Below, piece by piece: positions 1 to 64,000 of a stretch of DNA of 64,000 nt. The stretch comes from Alphaproteobacteria bacterium (GTDB lineage Bacteria > Pseudomonadota > Alphaproteobacteria > Ferrovibrionales > Ferrovibrionaceae). The notes beneath the pieces were generated by a model. The model had not been told where the DNA came from. It did no database searches and saw nothing but the letters and a program-made list of their open reading frames with translations. A program made the position numbers and the translations under genes. The first letter of the stretch is position 1. The number at the start of each line of letters is the position of its first letter. Where the stretch lies: assembly GCA_947473805.1 (NCBI GenBank), contig CANJGB010000001.1, positions 229,413-293,412 on the forward strand, given 5' to 3'.

Positions 1-582
1 ACCGTCGAACTCATCGACCAGCGCGTGCTGTTCGTCGAGCGTGCCGACAAGCGCCAGCTGCTGGCCGCGGTCCTGCGTGACCCGGCCGTCGCCCGCATGC
101 TGGTCTTTACCCGCACGAAGCACGGCGCCAACAAGGTCGTCGAACAGCTCGACAAGGATGGCATCGTCGCCGAGGCCATTCACGGCAACAAGTCCCAGGG
201 CGCGCGCCAGCGTGCACTGGAAAGCTTCCGTGAGGGCAAGTGCCGCGTCCTGGTCGCCACCGACATCGCCGCCCGCGGCATCGACGTCGACGGCATTACC
301 CACGTGGTGAATTACGACCTGCCGGTCGACGCCGAAAGCTATGTCCACCGCATCGGCCGCACCGCGCGTGCCGGCGCCAGCGGCCACGCTTTGTCGTTCT
401 GCTCCAGCGAGGAGCGCGGTGAACTGCGCGACATTCAGCGGCTGATCAAGCGGGAGATTCCCGTGGCCGACATCCAGCCGTTCGGTATAAAGCCGAGTAC
501 CGCCGCTCCGGCGTCGGTCAGGCCGGAACGGGCACCAGGCGGACGGCCACGTCGATCTGGTGGCGCCCGCCGCCGAGGATAA
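1..582 (+). CDS. DEAD-box ATP-dependent RNA helicase, C-terminal part
   Basis: The gene runs in from before the window; only the last 193 codons are present. The visible part is the second RecA-like helicase domain. It has the HGNKSQGARQRALESF region, motif V (VATDIAARGIDVDG) and motif VI (HRIGRTARAG), so it would unwind RNA in an ATP-dependent way in the cytoplasm. The C-terminus ends in a short Arg/Gly-rich tail, common in RhlE-type helicases and used for RNA contact. The last 65 bp overlap the 3' end of the convergent transglutaminase gene. The RhlE subgroup is likely, but without the N-terminal half I do not assign a symbol. Confidence 0.9.
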   Translation, partial: TVELIDQRVLFVERADKRQLLAAVLRDPAVARMLVFTRTKHGANKVVEQLDKDGIVAEAIHGNKSQGARQRALESFREGKCRVLVATDIAARGIDVDGITHVVNYDLPVDAESYVHRIGRTARAGASGHALSFCSSEERGELRDIQRLIKREIPVADIQPFGIKPSTAAPASVRPERAPGGRPRRSGGARRRG

Positions 583-1393
583 TGCCGCGCGTGGGGCTGA
601 CGTCGCCGTAGTCGCGGCCCCACGCGAGCACCACATGCTGGCCGCCGACCATCAGGTCGTTGGTCGGATCGAATTCGATCCACCCCAGTCCCGGACAATA
701 GACCGCAACCCAGGCGTGGCTGGCGTCACCGCCAACCAGGTTTGGCTTGCCGTCCTTGTCCAGCGTCTGGATGTAGCCGCTGACGTAGCGCGCCGCGAGT
801 CCGAAGCCGCGCAGGCAGGCAATCTGCAGATGGGCGAAGTCCTGGCATACGCCGCGCCGCTCAGCGAACATTTCGGCCAGCGGCGTGGTCACCAGGGTCG
901 CCGTCGGATCGAACTTGAAATCCGTATTGATGCGCCGCGTCAGGTCACGTACCGCCGCCAGCAATGGCCGCGCCGCGGTGAACGAGGTCGCCGCATAGCT
1001 TCTTAGCGCGCCCAGCGATGGCGTCTGCGCCGTCGGATGGATGAACTCGGATTCCTCGACCGGCGCCGGAAAGCCGTCGCCCGCCAGCGCATCGCGCACC
1101 TTCTCCCAGGGTGGCGTCGCGGTCAGGTCCACCTTTGGCCGATCCACGACCTCCACCTCCGCCTGCAGTTCGACGACGAACTCCTCATGCGGTTCGTCGA
1201 TGGTCAGGTAGGTGACGGTGTTGCCGAAATGGTCGGTCAGGCTGTTCGTCTCGCCGCCGGGCACCGCATGCAGCGACACGTGCTTCACCCGCTGGTACTC
1301 GAACGTGCGCGGCGTCAGGCACAGGACGTGGTGCGCGAGATCCACCGTCTCGCCATGCTCGTAGGTGGTGCGGTGGGTAACGTCGTAGATCAT
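518..1393 (-). CDS. Transglutaminase-like cysteine protease family protein
   Basis: A 291-residue protein with the bacterial transglutaminase N-terminal beta domain (about 1-80) followed by a transglutaminase-like core (about 150-260). The papain-like triad is visible as Cys183 (RRGVCQDFAH), His226 (DASHAWVAVY) and Asp242 (IEFDPTND). The family (COG1305) includes thiol proteases and amide-bond enzymes; no substrate is known for this subgroup. Its ATG overlaps the stop of the upstream ATP-grasp/alpha-E gene by 4 bp (ATGA), so the two are translationally coupled. The C-terminus (SPTRGIILGGG and beyond) matches the usual family ending, so the 65-bp overlap with the helicase appears real. Confidence 0.85.
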   Translation of the reverse strand: MIYDVTHRTTYEHGETVDLAHHVLCLTPRTFEYQRVKHVSLHAVPGGETNSLTDHFGNTVTYLTIDEPHEEFVVELQAEVEVVDRPKVDLTATPPWEKVRDALAGDGFPAPVEESEFIHPTAQTPSLGALRSYAATSFTAARPLLAAVRDLTRRINTDFKFDPTATLVTTPLAEMFAERRGVCQDFAHLQIACLRGFGLAARYVSGYIQTLDKDGKPNLVGGDASHAWVAVYCPGLGWIEFDPTNDLMVGGQHVVLAWGRDYGDVSPTRGIILGGGRHQIDVAVRLVPVPA

Positions 1394-3888
1394 CCGGCTG
1401 ACAGATCGTAACCCAGCGCCTGGGGCGGCTTGACGTGCGAGAAGAACGCGCGGGTCAGCGCATCCGAAAGTGCCAGCATGCGCCGCTGCGTGTCATCCAC
1501 CAGGCTGCGCAGGCGGTCCACCGTCGCGTCGAACGTGTCGGGGTTGCCCAGCGCCTCGATGTCCTGCAGACGCAGTGCCGCCAGCGCCCCGTGCGCCAGC
1601 TTTTCCTCCATGCCCGAAAAGGGCCGCTCGTCGCGGCGCGGCAGCGCGTCGAGATGCGCCGTCGTCGCAACCAGCTGGAAGGCCAGAGCGCGCGGGTTGG
1701 TGTCATCGGTGAGGATCAGGTCCAGCACCGGCCCCGCCTGCGGCGCCGACAGGTAGCGCGTGCGGTAGGTGATCGTGCTGTCGCACATTTCCAGTGCCAC
1801 GCGCAGCCCGGCCTCGGTGCCGCGCGCGGGCGCGGCCAGTGCGCCGCCGGCCACCGCGCAGGTGAACAGCGCGCGCTCCAGCCGGCGGCCCATGTCGAGG
1901 AAGCGCCAGCCGGCATGCCGGGTCATGTTCTCGCTTGCCATGCCGCCGAACGCCGCCAGCACCTCGATCACCAGGTCCAGGCCGCGCAGCAGCTTGTCGA
2001 TATCGTTCGGGCCGTGCTTCAGGTGCGCGCGCACTTCGCTGGTCAGCGTATTGGCGACATTCCACATGTCGGCCGACAGGCGGTGCCGCACATTGGTGGT
2101 CAGGCGGTGCAGGGACCGGAAAATGGTGTCGATCGCTGGCCCGCGGCCGCAGGCATGCGCCAGCGCAGAAACCACGGCGTTGCTGTCCGCCGGCGCACCG
2201 ATCAGCGTCGTGTCCAGCAGGCCGTAACTGGCGGCGAGGCGGGTGGCGATGCCGATTTCGACATGTCCGCGCGGCCCAATATTGCCGGCGCCGATGCGGC
2301 TTAGCGCGCCGCGCAGGATGCGCGCCGAATTGTCCATGCGCTCGACATAGCGCGCCAGCCAGAACAGGTCCTCGGCCGCGCGGCTCGGCAGGTCGTCGCT
2401 TGACCGGCGGATCGGCAGCGGCCGGCTGGTCGCCAGGGCGGCCAAGGCGGTCGGGGTGTCGCCATCCGACAGCACCCAGGTATCCTTGCTGACGCCGCCG
2501 CGCTGCATCGAGACCACGGGCTTCTTCACGTCGCCCGATACGCGGGTCAGCCCGCCGGGCATCGCGACGAACTGGCCGTCGTGATTCACCAGGAACACGC
2601 GCAGCACCATGGGCTGCGGCGCCAGGCCAGCCGGTGTCCACACCGGCATGGCCGAACTCTGCACCAGCTCCTGCGCGACGAAGCGGTGCGGCAGCGCTTT
2701 GATGCGGCCGATCAGTTCGGCCTTGCCTGCGGCGCTCAGCGTGCGCGGAAAAATCGGTTCTTCGCCGCGTGTCGGGAAACTGGGCTTGATCACCACGCGG
2801 TCGAGATTGGCGACCATCTCGGTCAGGGCCGAATCCTGCCCGCACCACCAGGTCGCGGCCGAGGGCATCAGCAGGTCTTCGCCCAGTAATTGCCGCGCCA
2901 GGTTTGGCAGGAATGCGGCCAGCGCCGGCGTCTCGATCACGCCGGACCCCAACGGGTTGGCCACTGTTACATTGCCGGCGCGCACCGCCTCGACCAGCCC
3001 CACGACGCCCAGGGATGAATCGGCGCGCAGCTCCAGCGGATCGCAGAACTCGCTGTCCTGCCGGCGCAGAATCACATCGACCTGCTGCAGCCCACCCAGC
3101 GTCTTCAGATAGACATGGTCGTTGCGCACCGTCAGGTCGGCACCCTCGACCAGTGTCAGGCCCAGCTGCCGCGCCAGGTAGACATGCTCGAAATAGGTTT
3201 CGTTGTACGGGCCCGGTGTCAGCAGGACCATGCGGGGATTGTCCCGCCCAGGTGGCGCCAGCGCCTGCAGGGCGGTCTGCCACAACTCGAAGAACGGCTG
3301 CAGCCCGCGCACCGGTGAGGCGCGAAACGCCTCCTGCAACGTGCGCGACAGGACGTTGCGGTTCTCCAGCGCGTAGCCCGCGCCCGAAGGTGCGTCGGTC
3401 CGCTCCGACAGCACCCACCAGGCGCCATCGGCGGCGCGCACCAGATCGGCGGTATAGAAGTGCAGGCCGTTGCGCCCGCCGCCGGTCACGCCCGAACAGG
3501 GGCGCAGGTAGCGTGGATTGCCATAGACCAGCGACGGCGGATACAACCCCTCCTTCAGCAGGCGCTGTGGTCCGTATACGTCCTGCAGCACCATGTTAAG
3601 CAGCTGCGCGCGCTGCGCCAGGGCGGCGGAAATGCGGCGCCATTCCGGCGCCGGAATCGGCAGCGGCAGCAGGTCGACCGACCAGCCGCGGTCGACGCCT
3701 CGCGGGTCGTTATAGACGTTGTAGGTGACGCCGTTTTCCTGGAACTGGCGGCGCGCACGTTCGACCCGTTCGGCGAAGATCAGCGGCGGCAGGGCCGTCA
3801 GCGCGCCGACAATGGGTTGCCAGTGCGGGCGGATGGTGCCGGCGCCGGTAACCATTTCGTCGAACACGGCTGCGGGTGCGGTAACCAT
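1390..3888 (-). CDS. Circularly permuted ATP-grasp / alpha-E domain fusion protein
   Basis: An 832-residue two-domain protein. Residues about 40-490 form a circularly permuted ATP-grasp ligase domain (COG2308-like), seen in NVYNDPRG, LLTPGPYNETYFEHVYLA, VIKPSFPTRGEEPIFPR and the MVLRVFLVNHDGQ region. Residues about 510-825 form an alpha-E helical domain (COG2307-like), starting at LPSRAAEDLFWLARYVERMD. In many bacteria these are separate neighbouring genes; here they are one polypeptide. ATP-grasp enzymes join a carboxylate to an amine through an acyl phosphate, so a peptide or amide ligase role is inferred; the substrate is unknown. The start at 3888 lacks a strong ribosome site, and an in-frame ATG lies 11 codons downstream. 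It is followed directly by the transglutaminase gene. Confidence 0.88.
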   Translation of the reverse strand: MVTAPAAVFDEMVTGAGTIRPHWQPIVGALTALPPLIFAERVERARRQFQENGVTYNVYNDPRGVDRGWSVDLLPLPIPAPEWRRISAALAQRAQLLNMVLQDVYGPQRLLKEGLYPPSLVYGNPRYLRPCSGVTGGGRNGLHFYTADLVRAADGAWWVLSERTDAPSGAGYALENRNVLSRTLQEAFRASPVRGLQPFFELWQTALQALAPPGRDNPRMVLLTPGPYNETYFEHVYLARQLGLTLVEGADLTVRNDHVYLKTLGGLQQVDVILRRQDSEFCDPLELRADSSLGVVGLVEAVRAGNVTVANPLGSGVIETPALAAFLPNLARQLLGEDLLMPSAATWWCGQDSALTEMVANLDRVVIKPSFPTRGEEPIFPRTLSAAGKAELIGRIKALPHRFVAQELVQSSAMPVWTPAGLAPQPMVLRVFLVNHDGQFVAMPGGLTRVSGDVKKPVVSMQRGGVSKDTWVLSDGDTPTALAALATSRPLPIRRSSDDLPSRAAEDLFWLARYVERMDNSARILRGALSRIGAGNIGPRGHVEIGIATRLAASYGLLDTTLIGAPADSNAVVSALAHACGRGPAIDTIFRSLHRLTTNVRHRLSADMWNVANTLTSEVRAHLKHGPNDIDKLLRGLDLVIEVLAAFGGMASENMTRHAGWRFLDMGRRLERALFTCAVAGGALAAPARGTEAGLRVALEMCDSTITYRTRYLSAPQAGPVLDLILTDDTNPRALAFQLVATTAHLDALPRRDERPFSGMEEKLAHGALAALRLQDIEALGNPDTFDATVDRLRSLVDDTQRRMLALSDALTRAFFSHVKPPQALGYDLSAG

Positions 3889-3990
3889 CGGGCCGGGAGA
3901 GTAAAGGCCATGCGCCCCGGGTTCAACCGCCTGTGGAACCCACGGGGCCTCCGGATCGTCTTTGTAAACAGACCTTATGGAGGATTAACC

Positions 3991-4155
3991 ATGGCTACTT
4001 CCCAGCGCCCGCGTAACGGAGCGGCGAAACGGGCAAAGACGGCCAAACCTGCCTCGAAGAGCCCCAAGAAGGGCGGTCACGTGTCCGGCCCGCTGGGTCA
4101 GGGCGCCTATGCCGAACCCGGCAAGGACCGCCCACTCACCTCCCCGCGCACCTGA
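3991..4155 (+). CDS. Small basic hypothetical protein
   Basis: A 54-codon ORF with a good ribosome-binding site (GGAGGA at 3980-3985) before ATG 3991. The product is rich in Lys, Arg, Ser and Pro (AAKRAKTAKPASKSPKKGG), has no hydrophobic segment and is probably disordered, so a nucleic-acid-binding or structural role is possible. It is the first gene of a short plus-strand unit with the PRC-barrel gene 32 bp downstream, inserted between the two minus-strand peptide-modification genes. I do not recognise a named family. Confidence 0.6.
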   Translation: MATSQRPRNGAAKRAKTAKPASKSPKKGGHVSGPLGQGAYAEPGKDRPLTSPRT

Positions 4156-4187
4156 TTGTGCGGCTGGCCATAGAAGGAGTGAGAGCG

Positions 4188-4652
4188 ATGAGACTCGCCT
4201 GTCTTGCTTCCGCCTGTGCCGTGGCGTTGATGGTCGCCGGTCCAACTGGTGCCCAGACTGCATCTCCGCCGCGTCCCGATACGGGCCTGCTGCCGGCGCC
4301 GCCCGAAAAAATCGCACCGGCCGAGAAAACCTTGCCCAGTCCCGATAACGGCTTTGGCCAGATGAAGGTGCGGAACCTTCTGGGCGCCAAGGTCTACAAC
4401 AAGGACGGCGAGCAGATCGGCACCGTCGATGACGTCGTGGTCAGCAGGGCGACCAAGGTACTGGCGGCGGTGATCAGCGGCGGCGTGACCGCCAGTACCG
4501 GCAGCCGCGCCACTGTGCCGGTCAGTCAGCTGGAATGGCGCGGCGACCGCGTGATCGCCTCGGGATTCTCGCGTGAAATCATCGAGACGCTGCCACCCCA
4601 CGTTGATGGCGAATGGCAGAAGGCCGATCCGGAGCGCCGTCTCGGCGGCTAG
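4188..4652 (+). CDS. Exported PRC-barrel domain protein
   Basis: A 154-residue protein with a Sec signal peptide (residues 1-23, cleavage after GAQ). A Pro-rich linker follows, then a PRC-barrel beta domain (about 58-132, with LLGAKVYNKDGEQIGTVDDV). PRC-barrels occur in photosynthetic reaction centres, RimM and many envelope proteins of alphaproteobacteria, where they act as binding modules rather than enzymes. ATG 4188 is chosen over the GTG at 4158 because AAGGAG lies at 4174-4179. It follows the small basic gene. Its TAG stop shares the palindrome CTAG (4649-4652) with the stop of the convergent DUF2126 gene. Confidence 0.8.
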   Translation: MRLACLASACAVALMVAGPTGAQTASPPRPDTGLLPAPPEKIAPAEKTLPSPDNGFGQMKVRNLLGAKVYNKDGEQIGTVDDVVVSRATKVLAAVISGGVTASTGSRATVPVSQLEWRGDRVIASGFSREIIETLPPHVDGEWQKADPERRLGG

Positions 4653-7600
4653 TCCCTTTCGGGGCCGCGGCGCAAATCAAGCGTCAACGGGTGCTCGCGC
4701 GACAACGTTTCCGGCGCCACGTGCATCGACCCCGGTGTGTGGCCAAAGCGGAAGAATCGTTCGCGGCGACGCGCTTCAGCCCCATTCGCGTTAACCGGAA
4801 AATGCTCGTACGAAACGCCACCCGGATGTGCCACGTGATAGGTACAGCCGCCGATCGAGCGGCCACTCCAGCGATCGAACACGTCGAACACCAGCGGCGC
4901 ATGGCTGCCAATCGTCGGGTGCAGCGCGCTGGTCGGCGCCCACGCCTTGAACTTCACGCCGGCGACATATTCCGATTCCGTGCCGGTGGGATGCAGCGGT
5001 ATCGCACGTCCGTTGACGGCGATGACATGGCGCGACTCCACCAGGCCGCGCACCTTGACCTGCAGCCGCTCGACGGAGGAGTCCACGTAGCGCACCGTGC
5101 CGCCCGAGCCCGGTTCTTCACCGGTCACGTGCCACGGCTCCAGCGCGGTGCGCAGTTCCAGCGCCACGTTGCCGTAGGCGACCTCGCCCAGCAGCGGAAA
5201 CTTGAATTCGAAGTGCGGATCGAACCAGGCCCGCTCGAACGGATAACCGTCACGGTTCAGGTCCTGCACCACATCGGCCATGTCGGTTGAGATGAAGTGT
5301 GGCAGCATGAAACGGTCGTGCAGCTGCGTGTTCCAGCGCACCAGCTTCTCGCCGTAGGGCTTCTTCCAGAACCGCGCCACCAGCGCGCGCACCAGCAATT
5401 GCTGCGTCAGGCTCATCTCGGAATGCGGCGGCATTTCGAACGCGCGCAGTTCCACGATGCCAAGGCGCCCGCTGCCGCCTTCCGGCGTACACAGCTTGTC
5501 GATGCAGAATTCCGACCGGTGGGTGTTGCCGGTCACGTCCACCAGGATGTTGCGCAGCGCGCGGTCCACGAACCACGGCGGCACGTCGGCGAAGTCCTTG
5601 ATCTGGCTCAACGCGATTTCCATCTCGTAGACGGAATCGTTGCGCGCCTCGTCCACGCGTGGCGCCTGGCTGGTCGGGCCGATGAACAGGCCCGAGAAGA
5701 GATAGGACAGCGACGGATGATTGTGCCTGTAGGCGATCAGGCTGCGCAGCACGTCAGGCCGGCGCAGCATCGGCGAATCCGCCGCCGCCCAGCCGCCCAA
5801 CGTGATGTGGTTGCCGCCGCCGGTGCCGACATGGCGGCCGTCCAGCATGAACTTTTCGGTCGACAAGCGCGTCTGGCGCGCCTCCTCGTAGAGGATCGTC
5901 GTGCGCTGGACCAGCTCGTCCCAGTTCTCCGACGGCTGCACGTTTACCTCGATCACGCCTGGGTCAGGCGTGACGCTGAAATGGCCCAGCCGCGGATCGG
6001 ACTGCGGCTTGTAGCCCTCGATGAGTACCTTCTGCCCCAGATCCTCGGCGGTATCCTCGACCGCCGCGATCAGGTCCAGATAGTCCTCCACCGTATGCGT
6101 CGGCGGCATGAACACGTGCAACAGGCCATCGCGCGGCTCGACGCACAAAGCCGTACGCACCACGCTGCCGTCCGAGCGGCCGACCCGCACCGAGGTGCGC
6201 GCCGCATGTTCCGCCCGCTGAATATCCTCGCCGCGGTCGCGCCCCAGGCGCTGGCCGCGCGGCGCCAGCGGGCCGGTCGGGCCGCCCGCACGTTGCCGAC
6301 TCTCGACCTGGCGCTGGTATGGACTGCGGGGTGGCAGCGGCGGCCGTTCGGCGAACGGGTCCTGCTCGATGATCCACGGATATTCGGTCTCCGATACCCA
6401 CGGCAGCGAATCGATCGGCAGGCGATAGCCCATCGGAGAATCGCCGGGGATCAGGAACAGCTGCGGCGAACGGGTGATCCAGAAGCCCGACATCCAGCGC
6501 GGTGCGCCCCCGTTCTCGCTGCGCTGCAGCGGCAGGATCGTGCCGGTCGCGGTGTCCAGGCCGCGGTCAAACAGGCGGGCTAGGCGCGCGCGCTCCTCCG
6601 CTTCCTTCAGTTTCGATTGCAGCGGGTTGACGTTGGCGGGCAGGCGCTTCTCGCGCCACAGGTAGTACCAGGAATCCTCGAACGCCGGCACCGCATAGCC
6701 CGGATCGACCTGCAGCCGTTCCGCCAGTACCGCGGCGAAGCGTGCCGCGGTGGCGTGATCGACACTGCGCGACTTGTCCTCGTCGCCGGCCAGCAAAGCC
6801 GGATTGCGCCAGATCGGTTCGCCGTCCTTGCGCCAATAACAACCCAGGGCCCAGCGCGGCAGCGGCTCGCCCGGATACCACTTGCCCTGGCCATAGTGCA
6901 GCAGATAGCCCGGCGCATAATGCTTCGCCAGACGGCGCAGCAGCTCGCCCGACAGGCGGCGTTTGGTCGGCCCCGTTGCGGCGGTGTTCCACTCCGCGCC
7001 ATCGCGGTCGTCGATTGAAACGAAGGTCGGCTCGCCGCCCATGGTCAGGCGCACGTCGCCGCGTTCCAGTTCGCGGTCGATGTCGTGGCCCAGGGTCACG
7101 ATGCGCTGCCATTGCTCCGGCGCATAGGGCTTGGTCACGCGGGCGGTTTCCAGCACGCGGGTGACGCTCATGTGATGGCCGAACTCGACTTCGCTCTTCT
7201 CGACCTTGCCGGTGATCGGCGCGGCGGAACCGGGCTCGGGCGAACAGGCCAGCGGGATGTGGCCTTCGCCGGCCATCAGGCCCGACGTGGGATCAAGGCC
7301 GATCCAGCCGGCGCCCGGCAGGTAAACCTCGGTCCATGCATGCAGGTCGGTGAAGTCCTGTGCCGGGCCGCTGGGCCCGTCCAACGCCTTCACGTCGGAC
7401 GTCAGCTGGATCAGGTAGCCCGACACGAACCGTGCGGCAAAACCCAACCGGCGCAGAATCTGCACCAGCAGCCAGGCGCTGTCACGGCACGAGCCGCTCT
7501 TTAGGCCCAGGGTCTGCTCGGTGGTCTGGACGCCCGGCTCCATGCGAATGACGTAGCCGATGTCGGTCTGCAGGCGCTGGTTCAGGCCGATCAGGAATTC

Positions 7601-8026
7601 GACCGTGTGCTTCGGCTTGCGGTCCACGTCCGCCAGCCACTTTTCCAGCATCGGGCCAACCGGTTCGCAGACCCGGTACGGTGCCAGTTCGGCGTCCAGG
7701 GCAGGATCGTAGGTGAACGGCGCCAGTTCCGCTTCGGCTTCCAGGAAAAAGTCGAACGGATTGATCACCGCCATGTCGGCGACCAGGTCAACCTCGACGG
7801 TGAAGTGGTCGGTTTTTTCCGGAAAGACCAGCCGGGCCAGGTAATTGCTCTGCGGATCCTGCTGCCAGTTGATGAAATGTTGGGCAGGTTGCACTTTGAG
7901 CGAATAGGAGATGATGGGGGTCCGGCAATGTGGCGCCGGGCGCAGGCGCACTACCTGGGGGCCCAGGGCCACCAGCCGGTCGTATCGGTAGGTGGTCTTG
8001 TGGTTCAGGGCGACGTGAATGGCCAT
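4649..8026 (-). CDS. Transglutaminase-like plus DUF2126 protein
   Basis: A 1125-residue protein. Residues 1-300 are a bacterial transglutaminase-like unit with catalytic Cys180 ([10 protein letters not shown]), His229 (FTDLHAW) and Asp245 (GLDPTSG). Residues about 330-1110 are the DUF2126 region (COG4196), starting near [15 protein letters not shown]. The family is normally about 1100 residues, so this copy is full length. It co-occurs with ATP-grasp, alpha-E and a second transglutaminase in many proteobacteria and is thought to act with them in an uncharacterised amide-bond-forming or -cleaving pathway. The start [17 protein letters not shown] at 8026 matches the family; the extra 24 codons upstream do not. 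It points toward the plus-strand PRC-barrel gene and shares the CTAG stop with it. Confidence 0.87.
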
Positions 8027-8153
8027 AAATGGGGTCCTGGATGTAACCGGGCCATAGATTCGCCCGCCGCGTCGATGCGCGCAAGGCTCGCGATGCAAGG
8101 GCTAAGCCAAGTAGGCGTGCTATGCTCAGGGCCGAATTCAGGAGGAAACCCAG

Positions 8154-8558
8154 ATGATGCTCGTTCCGGTCATGGGCGCCGTGGTGCTGGTCACCGTCGT
8201 CGCCCTCGTGCTGTTTCTGTGGATCAGCCTTCGGGTTGCGACTGGCCGCGGCAAGTATGGCGTGGCGGCCCCTGCCATGACCGGCCAGCCGGACTTCGAA
8301 CGTATGGTCCGCGTCCAGGCCAACACCCTGGAACAGCTGGTGCCCTTCCTTGCGGGCCTCTGGCTCTGCGCCCTGTTCTTCGACAAATGGACGGCGGTGA
8401 TTCTCGGCGTCGTGTGGATCATCGGTCGTCTGTGGTACGCGCTGTCCTACTGGCAGGACGCAAAGAAGCGCACGCCCGGCTTCACCATCGCGTTCCTTGC
8501 CACTGCGTTGCTGCTGCTCGCCGCCGCGGTTGGCGGCATCCGCCTCATGATGATGTGA
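8154..8558 (+). CDS. MAPEG family membrane protein
   Basis: A 134-residue integral membrane protein with four hydrophobic helices. It carries MAPEG signatures such as FERMVRVQANTLEQLVPFLAGLWL and a final hydrophobic helix. MAPEG proteins are glutathione-using membrane enzymes (microsomal GST-like) or relatives without known activity; the bacterial members are mostly uncharacterised. AGGAGGAAA lies at 8140-8148, just before ATG 8154. It is a single-gene unit that diverges from the DUF2126 gene and converges with the small lipoprotein gene 16 bp downstream. Confidence 0.85.
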   Translation: MMLVPVMGAVVLVTVVALVLFLWISLRVATGRGKYGVAAPAMTGQPDFERMVRVQANTLEQLVPFLAGLWLCALFFDKWTAVILGVVWIIGRLWYALSYWQDAKKRTPGFTIAFLATALLLLAAAVGGIRLMMM

Positions 8559-8574
8559 GGGCGGCGTAACGCGG

Positions 8575-8823
8575 CTAGTGGAAGATTTTCTTTAGCGCCT
8601 TCTGCACCCGGCGCACCGGCTTGCCCCAGCCGCCATCGCCGTCCGACTGCTTCTTGCGGTAATAATCCGGCGGTGGCCGTCGGTAGCTGTTGTACCAGGA
8701 CGGCGGTTCATAGCGGTTGCGCCAATCGGGTGTTAAGGCGTCGTAGCCACTCCACCCGTTCGACATCTGGCAGGCGCCAATCAGCAGCAGGAACCCAAAC
8801 AGCGGCGCGATGCGGAGAACCAG
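8575..8823 (-). CDS. Small lipoprotein, probable CTG start
   Basis: The canonical ORF begins at ATG 8766 (63 residues). The frame stays open upstream to a TGA at 8832 and encodes a classic lipoprotein signal: a hydrophobic run ending in LLLIGAC, a lipobox with Cys 20 codons before that ATG's downstream sequence. No ATG, GTG or TTG lies in that extension. The best start is CTG 8823, preceded by AGGGGG (8833-8838) at suitable spacing, giving 82 residues (MVLRIAPLFGFLLLIGAC). The mature part is rich in Tyr, Pro, Trp and Arg and ends with a basic amphipathic tail (VRRVQKALKKIF). The function is unknown; it would be anchored in the inner or outer membrane. It lies 80 bp downstream of the DUF1850 gene on the same strand. 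Confidence 0.6.
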   Translation of the reverse strand: MVLRIAPLFGFLLLIGACQMSNGWSGYDALTPDWRNRYEPPSWYNSYRRPPPDYYRKKQSDGDGGWGKPVRRVQKALKKIFH

Positions 8824-8903
8824 AACGGTTCACCCCCTGGTCGGACACGGCCCCCGCTCGTCCGACCCAATACTACCGGTGCGATTACGCCCGAATCATG
8901 GCG

Positions 8904-9265
8904 TCAGCCGCACGGCGCCATTTTCACCGCATCCGGTGCGCCGCCAATCAGCGCATTGAGGGACCGGCACTGGCCATCGTGGCAGAGCCGGTATTCCTCC
9001 ACCGCCCCCGAGCGCGCCAGGATCAGGTCCGCCACGTCGCGGCCCGGGGTCCACACGTACCAGCCGTCGACCAGTTTCGCATCGGGCCCCGGCTCCATGC
9101 CGGCGCCGCTGCCGCGCACCCGCGCCCGTTTTAGTTTCAACGCATCGGGCGCGACGGCGTAATCCTCCTGCCACTCGGTCTTCTGCACGCTATGCGTCCA
9201 GGCCAGGGTGAAGTCCGGCCACAGCAGCCGCACCGCCAGAGCACCGGCCGTAAGGCACAGCGCCG

Positions 9266-9269
<4 letters not shown>
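8904..9269 (-). CDS. DUF1850 domain protein of TRAP-TAXI locus
   Basis: A 121-residue protein with one N-terminal hydrophobic segment (VTALCLTAGALAVRLL) and a DUF1850 core, recognisable by FTLAWTHSVQKTEWQEDY. DUF1850 genes regularly follow fused TAXI-type TRAP permeases; their role in transport is not known. The GTG start at 9269 overlaps the permease stop (GTGA), which fixes the start and shows translational coupling. The longer reading that begins at 9503 is only shadow sequence within the permease gene. Confidence 0.85.
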
Positions 9270-11347
<2,078 letters not shown>

Positions 11348-11363
11348 CTAACGTATCCGCGAA

Positions 11364-11392
11364 ATAAAAACCCTCCCCCTTGCGGAGGAGGG
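11364..11392 (-). terminator. Intra-operon terminator between TAXI receptor and permease
   Basis: Read on the minus strand, CCCTCCTCC, loop GCAA, GGGGGAGGG forms a 9-bp stem (one G-T pair) followed at once by TTTTTATTT. This is a textbook intrinsic terminator. It lies after the receptor stop (11428) and 16 bp before the permease ATG. It would make receptor transcript exceed permease transcript, which fits the excess of binding protein over permease needed in TRAP systems. Confidence 0.8.
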
Positions 11393-11427
11393 TAGGGACA
11401 GGGTGAGTATCACTGTATCGCCAGGCG

Positions 11428-12387
11428 TTACTTCAGTACGCCCTTTTCCTTGTAGAAGCGCTCCGCGCCCGGATGCAGCGGCACCGGCATGCCGGCCGCC
11501 GCCGTCTTCAGGTCGATCTGCTTCGCGGCCACATGTGCCGCCGCCAGCGCGTCCATGTTGTCGAACATCGCCTTGGTCATGGCATAGACGGTGTCGTCCT
11601 TCATGCCGCTATGGGTGACCAGGAAGTTGCGTACCGCCACCGCCGGCACCGCCGCCGTCTGGCCCTTGTAGGTGTCGGCCGGGATCGTGTCCGCCACATA
11701 GGCCGGGTCGCCGATCTTCGCCACCACGTCGACCGGCACCGGGACGATGACGATGTCGATCGAATTGGCCAGGTCGCGAATCGAGGCAACGCCCAGCCCC
11801 GCCGATTGCAGGGTCACGTCGATCTGCCGGTTCTTCAGCAGGTCGACGGACCCGCCGAAGTCGATATATTCCACCTTGGCGAAGTCGCTGTACTTCAGGC
11901 CTACGCCGGCCAGCACCGCGCGCGCGTTCAGCTCGGTGCCCGACTTCGGCGCGCCGACCGAGATGCGCTTGCCCTTCAGATCCGCCAGCGTCTTGATGCC
12001 GGAAGACCCGCTGGCGACGATCTGGATAAAGTTCGGATAGATCGCGGCCACCCCGCGCAGCTTGTCCAGCTTCTTGGCAAAACCCGCATCCGCCACGCCG
12101 GTCCAGGCCTGGCTCAGCGAATCGCCCAGGGTGAAGGCGATCTCGCCCTTGCCGTCCTGCAGCAGGTTCAGGTTTTCGACCGAGGCCTTGGTCGCCTGCG
12201 ACGACACCCGCGCGTTCGGCAGCGCCTTGCCGTAGATGTTGGTCAGCGCCACGCCCAGCGGGTAGTACACGCCCGACGTGCCGCCGGTCAGGACATTGAT
12301 GAATTCCTGCGCCTTGACCGGCGCGGACGAGATCGCGAGGCCGGCAATCGCGGCGGCGATAAGCGCATGCTTGTGCAATGACATCAC
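11428..12387 (-). CDS. TAXI-family TRAP transporter solute-binding protein
   Basis: A 319-residue periplasmic receptor with a Sec signal peptide (residues 1-27, ending SSAPVKAQ). The mature protein starts with EFINVLTGGTSGVYYPLG, the TAXI-family hallmark, and has the LKGKRISVGAPKSGTELNAR segment. TAXI receptors bind small carboxylates or amino acids, and the ligand here is not predictable. It is the third gene of the cupin-reductase-receptor-permease-DUF1850 operon. ATG 12387 is followed by a second ATG, so either could be used. Confidence 0.93.
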   Translation of the reverse strand: MMSLHKHALIAAAIAGLAISSAPVKAQEFINVLTGGTSGVYYPLGVALTNIYGKALPNARVSSQATKASVENLNLLQDGKGEIAFTLGDSLSQAWTGVADAGFAKKLDKLRGVAAIYPNFIQIVASGSSGIKTLADLKGKRISVGAPKSGTELNARAVLAGVGLKYSDFAKVEYIDFGGSVDLLKNRQIDVTLQSAGLGVASIRDLANSIDIVIVPVPVDVVAKIGDPAYVADTIPADTYKGQTAAVPAVAVRNFLVTHSGMKDDTVYAMTKAMFDNMDALAAAHVAAKQIDLKTAAAGMPVPLHPGAERFYKEKGVLK

Positions 12388-12463
12388 AGAGCCTCCCCTT
12401 TATGGTTCTGGGTTGTCATTGTACGCATGATCTCGGGGTGCGCAATGACGCCCCGCGTTCTTT

Positions 12464-13402
12464 CTAAAGGTGCAGGACCGCCTTGCCGTGATACGAGCGG
12501 TCCAGCAGCATCTGCGCCACCGTGTCGATTTCGGTCCACGGCTTTTCCAGCGCGATGTCGGGCTTGATCAGGCCCCTGGACACGAACGAGAGCAGGCGGT
12601 TCAGGCCGACCGTGCCGCTTTCCTTCATCTGCAGGTCGCGGAACAGGATCAGGCCATAGATCTGGGCGGCGCCGGTCCAGAAGAATTTCGAGGCATCCAG
12701 CTTGGTTTCGGCACCCTCGGTATTGCCGATGAACGAGATCAGGCCGTCCGGGTTCAGCATCGACATCGATGCCGCCAGTGACGCCCCGCCGATGGACTCG
12801 ACGATCAGGTCATACGGGCCCAGCGCGCCGGCCTTGGTCGGGTCGTCGACGATCACCGCCACATCGTGGGCGCCATACCCCTTCACCAGGGCCACGTCGG
12901 CGTCTTTGCGCACCGCCGCCACGACGTGTGCACCCGCCAGATTCGCCAGGCGGCACGCGAAATGGCCGACGCCGCCGGATGCCCCGGTGATCAGCACCTT
13001 GCGGCCCAGGATGCTGCCACGCCGGTCCAGCGCGTGCAGCGCCGTCAGGCCGGCAACCGGAAGGCAGGCGGCCTGCGCGAACGTCACATTGTCGGGCAGG
13101 ACAGCCAGCATGTTGGTGGGGATTGCCGCCTGCTCGCCCCAGGCGCGCATCGTGCTGAGCACGCCGACGACACGTTGGCCTTCCTTCGGGCCGCTACCGT
13201 CGGCGGCCGCCTTTTCCACCACGCCGGCCGCGTCCCAGCCGGGACGCGCGCCTTCGGGCATGATGGTCTTGGCGCGCTTCGTCTCGCCCCGATTGAGCGA
13301 AATCGCGGCCACGCGCACGACCGCCTCGTGCCGCGCCGGGCTCGGCGCGGACACGTCTTTCAGGACCAGCTTGTGCTGCTGGTCAACAACGACAGCCTTC
13401 AT
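12464..13402 (-). CDS. Zinc-independent MDR oxidoreductase (quinone reductase-like)
   Basis: A 312-residue medium-chain dehydrogenase/reductase of the NADPH:quinone oxidoreductase type. It has the N-terminal GroES-like domain and a Rossmann domain with the nucleotide motif ITGASGGVGHFA (about residues 138-149). The zinc ligands of alcohol dehydrogenases are not apparent, which supports reductase activity on an unsaturated carbonyl or quinone with NADPH. It starts 6 bp after the cupin stop, so the two are co-transcribed and probably act on the same compound that the TRAP system imports. Confidence 0.85.
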   Translation of the reverse strand: MKAVVVDQQHKLVLKDVSAPSPARHEAVVRVAAISLNRGETKRAKTIMPEGARPGWDAAGVVEKAAADGSGPKEGQRVVGVLSTMRAWGEQAAIPTNMLAVLPDNVTFAQAACLPVAGLTALHALDRRGSILGRKVLITGASGGVGHFACRLANLAGAHVVAAVRKDADVALVKGYGAHDVAVIVDDPTKAGALGPYDLIVESIGGASLAASMSMLNPDGLISFIGNTEGAETKLDASKFFWTGAAQIYGLILFRDLQMKESGTVGLNRLLSFVSRGLIKPDIALEKPWTEIDTVAQMLLDRSYHGKAVLHL

Positions 13403-13408
13403 CCCGCT

Positions 13409-14254
13409 TTAGGCAGTGGGCTTGTCGGTCGGAATGGTGTCGTAGTCGGTCGGGATGCAGATCTCCGTCACCGTGTACTCCTTGTTGAAGGAGGTCACGT
13501 CGTGGCGCAGGCCCGCCGGGATGTACATGGCGTCGCCAGGCGTCATCCGCACGGTGCCCAGGTTCTCCACCGAGATGTCCAGGTAGCCGGTGAACGGCAT
13601 GAAGAACTGGTCCATCGTGTGGCGGTGCCAGCCGGTGCCGCCCGGCGGCTGATCGACGATACCGATGATATGGATGTGGACGCGACCGCCGGTCGCCTCG
13701 GTCGCGCCGGTGTCGCGGTACGAGAAGAACGAGCGCGGGCCGTCGCCGGCGACATAGCTTTCCGGCTTGTCGCGGTTGACCATGACGCCGTCGGTCTTGA
13801 TCGGCTTGAGCTGGTGGCCGATCGCCTTCTCGCTCTTCTCGATCAGGGCGAAACCGCCGATCGAGGTGAATTCCAGCCCCTCGAAGTCGCCGGTGAAGCG
13901 GAACACGTCGCGCTTGAAGTTGAACGGGGGCAGGATGACCGTGTCGCCCCGCTTCAGCACCACCTTCTCGCCCTTGTCGGTCTCGAGCTCCAGCTCGCCC
14001 TTCATCACGTGCACGTAGCTCATGTCGATGTCGTCCGAGAACCAGCCGGCGCGGTTGCCGGGCTTGCCGCCAGCGGCGCGCATGTGTTGCGCGTTCAGCA
14101 CGCCGTTGCTGTTGCCGTGCAGGCCGACGTCACGGAATTCCAGCGGCGAGCGCAAGCTCTTGCGCCACACCGCTTCCGACATCGGGTAGTAGCCGACCTG
14201 CAGCGGCAGGGGGCCCTTCTGGACCCACTTCTTCAACGGGCGTTGTTCAGTCAT
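13409..14254 (-). CDS. Bicupin dioxygenase-like protein
   Basis: A 281-residue protein with two cupin folds. The first is around DMSYVHVMKGELELETDKG and PPFNF. The second is around GTGWHRHTMDQFFMPFTGYL and AMYIPAGLRHDV, whose His/Glu-type residues (HRH, H in GLRHDV) suit a metal site. It resembles gentisate 1,2-dioxygenase-like and other ring-cleaving bicupins, but the exact reaction is inference. ATG 14254 is chosen over 14266 because GGAGG lies at 14260-14264, within the longer reading. It is the first gene of the operon leading to the TRAP transporter. Confidence 0.8.
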   Translation of the reverse strand: MTEQRPLKKWVQKGPLPLQVGYYPMSEAVWRKSLRSPLEFRDVGLHGNSNGVLNAQHMRAAGGKPGNRAGWFSDDIDMSYVHVMKGELELETDKGEKVVLKRGDTVILPPFNFKRDVFRFTGDFEGLEFTSIGGFALIEKSEKAIGHQLKPIKTDGVMVNRDKPESYVAGDGPRSFFSYRDTGATEATGGRVHIHIIGIVDQPPGGTGWHRHTMDQFFMPFTGYLDISVENLGTVRMTPGDAMYIPAGLRHDVTSFNKEYTVTEICIPTDYDTIPTDKPTA

Positions 14255-14445
14255 TTGTTCCTCCACACGTTACATTGGACCGTCATGGCCCCAGGATCTG
14301 GGGCCGAATTTGGCCGGACTTTAACGCGCGCGCCGGGGCTCAGGCCAGTACAGAATCTCTCCGCGAAAATGAGCCAAATCATTGATTGCAGTCGAATATT
14401 ATTTTGCCTTGGCCCACAGTCCGGCTGTCGGATAGGAAAAAATAC
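14255..14445. other. Divergent intergenic region
   Basis: This is the largest gap in the window, reaching with the following repeats to 14674. It separates the cupin operon (minus) from the membrane glycosyltransferase gene (plus). It is noticeably AT-richer around 14368-14455 than the coding DNA, as expected of a divergent promoter region. I see no credible ORF, RNA gene or strong hairpin here. A minus-strand promoter for the cupin operon should lie within it, but I cannot place one with confidence. Confidence 0.5.
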
Positions 14446-14474
14446 TTTACATTTCAGCCGCTTTGGGCTAGGGT
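14446..14474 (+). promoter_or_regulatory. Candidate sigma-70 promoter
   Basis: TTTACA (14446-14451, five of six matches to TTGACA) is followed after 17 bp by TAGGGT (14469-14474, a weak -10). It points toward the membrane glycosyltransferase gene and lies upstream of the decamer repeats, which would then be in the 5' leader. The weak -10 keeps confidence low. Confidence 0.3.
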
Positions 14475-14540
14475 TCTGACAGTTTTTGCCTCGCCTCTCG
14501 CCAGCCTGCGCAACAGCGGTGCGGGCATGTCTCGGATAGC

Positions 14541-14608
14541 GAAAAATAAGCTCCAGTAAGGCCGGCTAAGCTCCGATAAGGACCAGTGAAGGACCAGTAA
14601 GGACCAAG
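14541..14608 (+). repeat. Imperfect decamer tandem repeats in 5' leader
   Basis: A run of short units such as CTCCAGTAAG, GCCGGCTAAG, CTCCGATAAG and GACCAGTAAG. TAAG recurs at 14547, 14557, 14567 and 14577, exactly one helical turn apart, and again at 14598. The last units (GACCAGTGAAG, GACCAGTAAG, GACCAAG) form a second, closer-related set. The array ends just before the ORF leader of the membrane glycosyltransferase gene. It may be slippage-generated, or a set of same-face protein sites. Confidence 0.65.
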
Positions 14609-14609
14609 C

Positions 14610-14675
14610 GTGACTCAAACCACAGCAATTTCAACGTCTTGGCGCGTTGCCGGCAAATTTTTTTCGCCGCGCTGA
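14610..14675 (+). CDS. Possible 21-codon leader peptide
   Basis: A GTG-initiated frame with AAGGACC just upstream (14599-14605) encodes 21 residues. It stops at TGA 14673-14675, which overlaps the ATG (14675) of the membrane glycosyltransferase gene as TGATG. That arrangement is typical of translational coupling. No conserved peptide is recognisable, and the ORF could be chance. Confidence 0.3.
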   Translation: MTQTTAISTSWRVAGKFFSPR

Positions 14676-16294
14676 TGGTTGCGACCCCCAAGTCTGCCGA
14701 CCGCTTGGCCTGGACCGCAGCCCTTCTGGCGCCGCCGCTGTTCGGCGTGCTCGCAGTCATGTTCGGCCAGGACGCCAATTGGGACTTGCGTAACTACCAC
14801 TACTACAACCCCCATGCCTTCCTGACCGGTCGCATCGGCTACGACATTGCGCCGGCGCAGCTGCCGACCTTCTACAACCCGCTGCTGCACGTGCCGTTCT
14901 ACTGGCTCGTGAACCTGGCGCCACCGCGCGGCACCGCCTTCGTGCTGGGCACGGTGCAGGGATTGAACTTCGTCCTGCTGCTGCTGATCGCGCGTCAGGT
15001 GCTGGGGCCCGTGCTGCGCTGGACAGCACCGGTCATCGCCCTGCTTGGCATGGTCGGCGCCGGCAACCTGTCGCTGCTCGGCACCAGCTTTTTCGACAAC
15101 GTGCTCAGCCTGTTCTTTCTCGGCAGTCTGCTCCTGCTGCTCCGCGGGCACGACCGCCTGCTGCGCGGCCCGCTGACTGAGGCACTGTGGCTTGCGGCCG
15201 GCGCCGGACTCGCTATCGGCCTCGCGGTCGGGCTGAAGCAGACCATGGTGATCTACGCCCTGGGTCTCTGCCTGGCCTGCCTGTTCATGTCCGCCGAATG
15301 GCGGCGCACGTTCCCGGTGGCCTTCGCGTTCGGCTGCGGCGTCATTGCCGGCCTCCTGCTCACGGGCGGGTTCTGGATGTGGCTGTTGTACCAGCGCTAC
15401 GAAAGTCCGCTGTTCCCGATGATGAATGGCCTGTTCCGCGCACCGCTGGCCCCGCTGACCAACCGGGTCGATCCGGCCTTCCTGCCGAAATCGGCGTGGG
15501 AGGCGTTGCTCTATCCCTTCGTCTTCGCGTTCGACAGCCGCCGCGTGGGCGAAATCTCGTTCGTCGAGCTGCGCATCGCATTGCTCTATGTGTTGCTGCC
15601 GCTCGCCCTGCTGTGGCGCGCGCGGCCCACATTGTCCGATGCCGCGCGCGGCCGGGTGATCCTCGCCGCCATCGCCGTCACCTATGTCTTCTGGCTCGGC
15701 ATGTTTTCGATTTACCGCTATCTCGTCGGTGTCGAACTGCTGGCGCCGCTCGCCATCATCCTGTGTCTCGACCGCCTGCCGCTCGGCCGCTTCCGCATCC
15801 CCGCCGCGGCCGTTGCCGGCCTCGCCATCCTCGCCGGGTTGCAGCCTGGCCAGTGGGAGCGCGTGTCCTGGACCGATGGCCGTGATTATTTCGGCGTCTC
15901 CGCGCCTGTCTTCGAGCGCCCGGCACAGACGCTGGTGCTGATGGCCGGCTGGCAGCCGACCTCGTTCGTGATTCCGAAACTGCCGCGCGAACTGCGCTTT
16001 CTCCGCATCCAGAGCAACTTCACCTCGCCCGGCGACGAGGAGAATGGCTTCAACGACATAATGCGCGGCATTGTCGAGCGCCATCGCGGCCCGCTGTTTC
16101 TGCTGGTCAAGGACCATGAGCTGAAGGATGCGGCCAAGGCGCTGACGACTTATCACGACACCATCGACACGGCTGCCTGCAAGCCGCTGCCGACCCATCT
16201 CGACCGTCAATTGCTGTTGTGTCCCCTGCTGCGCGAGGAACAACGCTCGTCCTTTTCAAGTCTTTCACGTGGAGATGCCGCGCGCCATGAGTGA
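14675..16294 (+). CDS. Polytopic membrane protein, GT-C glycosyltransferase-like
   Basis: A 539-residue inner-membrane protein with about ten hydrophobic helices. The first outside loop carries DANWDLRNYHYYNPHAF, with acidic residues where GT-C enzymes (ArnT/PMT fold) keep their catalytic Asp. A soluble C-terminal part (about 420-539) follows. GT-C proteins transfer sugars from polyprenyl-phosphate donors to envelope glycans or proteins. Such a donor could come from the DPM1-like GT2 gene at 18465, so the role is an inference from fold and context. ATG 14675 is preferred because it overlaps the leader ORF stop; TTG 14639 is an in-frame alternative. The stop overlaps the next gene. Confidence 0.65.
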   Translation: MVATPKSADRLAWTAALLAPPLFGVLAVMFGQDANWDLRNYHYYNPHAFLTGRIGYDIAPAQLPTFYNPLLHVPFYWLVNLAPPRGTAFVLGTVQGLNFVLLLLIARQVLGPVLRWTAPVIALLGMVGAGNLSLLGTSFFDNVLSLFFLGSLLLLLRGHDRLLRGPLTEALWLAAGAGLAIGLAVGLKQTMVIYALGLCLACLFMSAEWRRTFPVAFAFGCGVIAGLLLTGGFWMWLLYQRYESPLFPMMNGLFRAPLAPLTNRVDPAFLPKSAWEALLYPFVFAFDSRRVGEISFVELRIALLYVLLPLALLWRARPTLSDAARGRVILAAIAVTYVFWLGMFSIYRYLVGVELLAPLAIILCLDRLPLGRFRIPAAAVAGLAILAGLQPGQWERVSWTDGRDYFGVSAPVFERPAQTLVLMAGWQPTSFVIPKLPRELRFLRIQSNFTSPGDEENGFNDIMRGIVERHRGPLFLLVKDHELKDAAKALTTYHDTIDTAACKPLPTHLDRQLLLCPLLREEQRSSFSSLSRGDAARHE

Positions 16295-16721
16295 CCAGAC
16301 GCCAACGGGCCTGTTCGACCGCGCGCGCTTTCGCCACTGGCGGCGCGAGGCGTTCCGCTTTCTCGACACCGATGCCCAGGGCCATATCAACAACCTCGCC
16401 ATCGGCGCGGTGGCCGAGAACAGCCGCTCGTTCTTCATGGGTGAAGTGGTCAAGCCCGCGCTGGAAGATGCCGGGCTGCTAGTGGCGGTGCGTGTCACCG
16501 CGAATTTCCGCCAGGAACTGTTCTTCCCGGGCGAGGTCGATGTCGGCACCACCGTCGAGAAACTCGGCGGCTCGTCGCTCACCCTGGGCCAGGGACTGTT
16601 CGGCGCCAGTGGCTGCGCCGCAACGGTGGAAACGGTGCTGGTCCTGCTCGACGCTACGACGCGCCGGCCCAAGCCATGGCCCGATGCGGTGCGCGAACGC
16701 CTGGCGCCCTGGCTGCTCTAG
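16287..16721 (+). CDS. Hotdog-fold acyl-CoA thioesterase (YbgC/4HBT-like)
   Basis: A 144-residue single-hotdog protein. The early motif RFLDTDAQGHINNLAIG matches the 4-hydroxybenzoyl-CoA thioesterase family pattern with the catalytic Asp near the N-terminus. It would hydrolyse an acyl-CoA in the cytoplasm; the substrate is unknown. ATG 16287 overlaps the end of the membrane glycosyltransferase gene (stop 16292-16294). A GTG at 16269 would add six residues. The TAG stop shares CTAG (16718-16721) with the convergent GH17 gene. Confidence 0.85.
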   Translation: MSDQTPTGLFDRARFRHWRREAFRFLDTDAQGHINNLAIGAVAENSRSFFMGEVVKPALEDAGLLVAVRVTANFRQELFFPGEVDVGTTVEKLGGSSLTLGQGLFGASGCAATVETVLVLLDATTRRPKPWPDAVRERLAPWLL

Positions 16722-18409
16722 GACTGTTTCGCCGGCCGGCGCAGGGACAGCGCGGGCAGCACCGCCAGCAGCAGCGCCATCACACCCCAGTACATGGCCT
16801 CGCGGTTCTGGAACCGCTCGACCCACTGCAGCAGCACGACGCCAAGGATCAGCAGCGCTGCCAGCACCCGGTCCGACGCGGGCGCTTCGGCACTCACCGC
16901 GCGCGGCTTGCGGCCGAACAGGGCAAGGATCAGCAGCATCATGCCAAAGCCCGCCACCGGCACCACGAATTCCGGGATTGGAAAGTCGCGATAGCGGCCG
17001 TTGAACATCCAGTGCAGCCAGTACACGACCTTGCCCGGCACCTCTTGCAACGGCGCGCGCAAGAAGGGCAGGTCAACGCGGAGCGCCAGCCACAGCGTCT
17101 CGTAGGTGGCCAGCAGCACGAAGATGCCGAGCAGCCGGTCCCGCCAGGTGGTGATCTTCCACTCGCCCAGCGCCACGACGGGGCTCAGGACCGGCACCGG
17201 TTCCGCGGGCTTCGCCAGGCGTGCGACGAGCTCGCGCAGCAGCAGCGCGGCAAGGATGGCCTGCAGGCCGAACTGCAAAGCAGGGGCGGCGTACCAGTCG
17301 CGATCGTACCAGGTCGCCAGGCCGAACTGCGCGCTGACCGCCAGCATCGCGCCGAGGCCTTGCGCGAACAATGCCACCGCAGCGCTGGCGGCCAACGGCA
17401 GCGGCGTGCGCAGGCTCCACAACGTGGCGAGCAGGCCCAGGATCACTGCGCCACCCAGCGCCAGCTGCCAGTTCGGGTTCTCGACGATCGGTCCCGCCAG
17501 CGGGAACTTCGCCTGGCGATTGGCATCGACCAGGCCCCAGTTCGCGCCCATCGTGCCTTCGTGCGCGCTCTTCCACGGCTGGTCGAACGCCTCGACGATG
17601 TTGTAGTCGAGGCCGCGCTGTGCCGCGAGCAAGGCGAACTCGTTCAGGAACTCGGCCTCCATCCATCGGCCCGGCACCGCGTCTTCGCGCGAGCGGCCGG
17701 CACTGGGCCAGCCCACCTCGCCGATGACGATCTGCTTGCCGGGAAACGCCTTCGCCACGATGTCGTGAATGGCGACGATATGCTCCATCGAATGCGCCAC
17801 GCCGACCGGGTCATCCTCCCAATAGGGCAGGAAGTGCACGGTGATGTAGTCGACCTCCGCCGCCAGTTCCGGGTGGCGCAGCCAGAACTCCCACACATCG
17901 GCGTAGGATACCGGCTGCTTCACCGCCTGTTTGACCTTGCGGATCTGCGCCTCGATTTCGGCCGAGGTCAGCTCGCCCCGCAACAGCACCTCGTTGCCAA
18001 CAATGATGCGCTTGATGGTGTCCGGATAGGTATTGGCCAGGTGGATGACGGCCGCCACCTCGGCCTCGTTGATGGTGCGGTCTCGGCCCAGCCACGCGCC
18101 CTGCATCACCGTCAGGCCGTACTTGGCCGCCACCTTTGGCACCAGTTCCAGCCCCTCGCGGGCGGTATAGGTTCGCACGCCCGCGACCTTGCCCTGCAAC
18201 GCGGCGAGGTCACCCTCAATCTCGGCCGGTGTCGCGAAAGTCTGCGTTAGCGGGCTCTGGCCGCGGCGGAACGGCGCGAACGAGGCGCTCTTCAGCGGTC
18301 CCCCGGTCCACACGTGGGACAGGTCGGCCGGCCGGTTCGGCAGGTACCAGAAGGCGACGTTGGCGGCGATGCCGACCAGGGCGGCGAGGGCAATAACGAG
18401 CAGGCGCAT
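16718..18409 (-). CDS. GH17-like membrane protein (NdvC-like)
   Basis: A 563-residue protein. One N-terminal transmembrane segment leads into a GH17-type beta-1,3-glucanase/transglycosylase domain (about 40-285), followed by about six to eight hydrophobic helices. The GH17 acid/base is Glu140 (RIIVGNEVLL) and the nucleophile Glu231 (IGEVGWPSAG), so the active site looks intact and periplasmic. It resembles the rhizobial NdvC-type partner of cyclic beta-(1,3)(1,6)-glucan synthesis, and it is a paralogue of the GH17 half of the 19397-22009 protein. ATG 18409 follows from the signal-anchor; the longer reading to 18481 lacks homologous sequence. Confidence 0.8.
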   Translation of the reverse strand: MRLLVIALAALVGIAANVAFWYLPNRPADLSHVWTGGPLKSASFAPFRRGQSPLTQTFATPAEIEGDLAALQGKVAGVRTYTAREGLELVPKVAAKYGLTVMQGAWLGRDRTINEAEVAAVIHLANTYPDTIKRIIVGNEVLLRGELTSAEIEAQIRKVKQAVKQPVSYADVWEFWLRHPELAAEVDYITVHFLPYWEDDPVGVAHSMEHIVAIHDIVAKAFPGKQIVIGEVGWPSAGRSREDAVPGRWMEAEFLNEFALLAAQRGLDYNIVEAFDQPWKSAHEGTMGANWGLVDANRQAKFPLAGPIVENPNWQLALGGAVILGLLATLWSLRTPLPLAASAAVALFAQGLGAMLAVSAQFGLATWYDRDWYAAPALQFGLQAILAALLLRELVARLAKPAEPVPVLSPVVALGEWKITTWRDRLLGIFVLLATYETLWLALRVDLPFLRAPLQEVPGKVVYWLHWMFNGRYRDFPIPEFVVPVAGFGMMLLILALFGRKPRAVSAEAPASDRVLAALLILGVVLLQWVERFQNREAMYWGVMALLLAVLPALSLRRPAKQS

Positions 18410-18464
18410 GGTTATAAGTCTAGCATCTCTGGCGCGCCGCGCAGGCCTGTCGTAACGTCCGGTC

Positions 18465-19394
18465 ATGCCAAAACCCCGCATCGCCGTCCTTGTCCCCTGC
18501 TACAACGAAGAGGCCGCCATCGCCGTCGTGATCGACGGTTTCCGCGCCGCCCTGCCGGGCGCCGACATCTACGTCTACGACAACAATTCCAAGGACCGCA
18601 CGGTCGAGGTCGCCCGTGCCGCCGGCGCCGTGGTGCGGACCGAGACGCTGCAGGGCAAGGGCAATGTCGTGCGCCGCATGTTCGCCGACGTTGATGCCGA
18701 TCTCTACATCATGGTCGATGGCGATTCGACCTATCACGCCGCCAGCGCGCCGAAACTGGTTGATCTGCTGCTGGACCAGCAGCTGGACATGGTGGTGGGC
18801 GCCCGCGTCGATACCGAGACCGCCGCCTATCGACCGATGCACCGCCTCGGCAACCGCGTGCTCACCGGCTTTGTGGCCGAACTGTTCGGAGCCCGCTTCA
18901 CCGACATCCTGTCCGGCTATCGCGTCTTCTCGCGCCGTTTCGTGAAGTCGTTCCCGGCTTTGTCCCAGGGGTTCGAGATCGAGACCGAGTTGACGGTGCA
19001 CGCGCTGGAACTGCGCATGCCGATCGCAGAACTGGCGACCCCCTATGGTGCGCGGCCCGAGGGCTCGACCAGCAAGCTCTCCACCTTTCGCGACGGGTTC
19101 AAGATCCTGATGACGATCCTGAACCTGTTTCGGGGCGAACGGCCGCTGGCCTTCTTCAACATCGTGTTTGCGGTTCTGGCGCTTGTGTCGCTCGGCCTCT
19201 CCTTGCCGCTGGCGATCACTTATATCGAAACCGGCCTGGTGCCGCGCCTCCCGACCGCCGTGCTGGCGACCAGCATCATGCTGCTGGCATTTCTCAGCCT
19301 GGCCTGCGGCTTCATCCTCGATACCGTCACCCACGGCCGGCGCGAGATGAAGCGGCTCGCCTATCTCGCGATCCCAGCCACCAGCCGCGACTGA
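18465..19394 (+). CDS. Family 2 glycosyltransferase, DPM1/polyprenol-phosphate type
   Basis: A 309-residue protein with a GT-A domain (1-230) starting RIAVLVPCYNEEAAI, with the metal-binding DGDSTYH motif, and two C-terminal transmembrane helices (about 235-290). This layout fits polyprenyl-phosphate hexose synthases, which make lipid-linked sugar donors at the inner membrane. It diverges from the NdvC-like gene across a 55-bp gap and ends 2 bp before the convergent beta-glucan synthase stop. It may feed the GT-C-like protein at 14675. Confidence 0.87.
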   Translation: MPKPRIAVLVPCYNEEAAIAVVIDGFRAALPGADIYVYDNNSKDRTVEVARAAGAVVRTETLQGKGNVVRRMFADVDADLYIMVDGDSTYHAASAPKLVDLLLDQQLDMVVGARVDTETAAYRPMHRLGNRVLTGFVAELFGARFTDILSGYRVFSRRFVKSFPALSQGFEIETELTVHALELRMPIAELATPYGARPEGSTSKLSTFRDGFKILMTILNLFRGERPLAFFNIVFAVLALVSLGLSLPLAITYIETGLVPRLPTAVLATSIMLLAFLSLACGFILDTVTHGRREMKRLAYLAIPATSRD

Positions 19395-19396
19395 CG

Positions 19397-22009
19397 TTAC
19401 TCGCCGGCCGCGACGACCGGCTTCGCGCCGCCGCCCAGCGACAGACGGCGCAGCGGCGCCAGCGAGTTGACCAGCGCCAGCATCAGCGAGGCGACGAACG
19501 GCCCCGACTGCACGAACATGACCAGCGACCACAGACGCGCCTCCGGGTCGTCATTGCCATAGACGTTCCACACCGCGATGCCCGACATCCACAGCAGGAT
19601 GAACAGGATCGTCTCTTCCTTCGCCATCGAGAAGGCCTGCATCAGCGCCGGCTGGTTCTCAAGCTTCGGCGTGCGGATGAACGGCAGCTTGCTGGTGAAC
19701 AGGCCGTACAAAGTCGCCTTGGCGATGGTGTAGGTCAGCGCCAGGCCGGCCAGGCCCGCGCCCAGTCGCTGCCGCAGGGTGCAATCGACGCGCACCTTGT
19801 ACAGCCACAGGAACTGCAGGATCTTCGCCACGAACACGCCCAGTGTCGGCACCAGGAACAGGGTCAGCGGAAACTCGAAGTAGCGCGGCAGCAGCAGCAC
19901 GCCCAGCGACCAGAAAATGCTGGCGACCGCGAAGATCAGGCCAACGGAGTCGGCGACCCACGGCATCCAGCCCGAGATGAAGTGATAGCGCTGCATCGGC
20001 GACAGCTTGCGGTCCTTGCCCGGCAGCAGGTCGCGCCAGTACTTCTTCAGTATCTGCATGGCGCCATAGGCCCAGCGGAAGCGCTGGCTCTTGTAGCCGG
20101 TAAAGCTGTCGGGCGTCAGTCCGTAGCCGAAGCGGCGGTTGAGGTAGACGGATTCCCAGTCGCCGATCATCAGGCGCAGGCCCATCTCGGCATCCTCGCA
20201 GATGCACCATTCCGCCCAGTTTCCGACCTTGTCGAGCGCCTGCTTGCGGATCAGCGTCATCGTGCCGTGCTGGATGATCGCGTCATGCTCGTTACGCTGG
20301 ACCATGCCGATATGGAAGAAGCCGGCATATTCCCAGTTGATCATTTCCTTGAAGGCGTCGCCGCGCCAGTCGCGGTGGTCCTGCGGCGCCTGCACGAAGC
20401 CCACTTCCGCCCGGTCAAAATAGGGTACCAGGCTCTTCAGCCAGTCGGTGGTGACGACATAGTCGCTGTCGATGACGCCGACAATCTCGGCGTCGGGCGC
20501 GGTGTTGCGCAGCGCAAAGTTCAGCGCGCCGGCCTTGAAGCCGGCCAGCGGTGAAACGTGGAAAAAGCGGAAGCGCGGGCCCAGCTTGGCGCAATACTCC
20601 TCGACCGGGCGCCACACCGCCTCGCTTTTGGTGTTGTTGTCGACGATGACGAACTCGACGTTCGGATAATCCAGCCGGTCCAGTGCATCCAGCGTCTGCT
20701 TCACCATGTCCGGCGGTTCGTTGTACAGCGGGACGTGGATCGACACCTTCGGCCAGGTGCGGTTCGGGTCGGCGGAGACGTGCGGGGCGAAGTGGCGCTT
20801 CTGCTTGCTCCACATCACTTCCGACATTTCCAGCGCTTCGGCCAGCAGCAGAATCAGCAGCACGATCAGCATCGGCACCAGCATCGACCACATGACTGCC
20901 GTGCCGGCGGTCATGTACTGGCTCATGCCGACATAGCCGACATAGACCAGCGTCGTAATGACCCCCTGGATCAGCGCGCCGTAGAATACGCGGCCGGCGA
21001 AATGCATGCCGCTCCACCGCGCCAGGAACCAGATCAGCGGGGCCAGTGCCAGGATTGACGAGGCCAGCGCCAACTGCTTCCAGTTCGGCATGTCGTGGAC
21101 GGTGCCGACCATCGGGAACTTTGGCGCCCGGTCGGCATTGTAGATGCCCCAATAGGCACCGACGCTGCCTTCGATGTCCCGCTTCCACGGCTGGTCGAAG
21201 GCTTCCATGATGTAGTAGTCGAGGCCGCGCTGGTTCGCGACGTTGAGGAACTCGCGCAGGAACGTCGCCTGCGCCGTCGGCGTCGGCGACGATGAGCCGC
21301 GCAGGCGGCCGTCCGACGGCCAGCCCACTTCGGTGATGACGACCGGTTTGGTCGGGAAGGCGTCCTTGACCTGCTGGTAGCGCTCCATGACGTAGTTCAG
21401 CGCCTGGTCCGCCGGGATCTTCTCCCAGTAGGGCAGGATGTGGATGGCGATGAAGTCGACTTCGCGCGCCAGTTCCGGGTTCTTCAGCCAGACGTGCCAC
21501 GGCTCGGCGGACGACACAGGCACGGTGACCGACGAGCGCACCCGGCGGATATAGCCGATCAGGTCCTCGATCGGCACGTCGGTACGCAACAGGGTTTCGT
21601 TGCCGACCAGCACGCGCACGACGTTCTTGTTGTTGCGCGCCATCTCGATGACGTTGGCGATTTCGCGCTCATTGCGGTCGCGGCGGCCGTCAATCCAGGC
21701 GCCGGCGGTAACCAGCAGGCCGTGGCGCTTGGCCAGCGGGGCAATATCGTTCAGGCCGTCAGTCGCGGAATAGGAGCGGACGTACTTCACCTTGCCGACC
21801 AGCAGCGCCAGGTCCTTGTCGATCTCGGCGGCGGTCGGGTGGCGGTTTTCCTGCGGGTTTTCGTTCGACTGGTAAGGGCTGAACGACACGCCGTTGATCA
21901 TCTGGCCCCAGGGCTTGGGGTCCACCGGCTGGTTGAGCGCCCACCACCCGGCAAGATTGCCGAGCACAACGAGAATGACGACCAGCAACCACGAATGACG
22001 CAGCGACAC
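19397..22009 (-). CDS. ndvB: GH17-GT2 beta-glucan synthase (NdvB-like)
   Basis: An 870-residue inner-membrane fusion. Residues 1-310 are a signal-anchor plus GH17 domain with Glu138 (LVGNETLL) and Glu227 (ITEVGWPSDG). Residues about 315-400 are membrane helices. Residues about 418-650 are a processive GT2 domain with DSD (513-515), ED (604-605) and QRFRW (641-645), and more helices follow. The architecture equals that of Bradyrhizobium NdvB, which makes cyclic beta-(1,3)(1,6)-glucan for osmoadaptation and host interaction; the product here is inferred. It starts with GTG 22009, with AAAGGA at 22019-22024 upstream. The GH17 half is paralogous to the gene at 16718. Confidence 0.85.
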   Translation of the reverse strand: MSLRHSWLLVVILVVLGNLAGWWALNQPVDPKPWGQMINGVSFSPYQSNENPQENRHPTAAEIDKDLALLVGKVKYVRSYSATDGLNDIAPLAKRHGLLVTAGAWIDGRRDRNEREIANVIEMARNNKNVVRVLVGNETLLRTDVPIEDLIGYIRRVRSSVTVPVSSAEPWHVWLKNPELAREVDFIAIHILPYWEKIPADQALNYVMERYQQVKDAFPTKPVVITEVGWPSDGRLRGSSSPTPTAQATFLREFLNVANQRGLDYYIMEAFDQPWKRDIEGSVGAYWGIYNADRAPKFPMVGTVHDMPNWKQLALASSILALAPLIWFLARWSGMHFAGRVFYGALIQGVITTLVYVGYVGMSQYMTAGTAVMWSMLVPMLIVLLILLLAEALEMSEVMWSKQKRHFAPHVSADPNRTWPKVSIHVPLYNEPPDMVKQTLDALDRLDYPNVEFVIVDNNTKSEAVWRPVEEYCAKLGPRFRFFHVSPLAGFKAGALNFALRNTAPDAEIVGVIDSDYVVTTDWLKSLVPYFDRAEVGFVQAPQDHRDWRGDAFKEMINWEYAGFFHIGMVQRNEHDAIIQHGTMTLIRKQALDKVGNWAEWCICEDAEMGLRLMIGDWESVYLNRRFGYGLTPDSFTGYKSQRFRWAYGAMQILKKYWRDLLPGKDRKLSPMQRYHFISGWMPWVADSVGLIFAVASIFWSLGVLLLPRYFEFPLTLFLVPTLGVFVAKILQFLWLYKVRVDCTLRQRLGAGLAGLALTYTIAKATLYGLFTSKLPFIRTPKLENQPALMQAFSMAKEETILFILLWMSGIAVWNVYGNDDPEARLWSLVMFVQSGPFVASLMLALVNSLAPLRRLSLGGGAKPVVAAGE

Positions 22010-22245
22010 GACTTGCGATCCTTTACCGATCCTGACCCAGCGGGGCAGGTCGCACGTGTCAGTTCCGCCGGGCCGGCATCTGGTCGACGCAACCCGGTTC
22101 GACGCGACGTGGAGTGCGACTGCCCTGCGCCACGCGCAGGATTAACCTCTTGCCGAACCCGGAGTTCCGTTTGAGCGCCCCATCCGGCCCCCGTCGAGCG
22201 CCTCGATTAGTATAGGATTGCGGCGGGATTTAGTCGAGGCAACGC

Positions 22246-23433
22246 CTAGTCGAGCTGGAGAATCTGGTACTTGAGGTAGGCCGTCTCCGGCACTTGCGGG
22301 GGGACCGGATGGTCGGGCCCGGCGCCGCCGCTGAACAGGGTGCGGCCGGTGCGGTTCGCTGCCGCCAACCCTTGCGCGATCTCCTCGTCGAACAACTCGG
22401 CCGGCATGTTGTGCGAGCACGAGGCGACGAACAGGGTGCCGCCCGGTGTTACCAACTGGGCGGCAAGACGCGTCAGCTTGCGGTAGCCCTTTGTGCCGGT
22501 CGCCAGGTCCTTCTTCGACTTCACGAAACTGGGCGGGTCTGCCACCACGGTGGCGAAGCGGGCCTTTTCCGCACCCAGCCGCTCCAGCTCGGCAAACACC
22601 TCGCCCTTGCGGAAGGTGCAGCGCCCCTCGACCCCGTTCAGGGTGGCGGCGCGGCTGGCCAGGTCCAGCGCCAGTTCCGAGCGGTCGATGGCCAGCACGT
22701 CGGTCGCGCCGTGCTTCGCCGCCTGGATGGCGAAGGCGCCGGTATGGCAGTACAGGTCCAGCAGCTTGCCTCCCCGGGCCAGCCGGGCAATTTCGGCGCG
22801 GGCAATGGCCAGGTCGAAATACCAGCCGGTTTTCTGCCCCTCCAGCAGGTCGGTCAGGAAGCGGCAGCCGTTCTCCTCGACCTCGGCTGCCCCGGACAGG
22901 GTGCCGTGGGCCAGCTTCACTTCCTGGGCCAGACCCTCAAATTTGCGTACGTCGCCATCGTTGCGCAGCACCACGGCCGCCGGCGCCAGCACGGCCTCGA
23001 CCGCCGCCAGCAGCGCCGGCAACAGGGCCTCGGCCCCGGCGGTGTTGATCTGGATGGCCAGGACCGGACCATAGCGGTCAATCACGATGCCGGGCAGGCC
23101 ATCGCCCTCGGCATGGATCAGCCGGTAATAGGGACGGTCGAACAGACGCTCGCGCAGCGCCAGGGCCGCGCGCAATCGGCCGGCCAGGAATGCGGTATCC
23201 AGTTTCGCGTCCGGGTGGCGGGCGTACAGGCGCAGCGCGATCAGCGAATGCAGGTTGAAAGTACCGGTGCCCAGCAGCTTGCCGTCCGCCGCCGCGAGGT
23301 TGACGACCGCACCGGGCAGCAGGGCCTTGGCCGCCCCGTCCAGCTGCAGTTCGTTGGAATAGACCCAGGGGTGCCCGCCCCGGATGCGTCGGTCGCGGCC
23401 CGGGTGCAGGCGCAGGGTGGGGTGGTTGGCCAT
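22246..23433 (-). CDS. Class I rRNA (cytosine-C5-)methyltransferase, RlmI-like
   Basis: A 395-residue protein with an N-terminal PUA domain (about 1-80, HPWVYSNELQ) and a C-terminal Rossmann SAM-methyltransferase (about 190-395). It has LLDLYCHTGAFAIQAAKHGA for SAM binding and VVADPPSFVKSK as the catalytic DPPSF motif. RlmI-type enzymes methylate 23S rRNA. CSHNMPAELFDEEI near the end also fits the family. ATG 23433 is used because the PUA domain begins there; the 32 extra codons upstream overlap the promoter region of the HIT gene. It diverges from the HIT gene. Confidence 0.88.
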   Translation of the reverse strand: MANHPTLRLHPGRDRRIRGGHPWVYSNELQLDGAAKALLPGAVVNLAAADGKLLGTGTFNLHSLIALRLYARHPDAKLDTAFLAGRLRAALALRERLFDRPYYRLIHAEGDGLPGIVIDRYGPVLAIQINTAGAEALLPALLAAVEAVLAPAAVVLRNDGDVRKFEGLAQEVKLAHGTLSGAAEVEENGCRFLTDLLEGQKTGWYFDLAIARAEIARLARGGKLLDLYCHTGAFAIQAAKHGATDVLAIDRSELALDLASRAATLNGVEGRCTFRKGEVFAELERLGAEKARFATVVADPPSFVKSKKDLATGTKGYRKLTRLAAQLVTPGGTLFVASCSHNMPAELFDEEIAQGLAAANRTGRTLFSGGAGPDHPVPPQVPETAYLKYQILQLD

Positions 23434-23505
23434 GGACGCCTCGGCGGTTGGGCGGGCATCACTACATGGCTCGCCAGCCAAAGGCAAAGCTGATAGCGAT
23501 GCGCC

Positions 23506-23916
23506 ATGGCCGCCGGTTTTGCCCTGCACCCCCAGCTTGCCGCCGACACCGTCCCTGTCGCGGATTTCGCCCTGTCCACCGTCCTGCTGATGGACGAACC
23601 GGCCTGGCCCTGGCTGGTCCTGGTGCCGCGGCGGGAGTCGTTACGCGAAATCATTGACCTGGCGGCGCCCGAGCGCGCGCTGCTGATCGAGGAAATTGCC
23701 CGCGCCTCGACCGTGCTGCAAAGCCTGTTCGCGCCGGACAAGCTGAATGTCGGCGCGCTCGGCAACATGGTGCCGCAGCTCCATGTCCACGTCATCGCCC
23801 GGAATATTGGCGATCCGGCCTGGCCGAGCCCGGTTTGGGGCGCCAAGGCACGTGAACGCTATCAGCCGGCCGATCTGCAGGACCTGGTCCGGCGCCTGCG
23901 CGGGGCTTTTGCCTGA
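23506..23916 (+). CDS. HIT domain protein
   Basis: A 136-residue small HIT-superfamily protein. The motif LHVHVIARN (His93, His95) is the nucleotide-phosphate site; the third His of the classical triad is replaced, as in one alphaproteobacterial subgroup. HIT proteins hydrolyse or transfer nucleotides from dinucleotides or adenylated compounds. The substrate here is unknown. It is followed 42 bp later by the TAXI receptor gene on the same strand, without evident functional link. Confidence 0.85.
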   Translation: MAAGFALHPQLAADTVPVADFALSTVLLMDEPAWPWLVLVPRRESLREIIDLAAPERALLIEEIARASTVLQSLFAPDKLNVGALGNMVPQLHVHVIARNIGDPAWPSPVWGAKARERYQPADLQDLVRRLRGAFA

Positions 23917-23958
23917 TCCCGCTCGGCAAGCGCGGCGACGAGGAGCTATAGTCTCGTC

Positions 23959-24975
23959 ATGAAAGCCGGCCTCGCCCTGCTTTGCCTGCTGCTCGGCCTC
24001 GCCACGGGCGCCGCTGCCGAGGAGAACCTGCGCTTTCTGCGCATTGCCACGGGATCTGCCGGAACAACCGCCTTCCCGGTCGGCATGGCCATCGCCAATG
24101 CCGTATCCAGTCCACCCGGGTCGCGGCCCTGTGCCAAGGGCGGCTCATGCGGCGTCCCGGGCCTCGTGGCGGTCGCGCAGACCAGCGAAGGCTCGATCGC
24201 CAATATCGGCGCCATTGCCGCGGGGCAGATGGATTCGGGTATCGTGCTGTCCGACATCCTGTACGGCGCGGTCAATGGCGAAAGCCTGTATTTCCGCCGC
24301 GCGGCGGTCGGCAATCTACGTGTCATCGCCAATCTCTACCAGGAGAGCATCCATCTTGTGGTGCGGCGCGGCGCCGGCATATCCAAGATCGGCGATCTGG
24401 TCGGCAAGCGCGTCTCGCTCGACCGCGCCGGCTCGGGCACGCGGTTCAACGCCGAGCTGATCCTGACCTCGTTCGGTGTCCGCACCAGCCAGCTGCAGGT
24501 GGTCGAGGCCGATCCGGGCGAGGCGTTCGGTCTGTTCGCGGCCGGCGAGCTGGATGCGCTGTTCGTGGTCGGCGGCTATCCGGTGCAGGGCGTCGAGGAC
24601 CTGGTCAACCAGGGCAGCGCCGAGCTGGTGCCGATCAGCGGCCGGCCCGCCGACCAGGCGCTGCGCCGCCACCGCTTCTTCGCCCGCGACGTGATTCCTG
24701 CGGGAACCTATTTCGGCGCTGGCGCGGTCGAGACGCTGTCGGTCGGCGCGCAATGGGTAATCTCGGCACAGTTCGACTCCGACTTCGTCTATGCGCTGAC
24801 CAAGGCGCTGTGGAATCCGCGCAACCGCATCATGCTCGATGGCGGTCATGCCAAGGCGCGGCTGATCCAGTTGGGCACGGCCCTCGACGGCGTCTCGACG
24901 CCGCTGCATCCGGGCGCCGAACGCTATTACCGCGAGATCGGCCTGAAGCTGCCCGGCGACCTACCGACGCAGTAA
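23959..24975 (+). CDS. TAXI-family TRAP solute-binding protein, orphan
   Basis: A 338-residue periplasmic receptor with a Sec signal peptide (1-20, ending GAAA). The mature region has LRIATGSAGTTAFPVGMA and KRVSLDRAGSGTRFNAEL, both TAXI hallmarks, and ends with the family's LHPGAERYYREIGL. No permease gene is adjacent, so it may use the 9266-11347 TRAP system or another one elsewhere. It differs clearly from the receptor at 11428, so it is not a recent copy. Confidence 0.9.
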   Translation: MKAGLALLCLLLGLATGAAAEENLRFLRIATGSAGTTAFPVGMAIANAVSSPPGSRPCAKGGSCGVPGLVAVAQTSEGSIANIGAIAAGQMDSGIVLSDILYGAVNGESLYFRRAAVGNLRVIANLYQESIHLVVRRGAGISKIGDLVGKRVSLDRAGSGTRFNAELILTSFGVRTSQLQVVEADPGEAFGLFAAGELDALFVVGGYPVQGVEDLVNQGSAELVPISGRPADQALRRHRFFARDVIPAGTYFGAGAVETLSVGAQWVISAQFDSDFVYALTKALWNPRNRIMLDGGHAKARLIQLGTALDGVSTPLHPGAERYYREIGLKLPGDLPTQ

Positions 24976-24993
24976 CGGCGGTGCACTGCTCTT

Positions 24994-25647
24994 TCAGTCG
25001 TACTCGGCGATCACGTCGGTTTCAGCACGTGCGGCGGCGGTCCATTCCTGCATCGGCGCCCAGTTCAGGATCGTGTCCACATAGGCGGCGGATACGGGGT
25101 CCAGCTTCACCTTGAAGGTGTGGAACCGTCCGGCGGCGACCGGCGCATACATGCAGTCGGCCACGCTGGGCGCGCCGTACAGGAACGGACCATTGGCGCC
25201 GTATTTCTGCCGGGCCTCGCGCCACAGGGTGGTGATGCGGGCAATATCAGTGGCGGTGCCTTCGTTGGGCGTGCGGTCGATTTGTGGTCGCACCACGTCC
25301 ATCGACATCTGCTGCCGTAACGACTGGAAGCCGGAATGCATTTCGGTCGAGCTCGCGCGGCAATGGGCGCGCGCGGCGCGATCCGTCGGCCACAGCATCG
25401 CGGCGGGAAATGTCTCCGCGATGTATTCGATAATGGCCAGGCTTTCCCAGACGGTGATGTCGCCATGCTTCAGCACCGGCACCTTGCCGGTTGGGCCGTA
25501 GCTCAGCATGCGGGCCGTGGTGTCAGGCTTCTTCATGTTGATCACGACCTCGTCGAACGTCCCGCCCGACAGGCGCACCGCCAGCCAGCCGCGCAGCGAC
25601 CAGGACGAGTAACGCTTGTTTCCGACGACAATGGTAAGTGCGGCCAT
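24994..25647 (-). CDS. Glutathione S-transferase family protein
   Basis: A 217-residue cytosolic GST. The N-terminal thioredoxin fold (1-80) starts TIVVGNKRYSSWSLRGW, where a Ser takes the place of the catalytic Tyr/Cys, and contains GKVPVLKHGDITVWESLAI with the cis-Pro and ES glutathione contacts. A helical C-terminal domain follows. ATG 25647 is preceded by GGGGAG (25654-25659). The longer reading to 25743 has no family match. The gene diverges from the aminopeptidase gene. Confidence 0.88.
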   Translation of the reverse strand: MAALTIVVGNKRYSSWSLRGWLAVRLSGGTFDEVVINMKKPDTTARMLSYGPTGKVPVLKHGDITVWESLAIIEYIAETFPAAMLWPTDRAARAHCRASSTEMHSGFQSLRQQMSMDVVRPQIDRTPNEGTATDIARITTLWREARQKYGANGPFLYGAPSVADCMYAPVAAGRFHTFKVKLDPVSAAYVDTILNWAPMQEWTAAARAETDVIAEYD

Positions 25648-27122
25648 CTGCTGGCTCCCCGTTTGCCCGTGCTTGTACCAGTACAGGCCCCGACTATAAG
25701 GTTGCGGCGCTGCACGGGCGTTTCGAATTTTGTCGGGGTGCAATCCTGGTTACCCATTTGCTGGACAAGGCCGAGGGCGCGCTGCCGCTCTGGCTGCTGA
25801 CCGAATCGAAGTTTCGCGCCTGGATCAAGGTGCAGCCGCGAAGCGTGGCCGCCTGGCTCGAGGCCGGCGGCTTCAAGCTGAAGCCCGGCCGGGTCGCCGT
25901 CGTGCCGGGGCCGGATGGCCGTCTGGCGGGCGCGATTGCCGGCCTGCCGCCGAAACCCGACCTGTGGCATTACGCCCACCTGCCGACCGCGTTACCACGC
26001 CGCGCCTGGCGCCTGGCCTCGCCGTTAAAGCCGGACGCTGCGACCGATGCCGTCCTCGGCTTCGCGCTCGGCACCTACGCCTTCACCCGCTACCGCAAGA
26101 CCGAGGAAAACTTTGCCTCGCTGGTCTGGCCGCGAAGTGCCGATCGCGCGCTGGTCGAACGCCTGGTCAAGGCGACGTTCTTGGTGCGCGATCTCGTCAA
26201 CACCCCGGCCGCCGACCTCGGCCCGGCGGAACTGGCCGCCGCCGTGCGCGATGTGGCCAAGCCGCACAATGCCACCGTGACCGTGGTGGGCGGCGATGCG
26301 CTGCTCGCCACCAACTACCCGCTGATCCACGCCGTCGGCCGCGCCAGCGCCCGTCCGCCCTGCCTGATCGACCTCACCTGGGGCGATCCCCGGCACAAAA
26401 AGCTGACCCTCGTTGGCAAGGGCGTGGTGTTCGACTCCGGCGGCCTCGACCTCAAGCCGTCGTCGGGCATGCTGATCATGAAGAAGGATATGGGCGGCGC
26501 CGCCACCATGCTCGGGCTGGCGCAGGCCATCATGTCGGCGAAGCTGAAGGTGCGCCTGCGCCTGCTGATTCCGGCAGTGGAGAATTTCGTCGGCCCCAAC
26601 TCGTTCCGTCCGCTCGACGTCATCCGCAGCCGCGCCGGCATCACGGTCGAGATCGGCAATACCGATGCCGAGGGGCGCCTGGTCCTCGCCGACGCGCTGG
26701 CCGAGGCGGTGCGCGAGGAACCCGACCTGCTGCTCGATGCGGCCACGCTGACCGGTGCGGCCCGCGTGGCACTGGGCGCCGACCTGCCGGCCTTGTTTTC
26801 GAATGACGACATGCTGGCCGACGACATCCTGCGCCACGGCCGTGAACAGGCCGACCCGTTGTGGCGGCTGCCACTGCACCAGGGCTACCGCGAACTGCTG
26901 AACAGCCGCGTCGCCGACATCAACAATGCGGGCGAGGGCGGCTTCGCCGGTGCGATCACCGCCGCCCTGTTTCTCGCCGCCTTCGCCGGCAAGGCGAAGT
27001 CGTGGGCGCATATCGACCTCTACGCCTGGAACCAGAAGAACCGCCCGGGCCGTCCTGCTGGCGGCGAGGCGATGACATTGCGCGCGCTTTATGCGCTGGC
27101 ATGCGAACGGTACGGAGAGTGA
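25638..27122 (+). CDS. M17 leucyl aminopeptidase family protein
   Basis: Up to 494 residues. The C-terminal domain (about 170-490) has the M17 metal and catalytic motifs VGKGVVFDSGGLDLK and NTDAEGRLVLADAL, so it should be a two-metal cytosolic aminopeptidase. The N-terminal domain is short and divergent, as in the alphaproteobacterial PepB/LAP-like group. The start is unclear. GTG 25638 would overlap the divergent GST start. Homologous sequence begins at LLDKAEGALPLWLL, for which only CTG 25746 (GGGG 7 bp before it) or TTG 25758 are available. The CHAT gene follows after 21 bp, probably in the same operon. Confidence 0.85.
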   Translation: MRPSAGSPFARACTSTGPDYKVAALHGRFEFCRGAILVTHLLDKAEGALPLWLLTESKFRAWIKVQPRSVAAWLEAGGFKLKPGRVAVVPGPDGRLAGAIAGLPPKPDLWHYAHLPTALPRRAWRLASPLKPDAATDAVLGFALGTYAFTRYRKTEENFASLVWPRSADRALVERLVKATFLVRDLVNTPAADLGPAELAAAVRDVAKPHNATVTVVGGDALLATNYPLIHAVGRASARPPCLIDLTWGDPRHKKLTLVGKGVVFDSGGLDLKPSSGMLIMKKDMGGAATMLGLAQAIMSAKLKVRLRLLIPAVENFVGPNSFRPLDVIRSRAGITVEIGNTDAEGRLVLADALAEAVREEPDLLLDAATLTGAARVALGADLPALFSNDDMLADDILRHGREQADPLWRLPLHQGYRELLNSRVADINNAGEGGFAGAITAALFLAAFAGKAKSWAHIDLYAWNQKNRPGRPAGGEAMTLRALYALACERYGE

Positions 27123-27143
27123 GGTCCGTCAGAGCCAGGGCTC

Positions 27144-30100
27144 ATGTTGCAAAGGACTTACTCGGTGCGGCATTGGCCTGAGCTTGCGCTGCTGGTCCGG
27201 CGCGTCGGCCTCGTGTTCGCGCTGGCGGGGCTGGCTGGTTTGGCGCCGGCAGTTGCGGCCGAGCGGCTAGACCCTGCAGCGGCCGTTGAGGCGGCTGCCG
27301 GAAAACTGCTGAAAGAAAAGCGCCCCGCCAAGGCATTGCCATTGCTGCGCCAGGTCGTGGCGCTGCGCCGGCAGGCCTTGAAACCTGACGATGACCGCAT
27401 TGCCGTGGGTGCGGTGGAACTCGCCAGCGCACTGTCCGGCGATCTGAACCGGCATGATGAAGCAGCTCGTATCGTTCGCGAGGTGCTGCCGCCGTTCGAG
27501 GCGCGGGGCGCAGACGACCCTGTCGCGGTTGAGCTTCGCTACGTTCTCGCCGAAACCTTCTTGCGGCTAGATCGATATGACGACGCGCTTGCGTTAATCG
27601 ACATCAACCTCGCGGTGCTGCGGGCGGGAAGTGGCCATGCGGATGCCGCGGTGGTGGAGTCGCTCGCAATTCATGCCGATGCGCTGCGCCGCGCCAGCCG
27701 CCCGGGACAAGCTGTCGTCGAACTGCGCGATGTGTATGCGGTGCGCCGGCGGACAGGAGACTATTCGGCCTATCGCGCCGCGGCAGAGCTTGCCGAGGCC
27801 TTGTTGGAGACGGGCGACGTCGCGGCGGCTGAATCGGCACTAATTGAATTCTGGTCCGAGGACATGCGCGCGGACGCCGCAACCTTTTCGCCCATCACCC
27901 TAGACAAGCTGGTTGGTATCGCGGTCGGTGGCGGTGAGCCGGACCGTGTCGAGCGATGGTTGCTGGACCAGGCCGGAATCTTGGGCGGCAAGGCCGATGC
28001 CGGCCGCCTACTGGAAAATATTGCCGATGCACTCGCCAAACTGTATCGCCAGACGGGTAGGCGAGAGGACGCTGAGCAGGCGCTGGCGATGGCCCAGGGC
28101 CTGGCCCGCAGGGATGCCGGCGTCGGTGAACTGCGCCGGTCGACCGACAAGCTGGCGGGGTCGATTGACGGATACTTGTTGAAAGGCGACCAGATGTCCG
28201 CCGGACCGCTTGCCGCGGACTGGGTCGAGGCCGTAGCCACCCAGGCATACTGGCGCGACGATGGCATCCGGCGAACGCTCCGCTCATTTGGACGGCAATG
28301 CTTCTCCAGTCAGCCGGATGAGGCCAGGGTATGGGTGCCGTTCTGCCGCCGTCTGGTGGATGTGGTTGTCACGATGGATGGTGCCGATAGCGACAAAGCC
28401 GTGGATGCCCTTAACCGGCTTGGCGGGCTGATGGTGGCCGCTGGCGACCCCGCGGGCGCTCTCGCGCCGCTCGGACGCGCCCGCGCGATTGCCGAAGCCC
28501 GTTCGACGGTGGCGGGCGATAATTATGCCGCTGTCATGGGTAACATCGTCAGGGCGCTGCACAAAAGCGGTCGCGCGGCGGAGGCGCTGACCCTTGCCGA
28601 GGCGCGTGCGGCGCAGGGCGGTGAGGATGAGGTGAAGGACCTGCTCCGTCTGGCGCGTGACATAGACCGTGAGCTGGGCACGCTGGAAACGGCGCGTCAG
28701 CGGTTCGAGTACGACCTGGGTTACGCGCCAGCTGGTAATTCCGATCTGGTATTTGCCGCCGATCGCCTGCGCCACGCTCTGATTGAAGCCGGGCGCCGCG
28801 ACGACGCGATGGATATGCTTCAGCGCCTTGCCATGGCGCAACGTCAGAACGGCGCGGACGGCTACATGGCGACCTCATTGTCGCTGCTTGCCGATTTGCT
28901 GGAACAGGGCGGCCGCAAGGACGAGGCTGCTGCGGCGCGCCGTGAGGCGGGCGAGGCCGATGCCGCGGCGAACGCTCGGACGGCCTTGACCCGGCGCGCC
29001 GCCGAGCAAGACAGGCGCTTGGAGATCGAGCGCAAGCTGGCGCTGCCTCCAGAAAACATCGCGGAAGCGTGGGATCAGGCGTCGCTGGTGAACCAGGATG
29101 ACCCCGACCACGCCGAGGCGATCCTGCAACCATTCCTGGATGCGGCAATGCAGCGCGGGCCGGCTTCGAATGCCGCGCTGCAGGCGCTGTTCTACCTTCA
29201 ACTCGCCAACCGCTTTGCGCGACCGCTGCGGGCGCTCGACTGGTCGCGACAGGCTGTCGCTCGGCTGACAGAACCGGCATTGGCTGGTGCGTGGCAGTTG
29301 GACGCCCGCCCGCATTACTACCGGCACGTCGCCATGATCAGCCGGTTGCTCGACCGCCCGGATGCGCCGCCGGGTTTGATTGGCGAGGCATTCACGGTCG
29401 CGCAACGCGCCGGCAACCAGGATGTCGCCGGCACGCTGCAAAAGGCCATGGTCCGCCTGGCCGATGGTGCCGGGCCGTTCGCCGCCCTGCTCAAGGCGCG
29501 AGTCGGCGCGGAAGAAAAGTTGCGCGCCCTCGTCGTCGAGCATGTTGAGGAAAATCCTGCGGCGGTGGCCGCCGCGCTGCGCCAGCGTGCTGAACTTGTG
29601 CGGGAGCGCGATGCGCTCGACCGCCAGCTGGCCGCGATATTTCCCGAACGCACGGCCACGCTGGCCGGCAAGCCCGTCGACCTTGATGAGGCGCAGAAGC
29701 TTTTGCGTCCAGACGAGGCGCTGCTGCTTTATCTCATCGACACCCAGAGCTTTGCCATCGTGGTCCGGCCTGATGGCGTTCGCCTCGTCCCGCTCGAGAT
29801 CGGCGCGCCGGATATGCTTCGCGAAGTGGCGGTCCTGCGGCGAAATCTTGACCACGATGTCAATGGCGATCTCGCTCCCTATCCTGCCGACCGCGCCTAT
29901 GCCCTGTACCGACAGTTGATCGAGCCGCTGCATTTGCCCGAGCAGGTTCGCCACCTCCTGGTGGTGCCCGATGGCGGGCTAGGCGGCTTCCCTCTTGGCG
30001 CACTCGTGACGGCGGCGCCATCGGGCGCCGACCCGGGAGGGTTTGAGTGGCTGGCCAAAAGGTTCGCGGTCAGCGTCCTTCCCTCAACGGCAGCGTTGCA

Positions 30101-30860
30101 TGCCTTGCGCCGGGTCTCGCCGCGAAGCGCCGCGCGCGAACCATTCCTCGGCGTCGGCAACCCGGTCCTGTCAGGGGTGGGCGAGAGCCGGGGCGGGGGC
30201 GCCAGGCTATTCCGCGGCGCGCTGGCCGACGTCAACGAGGTGCGTCAGCTGCCTGCCTTGCCGGACTCTGCCGACGAGTTGATGCGGATTGCAAACGCCC
30301 TACATGCCCCTGGCGATGCCCTGCTGCTGGGCCCGGGGGCATCGGAAACCAAGATCAAAGCTGCAGCATTGGATCGCTATCGCGTTGTGGCCTTCGCGAC
30401 ACACGCCCTGCTTGCCGGCGAGCTCGGCGACAACTTGGAGCCGGCCTTGGTGCTAAGTCCACCGCAAATGGCGACTGCAGGGGACGATGGCCTGCTGACC
30501 GCGTCCGAAATCGCCGCGCTGTCGCTCGATGCCGATCTCGTCATCCTTTCCGCCTGCAACACGGGCGGTTCCGACGGGACACCGGACGGGACGGCGATGT
30601 CCGGTCTCGCGCGGGCGTTCTTCACCGCCGGTGCGCGGTCGCTCCTGGTATCGCACTGGCCTGTCGCATCCAAAGCCGCGGTGCGGCTCACCACCCGCAT
30701 GTTTGCATTCATGACGGAGGACGGCGCCATGGGCCGTGCCGAGGCCTTGCGACGCTCGATGACGGAGTTCGTGGCGGACGAAACCGTGGCGCCAGAGTTC
30801 CGTCACCCGATGTTCTGGGCCGCCTTCAGCCTCGTGGGCGAGGGCGCGCGGCCCGAGTAG
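27144..30860 (+). CDS. Exported CHAT-domain caspase-like protease with TPR-like repeats
   Basis: A 1238-residue protein. An N-terminal hydrophobic signal (about 15-40, ending PAVAAE) is followed by a long alpha-helical, Ala/Leu/Asp-rich solenoid (about 45-830) that looks TPR-like. A C-terminal CHAT domain (about 860-1238) has the catalytic dyad His1087 (VAFATHALL) and Cys1138 (ILSACNTGG), plus FFTAGARSLLVSHWPV. CHAT proteins are separase/caspase relatives that process protein targets; most TPR-CHAT proteins are cytosolic, so the export signal suggests a periplasmic role. Its neighbours are an M17 aminopeptidase upstream (21 bp) and a convergent eRF1-like gene downstream (27 bp). Confidence 0.88.
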   Translation: MLQRTYSVRHWPELALLVRRVGLVFALAGLAGLAPAVAAERLDPAAAVEAAAGKLLKEKRPAKALPLLRQVVALRRQALKPDDDRIAVGAVELASALSGDLNRHDEAARIVREVLPPFEARGADDPVAVELRYVLAETFLRLDRYDDALALIDINLAVLRAGSGHADAAVVESLAIHADALRRASRPGQAVVELRDVYAVRRRTGDYSAYRAAAELAEALLETGDVAAAESALIEFWSEDMRADAATFSPITLDKLVGIAVGGGEPDRVERWLLDQAGILGGKADAGRLLENIADALAKLYRQTGRREDAEQALAMAQGLARRDAGVGELRRSTDKLAGSIDGYLLKGDQMSAGPLAADWVEAVATQAYWRDDGIRRTLRSFGRQCFSSQPDEARVWVPFCRRLVDVVVTMDGADSDKAVDALNRLGGLMVAAGDPAGALAPLGRARAIAEARSTVAGDNYAAVMGNIVRALHKSGRAAEALTLAEARAAQGGEDEVKDLLRLARDIDRELGTLETARQRFEYDLGYAPAGNSDLVFAADRLRHALIEAGRRDDAMDMLQRLAMAQRQNGADGYMATSLSLLADLLEQGGRKDEAAAARREAGEADAAANARTALTRRAAEQDRRLEIERKLALPPENIAEAWDQASLVNQDDPDHAEAILQPFLDAAMQRGPASNAALQALFYLQLANRFARPLRALDWSRQAVARLTEPALAGAWQLDARPHYYRHVAMISRLLDRPDAPPGLIGEAFTVAQRAGNQDVAGTLQKAMVRLADGAGPFAALLKARVGAEEKLRALVVEHVEENPAAVAAALRQRAELVRERDALDRQLAAIFPERTATLAGKPVDLDEAQKLLRPDEALLLYLIDTQSFAIVVRPDGVRLVPLEIGAPDMLREVAVLRRNLDHDVNGDLAPYPADRAYALYRQLIEPLHLPEQVRHLLVVPDGGLGGFPLGALVTAAPSGADPGGFEWLAKRFAVSVLPSTAALHALRRVSPRSAAREPFLGVGNPVLSGVGESRGGGARLFRGALADVNEVRQLPALPDSADELMRIANALHAPGDALLLGPGASETKIKAAALDRYRVVAFATHALLAGELGDNLEPALVLSPPQMATAGDDGLLTASEIAALSLDADLVILSACNTGGSDGTPDGTAMSGLARAFFTAGARSLLVSHWPVASKAAVRLTTRMFAFMTEDGAMGRAEALRRSMTEFVADETVAPEFRHPMFWAAFSLVGEGARPE

Positions 30861-30887
30861 ATTTTCCGCGACGGCCTGGATCCGTGG

Positions 30888-31403
30888 CTACGAAGCAGTT
30901 GGATGGTCGGCGGCGCCGAGCGCCACGCAGGCGAAGCAGTCCAGCGTGAGGACGTCCGTGGGTCCTTCGCAGCGATCGCAGGGATTGCCGTCGAACAGGT
31001 CGTCGTCCTCCGCACAGCGACGGCAGTCCGTGTCTTTCGCGGCGTGGCGGCGGACCGGCTTGTCGGCAAGCAGGCGATTGGCGGCATCGACCAGGCGGCT
31101 GTCGGGCATGCGCGCCAGCGTCGCAAATCCCGCGAGTTTGGTGGCGGACCACGGCCGTTGCGTCTCAAGCCAACGGGCGAAGGCCGCCTTGGCGACAGTG
31201 GGGCCGGTTACCAGAAAGCGCTCCGCGTCACCCAAAGCCTCGAACACCGCAATGTAGTAGGGGGCTGCCTCACGGTCGGCGCCTCCTGTGCCGGCCGATG
31301 CCGGCGGCACCACGCGCCGATAGTCGACGCCATGCTCATATAGCCTTGCAACCCGCGCATCGTGTTGGTCGATCCACACAATGGCCTCGTAGGATTCCGA
31401 CAC
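30888..31403 (-). CDS. eRF1-domain-3-like protein with C-terminal CxxC cluster
   Basis: A 171-residue protein. Residues 1-115 resemble the small proteobacterial proteins named translational machinery protein (bacterial eRF1-like): YEAIVWIDQHDARVARL, then YYIAVFEALGDAERFLVTGP and a conserved Ala-Lys. Residues 120-171 add three CxxC pairs (127/130, 142/145, 156/159), probably a zinc-binding ribbon. GTG 31403 is the start because GGAGG lies 5 bp before it (31409-31413); the longer reading to 31505 is not needed. The eRF1-like match is from memory of the family, and the function is unknown. It converges with the CHAT protease gene. Confidence 0.6.
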   Translation of the reverse strand: MSESYEAIVWIDQHDARVARLYEHGVDYRRVVPPASAGTGGADREAAPYYIAVFEALGDAERFLVTGPTVAKAAFARWLETQRPWSATKLAGFATLARMPDSRLVDAANRLLADKPVRRHAAKDTDCRRCAEDDDLFDGNPCDRCEGPTDVLTLDCFACVALGAADHPTAS

Positions 31404-31555
31404 CGTCGCCTCCGTGACAAACTGGTGCAAGTGTCGAACATCCCGGTCCCGCGGGGATTGATCCGTATCAATTGGCCTGCGAAATGCCCATGTCGCGGCC
31501 TGCACGTATTGCGCCTTGACGGCCCCGGTCAGGGGCAGGATAGCTTGTCCCCTCG

Positions 31556-32382
31556 ATGTCCCCCTTCCAAGTCCGCCACCGCGAACTGATTGCGTTCGCC
31601 GTTCTGCTGGTCGCGCCCGGCTTCATGTCGTCGGCCATGGCGGTGGCGCGCGTGGCGGCGGAGCATCAGTTGCCGCCGATCGCCGTTTCGTTCGGGCGGT
31701 GGTTCGTCATGGGCGCGGTCCTGTTGCCGTTTACCGGGCTCAACGCCTGGGGTCACCGGGCGGTCATCCGGGCCAACTGGCTGCGCCCATCCTGATCGTG
31801 GTGGGCGCGGTCCTGTTTCTCGGCGAGCGCATTATCGCGCGCCAGGTGTGCGGCATACTGCTCAGTCTCGCGGGCGTCGTTGCCATCGTGGCCAAGGGCG
31901 ATCCACATGTGCTGCTGCACCTCGACCTCGTGCCCGGTGACCTTTGGACCCTGTTCGGCTGCTTCTGCTGGGCAACCTATTCGTTGATGTTGCGGGCGCA
32001 TGGCCTGTTGTTGCCGGCGCTGACACTGATGTGTGTCACCGCCTTGTTCGGCGCGGCGGCGATGCTGCCGCTGGCCATTTGGGAATGGTCGCGGCTGGGC
32101 TTCGCCGTCGATACCGGCGCGCTGTTCTGGGTGGTGCTTTATACCGCGCTTGTTCCGGGGCTGATCGGCTATCGCCTGCACGCCCATGCCACAGCGGTAT
32201 TGGGCGCGGGGCGCAGCGCGGTGGTGAACTACATTGCGCCGGTCTATGCGTCGTTCTACGGCTGGCTGCTGTTCGGCGAGCGGCTGCTGCCATATCACCT
32301 TGTCGGCGGCGGGCTGGTTTTCGCCGGCGTCTTCCTCGCTAGCCGGGCGCGCCGGCCTAGCTCCGGTCCTTCTCCGAGTTGA
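31556..32382 (+). pseudogene. EamA/DMT-family permease, internal deletion and frameshift
   Basis: Two frames together give an EamA (drug/metabolite) transporter. Frame one (31556-31795) encodes the N-terminal helices up to VIRANWLRPS. Frame two continues from about 31785 with APILIVVGAVLFLGERI to 32382. In homologues about 35 residues lie between these points. The junction at about 31783-31788 thus fits a deletion of about 105-115 bp that is not a multiple of three and removes a helix or two. The remaining helices look otherwise intact, so the loss is recent. An assembly error is an alternative. Only a weak ribosome site precedes ATG 31556. Confidence 0.75.
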
Positions 32383-32710
32383 AGTCGGCTGCCTTGTCGT
32401 CCTCGCCCTCATATTCTTCGCGGGCGTCGTCCGCGTCCAGCCGTTCAAAATCGTCGTCGGGGAAGTCGGCATTGACCACGTCGAGGAATTCGGCGCGGGC
32501 GTCCTCGGATTTCAGCATCAGGGCCGGTTCATTACTGGCGCGGATCATCAGCAGCGAGACGCCGTTGCTCAGGTCCTCGCTGCAATACGGACTGTCTTCG
32601 CGGGTGCCGCTGGGATGCCGGGCGCAGGCCATGAGGTGCGCCTTTTCCTCGCGCGTCACGGGCGGATTGGCGGTCAGAAACTCGTCGAAATCGGTCGTGG
32701 TGGCCGCCAT
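32357..32710 (-). CDS. Small acidic hypothetical protein
   Basis: A 117-residue strongly acidic, probably cytosolic protein. Its C-terminal third is nearly all Asp/Glu (FPDDDFERLDADDAREE). It has single Cys residues in CARHPSG and YCSEDL but no clear domain. ATG 32710 has AAAGGAAC upstream (32716-32723). The coding sequence overlaps the last 26 bp of the EamA pseudogene on the other strand. I do not recognise a characterised family. Confidence 0.65.
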   Translation of the reverse strand: MAATTTDFDEFLTANPPVTREEKAHLMACARHPSGTREDSPYCSEDLSNGVSLLMIRASNEPALMLKSEDARAEFLDVVNADFPDDDFERLDADDAREEYEGEDDKAADFNSEKDRS

Positions 32711-32865
32711 GGGGCGTTCCTTTCTCCACATGATGAGAGAAAGGAGAACGGCTGGCTTGCGGCCAAGGTTCCTGCAGGCCCCGTCCGCCCTGCGGGCGAA
32801 TGAGGCGTTGACGCCGCCCCCCGGCCGTTGCGAGGCTAGGATACAGGCATGCGGGAGGAAACAGC

Positions 32866-33651
32866 GTGACCGATAAAGGCGGCAAGGGGCCATTCGACCT
32901 CAGCGGGCGCGTGGCGCTGGTCGTGGGCTCCAGCATGGGCATCGGGCTCGGCATGGCTGCGGCCTTGGCGCAAGCCGGCGCGACGGTCGGCATTAACGGG
33001 CGCGACAGGCCGCGTCTGGCCAAAGCGCACGAAAGCCTGGTGGCGCAGGGCTTGAAGGCCATCGCACTGCCGTTCGATGCGGCCGATTTCGACGCCTTGC
33101 ACGCCGGCATCGATGCGCTCGTCCGCCAGGCGGGGCCGGTCGATATCCTGATCAACAATGCGGCGGTGAACCCGCGCGCGCCTTTGGCCGAGATGACGCT
33201 GGACCAGTGGCACTCGGCGTTTCGCCTCAACCTCGATTCTGCACTCGTCGCCAGCCAGAAAGTGGCGCCGGGCATGATCGCGAAAAAGCGCGGCAAGATC
33301 ATCAACACGCTGTCGCTCGCGACCGACATCATGCGGCCGACGACGGCCGCCTATGCCGCCAGCAAGGCCGCAGGGCGCATGCTGACCAAAGCCTTGGCTG
33401 TGGAATGGGCGCAATACAACATCCAGGTCAACGCGATCAGTCCGGGCTGGAACCGGACCGAGCGCATGGCCTTCAACCTCAGCCGCCTGCCCGACCTCGA
33501 TGCCTGGGTGAAAAAGCAGACGCCACTCGGCCGGTGGAGTGACCCGATGCAGGATCTCGGCGGCGCGGCGGTCTATTTCGCGTCCGATGCCTCAAACTTC
33601 GTGACCGGCCAGACTTTGCAGATCGACGGCGGCATGACGGCGACGTTCTGA
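32866..33651 (+). CDS. Short-chain dehydrogenase/reductase
   Basis: A 261-residue SDR. The nucleotide motif is VGSSMGIGLG (20-29; the usual TG is VG). It has NNAA (97-100), Ser150, Tyr163 and Lys167 (AAYAASKAAG), so the catalytic set is complete. It would oxidise or reduce a hydroxyl/ketone with NAD(P). The start is GTG 32866 with GGGAGGAAA at 32850-32858. It is followed 29 bp later by a paralogue (33681), and the two share near-identical motifs, which suggests old tandem duplication. With the SnoaL-like gene they form a three-gene catabolic unit. Confidence 0.9.
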   Translation: MTDKGGKGPFDLSGRVALVVGSSMGIGLGMAAALAQAGATVGINGRDRPRLAKAHESLVAQGLKAIALPFDAADFDALHAGIDALVRQAGPVDILINNAAVNPRAPLAEMTLDQWHSAFRLNLDSALVASQKVAPGMIAKKRGKIINTLSLATDIMRPTTAAYAASKAAGRMLTKALAVEWAQYNIQVNAISPGWNRTERMAFNLSRLPDLDAWVKKQTPLGRWSDPMQDLGGAAVYFASDASNFVTGQTLQIDGGMTATF

Positions 33652-33680
33652 CCGCCCGTAAAGGTAGAGGGGAAACACAT

Positions 33681-34451
33681 ATGAGCAATCCGTTCGATCT
33701 CAGCGGCAAGGTGGCGCTGGTTACTGGATCAAGCATGGGCATCGGCCTCGGCATGGCGACGGCTTTGGCCGAGGCGGGCGCCACCGTGGCACTGAACGGC
33801 CGCAAGGCCGAGGGCGTGCAGCCGGTGGCCGACCAGCTGAAGGCGCGCGGGCTCAAGGTGCTGGTCAGCGCGTTCGACGCCAGCGACCCGAGGGCAGTCG
33901 ATGCGGCGGTCACGGCGCTGGAGCGCACGGCCGGACCGGTCGATATCCTGTTCAATAATGCGGCGCACAACATCCGCGGCGAGCTGCTGACTTACAGCCT
34001 GGAAAACTGGCGCAAGACTTTCTCGCTTAACCTCGATGCCATCCTGATCTGCAGCCAGCGGGTGGTGAAGGGCATGATCGAGCGCAAGCGCGGCAAGATC
34101 GTCAACACGCTGTCGCTGTCCACCGACGTGACGCGTGCGGGCTCCGGCCCCTATGCCGTGACCAAGGCCGGCGGGCGGATGCTGACCAAGGCGATGGCCG
34201 TCGAATGGGCGGCGCACAATATCCAGGTGAACGCGATCAGCCCCGGCTGGAACATGACCGACATGATGAAGATCTCGGTCAAGAACAACCCGGACCTCGA
34301 CACCTTCGTGAAGGCGCGTACACCGCTGGGCCGGTGGAGCAACCCGGCGCACGACCTGGGCGGGGCGGCGGTTTACTTCGCCTCATCTGCGTCCGACTTC
34401 GTGACCGGGCAGAATTTGCAGATCGACGGCGGTTTCACCGCGACGTTCTAG
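33681..34451 (+). CDS. Short-chain dehydrogenase/reductase (tandem paralogue)
   Basis: A 256-residue SDR with TGSSMGIGLG (15-24), NNAA (92-95), Ser145, Tyr158 and Lys162 (GPYAVTKAGG). The C-terminal QIDGGFTATF is almost the same as that of the upstream gene. The start has AGAGGGGAAA about 9 bp before ATG. It probably oxidises a related intermediate in the same pathway; the substrate is unknown. The SnoaL-like gene begins 11 bp after its stop. Confidence 0.9.
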   Translation: MSNPFDLSGKVALVTGSSMGIGLGMATALAEAGATVALNGRKAEGVQPVADQLKARGLKVLVSAFDASDPRAVDAAVTALERTAGPVDILFNNAAHNIRGELLTYSLENWRKTFSLNLDAILICSQRVVKGMIERKRGKIVNTLSLSTDVTRAGSGPYAVTKAGGRMLTKAMAVEWAAHNIQVNAISPGWNMTDMMKISVKNNPDLDTFVKARTPLGRWSNPAHDLGGAAVYFASSASDFVTGQNLQIDGGFTATF

Positions 34452-34462
34452 GAGACATACAG

Positions 34463-35008
34463 ATGGCGACGACATTGAAGGCGCTCGAGGCGCGCCTGCG
34501 CGTGCTTGAGGACGAGCGTGCGATCATGCAGCTGATGGCCGCCTACGGTCCGGCGGTGGACTCCGGCTCTGCCGATGCCGCCGCCTGGCTGTGGAGCGAG
34601 GATGGTGTGTACGATGCGCAGGTTGACCTGTTCGAGGGCCGCAAGGGCATCCGCCGCATGGTTACAGGTCCGATGCACCAGGAGATCATCCAGGGCGGCT
34701 CGGCGCACGTCATCGGCATGCCCTATATCGAACTGAACGGCGACAAGGCAGAGGCCACCTGTTACGCGCGCCTGTACCGCTGGGCGGGCGATAGCTTCAA
34801 GGTCTGGCGCATCACCGCCAACCGCTGGCAGTTCGTGCGCGAAAATGATGGCTGGCACGTCAAGCACCGCCTGAACATCCAGCTGAACGGCACGCCAGAG
34901 GCACGCGCCTTGCTTGCCCAGGGCGTGCGGAACATCGGCGTGCAAAAGAAAACGGCGGCCAAGAAGAAGGCCGCCGTAAAGAAAAAGATGGTGAGGGGGC
35001 GCCGCTAG
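34463..35008 (+). CDS. SnoaL-like (NTF2-fold) protein with Lys-rich tail
   Basis: A 181-residue protein. Residues 1-150 are an NTF2-fold SnoaL-like domain (LEDERAIMQLMAAYG at the start), a family that includes hydratases and isomerases acting on polycyclic or steroid-like compounds. Residues about 158-181 form a Lys-rich, histone-H1-like tail (KKTAAKKKAAVKKK), unusual for the family. ATG 34463 has GGAG at 34451-34454; the longer reading back to 34205 is shadow. It is the last gene of the SDR-SDR-SnoaL unit, with a hairpin at its stop codon. Confidence 0.85.
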   Translation: MATTLKALEARLRVLEDERAIMQLMAAYGPAVDSGSADAAAWLWSEDGVYDAQVDLFEGRKGIRRMVTGPMHQEIIQGGSAHVIGMPYIELNGDKAEATCYARLYRWAGDSFKVWRITANRWQFVRENDGWHVKHRLNIQLNGTPEARALLAQGVRNIGVQKKTAAKKKAAVKKKMVRGRR

Positions 35009-35017
35009 GCGCCCCTT
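34994..35017. terminator. Hairpin at end of SDR-SnoaL unit
   Basis: AGGGGGCGCC, loop GCTA, GGCGCCCCTT forms an 8-10 bp stem that includes the stop codon of the SnoaL-like gene. The T-run after it is poor on the plus strand. On the minus strand the hairpin is followed after 6 bp by CTTTTTC. It may stop readthrough between the plus-strand unit and the convergent pseudogene. Confidence 0.5.
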
Positions 35018-35023
35018 CGGTAT

Positions 35024-35614
35024 TCAGCAGCCGGCGCGGAAGAACAGCGTGTCGCTCCGCGGCTGGTCGAACTTCTCGGCCATGGTCAGCACATCCGGAC
35101 CGAAGAGGAAGTGGCCAACCGGCGTTGGCGTACAGGGACCCACCACGGTGTTCTTCGCCGTGCTGGCCTTGGTCTCGATCCACGTGACGATGGTCTTCCC
35201 GTCGGTCGCGCCGTTTGAACCCTCTATCGCGGCCTTGTAGAGATACAGCGCGTCGTGGCCGACACCGATATCGGTGGCGCCGACCCGGAAGCGGCCGCGC
35301 CGGTCGCAGCGGCCATCGTTGAACATGATCCAGGGGCGGCTCGAACAGCGGGGTCAGCGTTTCCCCATCAGCATCGAAGCGGAACAGGCCGCTGTGCAGC
35401 GCGATCAGGAACGATCCATGCGGCTAAAGGCGAACGAGCCGATGGCCGATGGCATGGCCCATGTGCGGTTCGTCCCCGTGAACGGATCAAGGCGGTTGAA
35501 GCTATGGCCGAAATGGTCGATCCAGTACAACGCATCGCCACCCGGCGACCACAGCGGACACTCGCCGGGTATCGCCTTGCCCCGCAGTACCAGGTCGTAG
35601 TTTGGAGTCTCCAC
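35024..35614 (-). pseudogene. Chimeric remnant: SMP-30 lactonase 5' part joined to LivK-like 3' part
   Basis: From GTG 35614 the minus strand encodes the start of an SMP-30/gluconolactonase protein (NYDLVLRGKAIPGECPLWSP, DALYWIDHFGHSFNRLDP). It shifts frame near 35412-35420 (GSFLIALHSGLFRFD) and again near 35315-35330. It then reads the SMP-30 motif FNDGRCDRRGRF. From about 35262 the same frame becomes the last 80 residues of a branched-chain amino-acid receptor (GHDALYLYKAAIEG to KFDQPRSDTLFF). That end is similar to, but clearly diverged from, the C-terminus of the intact receptor at 37819. A deletion that fused two neighbouring genes and later frameshifts explain this. GTG 35614 sits 2 bp after the cyclase stop. 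Confidence 0.75.
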
Positions 35615-35616
35615 TG

Positions 35617-36675
35617 TCAGACGGTGGCGACCGGCGTGGCGGGCGAGCCGACCGCGCCGGGCAGACGCAGAGGCGGCGCGGTGAGCAAGAATCGGTTGCG
35701 GCCATGGGCGCGCAGCCAGTTGGCCAGCGGGGTCAGGTGCCAAAGTTCGCCCAGGTGGATGCCCAGCTTGAACAGGCAATGTTCGTGCAATGGCGCGACG
35801 CAGAACGGCTCGGTGCGTCCCGCGACTTTCGTCAGGTCGACATGCTCGACAGCGACATTGTCGGCCATGATCACGGCCAGACCTGAATCGGTAATCCACT
35901 GCAGCAGCTTCCTGTCGTTGCCGTCCAGGCCGGCGCCGCCGTGCATTATCTTTTCGCGGTCGGGCTTGCGATCCATCTCGAGGAGCAATTGGGCTATGCC
36001 GGTGTGCAGGCACAGCATGTCGCCCTTCTCGACCACCACCTTGTCGGCGTCCATTACCCGCATCAGGTCGTCATAGCCGACACTTTTGTAAGTCATGCCG
36101 TAATGGGCATGCAGGTCGACCATGACGCCGCGGCCCTGCACGCAGCTCTCCGCCATCTTTTCGATGCCGAGCGCGCGGGCGACGCAGGTCGAAGAATAGA
36201 CCGTGGCGCCCAGACCGCCGGCATCGCGCGCATCGTCGGGGCCGACGATGTCGTCACCGGCGCGATAGCCGTTGTAGTACACCGGCTCGTCCACGCCATC
36301 GCCATCGGCGTCGAACATGTAGCCGGCATGGGCAAAGGCATCCCACTGGCTGGAATATTGCGTGTGCATGATGACGATGTCGTCGCACACCACTTCGCGC
36401 GCGCCGGGAATCTCCAGCGACGATTGCAGGTTCATGCGCGCCCTGCCGTTCTGCAGCACGGGACGCAGGACCGGCGGATGGCGGTGCGGGCTCAACACGT
36501 TGCCGCCGGGAAAATCGAGCGGCAGGGTCAGGCAGAAGGTCTTGCCTTCGCGCACCTCGGCGACGCCCTGTTTTACCTTGTCGGGGGTCAGCAGGTTCAA
36601 CCGGCCGATCTCGTCGTCGGGGCCAAATTCGCCCCAGTTCGATCCTTCAGGGCGGCGTTTCCAGCGCTGGGCCAT
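35617..36675 (-). CDS. Cyclase family protein (kynurenine formamidase-like)
   Basis: A 352-residue protein of the cyclase/KynB superfamily. The metal-site region reads IMHTQYSSQWDAFAHAGY. This is a variant of the family's HTGTHxDxPxHF: the second His and Asp are shifted, as in the longer subgroup of these metal-dependent hydrolases. It probably cleaves an amide or lactone in a catabolic route. ATG 36675 has GGAGGAAA at 36682-36689; the 52 codons upstream of it are not homologous. It diverges from the TctC gene and precedes the SMP-30 remnant, so an original operon of cyclase plus lactonase is likely. Confidence 0.8.
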   Translation of the reverse strand: MAQRWKRRPEGSNWGEFGPDDEIGRLNLLTPDKVKQGVAEVREGKTFCLTLPLDFPGGNVLSPHRHPPVLRPVLQNGRARMNLQSSLEIPGAREVVCDDIVIMHTQYSSQWDAFAHAGYMFDADGDGVDEPVYYNGYRAGDDIVGPDDARDAGGLGATVYSSTCVARALGIEKMAESCVQGRGVMVDLHAHYGMTYKSVGYDDLMRVMDADKVVVEKGDMLCLHTGIAQLLLEMDRKPDREKIMHGGAGLDGNDRKLLQWITDSGLAVIMADNVAVEHVDLTKVAGRTEPFCVAPLHEHCLFKLGIHLGELWHLTPLANWLRAHGRNRFLLTAPPLRLPGAVGSPATPVATV

Positions 36676-36693
36676 GGGATTTTTCCTCCGGCG

Positions 36694-36741
36694 CCTGCAG
36701 CCGCGCCGCTTACGGGCGCTTGACCCTGCGGGGCTGCAGGG
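36694..36741. promoter_or_regulatory. Inverted repeat in divergent promoter region
   Basis: CCTGCAGCC (36694-36702) and GGCTGCAGG (36732-36740) are exact inverse complements, each built on CTGCAG. They lie in the 106-bp gap between the divergent cyclase and TctC genes. A second, smaller hairpin (CCCTGC/GCAGGG) overlaps the right arm. Both arms suit binding of a dimeric regulator that controls both directions. No regulator gene is adjacent. Confidence 0.35.
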
Positions 36742-36781
36742 ATCAAATCCGGTAACAAATAAAAGCGCAAGGGAGGAAAAC

Positions 36782-37744
36782 ATGAAACTAAACGTGCTTC
36801 TGGCCGTCTGTCTGGCGGCTTTCGTCGGCACCGCACACGCGCAATCTGCTGCCGACTATCCAAGCAAGCCGATCAAGCTGGTGGGGCCGTTCGCGGCCGG
36901 GCGCAGCGGCGACATCATGGCCCGCATGATCGCCGACCACCTGCAGAAGAAGTGGGGCCAGTCGGTCATCGTCGAGAACCAGGCCGGCGGCGGCTCGCTG
37001 ATCGGCACCCAGCAGGTCAAGCGCGCGGCGCCAGACGGCTACACCCTGCTGCTCGGCTACGACTCGCTGGCCATGTTCAACATCTTCCTGAAGAACCCTG
37101 AGATCGAGCCGCAGAAGGACCTGACGCCGATCTCGTACTTCTCGCGCTATCCGCTGGTTCTGCTGTCGTCGGCCAAACAGCCCTATACGACCTTCAAGGA
37201 GATGGTCGCCTATGCCAAGGCAAACCCGGGCAAGGTCAACCTCGCGATGCAGACCAACGCGCCGGTGCACCTGTTCGGCGCGTTGATCGCAAACCGCGCC
37301 GGCATCGACTGGCAGATGATCCCCTACACCGCCGCGGCCGCTTTGAACCAGTCGCTGCTGGCCGATGAAACCCATGTGACGCTGACGCTCTACAGCGCCC
37401 TGTCAGGTTCCATTGAAGAAGGCAAGATTCGCGCCCTTGCCGTGCTGGCCGACGAGCGCTCTCCGTTGGCGCCTGGTGTGCCGACGCTCAAGGAACAGGG
37501 CATGGATATCACCGCAACCGTCTGGTACGGCCTGTTCGGCCCGGGCGGCATGCCGAAGCCGATCGTCAACAAGTTGTCCAAGGCGATCCAGGACATGGTC
37601 AAGGACCCTGGCGTCGTCGAGCAGGCGAAGAAGATGAACATGGAACTGGTCGGTTCGACGCCCGAGGTGCTGGCCAAGACCCTGGCCGACGATCTGAAGA
37701 TCCGCGCCGAGGCGGGAAAGATCGCCAATATCAAGCCGGAATAG
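36782..37744 (+). CDS. Bug/TctC family tripartite tricarboxylate receptor
   Basis: A 320-residue periplasmic receptor with a Sec signal peptide (1-20, ending GTAHAQ). The mature start YPSKPIKLVGPFAAG and VIVENQAGGGSLIGTQQVKRAAPDGYTLLLG are Bug-family hallmarks. These proteins bind carboxylates or related aromatic acids and work with TctAB permeases, often encoded elsewhere; none is in the window. GGGAGGAAAA precedes ATG 36782. It diverges from the cyclase gene, so both may serve the same substrate. Confidence 0.92.
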   Translation: MKLNVLLAVCLAAFVGTAHAQSAADYPSKPIKLVGPFAAGRSGDIMARMIADHLQKKWGQSVIVENQAGGGSLIGTQQVKRAAPDGYTLLLGYDSLAMFNIFLKNPEIEPQKDLTPISYFSRYPLVLLSSAKQPYTTFKEMVAYAKANPGKVNLAMQTNAPVHLFGALIANRAGIDWQMIPYTAAAALNQSLLADETHVTLTLYSALSGSIEEGKIRALAVLADERSPLAPGVPTLKEQGMDITATVWYGLFGPGGMPKPIVNKLSKAIQDMVKDPGVVEQAKKMNMELVGSTPEVLAKTLADDLKIRAEAGKIANIKPE

Positions 37745-37772
37745 TCCGGCGCAAAAAGCCGGCACAAAAAGA

Positions 37773-37798
37773 AAGGGCGGCGCCTCGGCGCCGCCCTT
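37773..37798. terminator. Bidirectional terminator between convergent receptor genes
   Basis: AAGGGCGGCGCC and GGCGCCGCCCTT form a long GC-rich stem between the TctC stop (37744) and the LivK-like stop (37819). On the minus strand the stem is followed by TTTCTTTTT, a good U-tract, so it ends LivK transcription. On the plus strand only GGTTT follows. A smaller CCGGC/GCCGG hairpin at 37746-37761 precedes it. Confidence 0.75.
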
Positions 37799-37818
37799 GG
37801 TTTGCCGGGAGGCCCGGC

Positions 37819-39027
37819 TCAGCAGCCGGACTGCTTGAACAGCCCGTCGCTGCGCGGCTGGTCGAACTTCTCGCCCATCGACAGCACTTCCGGACCGAAC
37901 AGGAAGTGCTTGCTCGACGTCGTCGAATAGCGGCCGATGGTCACCTTCTCCACCTTCGGCCCGTTCTCCTCGATCCACTTGGCGATGGTTTTGCCGTCGG
38001 TCTTGCCGCCAGAGCCTTCGACCGCCGCCTTGTACAGGTAGACGGCGTCGTAGCCCGACGCGGTGTTGATCGGCGACACCTTCTTCAGGGCCTCGGGGTC
38101 GATCCTCTTCAGGAACTGCGCATAGGATGAACTGCCGACCGGGTCGGTTGCGCAGAACAACAGGGCCTTGAACGACTGCGCGGAAACGCCATCCAGCAGC
38201 TTGGTGCCGGCCGTGTTCACCACTTCGCGATACAGGAAGCTGAGCACCGCCGAGGCGGCAACCGGGACCTTCCAGCCGATGTCGTCGCGGCCCTTCATGA
38301 TACGGGCGAAATCGGCGCCGCTGGTGCCATTCACGAACAGCAGGTCCGGGCTGGCCTTGCGCAGCGACAGCAGTTCCGGCGTCATGTCCGCCTGCGAGGC
38401 TTGGTATTCCTGCGATGCAGCCAGTTCCATGCCGGTCTTCGGGATCATGATCTTGAACTGCTCGATCATCTCGCGGGCCTGCTGCCCGTTGTCCATCAGC
38501 AGGGCCACCCTCTTGGCCTTCGCGACCTTGGCCATGTAATCGACGATCGCCTGGGTCTGGGTGACGACGTCGAGGAACATGCTGAACGTGTTTGGCGTGT
38601 CGGTGCCGTTGATCTTGGACGAGCCCGACGCATTGATGCTGACGCCGTTGCCCTCGACAAATACCGGCGCGGTGGCCAAGGCCTGGCCACTGAACAGTGG
38701 GCCGACGATCAGGTTGATTTTCTCTTGGAACAGCAGGCGCTTCGTTTCACCGACCGCCATGGTGGCGTCCGACTGGTCATCGCCAAAGACCAGCTCGATC
38801 TGCTTGCCGCCGATGCCGCCGGCGGCGTTGATTTCCTTGGCCGCCATTTCCATGCCGGTGCGGTAGCTGATGCCCGAACCGACGCCGCCGCCGCTCAGCG
38901 CCAGCACGCCGCCGATCCTGATCTTCTCCTGCGCCGAAACGGCGCCGGCGGAAAGCATCAGCGTGCCGGCCAGCACGGCGATGCCAAGATGGCGGAATGT
39001 CGGTGAATTGCCCGAATTGCGGGTCAT
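37819..39027 (-). CDS. Branched-chain amino-acid-type ABC receptor (LivK-like)
   Basis: A 402-residue periplasmic type I receptor with a signal peptide (1-32, ending GAVSAQ). The mature protein starts EKIRIGGVLALSGGGVGSG and has ELVFGDDQSDATMAV and the RDDIGWKVPVAAS region. In soil alphaproteobacteria these receptors bind aromatic or amide compounds as often as Leu/Ile/Val. GGAGGACG (39033-39040) precedes ATG 39027. No ABC membrane or ATPase genes are adjacent. A diverged copy of its C-terminus is preserved in the pseudogene at 35024. Confidence 0.9.
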   Translation of the reverse strand: MTRNSGNSPTFRHLGIAVLAGTLMLSAGAVSAQEKIRIGGVLALSGGGVGSGISYRTGMEMAAKEINAAGGIGGKQIELVFGDDQSDATMAVGETKRLLFQEKINLIVGPLFSGQALATAPVFVEGNGVSINASGSSKINGTDTPNTFSMFLDVVTQTQAIVDYMAKVAKAKRVALLMDNGQQAREMIEQFKIMIPKTGMELAASQEYQASQADMTPELLSLRKASPDLLFVNGTSGADFARIMKGRDDIGWKVPVAASAVLSFLYREVVNTAGTKLLDGVSAQSFKALLFCATDPVGSSSYAQFLKRIDPEALKKVSPINTASGYDAVYLYKAAVEGSGGKTDGKTIAKWIEENGPKVEKVTIGRYSTTSSKHFLFGPEVLSMGEKFDQPRSDGLFKQSGC

Positions 39028-39212
39028 CTTCGTCCTCCCTGTTTCGTTTTGTCGGCTTGTGACTTGAGACGAGTAGCATGGATTGCAGGACTGGGCGTGT
39101 GCGTTTTGCCGTTCCGGTGGATCGAATTCCGGCAAATGCCGCTTGGCCGGCAGGCACTGGAATCCGTCAACATAGTTAGATATATATGCGGGCCGTTCTA
39201 GGGAGTGTTGCC

Positions 39213-40427
39213 ATGGCCTTGCCGCTGCGCGGAATTCGCGTCCTCGATCTCGGGCGCCTGTTTGCGCCCGCCTGGGCCACCCAGTTGCTGGGCGACCTTG
39301 GCGCCGACATCATCAAGATCGAGCGGCCCAAGATCGGCGACATTTTCCGCCATTACGGCCCGCCGTTCCTGACCGACAAGGACGGCAAGCAGACGCTGGA
39401 ATCGTCCTATTACATTTCGGTCAACCGCAACAAGCGGGCGATCACTTTGGATATCTCGTCGCCCGAGGGGCAGCAGATCACCCGCGACCTGGCCAAGACC
39501 TGCCACGTGCTGGTCGAGAACTTCAAGGTCGGCGACCTCAAGCGCTATGGCCTCGATCACGACAGCATCAAGGCGATCAACCCCGACATCATCTATTGCT
39601 CGATCACCGGCTTCGGCCAGACCGGGCCGTACAGGAAGCGCCCCGGCACCGACAGCCTGTTCCAGGCGATGAGCGGGTTGATGAGCGTGACCGGCGAGCC
39701 CGATGGCGAACCCAACAAGGTCGGTCTCGTCATCGAGGACCTTGTTTCGGGCATGTACGCCGCTGTTGGCATTCTCGCCGCGCTGCGCGAAAAGGAAGTG
39801 TTGGGCGGCAAGGGACAGGCCATCGACATCGCGCTGCTCGACAGCGCCATGGCCACCATGTCACACCGGGCGCAGGACTACCTGATCTCGGGCGAAGTGC
39901 CGCAGGCCATGGGATCGAAGACCGTGGGATCGGTCCCGGCGCAGATTTTCCAGTGCAGCGACGGCAAGATCAACCTGCAGGCGGGCGGAGACGAGGACTT
40001 CAAGCGCCTCTGCGCGGTAATCAAGCGGCCTGAACTGTTCGAGGACGAGCGCTTTTCCAGCCGGCGCAAGCGCGTCGCCAATGCGCATGTGCTAATTCCG
40101 ATGCTCGAGGAAATCTTCGCCCAGCGTTCGATGAACGAGTGGTTCGAGGAGATGCTTGCCGCCGGCATGATGGTCGGGCCGATCTTCAACGTGAAGCAGG
40201 CGTTCGAGAACGAGCAGGTCATCCACCGCCAGAACGCTGTGGAAGTGCCGCACCCGGTCAGCGGCAAGCTGAAGATGGTGGCCAATCCGATTCGCTTTTC
40301 CGATACGACGCTCGACCGCTACGAAGCCCCGCCGACCCTCGGCCAGCATACTGCCGAGGTGCTGAAGGACGTGCTGGGTTACGACGACGCAAAGATCGCG
40401 GCGCTGAAGGCAGCGAAGACGATCTAG
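39213..40427 (+). CDS. CaiB/BaiF family CoA transferase
   Basis: A 404-residue class III CoA transferase (formyl-CoA transferase fold). GIRVLDLGRLFAPAWATQLLGDLGA, NRNKRAITLD and GFGQTGPYRKRPGTD are the family signatures. Asp176 (VIEDLVSGMYAAVG) is the expected acyl-anhydride nucleophile. It moves CoA between organic acids and so activates a substrate for breakdown. GGGAG (39201-39205) precedes ATG 39213; the ATG at 39186 is an alternative. The stop shares CTAG (40424-40427) with the convergent yejF stop. Confidence 0.92.
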   Translation: MALPLRGIRVLDLGRLFAPAWATQLLGDLGADIIKIERPKIGDIFRHYGPPFLTDKDGKQTLESSYYISVNRNKRAITLDISSPEGQQITRDLAKTCHVLVENFKVGDLKRYGLDHDSIKAINPDIIYCSITGFGQTGPYRKRPGTDSLFQAMSGLMSVTGEPDGEPNKVGLVIEDLVSGMYAAVGILAALREKEVLGGKGQAIDIALLDSAMATMSHRAQDYLISGEVPQAMGSKTVGSVPAQIFQCSDGKINLQAGGDEDFKRLCAVIKRPELFEDERFSSRRKRVANAHVLIPMLEEIFAQRSMNEWFEEMLAAGMMVGPIFNVKQAFENEQVIHRQNAVEVPHPVSGKLKMVANPIRFSDTTLDRYEAPPTLGQHTAEVLKDVLGYDDAKIAALKAAKTI

Positions 40428-42031
40428 GTCTTTACCGCGCCTTCAACTGCCTCGATGTCGAAGGCGGCCTTGATCAGTGCCTGGGTGTATTCGGTCTGCG
40501 GCGCGCGGAACAGGTCGGCAGCGCGGCCGGATTCCACCACCTTGCCGTCGCGCATGACGATCAGGTCGTCGGCGAGCGCGCGCACGACCTTCAGGTCGTG
40601 GCTGATGAACAGATAGGCCAGGTTGTGCTTCTGCTGCAGGTCGCGCAGCAGATCGACAATCTGTGCCTGCACGCTCATGTCCAGCGCCGAGGTCGGTTCA
40701 TCCAGCACGACGAAGCGCGGCTTCAGCGCCATGGCGCGGGCAATCGAAATGCGCTGGCGCTGGCCGCCGGAAAATTCATGCGGGTAACGGTCCATGGTCT
40801 CGGGGTCCAGGCCCACTTCCTGCAGCGCCGCGCCGATCAGCGCGCGCCGCTCGTCAGGCGCCGGGGCCAGGTTGTGGACGTCCAGCCCCTCGGCCACGAT
40901 GTCATACACCGACAGGCGCGGGCTCAGGGACGAGAACGGATCCTGGAAGACGATCTGCATGCTGCGCCGTAGCGGCCGCATGGCCCGCGATTGCAGACCC
41001 TGGATATCCTGCTCCAGAAAACGCATGCGCCCCTCGCTTTTCAGCAGGCGCAGCAGCGCGTAGCCCAGGGTCGACTTGCCCGAGCCCGATTCTCCGACCA
41101 CGCCGAGCGTATGTCCCTCGCGCACGACCAGGTCGATGCCATCGACTGCCCGCACATAGTCCACCGTGCGGCCCAGCAGTCCGGCCTTGATCGGAAACCA
41201 GACCTTCAGCCCCTCGGCACGCATGATCGGCGGGGCACCGGCAGGCGCCTCGGACGGGCGCCCCTTGGGCTCGGCGGCCAGCAGTTTCTTCGTATAGGCA
41301 TGCTGCGGCCGGGCGAATACCTCGGCGACCGGGCCCTGTTCGACGATCTCGCCATGGGTCATCAGGCAGACGCGGTCGGCGATCTTGCGCACGATGCCCA
41401 GGTCGTGGGTGATCATCAGGATCGCCATGCCGAGGCGCGCCTGCAACTCCTTCAGCAGTTTCAGGATCTGCGCCTGGATGGTCACATCCAGCGCCGTCGT
41501 CGGCTCGTCAGCAATCAGCAGGTCGGGCTCGTTGGCCAGCGCCATGGCAATCATCACGCGCTGCCGCTGCCCGCCCGAGAGCTGGTGTGGATAGGCGTCG
41601 AGCCGCTTGGCCGCCTCGCGCAGGCCCACCATGTGCAGCAGTTCCAGCGTGCGCTCGCGTGCCCGTTCGCGCCCCATGCCCTTGTGTAGGCTCAGCACCT
41701 CGCCCACCTGGCGTTCGATCGTGTGCAGCGGGTTCAGCGAGGTCATCGGCTCCTGGAACACCATCGACACGCGGTTGCCGCGGATGCGATGCAGCACATC
41801 GGCCTTGGCGTCGATCATCTCCTGGCCCAGTACCTTGATCGAACCGGTGGATGTCGCCGACGGCGGCAGCAATTGCAGGATCGACAGGGCGGAAACCGAC
41901 TTGCCGGAACCGGACTCACCCACCAGCGCCAGCGTCTCGCCCTTGGCAATGGAGAACGACACCCCGCGCACTGCCTCTACAGCACCGAAGGCGACGTGAA
42001 GATTGGAAACCTCGAGCAGGTTCTCGCTCAT
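40424..42031 (-). CDS. yejF: Microcin C/peptide ABC transporter, double ATPase YejF-like
   Basis: A 535-residue cytoplasmic protein with two ABC ATPase domains. The first has VGESGSGKS (38-46), LSGGQRQR and [11 protein letters not shown]. The second has [25 protein letters not shown] and [10 protein letters not shown]. Two-domain fusions of this length are typical of YejF, which energises import of peptides such as microcin C through YejBE. ATG 42031 overlaps the yejE stop (ATGA). It is the last gene of the yej operon. Confidence 0.9.
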
Positions 42032-43053
42032 TTGAAGGTTTTTCTTGGATCGAAGGCGTCTCGGACCGCCTCGCCGACGAAGACCAGCAGGCTGAGCATG
42101 AGCGCCAGCGAGATGAAGGCGGTAATGCCGAGCCATGGCGCCTGGATGTTCGACTTGCCCTGCGCCACCATTTCGCCGAGCGAGGCCGAGCCGGGCGGCA
42201 GGCCGAGGCCGAGGAAATCGAGCGAGGTCAGCGTGGTGAGCGAGCCCGACAGGATGAACGGCAGCATGGTCAGCGTCGCCACCATGGCGTTGGGCAGCAG
42301 GTGACGGAACATGATCGACAGGTTCCCGACACCCAGCGCACGGGCGGCGCGAACATAGTCGAAATTGCGCGCGCGCAGGAATTCCGCCCGCACCACACCG
42401 ACCAGCGACATCCAGCTGAACAGCAGCATGATACCGAGCAGGATCCAGAAGCTGGGCACCAGAACCGCCGACAGGATGATGAGGATGTAGAGCGTCGGCA
42501 TGCCCGACCAGATCTCGATGAAGCGCTGGAAGGCGAGGTCGGTCCAGCCGCCATAGAAGCCCTGCACCGCGCCGGCGACGACGCCGATCAGCGAGGAGAT
42601 TGCCGTCAGGATCAGCGCGAACAGCACCGAGATGCGGAAGCCGTAGATTAGTCGCGCCACCACGTCGCGCCCCTGGTCGTCGGTGCCCAGCCAGTTTTCC
42701 CTCGACGGCGGCGCAGGTGCCGGCACCGGCAGGTCCAGATTGATGGTCTTGTAGTCGTAGGGTACCGGTGGCCACAGGGCCCAGCCGCCCTTGGCGATCT
42801 GCTCGCGCATGAACGGTTCGCGGTAGTTCGCCTCGGTGTCGAAATCACCGCCGAACGCCGTTTCCGGGTACGAGAAGAGGACCGGGAAGCTCAGGCGCCC
42901 CTCGTAGCTCACCACCAGCGGCCGGTCGTTGGCGATCAGCTCGGCGCACAGGCTGAGCACGAACAGCAGCATGAAAATCCAGAACGACCAGTACCCGCGC
43001 TTGTTGGCGCGGAAATTGGCAAGGCGTCGGCGGTTGAGCGGGCTGAGGCGCAT
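42028..43053 (-). CDS. yejE: ABC peptide transporter permease YejE-like
   Basis: A 341-residue inner-membrane permease. One N-terminal helix (YWSFWIFMLLFVLSLCAELIA) is followed by a periplasmic loop with SREN(W)LGTDDQGRDV, the DppC-type motif, and five helices with the EAA loop (about RAARALGVGNLSIMFRHLLPNA). It pairs with YejB to form the channel. ATG 43053 lies 2 bp after the yejB stop (43056), and its own stop overlaps the yejF start. The large reading upstream of ATG 43053 is shadow of yejB. Confidence 0.9.
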   Translation of the reverse strand: MRLSPLNRRRLANFRANKRGYWSFWIFMLLFVLSLCAELIANDRPLVVSYEGRLSFPVLFSYPETAFGGDFDTEANYREPFMREQIAKGGWALWPPVPYDYKTINLDLPVPAPAPPSRENWLGTDDQGRDVVARLIYGFRISVLFALILTAISSLIGVVAGAVQGFYGGWTDLAFQRFIEIWSGMPTLYILIILSAVLVPSFWILLGIMLLFSWMSLVGVVRAEFLRARNFDYVRAARALGVGNLSIMFRHLLPNAMVATLTMLPFILSGSLTTLTSLDFLGLGLPPGSASLGEMVAQGKSNIQAPWLGITAFISLALMLSLLVFVGEAVRDAFDPRKTFK

Positions 43054-43055
43054 GA

Positions 43056-44171
43056 TCAGGTGTCGCGCCGCTCGAAATCGATTCGAGGATCGATCAGTAC
43101 GTAAGTCAGGTCGCTGATCAAATTCACCAGCAGGCCGATCAGGGTGAAGAAGTACAACGTGCCGAACATGATCGGATAGTCGCGCTTGATCGCGGATTCG
43201 AAGCCCAGCAGCCCCAGGCCGTCCAGTGAGAAGACGATCTCGATCAGCAGGTTCGACGTGAACATGATGCCGATGAACACGCTGGGAAAGCCGGCGACGA
43301 CGATCAGCATCGCGTTGCGAAACACATGGCCGTACAGCACGCGGCGTTCGGTCAGGCCCTTGGCCCGCGCGGTCATCACGTACTGCTTGTTGATTTCTTC
43401 CAGGAACGAGTTCTTGGTCAGCATGGTCAGCGTCGCGAATCCCCCGATCACCATGGCGACCAGCGGCAGGGCCATGTGCCAGAAATAGTCGCCGATGCGC
43501 GCCGCCCACGACATGGTATCCCAGTCGTCCGACGTCAGGCCGCGCAACGGAAACCACGAGAAATAGCTGCCGCCCGAAAACAGTACGATCAGCAGCACCG
43601 CGAACAGGAAGCCCGGAATGGCCGAGCCGATGACGACCGCGACCGATGTCCAGATATCGAACCGGCTGCCGTCGCGCACCGCCTTGGCGACGCCCAGCGG
43701 AATGGAGATCAGGTAGATCAGCAGAGTCGTCCACAGGCCCAGCGAGATCGACACCGGCAGCTTCTCGATCACCAGGTCAGTGACGCGACGATCGCGGAAG
43801 TACGAGGTGCCAAAGTCGAACACCAGGTACGACGTCATCATATCGTAAAAACGCTCATAGGCCGGCTTGTCGAAGCCGAACTGCTTTTCCAGCGAGGCGA
43901 TGAAGGCGGGGTCCAGGCCCTGGGCGCCGCGGTACTTGCTGTTGTTCTCAGCCCCGCTGGGCCCGCGGGCGCGCGCCCCGCCGCCCACCTCCGAACCACT
44001 GGACGACCCCGATATGCGTGACGTCGCATCCGCGCCGGTGCCGGTGATCTGGCTGATCAGCTGCTCCACCGGTCCGCCGGGCGCGAACTGGATGATGGCG
44101 AAATTGATCAGCATGATCCCGAACAGGGTCGGGATGATCAGCAACACGCGCCGGATGATGTAGGCGAGCAT
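43056..44171 (-). CDS. yejB: ABC peptide transporter permease YejB-like
   Basis: A 371-residue DppB-type permease. The first helix starts AYIIRRVLLIIPTLFGIMLI. A Gly/Ser-rich periplasmic insert (about 55-90) comes next, then DFGTSYFRDRRV and five helices with the EAA loop RAKGLTERRVLYGHVFRNAM. The insert is longer than in DppB and is usual for YejB. ATG 44171 overlaps the yejA stop as TAATG. It forms the channel with YejE. Confidence 0.9.
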   Translation of the reverse strand: MLAYIIRRVLLIIPTLFGIMLINFAIIQFAPGGPVEQLISQITGTGADATSRISGSSSGSEVGGGARARGPSGAENNSKYRGAQGLDPAFIASLEKQFGFDKPAYERFYDMMTSYLVFDFGTSYFRDRRVTDLVIEKLPVSISLGLWTTLLIYLISIPLGVAKAVRDGSRFDIWTSVAVVIGSAIPGFLFAVLLIVLFSGGSYFSWFPLRGLTSDDWDTMSWAARIGDYFWHMALPLVAMVIGGFATLTMLTKNSFLEEINKQYVMTARAKGLTERRVLYGHVFRNAMLIVVAGFPSVFIGIMFTSNLLIEIVFSLDGLGLLGFESAIKRDYPIMFGTLYFFTLIGLLVNLISDLTYVLIDPRIDFERRDT

Positions 44172-46027
44172 TATTGCCGCGCGGTGCCGGCGCGGGCGGG
44201 CAGGCGGGCATCCTTGCCGGCGTCCAGCCACCACATCTCGATCAGGCTGTCCGAACCCTGGAACGGCGGCTGCGGATCGGGGCGCGCGAAGCGGTCCCAG
44301 GTCGCCACCTTGATCGTGCCGCTGTACCAGTGCGGCACCGTGTAGAAACCCCACATCAGCACGCGGTCCAGCGCCTTGGTGGCTGCGACCAGCGTCGCGC
44401 GGTCGGGCGCGCCGATGATCTTCTCGACCAGGGCATCCACCGCCGGGTCCTTGACGCCCGCCATGTTAAAGCCGCCCTGCACGTCCGCCATGGCGCCGCC
44501 GAAGAAGCTGCGCAGTTCCACGCCCGGTGTCTGCGCCATCGAGAAACGACGGATCACCGTGTCGTAGTCATAGCTGCGTGCGCGGTTCTCCCATGTCGGC
44601 AGGTCGACGACGCGGATGCTGGGCTGAATACCCAGTCTTTCAAGATTGCGGTTGTACGGTTCGATGATGCGGGCGAACGACGGTTCGAACAGCAGGAACT
44701 CCAGCGTGAACGGTTCGCCCTTCGCGTTCTGCAGCTTGCCGTCTTTGATCTTCCAGCCCGCATCGGCCAGCAGCGCCGTGGCGCGGCGCAGGTTTTCGCG
44801 CAGGCCCCCCTCGCGGTCGGTGGTCGGGTTCTGGAATTCCTGGGTGAAAACGCGCGCCGGCAATGTAGCGCGAAACGGCTCCAGCAGTTTCAACTCTTCC
44901 GGCGAGGGCAGGTCGGTGGCGGCCAGCGTCGAGTTCTCGAACATCGAGCGTGAGCGCTTGTACAGGCCGAAGTAAAGGTTCTTGTTCGCCCATTCGAAAT
45001 CGTAGGCCAGGTTCAGCGCCTCGCGCACGCGCGGGTCCTTGAACTTGTCGCGCCGTGTGTTCAGGAAGAACGCCTGCACGCCCGAGGGCGTGCCATCACG
45101 CAGCACTTCCTTCCTGATGAAACCCTGCTTCACCGCTGGTTTGTCGTCGTACAGCTGTGCCCAGTGGCGCGCCGTCACATCCACGCGGAAATCGTACTCG
45201 CGGGCGAAGAACGCTTCCGCCGCGATGTCGCGGTCGCGGAAATATTCGTGGCGGATGACATCAAAATTATAGCGGCCGACATTCACCGGCAGGTCCTTGC
45301 CCCACCAATTGTCCACCCGGCGATAGGCGATGGAGCGGCCCCAGTCCACCCGGTCCACCTTGTAGGGGCCGGACGAGAGCGCCGGCTCGGTCAGGGCGCG
45401 GCTGAAATCGCGCCCCGTGAACCACGCCTTGGACAGGATCGGCATCTGCGCCACCAGCAGCGGCAGGTCGCGCCGGCTCTCGCCCGGCTTGAATGAGAAC
45501 ACGACGCGGCGCGGATTCTCGACCTTCGCGCCGGCAACATCCTGGTAGATCAGCTTGTAGCGCGGATGGCCGTCCTTCATGACGGCATCGAAGGTGAACA
45601 CCACGTCGTCGGCAGTGATCGGCGTGCCGTCGTGCCAGCGAGCGCGCGGGTCGATGTTGAATGCGGCCCAGGCGCGGCCCGGCCCCAGTTCGACGCTCTG
45701 CGCCACGCGGGCGTACAGCGCGTCGGGCTCATCAAGCGCGCGCTCCATCAGGGTCTCGAACACCCAGTCCGGTCCGGCGCCGCGGTCCAGGCCGGCGGCC
45801 GACACGCCCTTGAGGATCAGCGGCTGCAGATTGTCGAATGTGTCCAGTTCCCAGGTGCGGATTTCACCGCCCTTGGGCGCCTTCTGATTCACATAGGCGA
45901 AGTTCTTGAAGTCGGCGGGGTATTTCAGGTCGCCGAACGACGACACGCCATGCCGGGGTCCATCCTGGGCGGCGACGGGTGCGGCCAGGGCGATGGTGGC
46001 CAGAGCAGCGAGTGCGGCGATTCGCAT
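44171..46027 (-). CDS. yejA: Peptide ABC receptor YejA-like (first copy)
   Basis: A 618-residue family-5 extracellular solute-binding protein with a signal peptide (about 1-21, ending AAPVAAQ). The mature protein starts near HGVSSFGDLKYPADFKNFAYVN and has KGGEIRTWELDTFD. YejA-type receptors bind oligopeptides or microcin C. ATG 46027 is preferred over GTG 46045, though the ribosome site is weak. It is the second of two adjacent yejA paralogues; the other ends 58 bp upstream. Its stop overlaps yejB. Confidence 0.85.
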   Translation of the reverse strand: MRIAALAALATIALAAPVAAQDGPRHGVSSFGDLKYPADFKNFAYVNQKAPKGGEIRTWELDTFDNLQPLILKGVSAAGLDRGAGPDWVFETLMERALDEPDALYARVAQSVELGPGRAWAAFNIDPRARWHDGTPITADDVVFTFDAVMKDGHPRYKLIYQDVAGAKVENPRRVVFSFKPGESRRDLPLLVAQMPILSKAWFTGRDFSRALTEPALSSGPYKVDRVDWGRSIAYRRVDNWWGKDLPVNVGRYNFDVIRHEYFRDRDIAAEAFFAREYDFRVDVTARHWAQLYDDKPAVKQGFIRKEVLRDGTPSGVQAFFLNTRRDKFKDPRVREALNLAYDFEWANKNLYFGLYKRSRSMFENSTLAATDLPSPEELKLLEPFRATLPARVFTQEFQNPTTDREGGLRENLRRATALLADAGWKIKDGKLQNAKGEPFTLEFLLFEPSFARIIEPYNRNLERLGIQPSIRVVDLPTWENRARSYDYDTVIRRFSMAQTPGVELRSFFGGAMADVQGGFNMAGVKDPAVDALVEKIIGAPDRATLVAATKALDRVLMWGFYTVPHWYSGTIKVATWDRFARPDPQPPFQGSDSLIEMWWLDAGKDARLPARAGTARQ

Positions 46028-46085
46028 CAGCGACCGATGATACACAACGAATCGCCGCCGACCATGACTTTCGCCGCCGCGGGGC

Positions 46086-47897
46086 TCAGTTGCCCCGCTT
46101 CAGTGCCGCGTCCTTCGCCGGATCGACCCACCAGGACATGAAGTCCGTGCCGTATTTCGGGGTCTTGTCGGTAAAGCCGAACCGGTTCCAGAAGGCGATG
46201 CGATCGGTCGGCGCGTGAAGCTGCGGGATGATGTAGTGGTTCCAGAGCAGCACGCGGTCCAGCGCTCTGGTCGCGGCAACCAGGTCGGCGCGGTCGGGCG
46301 CCGCGATCAGGTCATCAATCAGTTTGTCGACCGCCGGGTTCTTGATGCCGGCATAGTTTCGGCTGCCCTCGCGGTCGGCGGCGGCGCTGGACCAGAATTC
46401 GCGCTGCTCGTTGCCGGGGCTTTCCGACTGGGCCCAGCCGCCGATGATCATGTCGTAGTCGAAAGCGCGCAGGCGCTGCACATATTGCGAGGCGTCCACG
46501 GTGCGAATGCGGCCGGTAATGCCCAGCCGCTCCAGGTTGCGCAGGAATGGCTGGATTGCGCGCTCCGATTCCGGCTGGCCGTTGAGGAACTCGATCTCCA
46601 TGGGCTTGCCATCCGGCCCGACCAGCTTCTGGTTCTTGATCGTCCAGCCGGCCTGCTTCAGCAGGTCCAGCGCGGCGCGCAGGCCTTCCCGGATATTGCC
46701 GCTGCCGTCGGTCTTCGGCGGCTCGTAGGTCTTGGTGAAGACCTCGGGCGGAACCTTGCCGCGCAGGGGCTCGAGATATTTCAGTTCGGCGGGCGAGGGC
46801 AGACCGGTATTGGCCAGTTCCGAATTCTGGAAGAAGCTGCTGCTGCGCCGGTACTGGTCGAAATAGATGTTCTTGTTCGACCATTCGAAGTCGTACGCAT
46901 ACGCCAAAGCCTGACGCACGCGCGCATCCTTGAACATGTCGCGCCGGGTGTTGAACACGAAGGCCTGCATGCCGGCCGGGCGGCCATGTTCGACCACCTT
47001 CTTGATGACGCGGCCGTCCTTTACCGCCGGGAAATCGTAGCCCGTGGCCCAGTTCTTTGCCGAATTCTCCGACCGGAAGTCATAGGCGGCACCCTTGAAC
47101 GCTTCCAGCGTCACGCCGCTGTCGCGGAAGGCGGTGTAACGGACACGGTCGAAATTGTAGCGGCCGCGGTTCACCGGCAGATCCTTGCCCCACCAATTGG
47201 CCACGCGTTCGAACACGATGTCCTGGCCGGGACGGAACTCGGCGATCTTGTAGGGGCCAGAACCCAGCGGCGGCTCCAGCGTGGTCTTGTCGAACTCGCG
47301 CGTCGCCCACCAGTGCTTTGGCAGGACCGGCAGCTGGCCCATGATCTGCGGCAGCTCGCGGTTCTTCGGGCCGCTGAAATGGAAGCGCACCTTGCGCGGG
47401 CCCAGCACCTCGGCCTTGTCCACATTGGCGTAGTAGTAGCGGTAGAGCGGCGCGCCCTTCTCTTTAAGGGTGTTGAAGCTCCACACCACGTCGTCGGCGG
47501 TAACCGGCTTGCCGTCATGCCATTTTGCTTCGGCGCGCAGGTTGAAGATCACCTGCGACAGGTCTTCGGCGACCTCGATGCTCTCGGCGATCAGGCCGTA
47601 TTCGGTCGCGGCGTCGTCGAGCGGCGAGGTGGTCAGCGTCTCGAACACCATGCCGATGCCGGCCGGCGGGTCGCCCTTGACGATGTAGGGATTAAACGTG
47701 TCGAAGCTGCCGATGTCGTACAGCTTCACCTCGCCGCCCTTCGGGGCGGCCGGGTTGACATAGTCGAGCTGCTTGAAGTCCGGGCCGTATTTCGGTTCGC
47801 CGGTCAGCGACAGGGCGTGGACCGTCTTGGTCTGTGCAAAGGCAGCCGGCGCCAGGCCAGCCAGGGCAGCACTCAGCAGCAGGGCGATGAAACGCAT
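46086..47897 (-). CDS. yejA: Peptide ABC receptor YejA-like (second copy)
   Basis: A 603-residue family-5 receptor with a signal peptide (about 1-21, ending APAAFAQ). It shares with its neighbour the pattern of mature start (HALSLTGEPKYGPDFKQLDYVN), KGGEVKLYDIGSFD and an acceptable C-terminal domain. Two receptors ahead of one YejBEF channel suggest that the system handles two peptide classes. ATG 47897 has GGGAG at 47906-47910. It lies 80 bp downstream of hisN on the same strand. Confidence 0.85.
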   Translation of the reverse strand: MRFIALLLSAALAGLAPAAFAQTKTVHALSLTGEPKYGPDFKQLDYVNPAAPKGGEVKLYDIGSFDTFNPYIVKGDPPAGIGMVFETLTTSPLDDAATEYGLIAESIEVAEDLSQVIFNLRAEAKWHDGKPVTADDVVWSFNTLKEKGAPLYRYYYANVDKAEVLGPRKVRFHFSGPKNRELPQIMGQLPVLPKHWWATREFDKTTLEPPLGSGPYKIAEFRPGQDIVFERVANWWGKDLPVNRGRYNFDRVRYTAFRDSGVTLEAFKGAAYDFRSENSAKNWATGYDFPAVKDGRVIKKVVEHGRPAGMQAFVFNTRRDMFKDARVRQALAYAYDFEWSNKNIYFDQYRRSSSFFQNSELANTGLPSPAELKYLEPLRGKVPPEVFTKTYEPPKTDGSGNIREGLRAALDLLKQAGWTIKNQKLVGPDGKPMEIEFLNGQPESERAIQPFLRNLERLGITGRIRTVDASQYVQRLRAFDYDMIIGGWAQSESPGNEQREFWSSAAADREGSRNYAGIKNPAVDKLIDDLIAAPDRADLVAATRALDRVLLWNHYIIPQLHAPTDRIAFWNRFGFTDKTPKYGTDFMSWWVDPAKDAALKRGN

Positions 47898-47977
47898 GGA
47901 CCGTGATCTCCCGGTGGCGAAAACAGGCTGGCTGCCGGCCACTTAATCCAACGAATCGGCCGAAAACAAGGCCAGGA

Positions 47978-48775
47978 TCAGCCGGCGAGAAGTGCCGAGG
48001 CAGCCGTGGTGAGCGCCGCCGTGCCCGCCGCCAGCACGCGGCTGTTGCGGGTCATGGACAGAGGGCGGCCTTCCCAGTCGGTAATCCTGCCGCCGGCCCC
48101 TTCGACGACCGGCACCAGGGCGGCGAAATCGTACGGCTTCACCTCGCTGTCGATGACGACATCGGCGAAGCCCGAGGCCAGCAGGCCATAGGCGTAGCAA
48201 TCGCCGGTATAGCGGCGGATGCGGGTTTTCTCGGCCAGGGCCTGGAAGCGCTCGCGCTCGGCAGTATCGGCGAACATTTCCATCGAGGTGGTGAACAGTG
48301 TGGCCGTGGCCAGCGTGGTGCAGGCGGCATTGCTGCGCACCGGCGCGCCGTTGAACGTGGTCGGCTGGCCGCGCGCGCCCAGCCAGCGTTCCCTCAGGAT
48401 CGGCTGGTCGATGATGCCGAGGATGGCGTTGCCCTGCCAGGCCAGGGCGATCAGCGTGCCGAACATCGGCAGGCCGGCGATGAAAGACTTGGTGCCATCG
48501 ACGGGGTCGAGAATCCACACATGGTCGGCATCGCCGCGCACGGTGCCGAATTCCTCGCCGAAAATACCGTGGGTCGGGTAGCGGGCCTCGATCAGGTCGC
48601 GCATGGCGCGCTCGGCCGCGCGATCGGCCACCGTTACGGGGCTGTGGTCGCCCTTGATCTCGATGCCGGCAAGCTTGCGGAAATGGGGGCGGATCGCCGC
48701 ACCGGCCGCATCGGCCAGTTCATGCGCGAAGGCGATGAATTCGGCGGGGCAGAAATCCGCGGGTGAACGGGTCAA
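47978..48775 (-). CDS. hisN: Histidinol-phosphatase, inositol monophosphatase family (HisN)
   Basis: A 265-residue IMPase-fold phosphatase with the metal motifs GIFGEEFG and WILDPVDGTKSF and the HisN-type segment GDCYAYGLLASG, followed by VKPYDFAALVPVVEGAGG. HisN removes phosphate from histidinol phosphate in histidine synthesis; inositol or related phosphates are alternatives. The best start is TTG 48775, 6 bp after the cytochrome c stop, because no ATG or GTG gives the conserved N-terminus. It is translationally close to both neighbours. Confidence 0.8.
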   Translation of the reverse strand: MTRSPADFCPAEFIAFAHELADAAGAAIRPHFRKLAGIEIKGDHSPVTVADRAAERAMRDLIEARYPTHGIFGEEFGTVRGDADHVWILDPVDGTKSFIAGLPMFGTLIALAWQGNAILGIIDQPILRERWLGARGQPTTFNGAPVRSNAACTTLATATLFTTSMEMFADTAERERFQALAEKTRIRRYTGDCYAYGLLASGFADVVIDSEVKPYDFAALVPVVEGAGGRITDWEGRPLSMTRNSRVLAAGTAALTTAASALLAG

Positions 48776-48781
48776 GCCGTG

Positions 48782-49333
48782 TTACGGCGCCGGCAGCGGC
48801 GGCGGATTGTCCGACATCTTGCGCAGGTACGCGACCAGGTCCGCGCGTTCCTTGGCATTCTTGATGCCGGCGAACGACATCTTGGTGCCCTTGGCGAAGC
48901 CCGCCGGCGCGGCGATGAAATGGTCGAGATCTTCGTACGTCCAGTCGCCGCCCTTGCCCTTGATCGCGTCGGAATAGGCGAAGGTGGCCGAATGGGCCTT
49001 CGGGCCGCCCACCACGCCGTACAGGTTCGGGCCGATCTTGTTGGCGCCGCCCTTCTCGAAGCTGTGGCAGGTCAGGCACTTCTTGGAGGACTTTTCGCCG
49101 TTCTCGGCATTGCCGGCGGCCAGCAGGACCGGCAGCGGCACGGCAGGCTCGTTCGACGGTGCGGGTGCGGCCTCGCCGCCACCGGCGGCTTCCTCGACGC
49201 CAGGAACCTTGAAGGCGCGCTCGGCCAGCTTGTGGGGATGGACGATGGTCTCGCTGAGGATATTCAGGCCCATGACGACCAGAATGCAGAACAGTAGCGC
49301 GCCGACGATCTTGTTCAGCTCGAAACTGTTCAT
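48782..49333 (-). CDS. Membrane-anchored cytochrome c (CycM/c552-like)
   Basis: A 183-residue protein. A signal-anchor (about 8-28, KIVGALLFCILVVMGLNIL) is followed by a Gly/Ala/Pro-rich linker and a class I cytochrome c domain (about 72-178). The heme site is CLTCH (86-90) and the axial Met is in GTKMSFAGI. Such cytochromes carry electrons from the bc1 complex to terminal oxidases in alphaproteobacteria. ATG 49333 has GGAGACACGG upstream. It is the first gene of the minus-strand run into hisN and the yej genes. Confidence 0.9.
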   Translation of the reverse strand: MNSFELNKIVGALLFCILVVMGLNILSETIVHPHKLAERAFKVPGVEEAAGGGEAAPAPSNEPAVPLPVLLAAGNAENGEKSSKKCLTCHSFEKGGANKIGPNLYGVVGGPKAHSATFAYSDAIKGKGGDWTYEDLDHFIAAPAGFAKGTKMSFAGIKNAKERADLVAYLRKMSDNPPPLPAP

Positions 49334-49519
49334 TTTCCGTGTCTCCAGCAAGGCAAAGGCCGCTTGGCCACCCCCGGCCCGCGTGGGCGGACATTAGCGG
49401 CTTCCGCACCGCGCATGCAACCCGTATAAGGGCTTGGTTTCGTTGCCAACACCGCCCCGGCCGGGGCTTTGCGCGACCCTTTGTCGCAAAGCCGGCCGTC
49501 GCGTCCGTTTTCGGTCCGC

Positions 49520-50284
49520 ATGACCCAGCCCACCCATCCAATCGTGCTGATTCCGGCCCGCCTGGCCTCGACCCGGCTGCCGAACAAGCCGCTGGCCGAT
49601 ATCCACGGCGTGCCGATGATCGTGCGCGTCTGGCGCCAGGCCATGGCCGCGGGCATCGGCCCCGTCGCGGTGGCCGCTGCCGAACCGGAAATCGTCCAGG
49701 CGGTCGAGGCGGCCGGCGGCCGCGCCGTGCTGACCGACCCGGCACTGCCCTCCGGCTCGGACCGCGTGTTCGCCGCCCTCAAAATGCTCGACCCCGAGGG
49801 CCGGCACGATGCAGTGATCAATCTGCAGGGCGATTTGCCGGCCATCGATCCCCAGGCGATTCGCGCTGCCCTCGCGCCGCTCGCCGTGGCCGGGGTCGAT
49901 ATCGCAACCCTCGCGACCCCTATCGTTGAGGCGCATGAGGTGGCCGATCCCAATGTTGTGAAGGCGGTGCTGTCGCTCGCGGATGGCGCGACCACGGGCC
50001 GCGCAGTCTATTTCACCCGCGCCACCGCGCCATCCGGCGACGGCCCGTTGTGGCATCATATCGGCATCTACGCCTATCGCCGCGCGGCGCTGGAACGCTT
50101 CGTTGGCCTGCCGCCATCGCCGCTGGAAAAGCGCGAGCGGCTGGAGCAGCTGCGCGCACTCGAGGCGGGCATGCGTATTGATGCCGCCCTCGTTGACACC
50201 GTTCCGCTCGGTGTCGATACTCCGGCCGATCTCGACCGTATCCGCAACCTGCTGGGCACGCGAAGCGATTCGCGCGGGACCTGA
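49520..50284 (+). CDS. kdsB: 3-deoxy-manno-octulosonate cytidylyltransferase
   Basis: A 254-residue enzyme that activates Kdo as CMP-Kdo for lipopolysaccharide core synthesis. The N-terminal [15 protein letters not shown] (11-25) is the nucleotide site. [14 protein letters not shown] and [19 protein letters not shown] are characteristic of KdsB. ATG 49520 is used because the family starts there; the extra 17 codons upstream are not conserved. It diverges from the cytochrome c gene. It is followed after 3 bp by pheA, a common alphaproteobacterial pairing. Confidence 0.93.
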
Positions 50285-50287
50285 ACC

Positions 50288-51148
50288 ATGTCACCTGCAC
50301 GCAATTCGCTGGCGCGGACCATCGCCTTCCAGGGCGCACTGGGCGCCAATTCGCACATCGCGATTTCCGAGGTCTATCCCGACTACGTGCCGGTACCCTG
50401 CACCACGTTCGAGGATACCTTCGCCGCAGTCAGCAGCGGCCGTGCCGCTTTGGGCATGATCCCGATCGACAATTCCCTGGCCGGGCGTGTCGCCGACATC
50501 CACCACCTGCTGCCGCAATCGGGCCTGTTCATTGTCGGCGAGCACTACCTGCCGGTGCGCTTCCAGCTGGCCGCCAACAAGGGTGCGACGCTGAAGACGA
50601 TCAAGCGCGTGCACAGCCACATCCACGCTCTGGCGCAGTGCCGCAAGATCATCCGCGAACTGAAGCTGGAACCCCATGTCCACGCCGACACGGCGGGCGC
50701 CGCGCAGGAATATGCCGAACGCGGCGGCGTCGAGGACGCGGTGCTGACCACCGTGCTGGCGGCACGCATGTACGGCATGAAAATCCTGCGCCGTAACGTC
50801 GAGGATGGCGCCGGCAACACCACCCGCTTCATCATCATGTCGAAGAAGCGCAACGATCCCGCGCCCGGCCAGCGCGCCTGCAAGACCTCGCTGGTGTTCC
50901 AGGTGCGCAGCATTCCGGCCGCCTTGTACAAGGGTCTCGGCGGCTTCGCCACCAACGGCGTCAACGTGGTGAAGCTGGAAAGCTACATGGTCGATGCGAA
51001 CTTCACCGTGGCGCAGTTCTATGCCGAGATCGAGGGCCATCCCGCCGACGGCAATGTCGCGCTGGCGCTCGAGGAGTTGCAGCACTACTCGACTTTCTTC
51101 AAAGTTCTGGGCGTCTATCCGAAAGCCAGGCTTCTCAAGCGTGGCTGA
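50288..51148 (+). CDS. pheA: Prephenate dehydratase
   Basis: A 286-residue monofunctional enzyme that turns prephenate into phenylpyruvate. Residues about 8-185 form the dehydratase domain: FQGALGANSHIA, PIDNSLAGRV and the catalytic NTTRFIIM. Residues about 200-285 are an ACT regulatory domain with GLGGFATNGVNVVKLES, whose ESY motif binds phenylalanine. Feedback inhibition by Phe is therefore expected. It starts 3 bp after the kdsB stop. Confidence 0.94.
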   Translation: MSPARNSLARTIAFQGALGANSHIAISEVYPDYVPVPCTTFEDTFAAVSSGRAALGMIPIDNSLAGRVADIHHLLPQSGLFIVGEHYLPVRFQLAANKGATLKTIKRVHSHIHALAQCRKIIRELKLEPHVHADTAGAAQEYAERGGVEDAVLTTVLAARMYGMKILRRNVEDGAGNTTRFIIMSKKRNDPAPGQRACKTSLVFQVRSIPAALYKGLGGFATNGVNVVKLESYMVDANFTVAQFYAEIEGHPADGNVALALEELQHYSTFFKVLGVYPKARLLKRG

Positions 51149-51183
51149 AACCTGAACACATCAAACTCATAGTGGGGGCACCA

Positions 51184-51579
51184 ATGAGGGAACGACTAGC
51201 GGCACGCTTTATCCGTCACGCGGCGATCTACGCGCTGATCGGCATGGCCTGGGGCATCTACATGGCAGCCAGCCAGGACCACGCGACGCATCCGGGCCAC
51301 GCGCATCTGCTGCTGCTCGGCTGGGTGTCGATGGCGCTGTACGGCATCGTCTATCGGCTGTACCCGAAGGCGGCCGAGGGCAAGCTGCCGGTCATCCACT
51401 TCTGGCTGGCCAATCTCGGCATCATCCTGATGGCGCCAGGCATTGCGCTGGTCATTGTCGGCAAGGCGGCGATTGGCGAGCCGATGGCCATTGCCGGGTC
51501 GCTGCTGACCATCGTCAGCATGGTCCTGTTCCTGATCGCGGTCTTCCGCGGCACCAGCGCCTCGGCCTCAGGACATTGA
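51184..51579 (+). CDS. Small four-helix membrane protein, haem-copper oxidase subunit I-like
   Basis: A 131-residue protein with about four transmembrane helices. HAHLLLLGWVSMALYGIVYRL resembles a helix-with-His segment of cbb3-type oxidase subunit I, and related short proteins are found near respiratory genes. It has too few helices and His ligands to be an oxidase itself. ATG 51184 has GGGGG 5 bp before it; the longer reading from 51172 is less likely. It is 35 bp downstream of pheA. Confidence 0.65.
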   Translation: MRERLAARFIRHAAIYALIGMAWGIYMAASQDHATHPGHAHLLLLGWVSMALYGIVYRLYPKAAEGKLPVIHFWLANLGIILMAPGIALVIVGKAAIGEPMAIAGSLLTIVSMVLFLIAVFRGTSASASGH

Positions 51580-51590
51580 CGTAACTCTGG

Positions 51591-51611
51591 AATATCCGGA
51601 TATTTTGGAGT
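51591..51611 (+). promoter_or_regulatory. Palindromic operator before antitoxin gene
   Basis: AATATCCGGATATT (51591-51604) is a perfect 14-bp palindrome. Its right half GGATA pairs again with TATCC at 51611-51615, making a second inverted repeat that covers the ribosome site (GGAG, 51607-51610). Phd/YefM antitoxins bind such palindromes and repress their own operon, so autoregulation is likely. Confidence 0.6.
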
Positions 51612-51617
51612 ATCCAT

Positions 51618-51920
51618 ATGGCCACGACGGTTGCCGCGACCGATTTCCAGAAGAATATCGGCCGCTGGATGGATCATGCGCGGACCGAGCCGGTAACGAT
51701 CACCCGCCACGGCCGTCCCATCCTGGTTTTGCAGGCAGCATCCGGCGCGGCCATGCCCGCAGTCACTGCAGCGGTCCCGTTCGAGCGGCCGGAGGAAAGC
51801 AATGCCGACCGCGCCCGCTACGTCCAGGTCGTGCAGGACCAGCTGCGGGGCGATCCGCGCAGCAGCGTCAATTTTGTGAACGAATTGCTGGCCCGGCGCC
51901 GCGCCAAGGACGGCGAGTAG
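51618..51920 (+). CDS. Phd/YefM-type antitoxin, no adjacent toxin
   Basis: A 100-residue protein. The N-terminal half ATDFQKNIGRWMDHARTEPV and ITRHGRPILVLQAA match the Phd/YefM DNA-binding fold of type II antitoxins. The C-terminal half, which usually binds the toxin, is charged and ends LLARRRAKDGE. The nudC stop follows at once on the other strand, so no RelE, Doc or PIN toxin gene can follow it. It is therefore an orphan antitoxin or a transcription regulator. ATG 51618 has GGAG 7 bp upstream, inside the operator. Confidence 0.75.
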   Translation: MATTVAATDFQKNIGRWMDHARTEPVTITRHGRPILVLQAASGAAMPAVTAAVPFERPEESNADRARYVQVVQDQLRGDPRSSVNFVNELLARRRAKDGE

Positions 51921-52862
51921 CTACGCGCCGCCCAGCCAGCGCTTGATGATGTGGTGGGCGATGGCGATGGGGCCGGGGGCGCGGAACGGCGCCTCGTTGT
52001 TGTTCCAGTTCGCCATCATCTCCTCGACCTCGGCGCGGCTGAACCAGCGCACCGACTCAAGCTCCTTGTCGTCGACCGAGATGGCGTCATCCAGCGCCGT
52101 GCCGATACAGCCGATCATCAATGACGACGGAAACGGCCAGGGCTGGGAGGCGACATAACGCACCGCGCCGACGCGGATGCCCGCTTCCTCCTGCACCTCG
52201 CGGCGCACCGCTTCCTCAAGGCTTTCGCCCGGCTCCATGAACCCGGCCAGGGCCGAGAATGCGCCGGTCGCGAACTGGCGCCCGCGGCCCAGCAGGCAGC
52301 GGTCGGGTCCATCCTCGACCAGCATGATGACAACAGGATCGGTGCGCGGGAAATGCTGCGCGTTGCATTCCTGGTTGCTGCACTGACGCATATAGCCGGC
52401 CTCGCGCAGCGCGGTGCGGTGGCCGCATACAGCGCAGTAACCATGCCTTTTGTGCCAGTCGACCAGGCTGCGCGCCTGGGCCAGGATCGCTGCTTCGCCC
52501 TCGGCCAGTTGCGGCGTGATCATCCGCACTTCCATGAAGCGGTGGCCGGGCAGGGCCTTGAAGTCCGCCACGTCGCGGGCGAAATGCGCCACCCCGTCGC
52601 GCAGGCCCAGGAACACCAGGTCGCCCGGCGCATCCAGCAGGTCCACCGCCTCGATGCCGCTGAGCCAGCCGATCCCGGGCTCGTCGCCAAAAGCGATATG
52701 GGCCTTCAGCGCGTTCAGCGGTAGCAGCCGGGTCGAGGCCTTGCGCCGCTGCTGGTCCACCCAGTCGGCCTCACGGCGAAAATTCGCGGCGCGGTCCAGC
52801 GGGTTGCCGGAGAAAGGAATCGCCGGCCAGGCGGGGGAATTGGCGGGGATTTTGTTTGTCAT
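51921..52862 (-). CDS. nudC: NADH pyrophosphatase / RNA decapping hydrolase NudC
   Basis: A 313-residue Nudix enzyme that splits NAD(H) and removes NAD caps from RNA. A zinc ribbon is formed by Cys143, Cys146, Cys161 and Cys166. The Nudix box runs 208-230 (GFMEPGESLEEAVRREVQEE). SQPWPFPSSLM (239-249) is the NudC-specific motif. ATG 52862 is chosen since the upstream reading to 52922 has no match. Its stop is directly adjacent to the stop of the convergent antitoxin gene (TAG then CTA). Confidence 0.9.
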   Translation of the reverse strand: MTNKIPANSPAWPAIPFSGNPLDRAANFRREADWVDQQRRKASTRLLPLNALKAHIAFGDEPGIGWLSGIEAVDLLDAPGDLVFLGLRDGVAHFARDVADFKALPGHRFMEVRMITPQLAEGEAAILAQARSLVDWHKRHGYCAVCGHRTALREAGYMRQCSNQECNAQHFPRTDPVVIMLVEDGPDRCLLGRGRQFATGAFSALAGFMEPGESLEEAVRREVQEEAGIRVGAVRYVASQPWPFPSSLMIGCIGTALDDAISVDDKELESVRWFSRAEVEEMMANWNNNEAPFRAPGPIAIAHHIIKRWLGGA

Positions 52863-52916
52863 GCGGCCGGCACACTGGCATGGCCGCCCGACTCCCGCAA
52901 TTGCCGGCTGCCCGGC

Positions 52917-52947
52917 TTGCAAAGCGGGTCCGATTCGCCGATATAGA
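52917..52947 (+). promoter_or_regulatory. Promoter of the SRP RNA gene
   Basis: TTGCAA (52917-52922) and TATAGA (52942-52947) are a -35 and -10 with 19-bp spacing, and the RNA 5' end (GAGAGG) starts 6 bp after the -10. The spacing is slightly long, but position and direction fit. Confidence 0.6.
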
Positions 52948-52952
52948 GCCTT

Positions 52953-53047
52953 GAGAGGTTGGTGGCGGACGGGCTCCTCGCCAACCCGGTCAGGTCCGGA
53001 AGGAAGCAGCCGTAACGAGTTTCGGTTCGGGTCGTTGCCAGCCTCTC
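52953..53047 (+). ncRNA. ffs: Bacterial small SRP RNA (4.5S)
   Basis: The segment contains the universal SRP core GGTCAGGTCCGGAAGGAAGC (52988-53007) and AGCAGCC. The ends GAGAGG (52953) and CCTCTC (53042-53047) pair to close the long hairpin. With the Ffh protein this RNA targets nascent membrane and secreted proteins. It lies 34 bp before dnaX and may be partly co-transcribed with it, since no clear terminator separates them. Confidence 0.93.
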
Positions 53048-53081
53048 ACCTCACCCCTGAATCAGTCTAGACTGCGGTGCC

Positions 53082-54797
53082 ATGACCGAAGCCTCCGGCA
53101 CGCCCTACCGCGTCCTCGCCCGCAAGTACCGGCCGACCGATTTCGCCGGCCTGATCGGGCAGGAGGCGATGGTCCGCACCCTGTCCAACGCCATCGCCTC
53201 GGGCCGGATCGCCCAGGCCTTCGTGCTGACCGGCGTGCGCGGCATCGGCAAGACGACGACGGCGCGCATCATCGCTCGCGCCCTGAACTGCATCGGCCCC
53301 GATGGCCAGGGCGGTCCGACGGTCGAACCGTGCGGCATTTGCCCGAACTGCGTGGCGATTGCCGAGGATCGCCATCCCGACGTGATCGAGATGGACGCCG
53401 CGTCGCGCACCGGCATCGACGGGATCCGCGACTTGATCGACGGCGTGCGCTACCTGCCGGTCCAGGCGCGCTACAAGGTTTACATCCTCGATGAAGTTCA
53501 CATGCTCTCGACGGCCGCGTTCAACGCACTGTTGAAGACGCTGGAAGAACCGCCGGCGCATGTGAAGTTCATTTTCGCCACCACTGAAATCCGCAAGGTG
53601 CCGGTGACGGTGCTGTCCCGCTGCCAGCGCTTCGACCTGCGCCGCGTCGAGGCCGAGGTGCTGATCGCCCACTTTGCCAGAATTGCCGGGATCGAGAAGG
53701 TGAACGTCGCCGCCGATGCGCTGGCGCTGATCACCCGCGCCGCCGAGGGCTCAGTGCGCGACGGTCTCTCCCTGCTCGACCAGGCCATTGCCCATGGCGG
53801 TGGCGAGGTCTCGGCCGAGCAGGTGCGCGACATGCTGGGCCTGGCCGACCGTGGCCGCATCGTCGATCTGTTCGAACAGGCGATGCGCGGCGATGTGGCT
53901 GCTGCGCTGGGCAATCTCGCGGAACAGTATAATGGGGGCGCCGATCCGGCCGCCGTATTGCAGGACCTGCTGGATTTCGCCCACTGGGTCTTGCGCATCA
54001 AACTGGTGCCCGAGGCTGCAGCCGACCTCACCGCGACACCAATCGAGCGTGACAAGGGCAAGGCCTTTGCCGCGGCGCTCTCGGTGCCGGTGTTGAACCG
54101 GGCCTGGTCGATCCTGCTGAAATCACTGGGTGAGGTCCGCGCCGCGCCGACGCCGCTGGCCGCTGCCGAGATGGCGTTGATCCGCCTGGCTTATGCGGCC
54201 GACCTGCCATCGCCCGCCGACCTGGTGAAAGAGGTGCAAGGCGCGCCCCGCGGCGTGGCCAGCGCCGTGCCGCCATCGAGCGGTGGCGGCGGTGGAGGGG
54301 GCGGCGGTGCTGTTGCCCGAGCCATGCCGATGCCGGCCCCGATGCCGCAGGTGGAAACCGCGCCGTCGCCACCTCGTGCCGCACTGCGTGATTTCGATGC
54401 GGTCATCGCGCTGGCCAAGCAGAAGGGCGAAGCATCGCTGTATGGCGCGCTGTGGAATTTCGTCCACCTGGTCAGCTTCGCGCCGGGCCGTATCGAGTTC
54501 CGGCCAGCGAACCATGCGCCGAAAACGCTGGCAGCCGATCTCAGCGCCAAGCTGCGTGACTGGACCGGCGAACGCTGGGTGGTTTCCGTCGTTGCTTCAG
54601 GTGGGCAGCCGACGGCGCACCAGCGCGATCTCGACGCCAAGGCCGACCAGAAGGTGCAGGCCAAGGGCGATCCGCTGGTCCAGGCGGTTCTAAAGGCCTT
54701 CCCCGGTGCGGAACTGGTGGCGGTGCATGACATGGGCGTCCCGGTCGCGGCCGATGACCTGGGCGTACCGCCCGACGAAGTAGGAGAAGACGCGTGA
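53082..54797 (+). CDS. dnaX: DNA polymerase III subunits gamma/tau
   Basis: A 571-residue clamp-loader ATPase. Walker A GVRGIGKT (51-58), zinc Cys70/84/87/90 (CGICPNC), DEVH (137-140) and the SRC motif (179-181) are present. Domain III follows to about 370, and the variable tau tail after it. A poly-Gly/Ala/Pro linker (about 400-425) separates the tail. No obvious slippery heptamer for gamma is visible. The ybaB GTG overlaps its stop by 4 bp (GTGA). Confidence 0.95.
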   Translation: MTEASGTPYRVLARKYRPTDFAGLIGQEAMVRTLSNAIASGRIAQAFVLTGVRGIGKTTTARIIARALNCIGPDGQGGPTVEPCGICPNCVAIAEDRHPDVIEMDAASRTGIDGIRDLIDGVRYLPVQARYKVYILDEVHMLSTAAFNALLKTLEEPPAHVKFIFATTEIRKVPVTVLSRCQRFDLRRVEAEVLIAHFARIAGIEKVNVAADALALITRAAEGSVRDGLSLLDQAIAHGGGEVSAEQVRDMLGLADRGRIVDLFEQAMRGDVAAALGNLAEQYNGGADPAAVLQDLLDFAHWVLRIKLVPEAAADLTATPIERDKGKAFAAALSVPVLNRAWSILLKSLGEVRAAPTPLAAAEMALIRLAYAADLPSPADLVKEVQGAPRGVASAVPPSSGGGGGGGGGAVARAMPMPAPMPQVETAPSPPRAALRDFDAVIALAKQKGEASLYGALWNFVHLVSFAPGRIEFRPANHAPKTLAADLSAKLRDWTGERWVVSVVASGGQPTAHQRDLDAKADQKVQAKGDPLVQAVLKAFPGAELVAVHDMGVPVAADDLGVPPDEVGEDA

Positions 54798-55117
54798 AGA
54801 ATCTCGGCAACATGCTGAAACAGGCGCAGGAAATGCAGGCCCGCATGGGCAAGATGCAGGAGGAACTTGAGGCGCGTGAGGTCACCGGCTCGTCCGGCGG
54901 CGGCCTGGTGCAGATCGTGCTGAACGGCAAGGGCGCGATGCGCCGCATCAACATCGACAAGACATTGCTTGAGCCGAACCAGCCCGAGGTGCTGGAAGAC
55001 CTCATCATCGCCGCGCACAACGACGCCAAGATAAAGGCCGAGGCCGAGATGGCGTCCGAGATGGGCAAGCTCACCGGCGGCCTGCCGCTGCCGCCCGGAT
55101 TCAAGCTGCCGTTCTGA
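54794..55117 (+). CDS. ybaB: YbaB/EbfC family nucleoid-associated protein
   Basis: A 107-residue DNA-binding dimer, with [21 protein letters not shown] at the start and the [13 protein letters not shown] beta part. These proteins bind DNA and regularly sit between dnaX and recR. GTG 54794 overlaps the dnaX stop, which shows translational coupling. Confidence 0.93.
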
Positions 55118-55121
55118 TCCG

Positions 55122-55721
55122 ATGGCCGGTCCGGAAATCGAGCGGCTGGTCCAGCTGCTGGCCCGCCTGCCGGGCCTTGGCCCGCGCTCCGCGCGCCGCG
55201 CGGTACTGCACCTGCTGCGCAAAAAAGACGCACTGATGCTGCCACTGGCCGATTCCCTGGCCGAGACGGCAGAGCGTATCGTGCCCTGCACCACCTGCGG
55301 CAATCTCGACAGCCAGGACCCCTGCGCGATCTGCTGCGACACCCGGCGCGAGGAAACGCTGCTCTGCGTCGTCGAAAGCGTGGCCGACCTGTGGGCGCTG
55401 GAACGCTCGGGCAGTTTCCGCGGCCGCTATCATGTGCTGGGCGGCACGCTGTCGGCGCTCGATGGCGTGGCGCCGGCCGATCTCAACATCGACAGTCTGG
55501 TGCGCCGCGTGACCGAGGGTATGGGCGCGATCCGCGAGGTCATCCTCGCCACCAACGTGACCGTCGAGGGTCAGACAACCGCGCATTACATCAGCGACCG
55601 GCTCAGTGGCACCGGTATCGCCATTTCGCGCCTTGCGCACGGCGTGCCGGTTGGTGGCGAATTGGACTATCTCGACGACGGCACGCTCAACACCGCGCTC
55701 AAGGCTCGCCGCCCGCTCTGA
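55122..55721 (+). CDS. recR: Recombination protein RecR
   Basis: A 199-residue component of the RecFOR gap-repair complex. The helix-hairpin-helix ([17 protein letters not shown], about 16-32), the zinc finger (Cys56, 59, 68, 71) and the Toprim domain (LCVVES about 81-86) are complete. It starts 4 bp after ybaB. Confidence 0.95.
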
Positions 55722-55775
55722 CGGGTATATTGGCTTTCCCAAAGACCGATATTGGAATCGCGCGCTGTTGCATGC

Positions 55776-55800
55776 GTTCGATTACTGATACTTGTCGAAC
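55776..55800 (+). promoter_or_regulatory. Inverted repeat upstream of amidohydrolase pair
   Basis: GTTCGA (55776-55781) and TCGAAC (55795-55800) are exact inverse complements separated by 13 bp. They lie between recR and the first amidohydrolase gene, 44 bp before its ATG. The layout suits a dimeric regulator such as a TetR/GntR type; no regulator gene is adjacent. Confidence 0.35.
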
Positions 55801-55843
55801 CAATTAATGACGGAGCCGGCATGGCCGGCGGGGAGGCCGTCGC

Positions 55844-56989
55844 ATGCTACCCGACGATTGCTGGCCGGTATCGGTCAACGACCATCTTGCGGAACCTGCA
55901 ACCCTGTTCGCCCGTGGCCTTGCGGCCGGTGACCGGGCGCGCGGCCCGCACCTTGTGGAAATCCCCGGTGGCTTCCAGGGCTGGAACATCGGCGGGCGCA
56001 TCCTGCCGGTCAGTAAGTATCTGTCGGGTCCACTGCTGCGCGCCGACCCTGCCGTGCGCCAAACCCGCTACGAACATCTGGCACCGCTGGGATGGGACCC
56101 CGCCGCGCGCCTCGTGGCGATGGATGCCGAACAGGTGGCGGTCAATACTGTGCTGCCGCAGGCGATCGGCTTTGCGGGTGACCGACTGCGCTTTCTCTAC
56201 GACAAGCGGCTCTGGGCCGAATGCGTGCGCGCCTATAACGATTTCCTGTTCGGCGAATTTTGCTCCTATGCACCGGAACGCCTGTGCGGCCTGGCCATCC
56301 TGCCTCTCGCCGACCCGGATGCGATGATCGCGGAAATTTCGCGCGTCGCGCGGCTGGGCGCCCGCGGGGTATCGTTGCCGCACGATCCGGGCCAGCTTGG
56401 CCTCGACTCCTATCATCGCTCATCGTGGGTACGTGTGTTTGATGCAGCCGACGATGCCGGCCTGCCAATTTTCATCCATCTCGCCACTGCCGGCTTCGAT
56501 TGGCCGGAAGAATGGCAGCCCGACTACCGCCCCGACGGGGCGCAGGTGATGTGGTCGTTTCTCGAGCCGGCCTGGGCTGCATGCGACCTGGTGTTCTCGC
56601 CCCTGCTGACCGAACGGCCCAAGCGCCGCATCGTGCTGCTGGAAGGCAATCTGTCCTGGCTGCCCTATTTCGAGGAACGTTGCGATTTCGCGGTGAACAA
56701 GCGACCCGCGTCGCAGCCCCGGCGCCCGACCAGCCAGGTGGCGCACGACCAACTGATGGGTTCGTTCCTGCGCGATCCGGTGGCGATCCGCTGGCGTCGC
56801 GATATTGGCCTCGACCGGTTTCTCTGGCAGGGCGACTATCCGCATATCGATTCGCTTTGGCCAGACAGTCGCACGGAACTTGCGGCACAGCTTGCCGATG
56901 TGCCCGATGCAGAGGCGCGCCAGATCGCCGAGGGCAATGCCCGCCGCCTGCTTCGTCTGCCGGCCACTTGGACGCCACCAAAAAAGTAA
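55844..56989 (+). CDS. Amidohydrolase 2 (ACMSD-type) family protein
   Basis: A 381-residue TIM-barrel metal hydrolase/decarboxylase. The family landmarks are SVNDHLAEP (N-terminal DxH site), IFIHLAT, LEGNLSWLPYFEERCDF and WQGDYPHIDS. The fold includes decarboxylases and hydrolases of aromatic or cyclic acids; the substrate is unknown. GGGGAGG (55830-55836) lies before ATG 55844. A paralogue follows at 57003; the first 50 bp of both genes are nearly the same. Confidence 0.88.
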   Translation: MLPDDCWPVSVNDHLAEPATLFARGLAAGDRARGPHLVEIPGGFQGWNIGGRILPVSKYLSGPLLRADPAVRQTRYEHLAPLGWDPAARLVAMDAEQVAVNTVLPQAIGFAGDRLRFLYDKRLWAECVRAYNDFLFGEFCSYAPERLCGLAILPLADPDAMIAEISRVARLGARGVSLPHDPGQLGLDSYHRSSWVRVFDAADDAGLPIFIHLATAGFDWPEEWQPDYRPDGAQVMWSFLEPAWAACDLVFSPLLTERPKRRIVLLEGNLSWLPYFEERCDFAVNKRPASQPRRPTSQVAHDQLMGSFLRDPVAIRWRRDIGLDRFLWQGDYPHIDSLWPDSRTELAAQLADVPDAEARQIAEGNARRLLRLPATWTPPKK

Positions 56990-57002
56990 ACGGGAGGACA
57001 CC

Positions 57003-58160
57003 ATGTTACCGAACGACTGCTGGCCGGTATCGGTCAACGACCACATTGTGGAACCGAAGACACTCTGGACCGCGCGTATGGCGAAACGCGATGCCGACCT
57101 CGCGCCACGTGTGATCGAGACTGACGACGGCGGCGAGGCGTGGCAATTCGGCGACGAAATCCTGCCGGTCAGTTTCATCCTGGCGTCGCCGCACCTGCGC
57201 ACCGATCCCAAGCGCCGCTCGACCCGCTTCGAACATTTACTGCCCGGCGGCGAGGATCCGAAGGCGCGCCTCGTTGCGATGGATCAGGACCAGGTTGCCG
57301 TCCACACGATGAATTCCCAAGTCTGCGGCTTTGCCGGCGAGCGGTTGCGCAAGCTGGGCGACAAGCGGCTGTGGGCCGATGCCGTGCGTGCCTATAACGA
57401 CTACCTGCTGAAGGAATTCTGCACCGTCGCGCCGGAACGGCTGGTCGGCCTTGCGCTGCTGCCGCTGACCGACCCCGATGGCATGGTGAAGGAGATCGAG
57501 CGCGTCGCGCCACTCGGCGCGCGTGGCATTTCCCTGCCGCACGATCCCGTGCCGTCCGGCGCGGACTCGTACTTCAAGGAATCGTGGGTGCGCGTGCTGG
57601 ATGCGGCCGATGCCGCCGGCCTGCCGGTGTTCATCCATATCGGTTCCAGCGGTGTGCCGTGGGCGCTGCCCGACAGCCCGGCGTGGAAGCCGCCAGGCAC
57701 CATGGTGGCTTTGGCCAATCTCGATGTCATGATTGCCGCCAGCGACCTCACTTTCTCGCCGCTGCTGTACGACCGGCCAAAGCGCAGGGTGATCTTTCAG
57801 GAAGGCAATTTGTCGTGGATGCCCTATCTGGAGGAGCGCGTCGATTTCGCGGTGAACAAGCTGCGCGGCGACCTGGCGCCGAAGGCCAACCGCCCGCCCA
57901 GCCAGATCATGCACGAGCAGACCATGGCGTCTTTCCTGCGCGACCCCGTCGGCATCGCGATGCGTCACCAGATCGGCCTCGACCGCTTCCTGTGGCAGGC
58001 CGACTATCCGCATATCGACGGCCTGTTCCCTGACTCGCGCAAGGAACTGGTCAAGCAGCTGCAGGACGTACCCGACGCAGAGGCCCGCCAGATCGCCGAA
58101 GGCAATGCCCGCAAGCTGCTCCGCCTGGGCGCTTGGACGCCGCCGAAGGTGGCGGCGTGA
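57003..58160 (+). CDS. Amidohydrolase 2 (ACMSD-type) family protein, tandem paralogue
   Basis: A 385-residue TIM-barrel protein with SVNDHIVEP, VFIHIGS, FQEGNLSWMPYLEERVDFAV and WQADYPHIDGL. It is closely related to the preceding protein along its whole length. GGGAGGAC precedes ATG 57003. The two proteins may form a heteromer or act on related substrates. It ends 2 bp before the convergent ABM gene. Confidence 0.88.
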   Translation: MLPNDCWPVSVNDHIVEPKTLWTARMAKRDADLAPRVIETDDGGEAWQFGDEILPVSFILASPHLRTDPKRRSTRFEHLLPGGEDPKARLVAMDQDQVAVHTMNSQVCGFAGERLRKLGDKRLWADAVRAYNDYLLKEFCTVAPERLVGLALLPLTDPDGMVKEIERVAPLGARGISLPHDPVPSGADSYFKESWVRVLDAADAAGLPVFIHIGSSGVPWALPDSPAWKPPGTMVALANLDVMIAASDLTFSPLLYDRPKRRVIFQEGNLSWMPYLEERVDFAVNKLRGDLAPKANRPPSQIMHEQTMASFLRDPVGIAMRHQIGLDRFLWQADYPHIDGLFPDSRKELVKQLQDVPDAEARQIAEGNARKLLRLGAWTPPKVAA

Positions 58161-58162
58161 CC

Positions 58163-58468
58163 TCAATCCAGTTTGAAGTGCACCGCCTTCACGCTCTCGA
58201 CGATGCGCTTGTTGATGTCGAGGATCTTCGCCAGGCTGGGTGACTTGCGATGCGCGTCCAGCGCGGCCGCGTCCTGGTAAACCTCGTGCACCAGCACCTT
58301 GTCGGCGATCTCCTTGCCGTCCTTGTCGGTCGGCAGCATCACCTCGAAGCGCAGCGTGCCCGGCTCGTTCGCCAGCGAGTATTTCGCATGCGCCCGGCCG
58401 ACTTCCAGCCACTCGGACAGGCAGCCCGGCTTCAGCTGGATCTCGACAAACATTCCGATCTTCGCCAC
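58163..58468 (-). CDS. ABM-domain (antibiotic biosynthesis monooxygenase-like) protein
   Basis: A 101-residue dimeric ferredoxin-like protein of the YgiN/ABM family. AKIGMFVEIQLKPGCLSEWLE and the ADKVLVHEVYQDAAALDAH segment are typical. Such proteins oxidise quinols or degrade signalling molecules without cofactor. It follows the SDR gene (13 bp), in the same operon. Confidence 0.85.
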   Translation of the reverse strand: MAKIGMFVEIQLKPGCLSEWLEVGRAHAKYSLANEPGTLRFEVMLPTDKDGKEIADKVLVHEVYQDAAALDAHRKSPSLAKILDINKRIVESVKAVHFKLD

Positions 58469-58481
58469 TTATCTCTCCCTG

Positions 58482-59258
58482 TCAGACGGCCGTGCGGCCG
58501 CCATCGACCACCATCTCGGCGCCCGTAACGTATTTCGATTCGTCGCTGGCGAGATACAGAATCATGTAGGCAATGTCGTTCACTTCACCCAGGCGGCCCA
58601 TGGGAATGCCGACCGTGCTGGCGAGAATCTTCCGTTCTGCATCCGGCTCATCCAGGCCGACGCCGAATGACTTGCGCACCATCGGCGTGTCGATGGTGCC
58701 GGGAAACACGATGTTGCAACGGATCTTGCCGTTGTCCTTCGCCAGGTGCGCCGCGACCGACTTGCCCAGCAGACGCACGCCGCCCTTGCTGGAGCAATAG
58801 GCGGCCAGTTTCGCCTTGCCGCGCAGGCCCGAACTGGACGACACCATGACGATCGATGCCGGTGTGTCCGCCTTGCGCATCAGGGGGATTGCCGCCTTGG
58901 TGCCGATGAACAGCGCGTCGAGGTTGATCGCGTGCACCCGGCGCCAGTCGTCGAGACTTGTCTCCTCGATGTTCTTCATCAGCGAGACGCCGGCGCAGTG
59001 TGCCAGCACATTGATGCCGCCGAATGTTTTAACGATATGGGCCAGCGCCGCATCCCACTGTGCCGGATCGGTGACATCAAGTTTGAAGGCGCTGGCCGAC
59101 GGCCCGATTTCACGCGCCGCCGCCTCGATGCCGGCACTGTCCACGTCGCACAGCACGACCTTGGCCCCTTCGCGCGCCAGCAGCGTGGCTGTGGCGCGAC
59201 CGATGCCCGATGCCGCGCCGGTGACCAGCGCGAATTTTCCCGCGACGCGGCCTGTCAT
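58482..59258 (-). CDS. Short-chain dehydrogenase/reductase
   Basis: A 258-residue SDR with TGAASGIG (13-20), HCAG (87-90), Ser140/141, Tyr154 and Lys158 (LAAYCSSKGG). The C-terminal GAEMVVDGGRTAV is the usual ending. GGGAGGAAA precedes ATG 59258; the upstream reading to 59315 is not homologous. It diverges from the VOC gene. It may oxidise an alcohol formed by the neighbouring amidohydrolases. Confidence 0.9.
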   Translation of the reverse strand: MTGRVAGKFALVTGAASGIGRATATLLAREGAKVVLCDVDSAGIEAAAREIGPSASAFKLDVTDPAQWDAALAHIVKTFGGINVLAHCAGVSLMKNIEETSLDDWRRVHAINLDALFIGTKAAIPLMRKADTPASIVMVSSSSGLRGKAKLAAYCSSKGGVRLLGKSVAAHLAKDNGKIRCNIVFPGTIDTPMVRKSFGVGLDEPDAERKILASTVGIPMGRLGEVNDIAYMILYLASDESKYVTGAEMVVDGGRTAV

Positions 59259-59356
59259 TTTGTTTCCTCCCGAATTTGTCCGTACACCGTAGCGAAACTT
59301 CTTGCCCCGGCTCAAGCGCGGCGTGCCTAATGCCGCAAAATAGGGGAGGAGAATTG

Positions 59357-59932
59357 ATGAGCCAGATTGTTACGCCAGTCCTGGGCGACGCTATGCAAGT
59401 GGCCTATCTGGTGCGCGACATGGACGCGATGCTGCGCACCTGGACGGAGGTACTGCGCGTCGGCCCGTTCGTCGAACTCACCTCGGTGCCGCCGGTCGAT
59501 GGCAATTATTACGGCGTGCCGACCCGCCCGCAATTGCGCATGGCGTGGTCATTCATGGGTACGACGCAGATTGCCGTATTGCAGCAATTGAACGACGCGC
59601 CGGGCCCGTACACAGACTTCCTGAAATCCGGCCGCGAGGGCATCGAGCATATCGGCTACTGGCCTAAAGATGCCGCGATTGCCCGCGCCCATCTCGAGGC
59701 CCAGGGCCTCAAGCGCTGTTACGAGGTTAAGACCGGCGGCGGGGTGGTCTACTACGATCCGCCGCCCGGGATGGACGCCCGGATCGCCGTTATCGAGCCC
59801 TCGGACTCCCGCGACCGCATCTATGGCGTGCTGAAGGGGCTGGTCCGCACTTGGGATGGCAGCCGGCCCGTACGCCGCTACCCCACAATGGCGGATTTCC
59901 TCAAGGAACAAGGTGTCACCGCGAACTGGTGA
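59357..59932 (+). CDS. VOC/glyoxalase superfamily protein
   Basis: A 191-residue protein with paired beta-alpha-beta-beta-beta modules: QVAYLVRDMDAMLRTWTEVL in the first, and EGIEHIGYWPKDAAIARAHLEAQGL in the second, with a possible metal His. VOC enzymes include methylmalonyl-CoA epimerase and ring-cleaving dioxygenases; this one is not assigned. GGGGAGGAG precedes ATG 59357. The gene lies upstream of the operator that controls the next amidohydrolase. Confidence 0.8.
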   Translation: MSQIVTPVLGDAMQVAYLVRDMDAMLRTWTEVLRVGPFVELTSVPPVDGNYYGVPTRPQLRMAWSFMGTTQIAVLQQLNDAPGPYTDFLKSGREGIEHIGYWPKDAAIARAHLEAQGLKRCYEVKTGGGVVYYDPPPGMDARIAVIEPSDSRDRIYGVLKGLVRTWDGSRPVRRYPTMADFLKEQGVTANW

Positions 59933-59942
59933 AATATCCGTA

Positions 59943-59975
59943 ATTTGAAATTCAAATGAACTATATTTGAAGTTC
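59943..59975 (+). promoter_or_regulatory. Two TTTGAA-N-TTC operator sites before amidohydrolase operon
   Basis: ATTTGAAATTCAAAT (59943-59957) is a perfect inverted repeat around a central A. ATTTGAAGTTC (59965-59975) is a second, partial copy starting 22 bp later, two helical turns away. Both overlap the AT-rich promoter region (TATATT at 59962-59967 may be a -10), about 60-90 bp before the ATG at 60034. They look like a tandem operator for a dimeric repressor. Confidence 0.5.
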
Positions 59976-60033
59976 GCGTTTCCCCAATGTGAGTCAGAAC
60001 CTTACGATCTGCGCCTTCGTTTGGGAGGGCTAA

Positions 60034-61155
60034 ATGTCCAAGAAGCTTGCTGACCGGATCATTTCCGCGGACGACCATATCGATCTTTGCTATCTGCCCC
60101 GCGACCTGTGGCAGAAGCGCATGGCCGGCAAGTACAAGGACCAGGCCCCCGTCGTCGTCGATACGCCCAGGGGCCCGGCGTGGATCCGCGAAGATGCCCA
60201 GTGGGGCATGTGGGGCGAGAAGAAGCTCGATTTCCGCATCAACGTCTTCGACCAGCTCGGCTATCCGGAAGAAGTCGAGCCCGGCAAATGGCGGGCCACC
60301 GACCCGAAATACCGTCTGAAGGACATGGACGATGACGGCGTTTCCGCCGCCGTCCTCTACAACTTCCTGAACTGGAGCTACAAGGACCCGGAGCTGAAAT
60401 ATGCCGTCATCCGGGCGTTCAACGACTGGCTGGCCGAGGAAATGTGCGCCTACGCGCCCGAGCGCCTGATCGGCCTCGCCATCCTGCCGTCGCACGATGC
60501 CCAGGCCGCCATCGACGAAATGATCCGCGGCAAGGAAATGGGCCTGCGCGGCGTGATCTTCGACGTGTTCAGCCCCTCGAAGCCGATCTTCGACCCGATG
60601 TGGGAGCCGCTGTGGTCGGCGGTGGAGGAAACCGGCATGTCGGTGGCCGTCCATACCGGCGGCGGCTCGCACAGCGTGCAGGGCGCGCCGTCCGGCACGC
60701 CGTGGAAATTCCCGGTCTGCGCCGCGATCCTCGGCATGCAGCTCGACGAGTGCATGTCCTCGATGATCATGTCGGGCATCCTCGAGCGGCACCCGAAGAT
60801 GAGGCTGGTGCTGGGCGAGGGCGGCATCGGCTGGATTCCGTTTGTGCTCGAGCGGCTGCAGCACGAGGTGCACCAGTTCAAGAGCGTCGATGGCGGCCGT
60901 CCGCCGATCAAGCTGACGCCCAAGGAAATCTTCAACAACCAGGTCCGCGCGACGTTCCAGGACGAGGTCCTCGGCGTCGAGCTGATCCCGCGCATGGGCG
61001 CCGAGAGCGTCATGTGGGCGGCGGATTATCCGCACGGCGATGGCACCTTCCCGCACTCGCAGAAGGTCATCCAGCGCATGTTCGGCACCGCCGACGAGAC
61101 GACCCGCCGCCAGGTACTCTGGGAAAACGCCGCCAAGCTCTACAACATCGTCTGA
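60034..61155 (+). CDS. Amidohydrolase 2 (ACMSD-type) family protein
   Basis: A 373-residue TIM-barrel protein with ISADDHIDLCYLP, VAVHTGGGSHS, LGEGGIGWIPFVLERLQ and WAADYPHGDGTFPHS. It belongs to the same superfamily as the 55844 and 57003 proteins but to a different branch. It probably hydrolyses or decarboxylates a ring compound. GGGAGGG precedes ATG 60034. It leads an operon with the deacylase and two TctC receptors. Confidence 0.9.
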   Translation: MSKKLADRIISADDHIDLCYLPRDLWQKRMAGKYKDQAPVVVDTPRGPAWIREDAQWGMWGEKKLDFRINVFDQLGYPEEVEPGKWRATDPKYRLKDMDDDGVSAAVLYNFLNWSYKDPELKYAVIRAFNDWLAEEMCAYAPERLIGLAILPSHDAQAAIDEMIRGKEMGLRGVIFDVFSPSKPIFDPMWEPLWSAVEETGMSVAVHTGGGSHSVQGAPSGTPWKFPVCAAILGMQLDECMSSMIMSGILERHPKMRLVLGEGGIGWIPFVLERLQHEVHQFKSVDGGRPPIKLTPKEIFNNQVRATFQDEVLGVELIPRMGAESVMWAADYPHGDGTFPHSQKVIQRMFGTADETTRRQVLWENAAKLYNIV

Positions 61156-61184
61156 CGCATAAGCGTCGAAAGGCAGGCAGGCCC

Positions 61185-62879
61185 ATGGCTTACGATCTCG
61201 TCATCAAGAACGGCACCGTCATCGACGGTTCCGGCCTCGCGCGCTATCACGCCGATATCGGCGTGAAGGACGGCATCATCACCACCATCGGCAAGATCGC
61301 TTCGCCGGCGAAGGAAGTGATCGATGCCGACGGCCAGATCGTTTCGCCGGGCTTTGTCGACGGTCACACCCATATGGATGCCCAGGTGTTCTGGGACCCG
61401 TTGGGCACCAATGCCTGCTATCACGGCGTCACCTCTGTCGTGATGGGCAATTGCGGCTTCACCTTGGCGCCCTGCCGCGAGAAGGAGGCGGACCTCGTGT
61501 TCCGCAACCTGGAGCGGGCCGAGGACATCAGCCGCGACGCACTGCTGGCGGGCATCAAGTGGCGCTGGGAGACCTTCCCGGAATTCCTCGACGTCGTCGA
61601 TACGCTGCCCAAGGGCATCAACTACAGCACCTATATCGGCCATTCGGCGCTGCGCACCTACGTGATGGGCGAGCGCGCCTTCACCGACACTGCGACCGAC
61701 GACGATCTCAAGACCATGGTCAACCGCGTGCAGGAGGCGGTGCGCGCCGGTGCGATGGGCTTCTCCACCTCGCGCAGCGTCAACCACCAGACCGCCGACG
61801 ACCGTCCGGTCGCCAGCCGTCTCGCGTCGTGGGATGAACTGGCCGCCATCGTGCGCGGCATGGGCCAGATCAACAGCGGCATCCTCGAAGTGGCCAGCGC
61901 CAACACCACCGGCGCCGAGGCGCTCGACTATTATTCCAGGCTCGGTGCGCTCTCGGCCGAAACCGGCCGGCCGATCACGTTCGGCATGTTCTCCACCCGT
62001 AAGGCGCCGAATGCCTGGCGCCCGACGCTCGACCTGATCGACAAGCTGAACCTTGGCGGCGCGCGCATGTTCGCCCAGGTGCAGAGCCGCCCGATCAACG
62101 CGATGATGTCGTTCGAAACGCACATGCCGTTCGACAAGCGCGAGGTATGGAAGGAATTTCGCAAACAGCCGCTGGCCGCCCAGCTGGCCGGCCTGCGCAA
62201 TCCGGAAACCCGCCGGCGCCTGTTGGAAATCGCCAAAAAGCCCCACGAGGGCCCGGAAACCGTCGGCGCCGAAATGCGGCCGCCGGATTGGGACTGGATT
62301 TTCGTCATGGACAAGTTCCAGGGCCCCCACAAGTCTCTGGCCCAGGCCGGCCGCGAGCGGGGCGTGCATCCGGCCGAGGCGATGATTGACATCGCCATGG
62401 AGCATGACCTGAAATTCTTCTTCAACCAGCCGCTGTCGAACGAGAACGAGGGCGAGCTGCTGGAGATGATGCAGCATCCGCGCACGGTGGTGACCTTCTC
62501 GGACACCGGCGCCCATGTGTCGCAGATCGACAACGCGCTGCACACCTGGCTGCTCGGCTACTGGGTGCGCGAGCGCAAGGCTTTCACGCTGGAACAGGCC
62601 GTTCGCTGCGTCACTTACGAGACTGCGACCCAGTGGGGCTTCCATGACCGCGGCCTGCTGCGCGAGGGCATGGCCGCCGATATCGTGGTGTTCGATGCCG
62701 ACCGCATCGCGCCGCTGATGCCGGTTGTGGCCACCGACCTGCCGGCCGGGGCCAAGCGTCTCAGCCAGAAGGCCGTGGGTATTTCCGCCACAATCGTGAA
62801 CGGTTCCATCCTTCTGAAAGACAACAAGCATACGGGGGCGCTGCCGGGAAGGCTGTTGCGCAAGCGCGTTCCGAACTAG
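61185..62879 (+). CDS. N-acyl-D-amino-acid deacylase family amidohydrolase
   Basis: A 564-residue metal-dependent hydrolase of the D-aminoacylase/dihydroorotase-like group. It starts DLVIKNGTVIDGSGLARYHADIG and has the metal motif VDGHTHMDAQ, then VVMGNCGF and the late VTFSDTGAHV region. It would split an N-acyl amino acid or a cyclic amide. ATG 61185 lies 29 bp after the amidohydrolase stop. AGGCAGGC precedes it. Confidence 0.9.
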   Translation: MAYDLVIKNGTVIDGSGLARYHADIGVKDGIITTIGKIASPAKEVIDADGQIVSPGFVDGHTHMDAQVFWDPLGTNACYHGVTSVVMGNCGFTLAPCREKEADLVFRNLERAEDISRDALLAGIKWRWETFPEFLDVVDTLPKGINYSTYIGHSALRTYVMGERAFTDTATDDDLKTMVNRVQEAVRAGAMGFSTSRSVNHQTADDRPVASRLASWDELAAIVRGMGQINSGILEVASANTTGAEALDYYSRLGALSAETGRPITFGMFSTRKAPNAWRPTLDLIDKLNLGGARMFAQVQSRPINAMMSFETHMPFDKREVWKEFRKQPLAAQLAGLRNPETRRRLLEIAKKPHEGPETVGAEMRPPDWDWIFVMDKFQGPHKSLAQAGRERGVHPAEAMIDIAMEHDLKFFFNQPLSNENEGELLEMMQHPRTVVTFSDTGAHVSQIDNALHTWLLGYWVRERKAFTLEQAVRCVTYETATQWGFHDRGLLREGMAADIVVFDADRIAPLMPVVATDLPAGAKRLSQKAVGISATIVNGSILLKDNKHTGALPGRLLRKRVPN

Positions 62880-62922
62880 ACTTGGCTGTCGCCGCCACAA
62901 AGAGCGGCGCAGGGAGGTAGGA

Positions 62923-63882
62923 ATGAAAATCTCGCGCCTCGTGCTAGGCGCTCTCGCCGTTGCAGCATCCGCGCTGCCGGCCGGGGCACAGGAATGGCCG
63001 AACAAGCCGGTCAGCATCCAGATTCTGTCGGCGACCGGCGGGGTGATGAACACCATCGCCCGCATCGTTACCGATCCGCTCTCGGCGAAATGGAAACAGC
63101 CGGTCATTCTCGAGAACAAGCCGGGCGCCGGCGGTTTCATCGCCTCCGACTATGTGCGCCGCGCGCCGCCCGACGGGCATACCCTGCTCATGGGTTCGGA
63201 CGCGATGTCAACTTTCCGCCTGTTCATCAAGGGCAACGACTTCGATCCGGGCAAGGATCTGATCCCGATCTCGACCCTGACCTATACCGACTTCGTCATC
63301 TTCACGAACGACAAGGTGCCTGCGAAGACGATCGAGCAGTTCATTTCCCACGCCAAGTCGAATCCCGGCAAGCTCAACTACGCCACCATCGGCCGCAACC
63401 AGCAGACGCTGGACACCATCCGGTTCAGCCGCACGGTCGGTATCGACATGGAGGCCGTGTCCTACGGCGGCAGCAACACCGCCATCCCGGCCATGCTCGC
63501 GAACGACGTGCAGTTCTACGTCACCACCTACGCGACGGGCGGCCAGCATGCGCGTGCCGGTACGTTCGTGCCATTGGCGGCGATGGGCGAGAAGCGCGTC
63601 AAGGAAATGCCCGATGTGCCGACGCTCAAGGAGCGCGGCATCGATGTCATCGCCGGTTCGTGGTTCGGCTGGTTTGCACCGCCCGGCACACCGCGCGCCA
63701 TAGTCGACAAGATTTCGGCTGACACGCGCGAGGTGTTGAGTCGGCCGGAAGTGGCCGAGCCGCTGGAGAAGCTGGGATATACCCTGATTCCATCGACGCC
63801 CGAGCAGATGACCGCTCGGATCGCGGCCGAAATGAAGTTACGGGCCGATGTCGCGCGCGCCGCGAACATCCAGCCCGAGTGA
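62923..63882 (+). CDS. Bug/TctC family tripartite tricarboxylate receptor
   Basis: A 319-residue periplasmic receptor with a signal peptide (1-22, ending PAGAQ). EWPNKPVSIQILSATGG and VILENKPGAGGFIASDYVRRAPPDGHTLL are Bug-family features. It probably brings in the substrate of the amidohydrolase operon. GGAGGTAGG precedes ATG 62923. It is diverged from the receptor at 36782. Confidence 0.93.
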   Translation: MKISRLVLGALAVAASALPAGAQEWPNKPVSIQILSATGGVMNTIARIVTDPLSAKWKQPVILENKPGAGGFIASDYVRRAPPDGHTLLMGSDAMSTFRLFIKGNDFDPGKDLIPISTLTYTDFVIFTNDKVPAKTIEQFISHAKSNPGKLNYATIGRNQQTLDTIRFSRTVGIDMEAVSYGGSNTAIPAMLANDVQFYVTTYATGGQHARAGTFVPLAAMGEKRVKEMPDVPTLKERGIDVIAGSWFGWFAPPGTPRAIVDKISADTREVLSRPEVAEPLEKLGYTLIPSTPEQMTARIAAEMKLRADVARAANIQPE

Positions 63883-63917
63883 CACGCCATTCCATCCAAA
63901 AGGGGAGACTTCGTTAC

Positions 63918-64000
63918 ATGACCATCCGCAACCTGCTCGTCGGCGCGCTCGCCGCGACCGTCTTGGCCGCGCCCGCCGCGCTGGCCCAGGGTTACCCGGC
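63918..64000 (+). CDS. Start of another Bug/TctC-type receptor (truncated by window)
   Basis: Only 27 codons are visible: a Sec signal peptide (MTIRNLLVGALAATVLAAP to ALAQ) followed by GYP, as at the mature start of Bug proteins (compare YPSKP). AGGGGAGAC precedes ATG 63918, 35 bp after the previous receptor. A second receptor in tandem is likely; only the signal peptide can be supported. Confidence 0.6.
   Translation, partial: MTIRNLLVGALAATVLAAPAALAQGYP

Follow-up and report, generated by a model that had tools for sequence, protein, structure and literature searches.

A predicted Pelota/eRF1 central-domain protein with a three-CxxC tail, encoded in a single alphaproteobacterial genome

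The central domain (domain 2) of eRF1 is an RNase-H-fold domain that bears the GGQ loop. Among the closest described counterparts of the protein reported here, P0001, are the standalone baeRF-1 proteins of bacteria, which, in the parts of PMC6514570 drawn on here, resemble it in comprising a central RNase-H-fold domain only, in their Gln-less loop and in their scattered distribution, and for which no Cys tail is mentioned there. The same parts of that source propose the Gln-less standalone families as non-catalytic factors of the ribosomal A site, and describe a neighbouring HPF/RaiA gene for several of them and basic residues at the beginning of the post-loop helix. Balon, a bacterial three-domain relative, is a demonstrated ribosome hibernation factor (PMC10901736, in the part used here); the central domains of Balon, Rv2629 and Msmeg1130 align with P0001 (Z 10.3-11.2, 111-113 residues), but Balon is built of three domains and its action in the A site is established, whereas P0001 has one domain and a tail. 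Archaeal Pelota/Dom34, which likewise has a loop without the catalytic Gln, is the best structural match, P0001 differing from it in being bacterial and in having no flanking N- and C-terminal domains. The P0001 tail recalls zinc ribbons and CxxC modules in that its CxxC pairs lie 10-11 residues apart; in a zinc ribbon these pairs are placed on facing hairpins binding Zn, whereas the three pairs of P0001 are read from sequence alone, in a tail with 0 matches in the PDB, none in Pfam and no confident predicted fold.

P0001 is encoded in the window, the whole stretch of 64,000 nucleotides that was analysed, by a frame of 171 aa with no internal stop, beginning with a GTG start codon (Table 1). 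No signal sequence was seen in the protein, and a search of P0001 alone against Pfam and NCBIfam returned 0 families (E up to 5 or 10, and again at 1).

Table 1. Features of the P0001 locus, with positions in the window
Feature	Position	Strand	Basis
TPR-CHAT protein, 1238 aa, convergent to P0001	27144..30860	+	ORF; Pfam CHAT PF12770 at residues 918-1233, TPRs
P0001, Pelota/aeRF1 domain-2-like core and Cys-rich C-terminal tail (predicted)	30888..31403	-	open frame, protein-search homologs, AlphaFold2 model
P0001 tail, residues 116-171	30891..31058	-	family comparison, model pLDDT
P0001 CxxC pairs C127/C130, C142/C145, C156/C159	30927..31025	-	translation
P0001 core, residues 1-115, predicted Pelota/aeRF1 RNase-H-fold central domain	31059..31403	-	pLDDT mostly >90, Foldseek, VIA
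P0001 loop, residues 32-47, GGQ-type-loop position	31263..31310	-	alignment, Pelota profile match, loop role in the cited part of PMC6514570
GGAGG, likely Shine-Dalgarno (SD)	31409..31413	-	read from sequence; 5 nt upstream of GTG start

The structure of P0001 is an AlphaFold2 prediction made from 59 alignment rows, not a solved structure; within the core, ten-residue blocks have pLDDT values of 87-95, except over the loop (75-76). A Foldseek search with this model placed Pelota first (3oby, E 3.5e-6), followed by Balon, aRF1 and eRF1, and VIA-align superposed it on residues 129-239 of Pelota 3oby with Z 12.2 (98 residues, 2.1 A) and on the Balon homolog Rv2629 with Z 11.2 (112 residues, 3.4 A). 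The model also reaches scores of 8-9 with glucokinase, xylulokinase and YqgF, whose folds are of the RNase-H type too, so that the predicted lead of the Pelota group is clear but moderate. When a nine-member family profile (P0001 and eight others) was compared with the PDB, it matched Pelota 3j15 (E 2.4e-6, chain residues 138-230), with further matches to 3oby (7e-4) and 2qi2 (7e-3). The model and the profile thus firmly indicate that residues 1-118 are the counterpart of domain 2, the central one, in the Pelota/aeRF1/Balon superfamily. The eRF1-like core recognised in the first-pass annotation is confirmed by these profile, Foldseek and VIA-align matches, and the eRF1 relation holds under structure prediction, but the domain named there, domain 3, is probably not the one matched: the leading Pelota/eRF1 alignments all fall in the central domain, although they come from a ranked list, in which the absence of domain 3 is no proof against it. 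The catalytic Gln of the aeRF1/VLRF1 loop (GGQ or GxuQ, after strand 3) is absent from P0001, whose residues 32-47 contain no Gln; R44 is the sole basic residue just ahead of the post-loop helix (residues 47-57).

Judged by overall similarity and by trees, and with both signature motifs missing, P0001 belongs to a family of short (110-143 aa), His-rich, standalone proteins that is scattered through Pseudomonadota. We take 'translational machinery protein' to be the database name of this family; used as a literature query, the name returned no relevant paper. P0001 as query finds family members at E values of 1e-10 to 1e-11 per genome, with matches in 12 of 61 genomes; a more stringent search of 289 genomes matched 3 (its own genome is included in both counts). 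Scanning GTDB contigs with a family profile gave 251 relatives; the best 80 of these 251 were analysed and, by their record titles, fall in the Alpha-, Beta- and Gammaproteobacteria. For comparison, 133 non-self family proteins (130 distinct) were pooled from several searches. Left out of these counts were a helicase-like ORF (L043), a copy of L013 (L029), P0001 itself (L001, L017 and L046), three members whose start was not located (L088, L093 and L098) and a short one (L116), these last four being without CxxC, as well as the duplicates L147-L150, which are copies of L052, L050, L074 and L122. No baeRF family of Pfam matches P0001, while four of 59 family members touch baeRF_family10 (best E 0.0046) and 11 of 59 match eRF1_2 (best E 9.8e-4).

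Canonical members are strikingly His-rich and almost Cys-free, and carry HxHHKA at the position of the GGQ loop. Among the 133 proteins the median length is 131 aa, the first 125 residues contain a median of 13 His (minimum 4), the DHP motif is present in 122 and Cys is absent from 112; a count over 105 family proteins gave 25 Cys among 13,671 residues. A crude G-Q pattern within residues 31-60 is not conserved, being present in 25 of the 133 relatives. The function of the canonical His-rich family may involve metal, pH or rRNA contact. The core of P0001 has 2 His against the family median of 13, and the alignment shows neither the HxHHKA-type loop segment nor the VETVDHPTDG motif; the near-invariant residues H6, H13, E94, D97, H98 and P99 are all missing. 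In sequence terms P0001 is the most aberrant family member found: both the His-rich loop and the DHP motif are gone, and a Cys tail has been added. The three-CxxC addition had been described in the first-pass annotation as not known from the family, and this stands, as no CxxC occurs in any of the 133 other members.

The surroundings of family genes are varied. In the 80 family loci, with the family gene and overlapping ORFs set aside, the commonest neighbour is found in 13 loci, the neighbour representatives with a Pfam match are housekeeping-type genes, and no consistent translation or hibernation gene accompanies the family members. No HPF gene was detected among the six window neighbours or the ten neighbour representatives scanned with Pfam. 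Family genes adjoin a zinc-type alcohol dehydrogenase gene in the distant hosts Variovorax (L014 and L015) and Reyranella (L052), and a universal stress protein is also encoded nearby in Variovorax L015.

All six Cys of P0001 lie in the tail, in the arrangement C127RRC130-x11-C142DRC145-x10-C156FAC159, and none in residues 1-115; at an assumed Cys content of 0.9%, at least six Cys in 56 residues would be expected by chance with p ~1e-5. The tail is acidic (net charge -6), and its model pLDDT is about 52-66 in the full-length protein and 51 when it is folded alone. Codon-position pattern is present in one frame through core and tail (0.23 and 0.14 bits/codon, respectively). The antisense frame of the tail scores equally (0.137), so that codon usage by itself is not enough to establish the tail as coding; an artefact of frame was nonetheless rejected, since pattern and frame match those of the core. 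Relatives with a Cys tail were sought widely. In GTDB contigs, P0001 as query gave no relative whatever, and the family pattern gave no Cys tail among the best 80 of 251 relatives; nor did any come to light among the 75 genomes surrounding the nearest relative, of which 43 had a match and 29 new proteins were read. Two plasmid records matched, neither with a Cys tail, and the phages and viral contigs searched gave no match. Searches with the tail alone in 18 genomes from the taxonomic family and 385 from the class (overlapping sets) gave no convincing homolog, the best non-self match (E 5.4e-4 per genome) having a stop inside it. Such matches were read as chance and rejected as homologs; one of them (L191) lies in a long multi-CxxC ORF, recombinase-like by eye, in which the CxxC spacing equals that of the P0001 tail. 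A literature search gave no description of a Cys-tailed family member. The tail is, on these searches, known so far from one genome only, so there is no second sequence in which conservation of the Cys residues could show, and this is the main limit of the case.

The same genome holds a second, canonical family member of 131 aa (G000:C1:43744-44142). The family protein of G159, a genome of the same class, is identical to that of a named alphaproteobacterium (L016 and L049), so that the class is probably Alphaproteobacteria. Two trees pair P0001 with a tail-less protein of a Reyranella sp. MAG (support 99/94 and 95/100), the second tree omitting L041, L042, L050, L175 and most betaproteobacterial rows, and P0001 has the longest branch in both (3.65 and 2.45); a sister relation to the paralog of its own genome is not rejected (p-AU 0.249). 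On the sequence evidence, P0001 is best read as a lineage-specific, strongly diverged copy of the standalone Pelota/aeRF1 central-domain (baeRF-1-like) family. It is possible, at a slightly lower likelihood than we would give a working factor, that this copy is a relaxed or decaying paralog beside the canonical one, its tail being a non-functional extension that arose, for example, by loss of a stop codon. The long branch, the lost near-invariant residues, the presence of the canonical copy, the restriction of P0001 to a single genome and the p-AU value for the sister relation would all fit decay. The ORF is intact, however, with a good SD, the core is predicted to fold with high confidence, the tail retains a coding pattern in the frame of the core, and a random extension would be unlikely to bring six Cys arranged as three exact CxxC pairs.

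It is somewhat more doubtful that P0001 has left the ribosome and become a small zinc- or thiol-binding or scaffold protein, in which the stable RNase-H fold would do no more than hold up the Cys tail. The missing loop, the few His residues remaining in the core (2, where the family has many) and the acidity of the tail agree with such a change, and RNase-H folds act as scaffolds elsewhere, according to the part of PMC6514570 cited here; the locus and protein give, however, no positive sign of another partner, and the characterised members of the superfamily work on ribosomes.

Downstream, the P0001 gene faces a gene for a TPR-CHAT protein (CHAT domain E 8e-56), the two ending at 30888 and 30860, respectively, with 27 bp between their stop codons, as the first-pass annotation had it. 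That annotation also raised, beside chance, a paired system sensing ribosome state or metal/redox. Such a pair might join a sensor to a protease in a defence-like arrangement. Besides the close convergent spacing, such pairing has in its favour that the CHAT and P0001 genes share a stretch absent from syntenic relatives. The aminopeptidase and GST genes occur together in all 12 relatives, with a TAXI-type protein seen in 10 of the 12, and after this GST-aminopeptidase block none of the 12 has anything from the CHAT gene onward in the 3.8-11.8 kb available. Pairing was nevertheless not found elsewhere: no homolog of the CHAT protein, of the aminopeptidase, of the EamA protein or of the 32357-32893 product occurs in the 80 family loci (blastp 1e-5, flanks up to 8 kb), and the other 19 CHAT loci examined (~1.5 kb each side where the contig allows) are without a P0001-family member, four of these loci belonging to the window's own genome, a comparison that covers tail-less relatives, as no other Cys-tailed member was found for the exact pair. 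Moreover, convergent genes share no promoter, and the CHAT protein, whose N-terminus resembles a signal peptide by eye, seems exported, whereas P0001 has no such sequence. A paired system is accordingly highly improbable, and the CHAT gene probably adjoins P0001 by chance. Of 18 genomes from the taxonomic family, 13 have a match to the TPR-CHAT query; the window genome has five (C1, in the window, C51, C44, C17 and C20), an expanded set. On the other side of P0001, the EamA transporter gene (31516-32382, plus strand) seems broken: the reading frame that opens at 31556 gives the N-terminal part and ends close to 31793, and the C-terminal EamA half is encoded in another frame, that of the 31516 ORF, which points to a pseudogene or an assembly error. 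The adjoining gene at 32357-32893 (minus strand) encodes a small acidic protein with no Pfam match.

Taking P0001 as a diverged baeRF-1-like protein, we tentatively favour a non-catalytic, ribosome-linked stress factor whose tail would bind a metal or be tuned by thiols. The fold and profile matches, the Gln-less loop, the position of the tail in the frame of the core, the good SD and the six perfectly paired Cys within a nearly Cys-free family are in favour of this reading. P0001 would not hydrolyse peptidyl-tRNA; it may instead assist under stress as an accessory factor at the ribosome or close to it, the role proposed for loop-inactive baeRF-1 proteins, while its tail, given three CxxC pairs, might bind zinc or cycle thiols, and the metal or thiol state of the tail could tune the binding or stability of the protein. 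By analogy, the GGQ-position loop is the segment likeliest to touch the ribosome, and P0001 has lost it. The comparison with baeRF-1 and Balon is weakened by this loss, and ribosome binding may be gone, because the loop is lost and the tail is acidic. That family genes have no consistent translation or hibernation gene as neighbour also speaks against the favoured reading. That P0001 is a metal- or redox-switched, single-domain hibernation or rescue factor, in which the His-rich loop was traded for the CxxC tail and zinc or thiol state decides ribosome engagement, we consider unlikely.

Single-domain bacterial relatives of Pelota and eRF1 are widely scattered, and we met none with a tested function in the literature. 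As one gene in one genome, P0001 has a small reach, and the wider family of His-rich proteins lends itself better to testing. If the metal- or thiol-binding tail is real, however, it would offer a handle, through metal content and Cys mutants, on the signal that such proteins answer.
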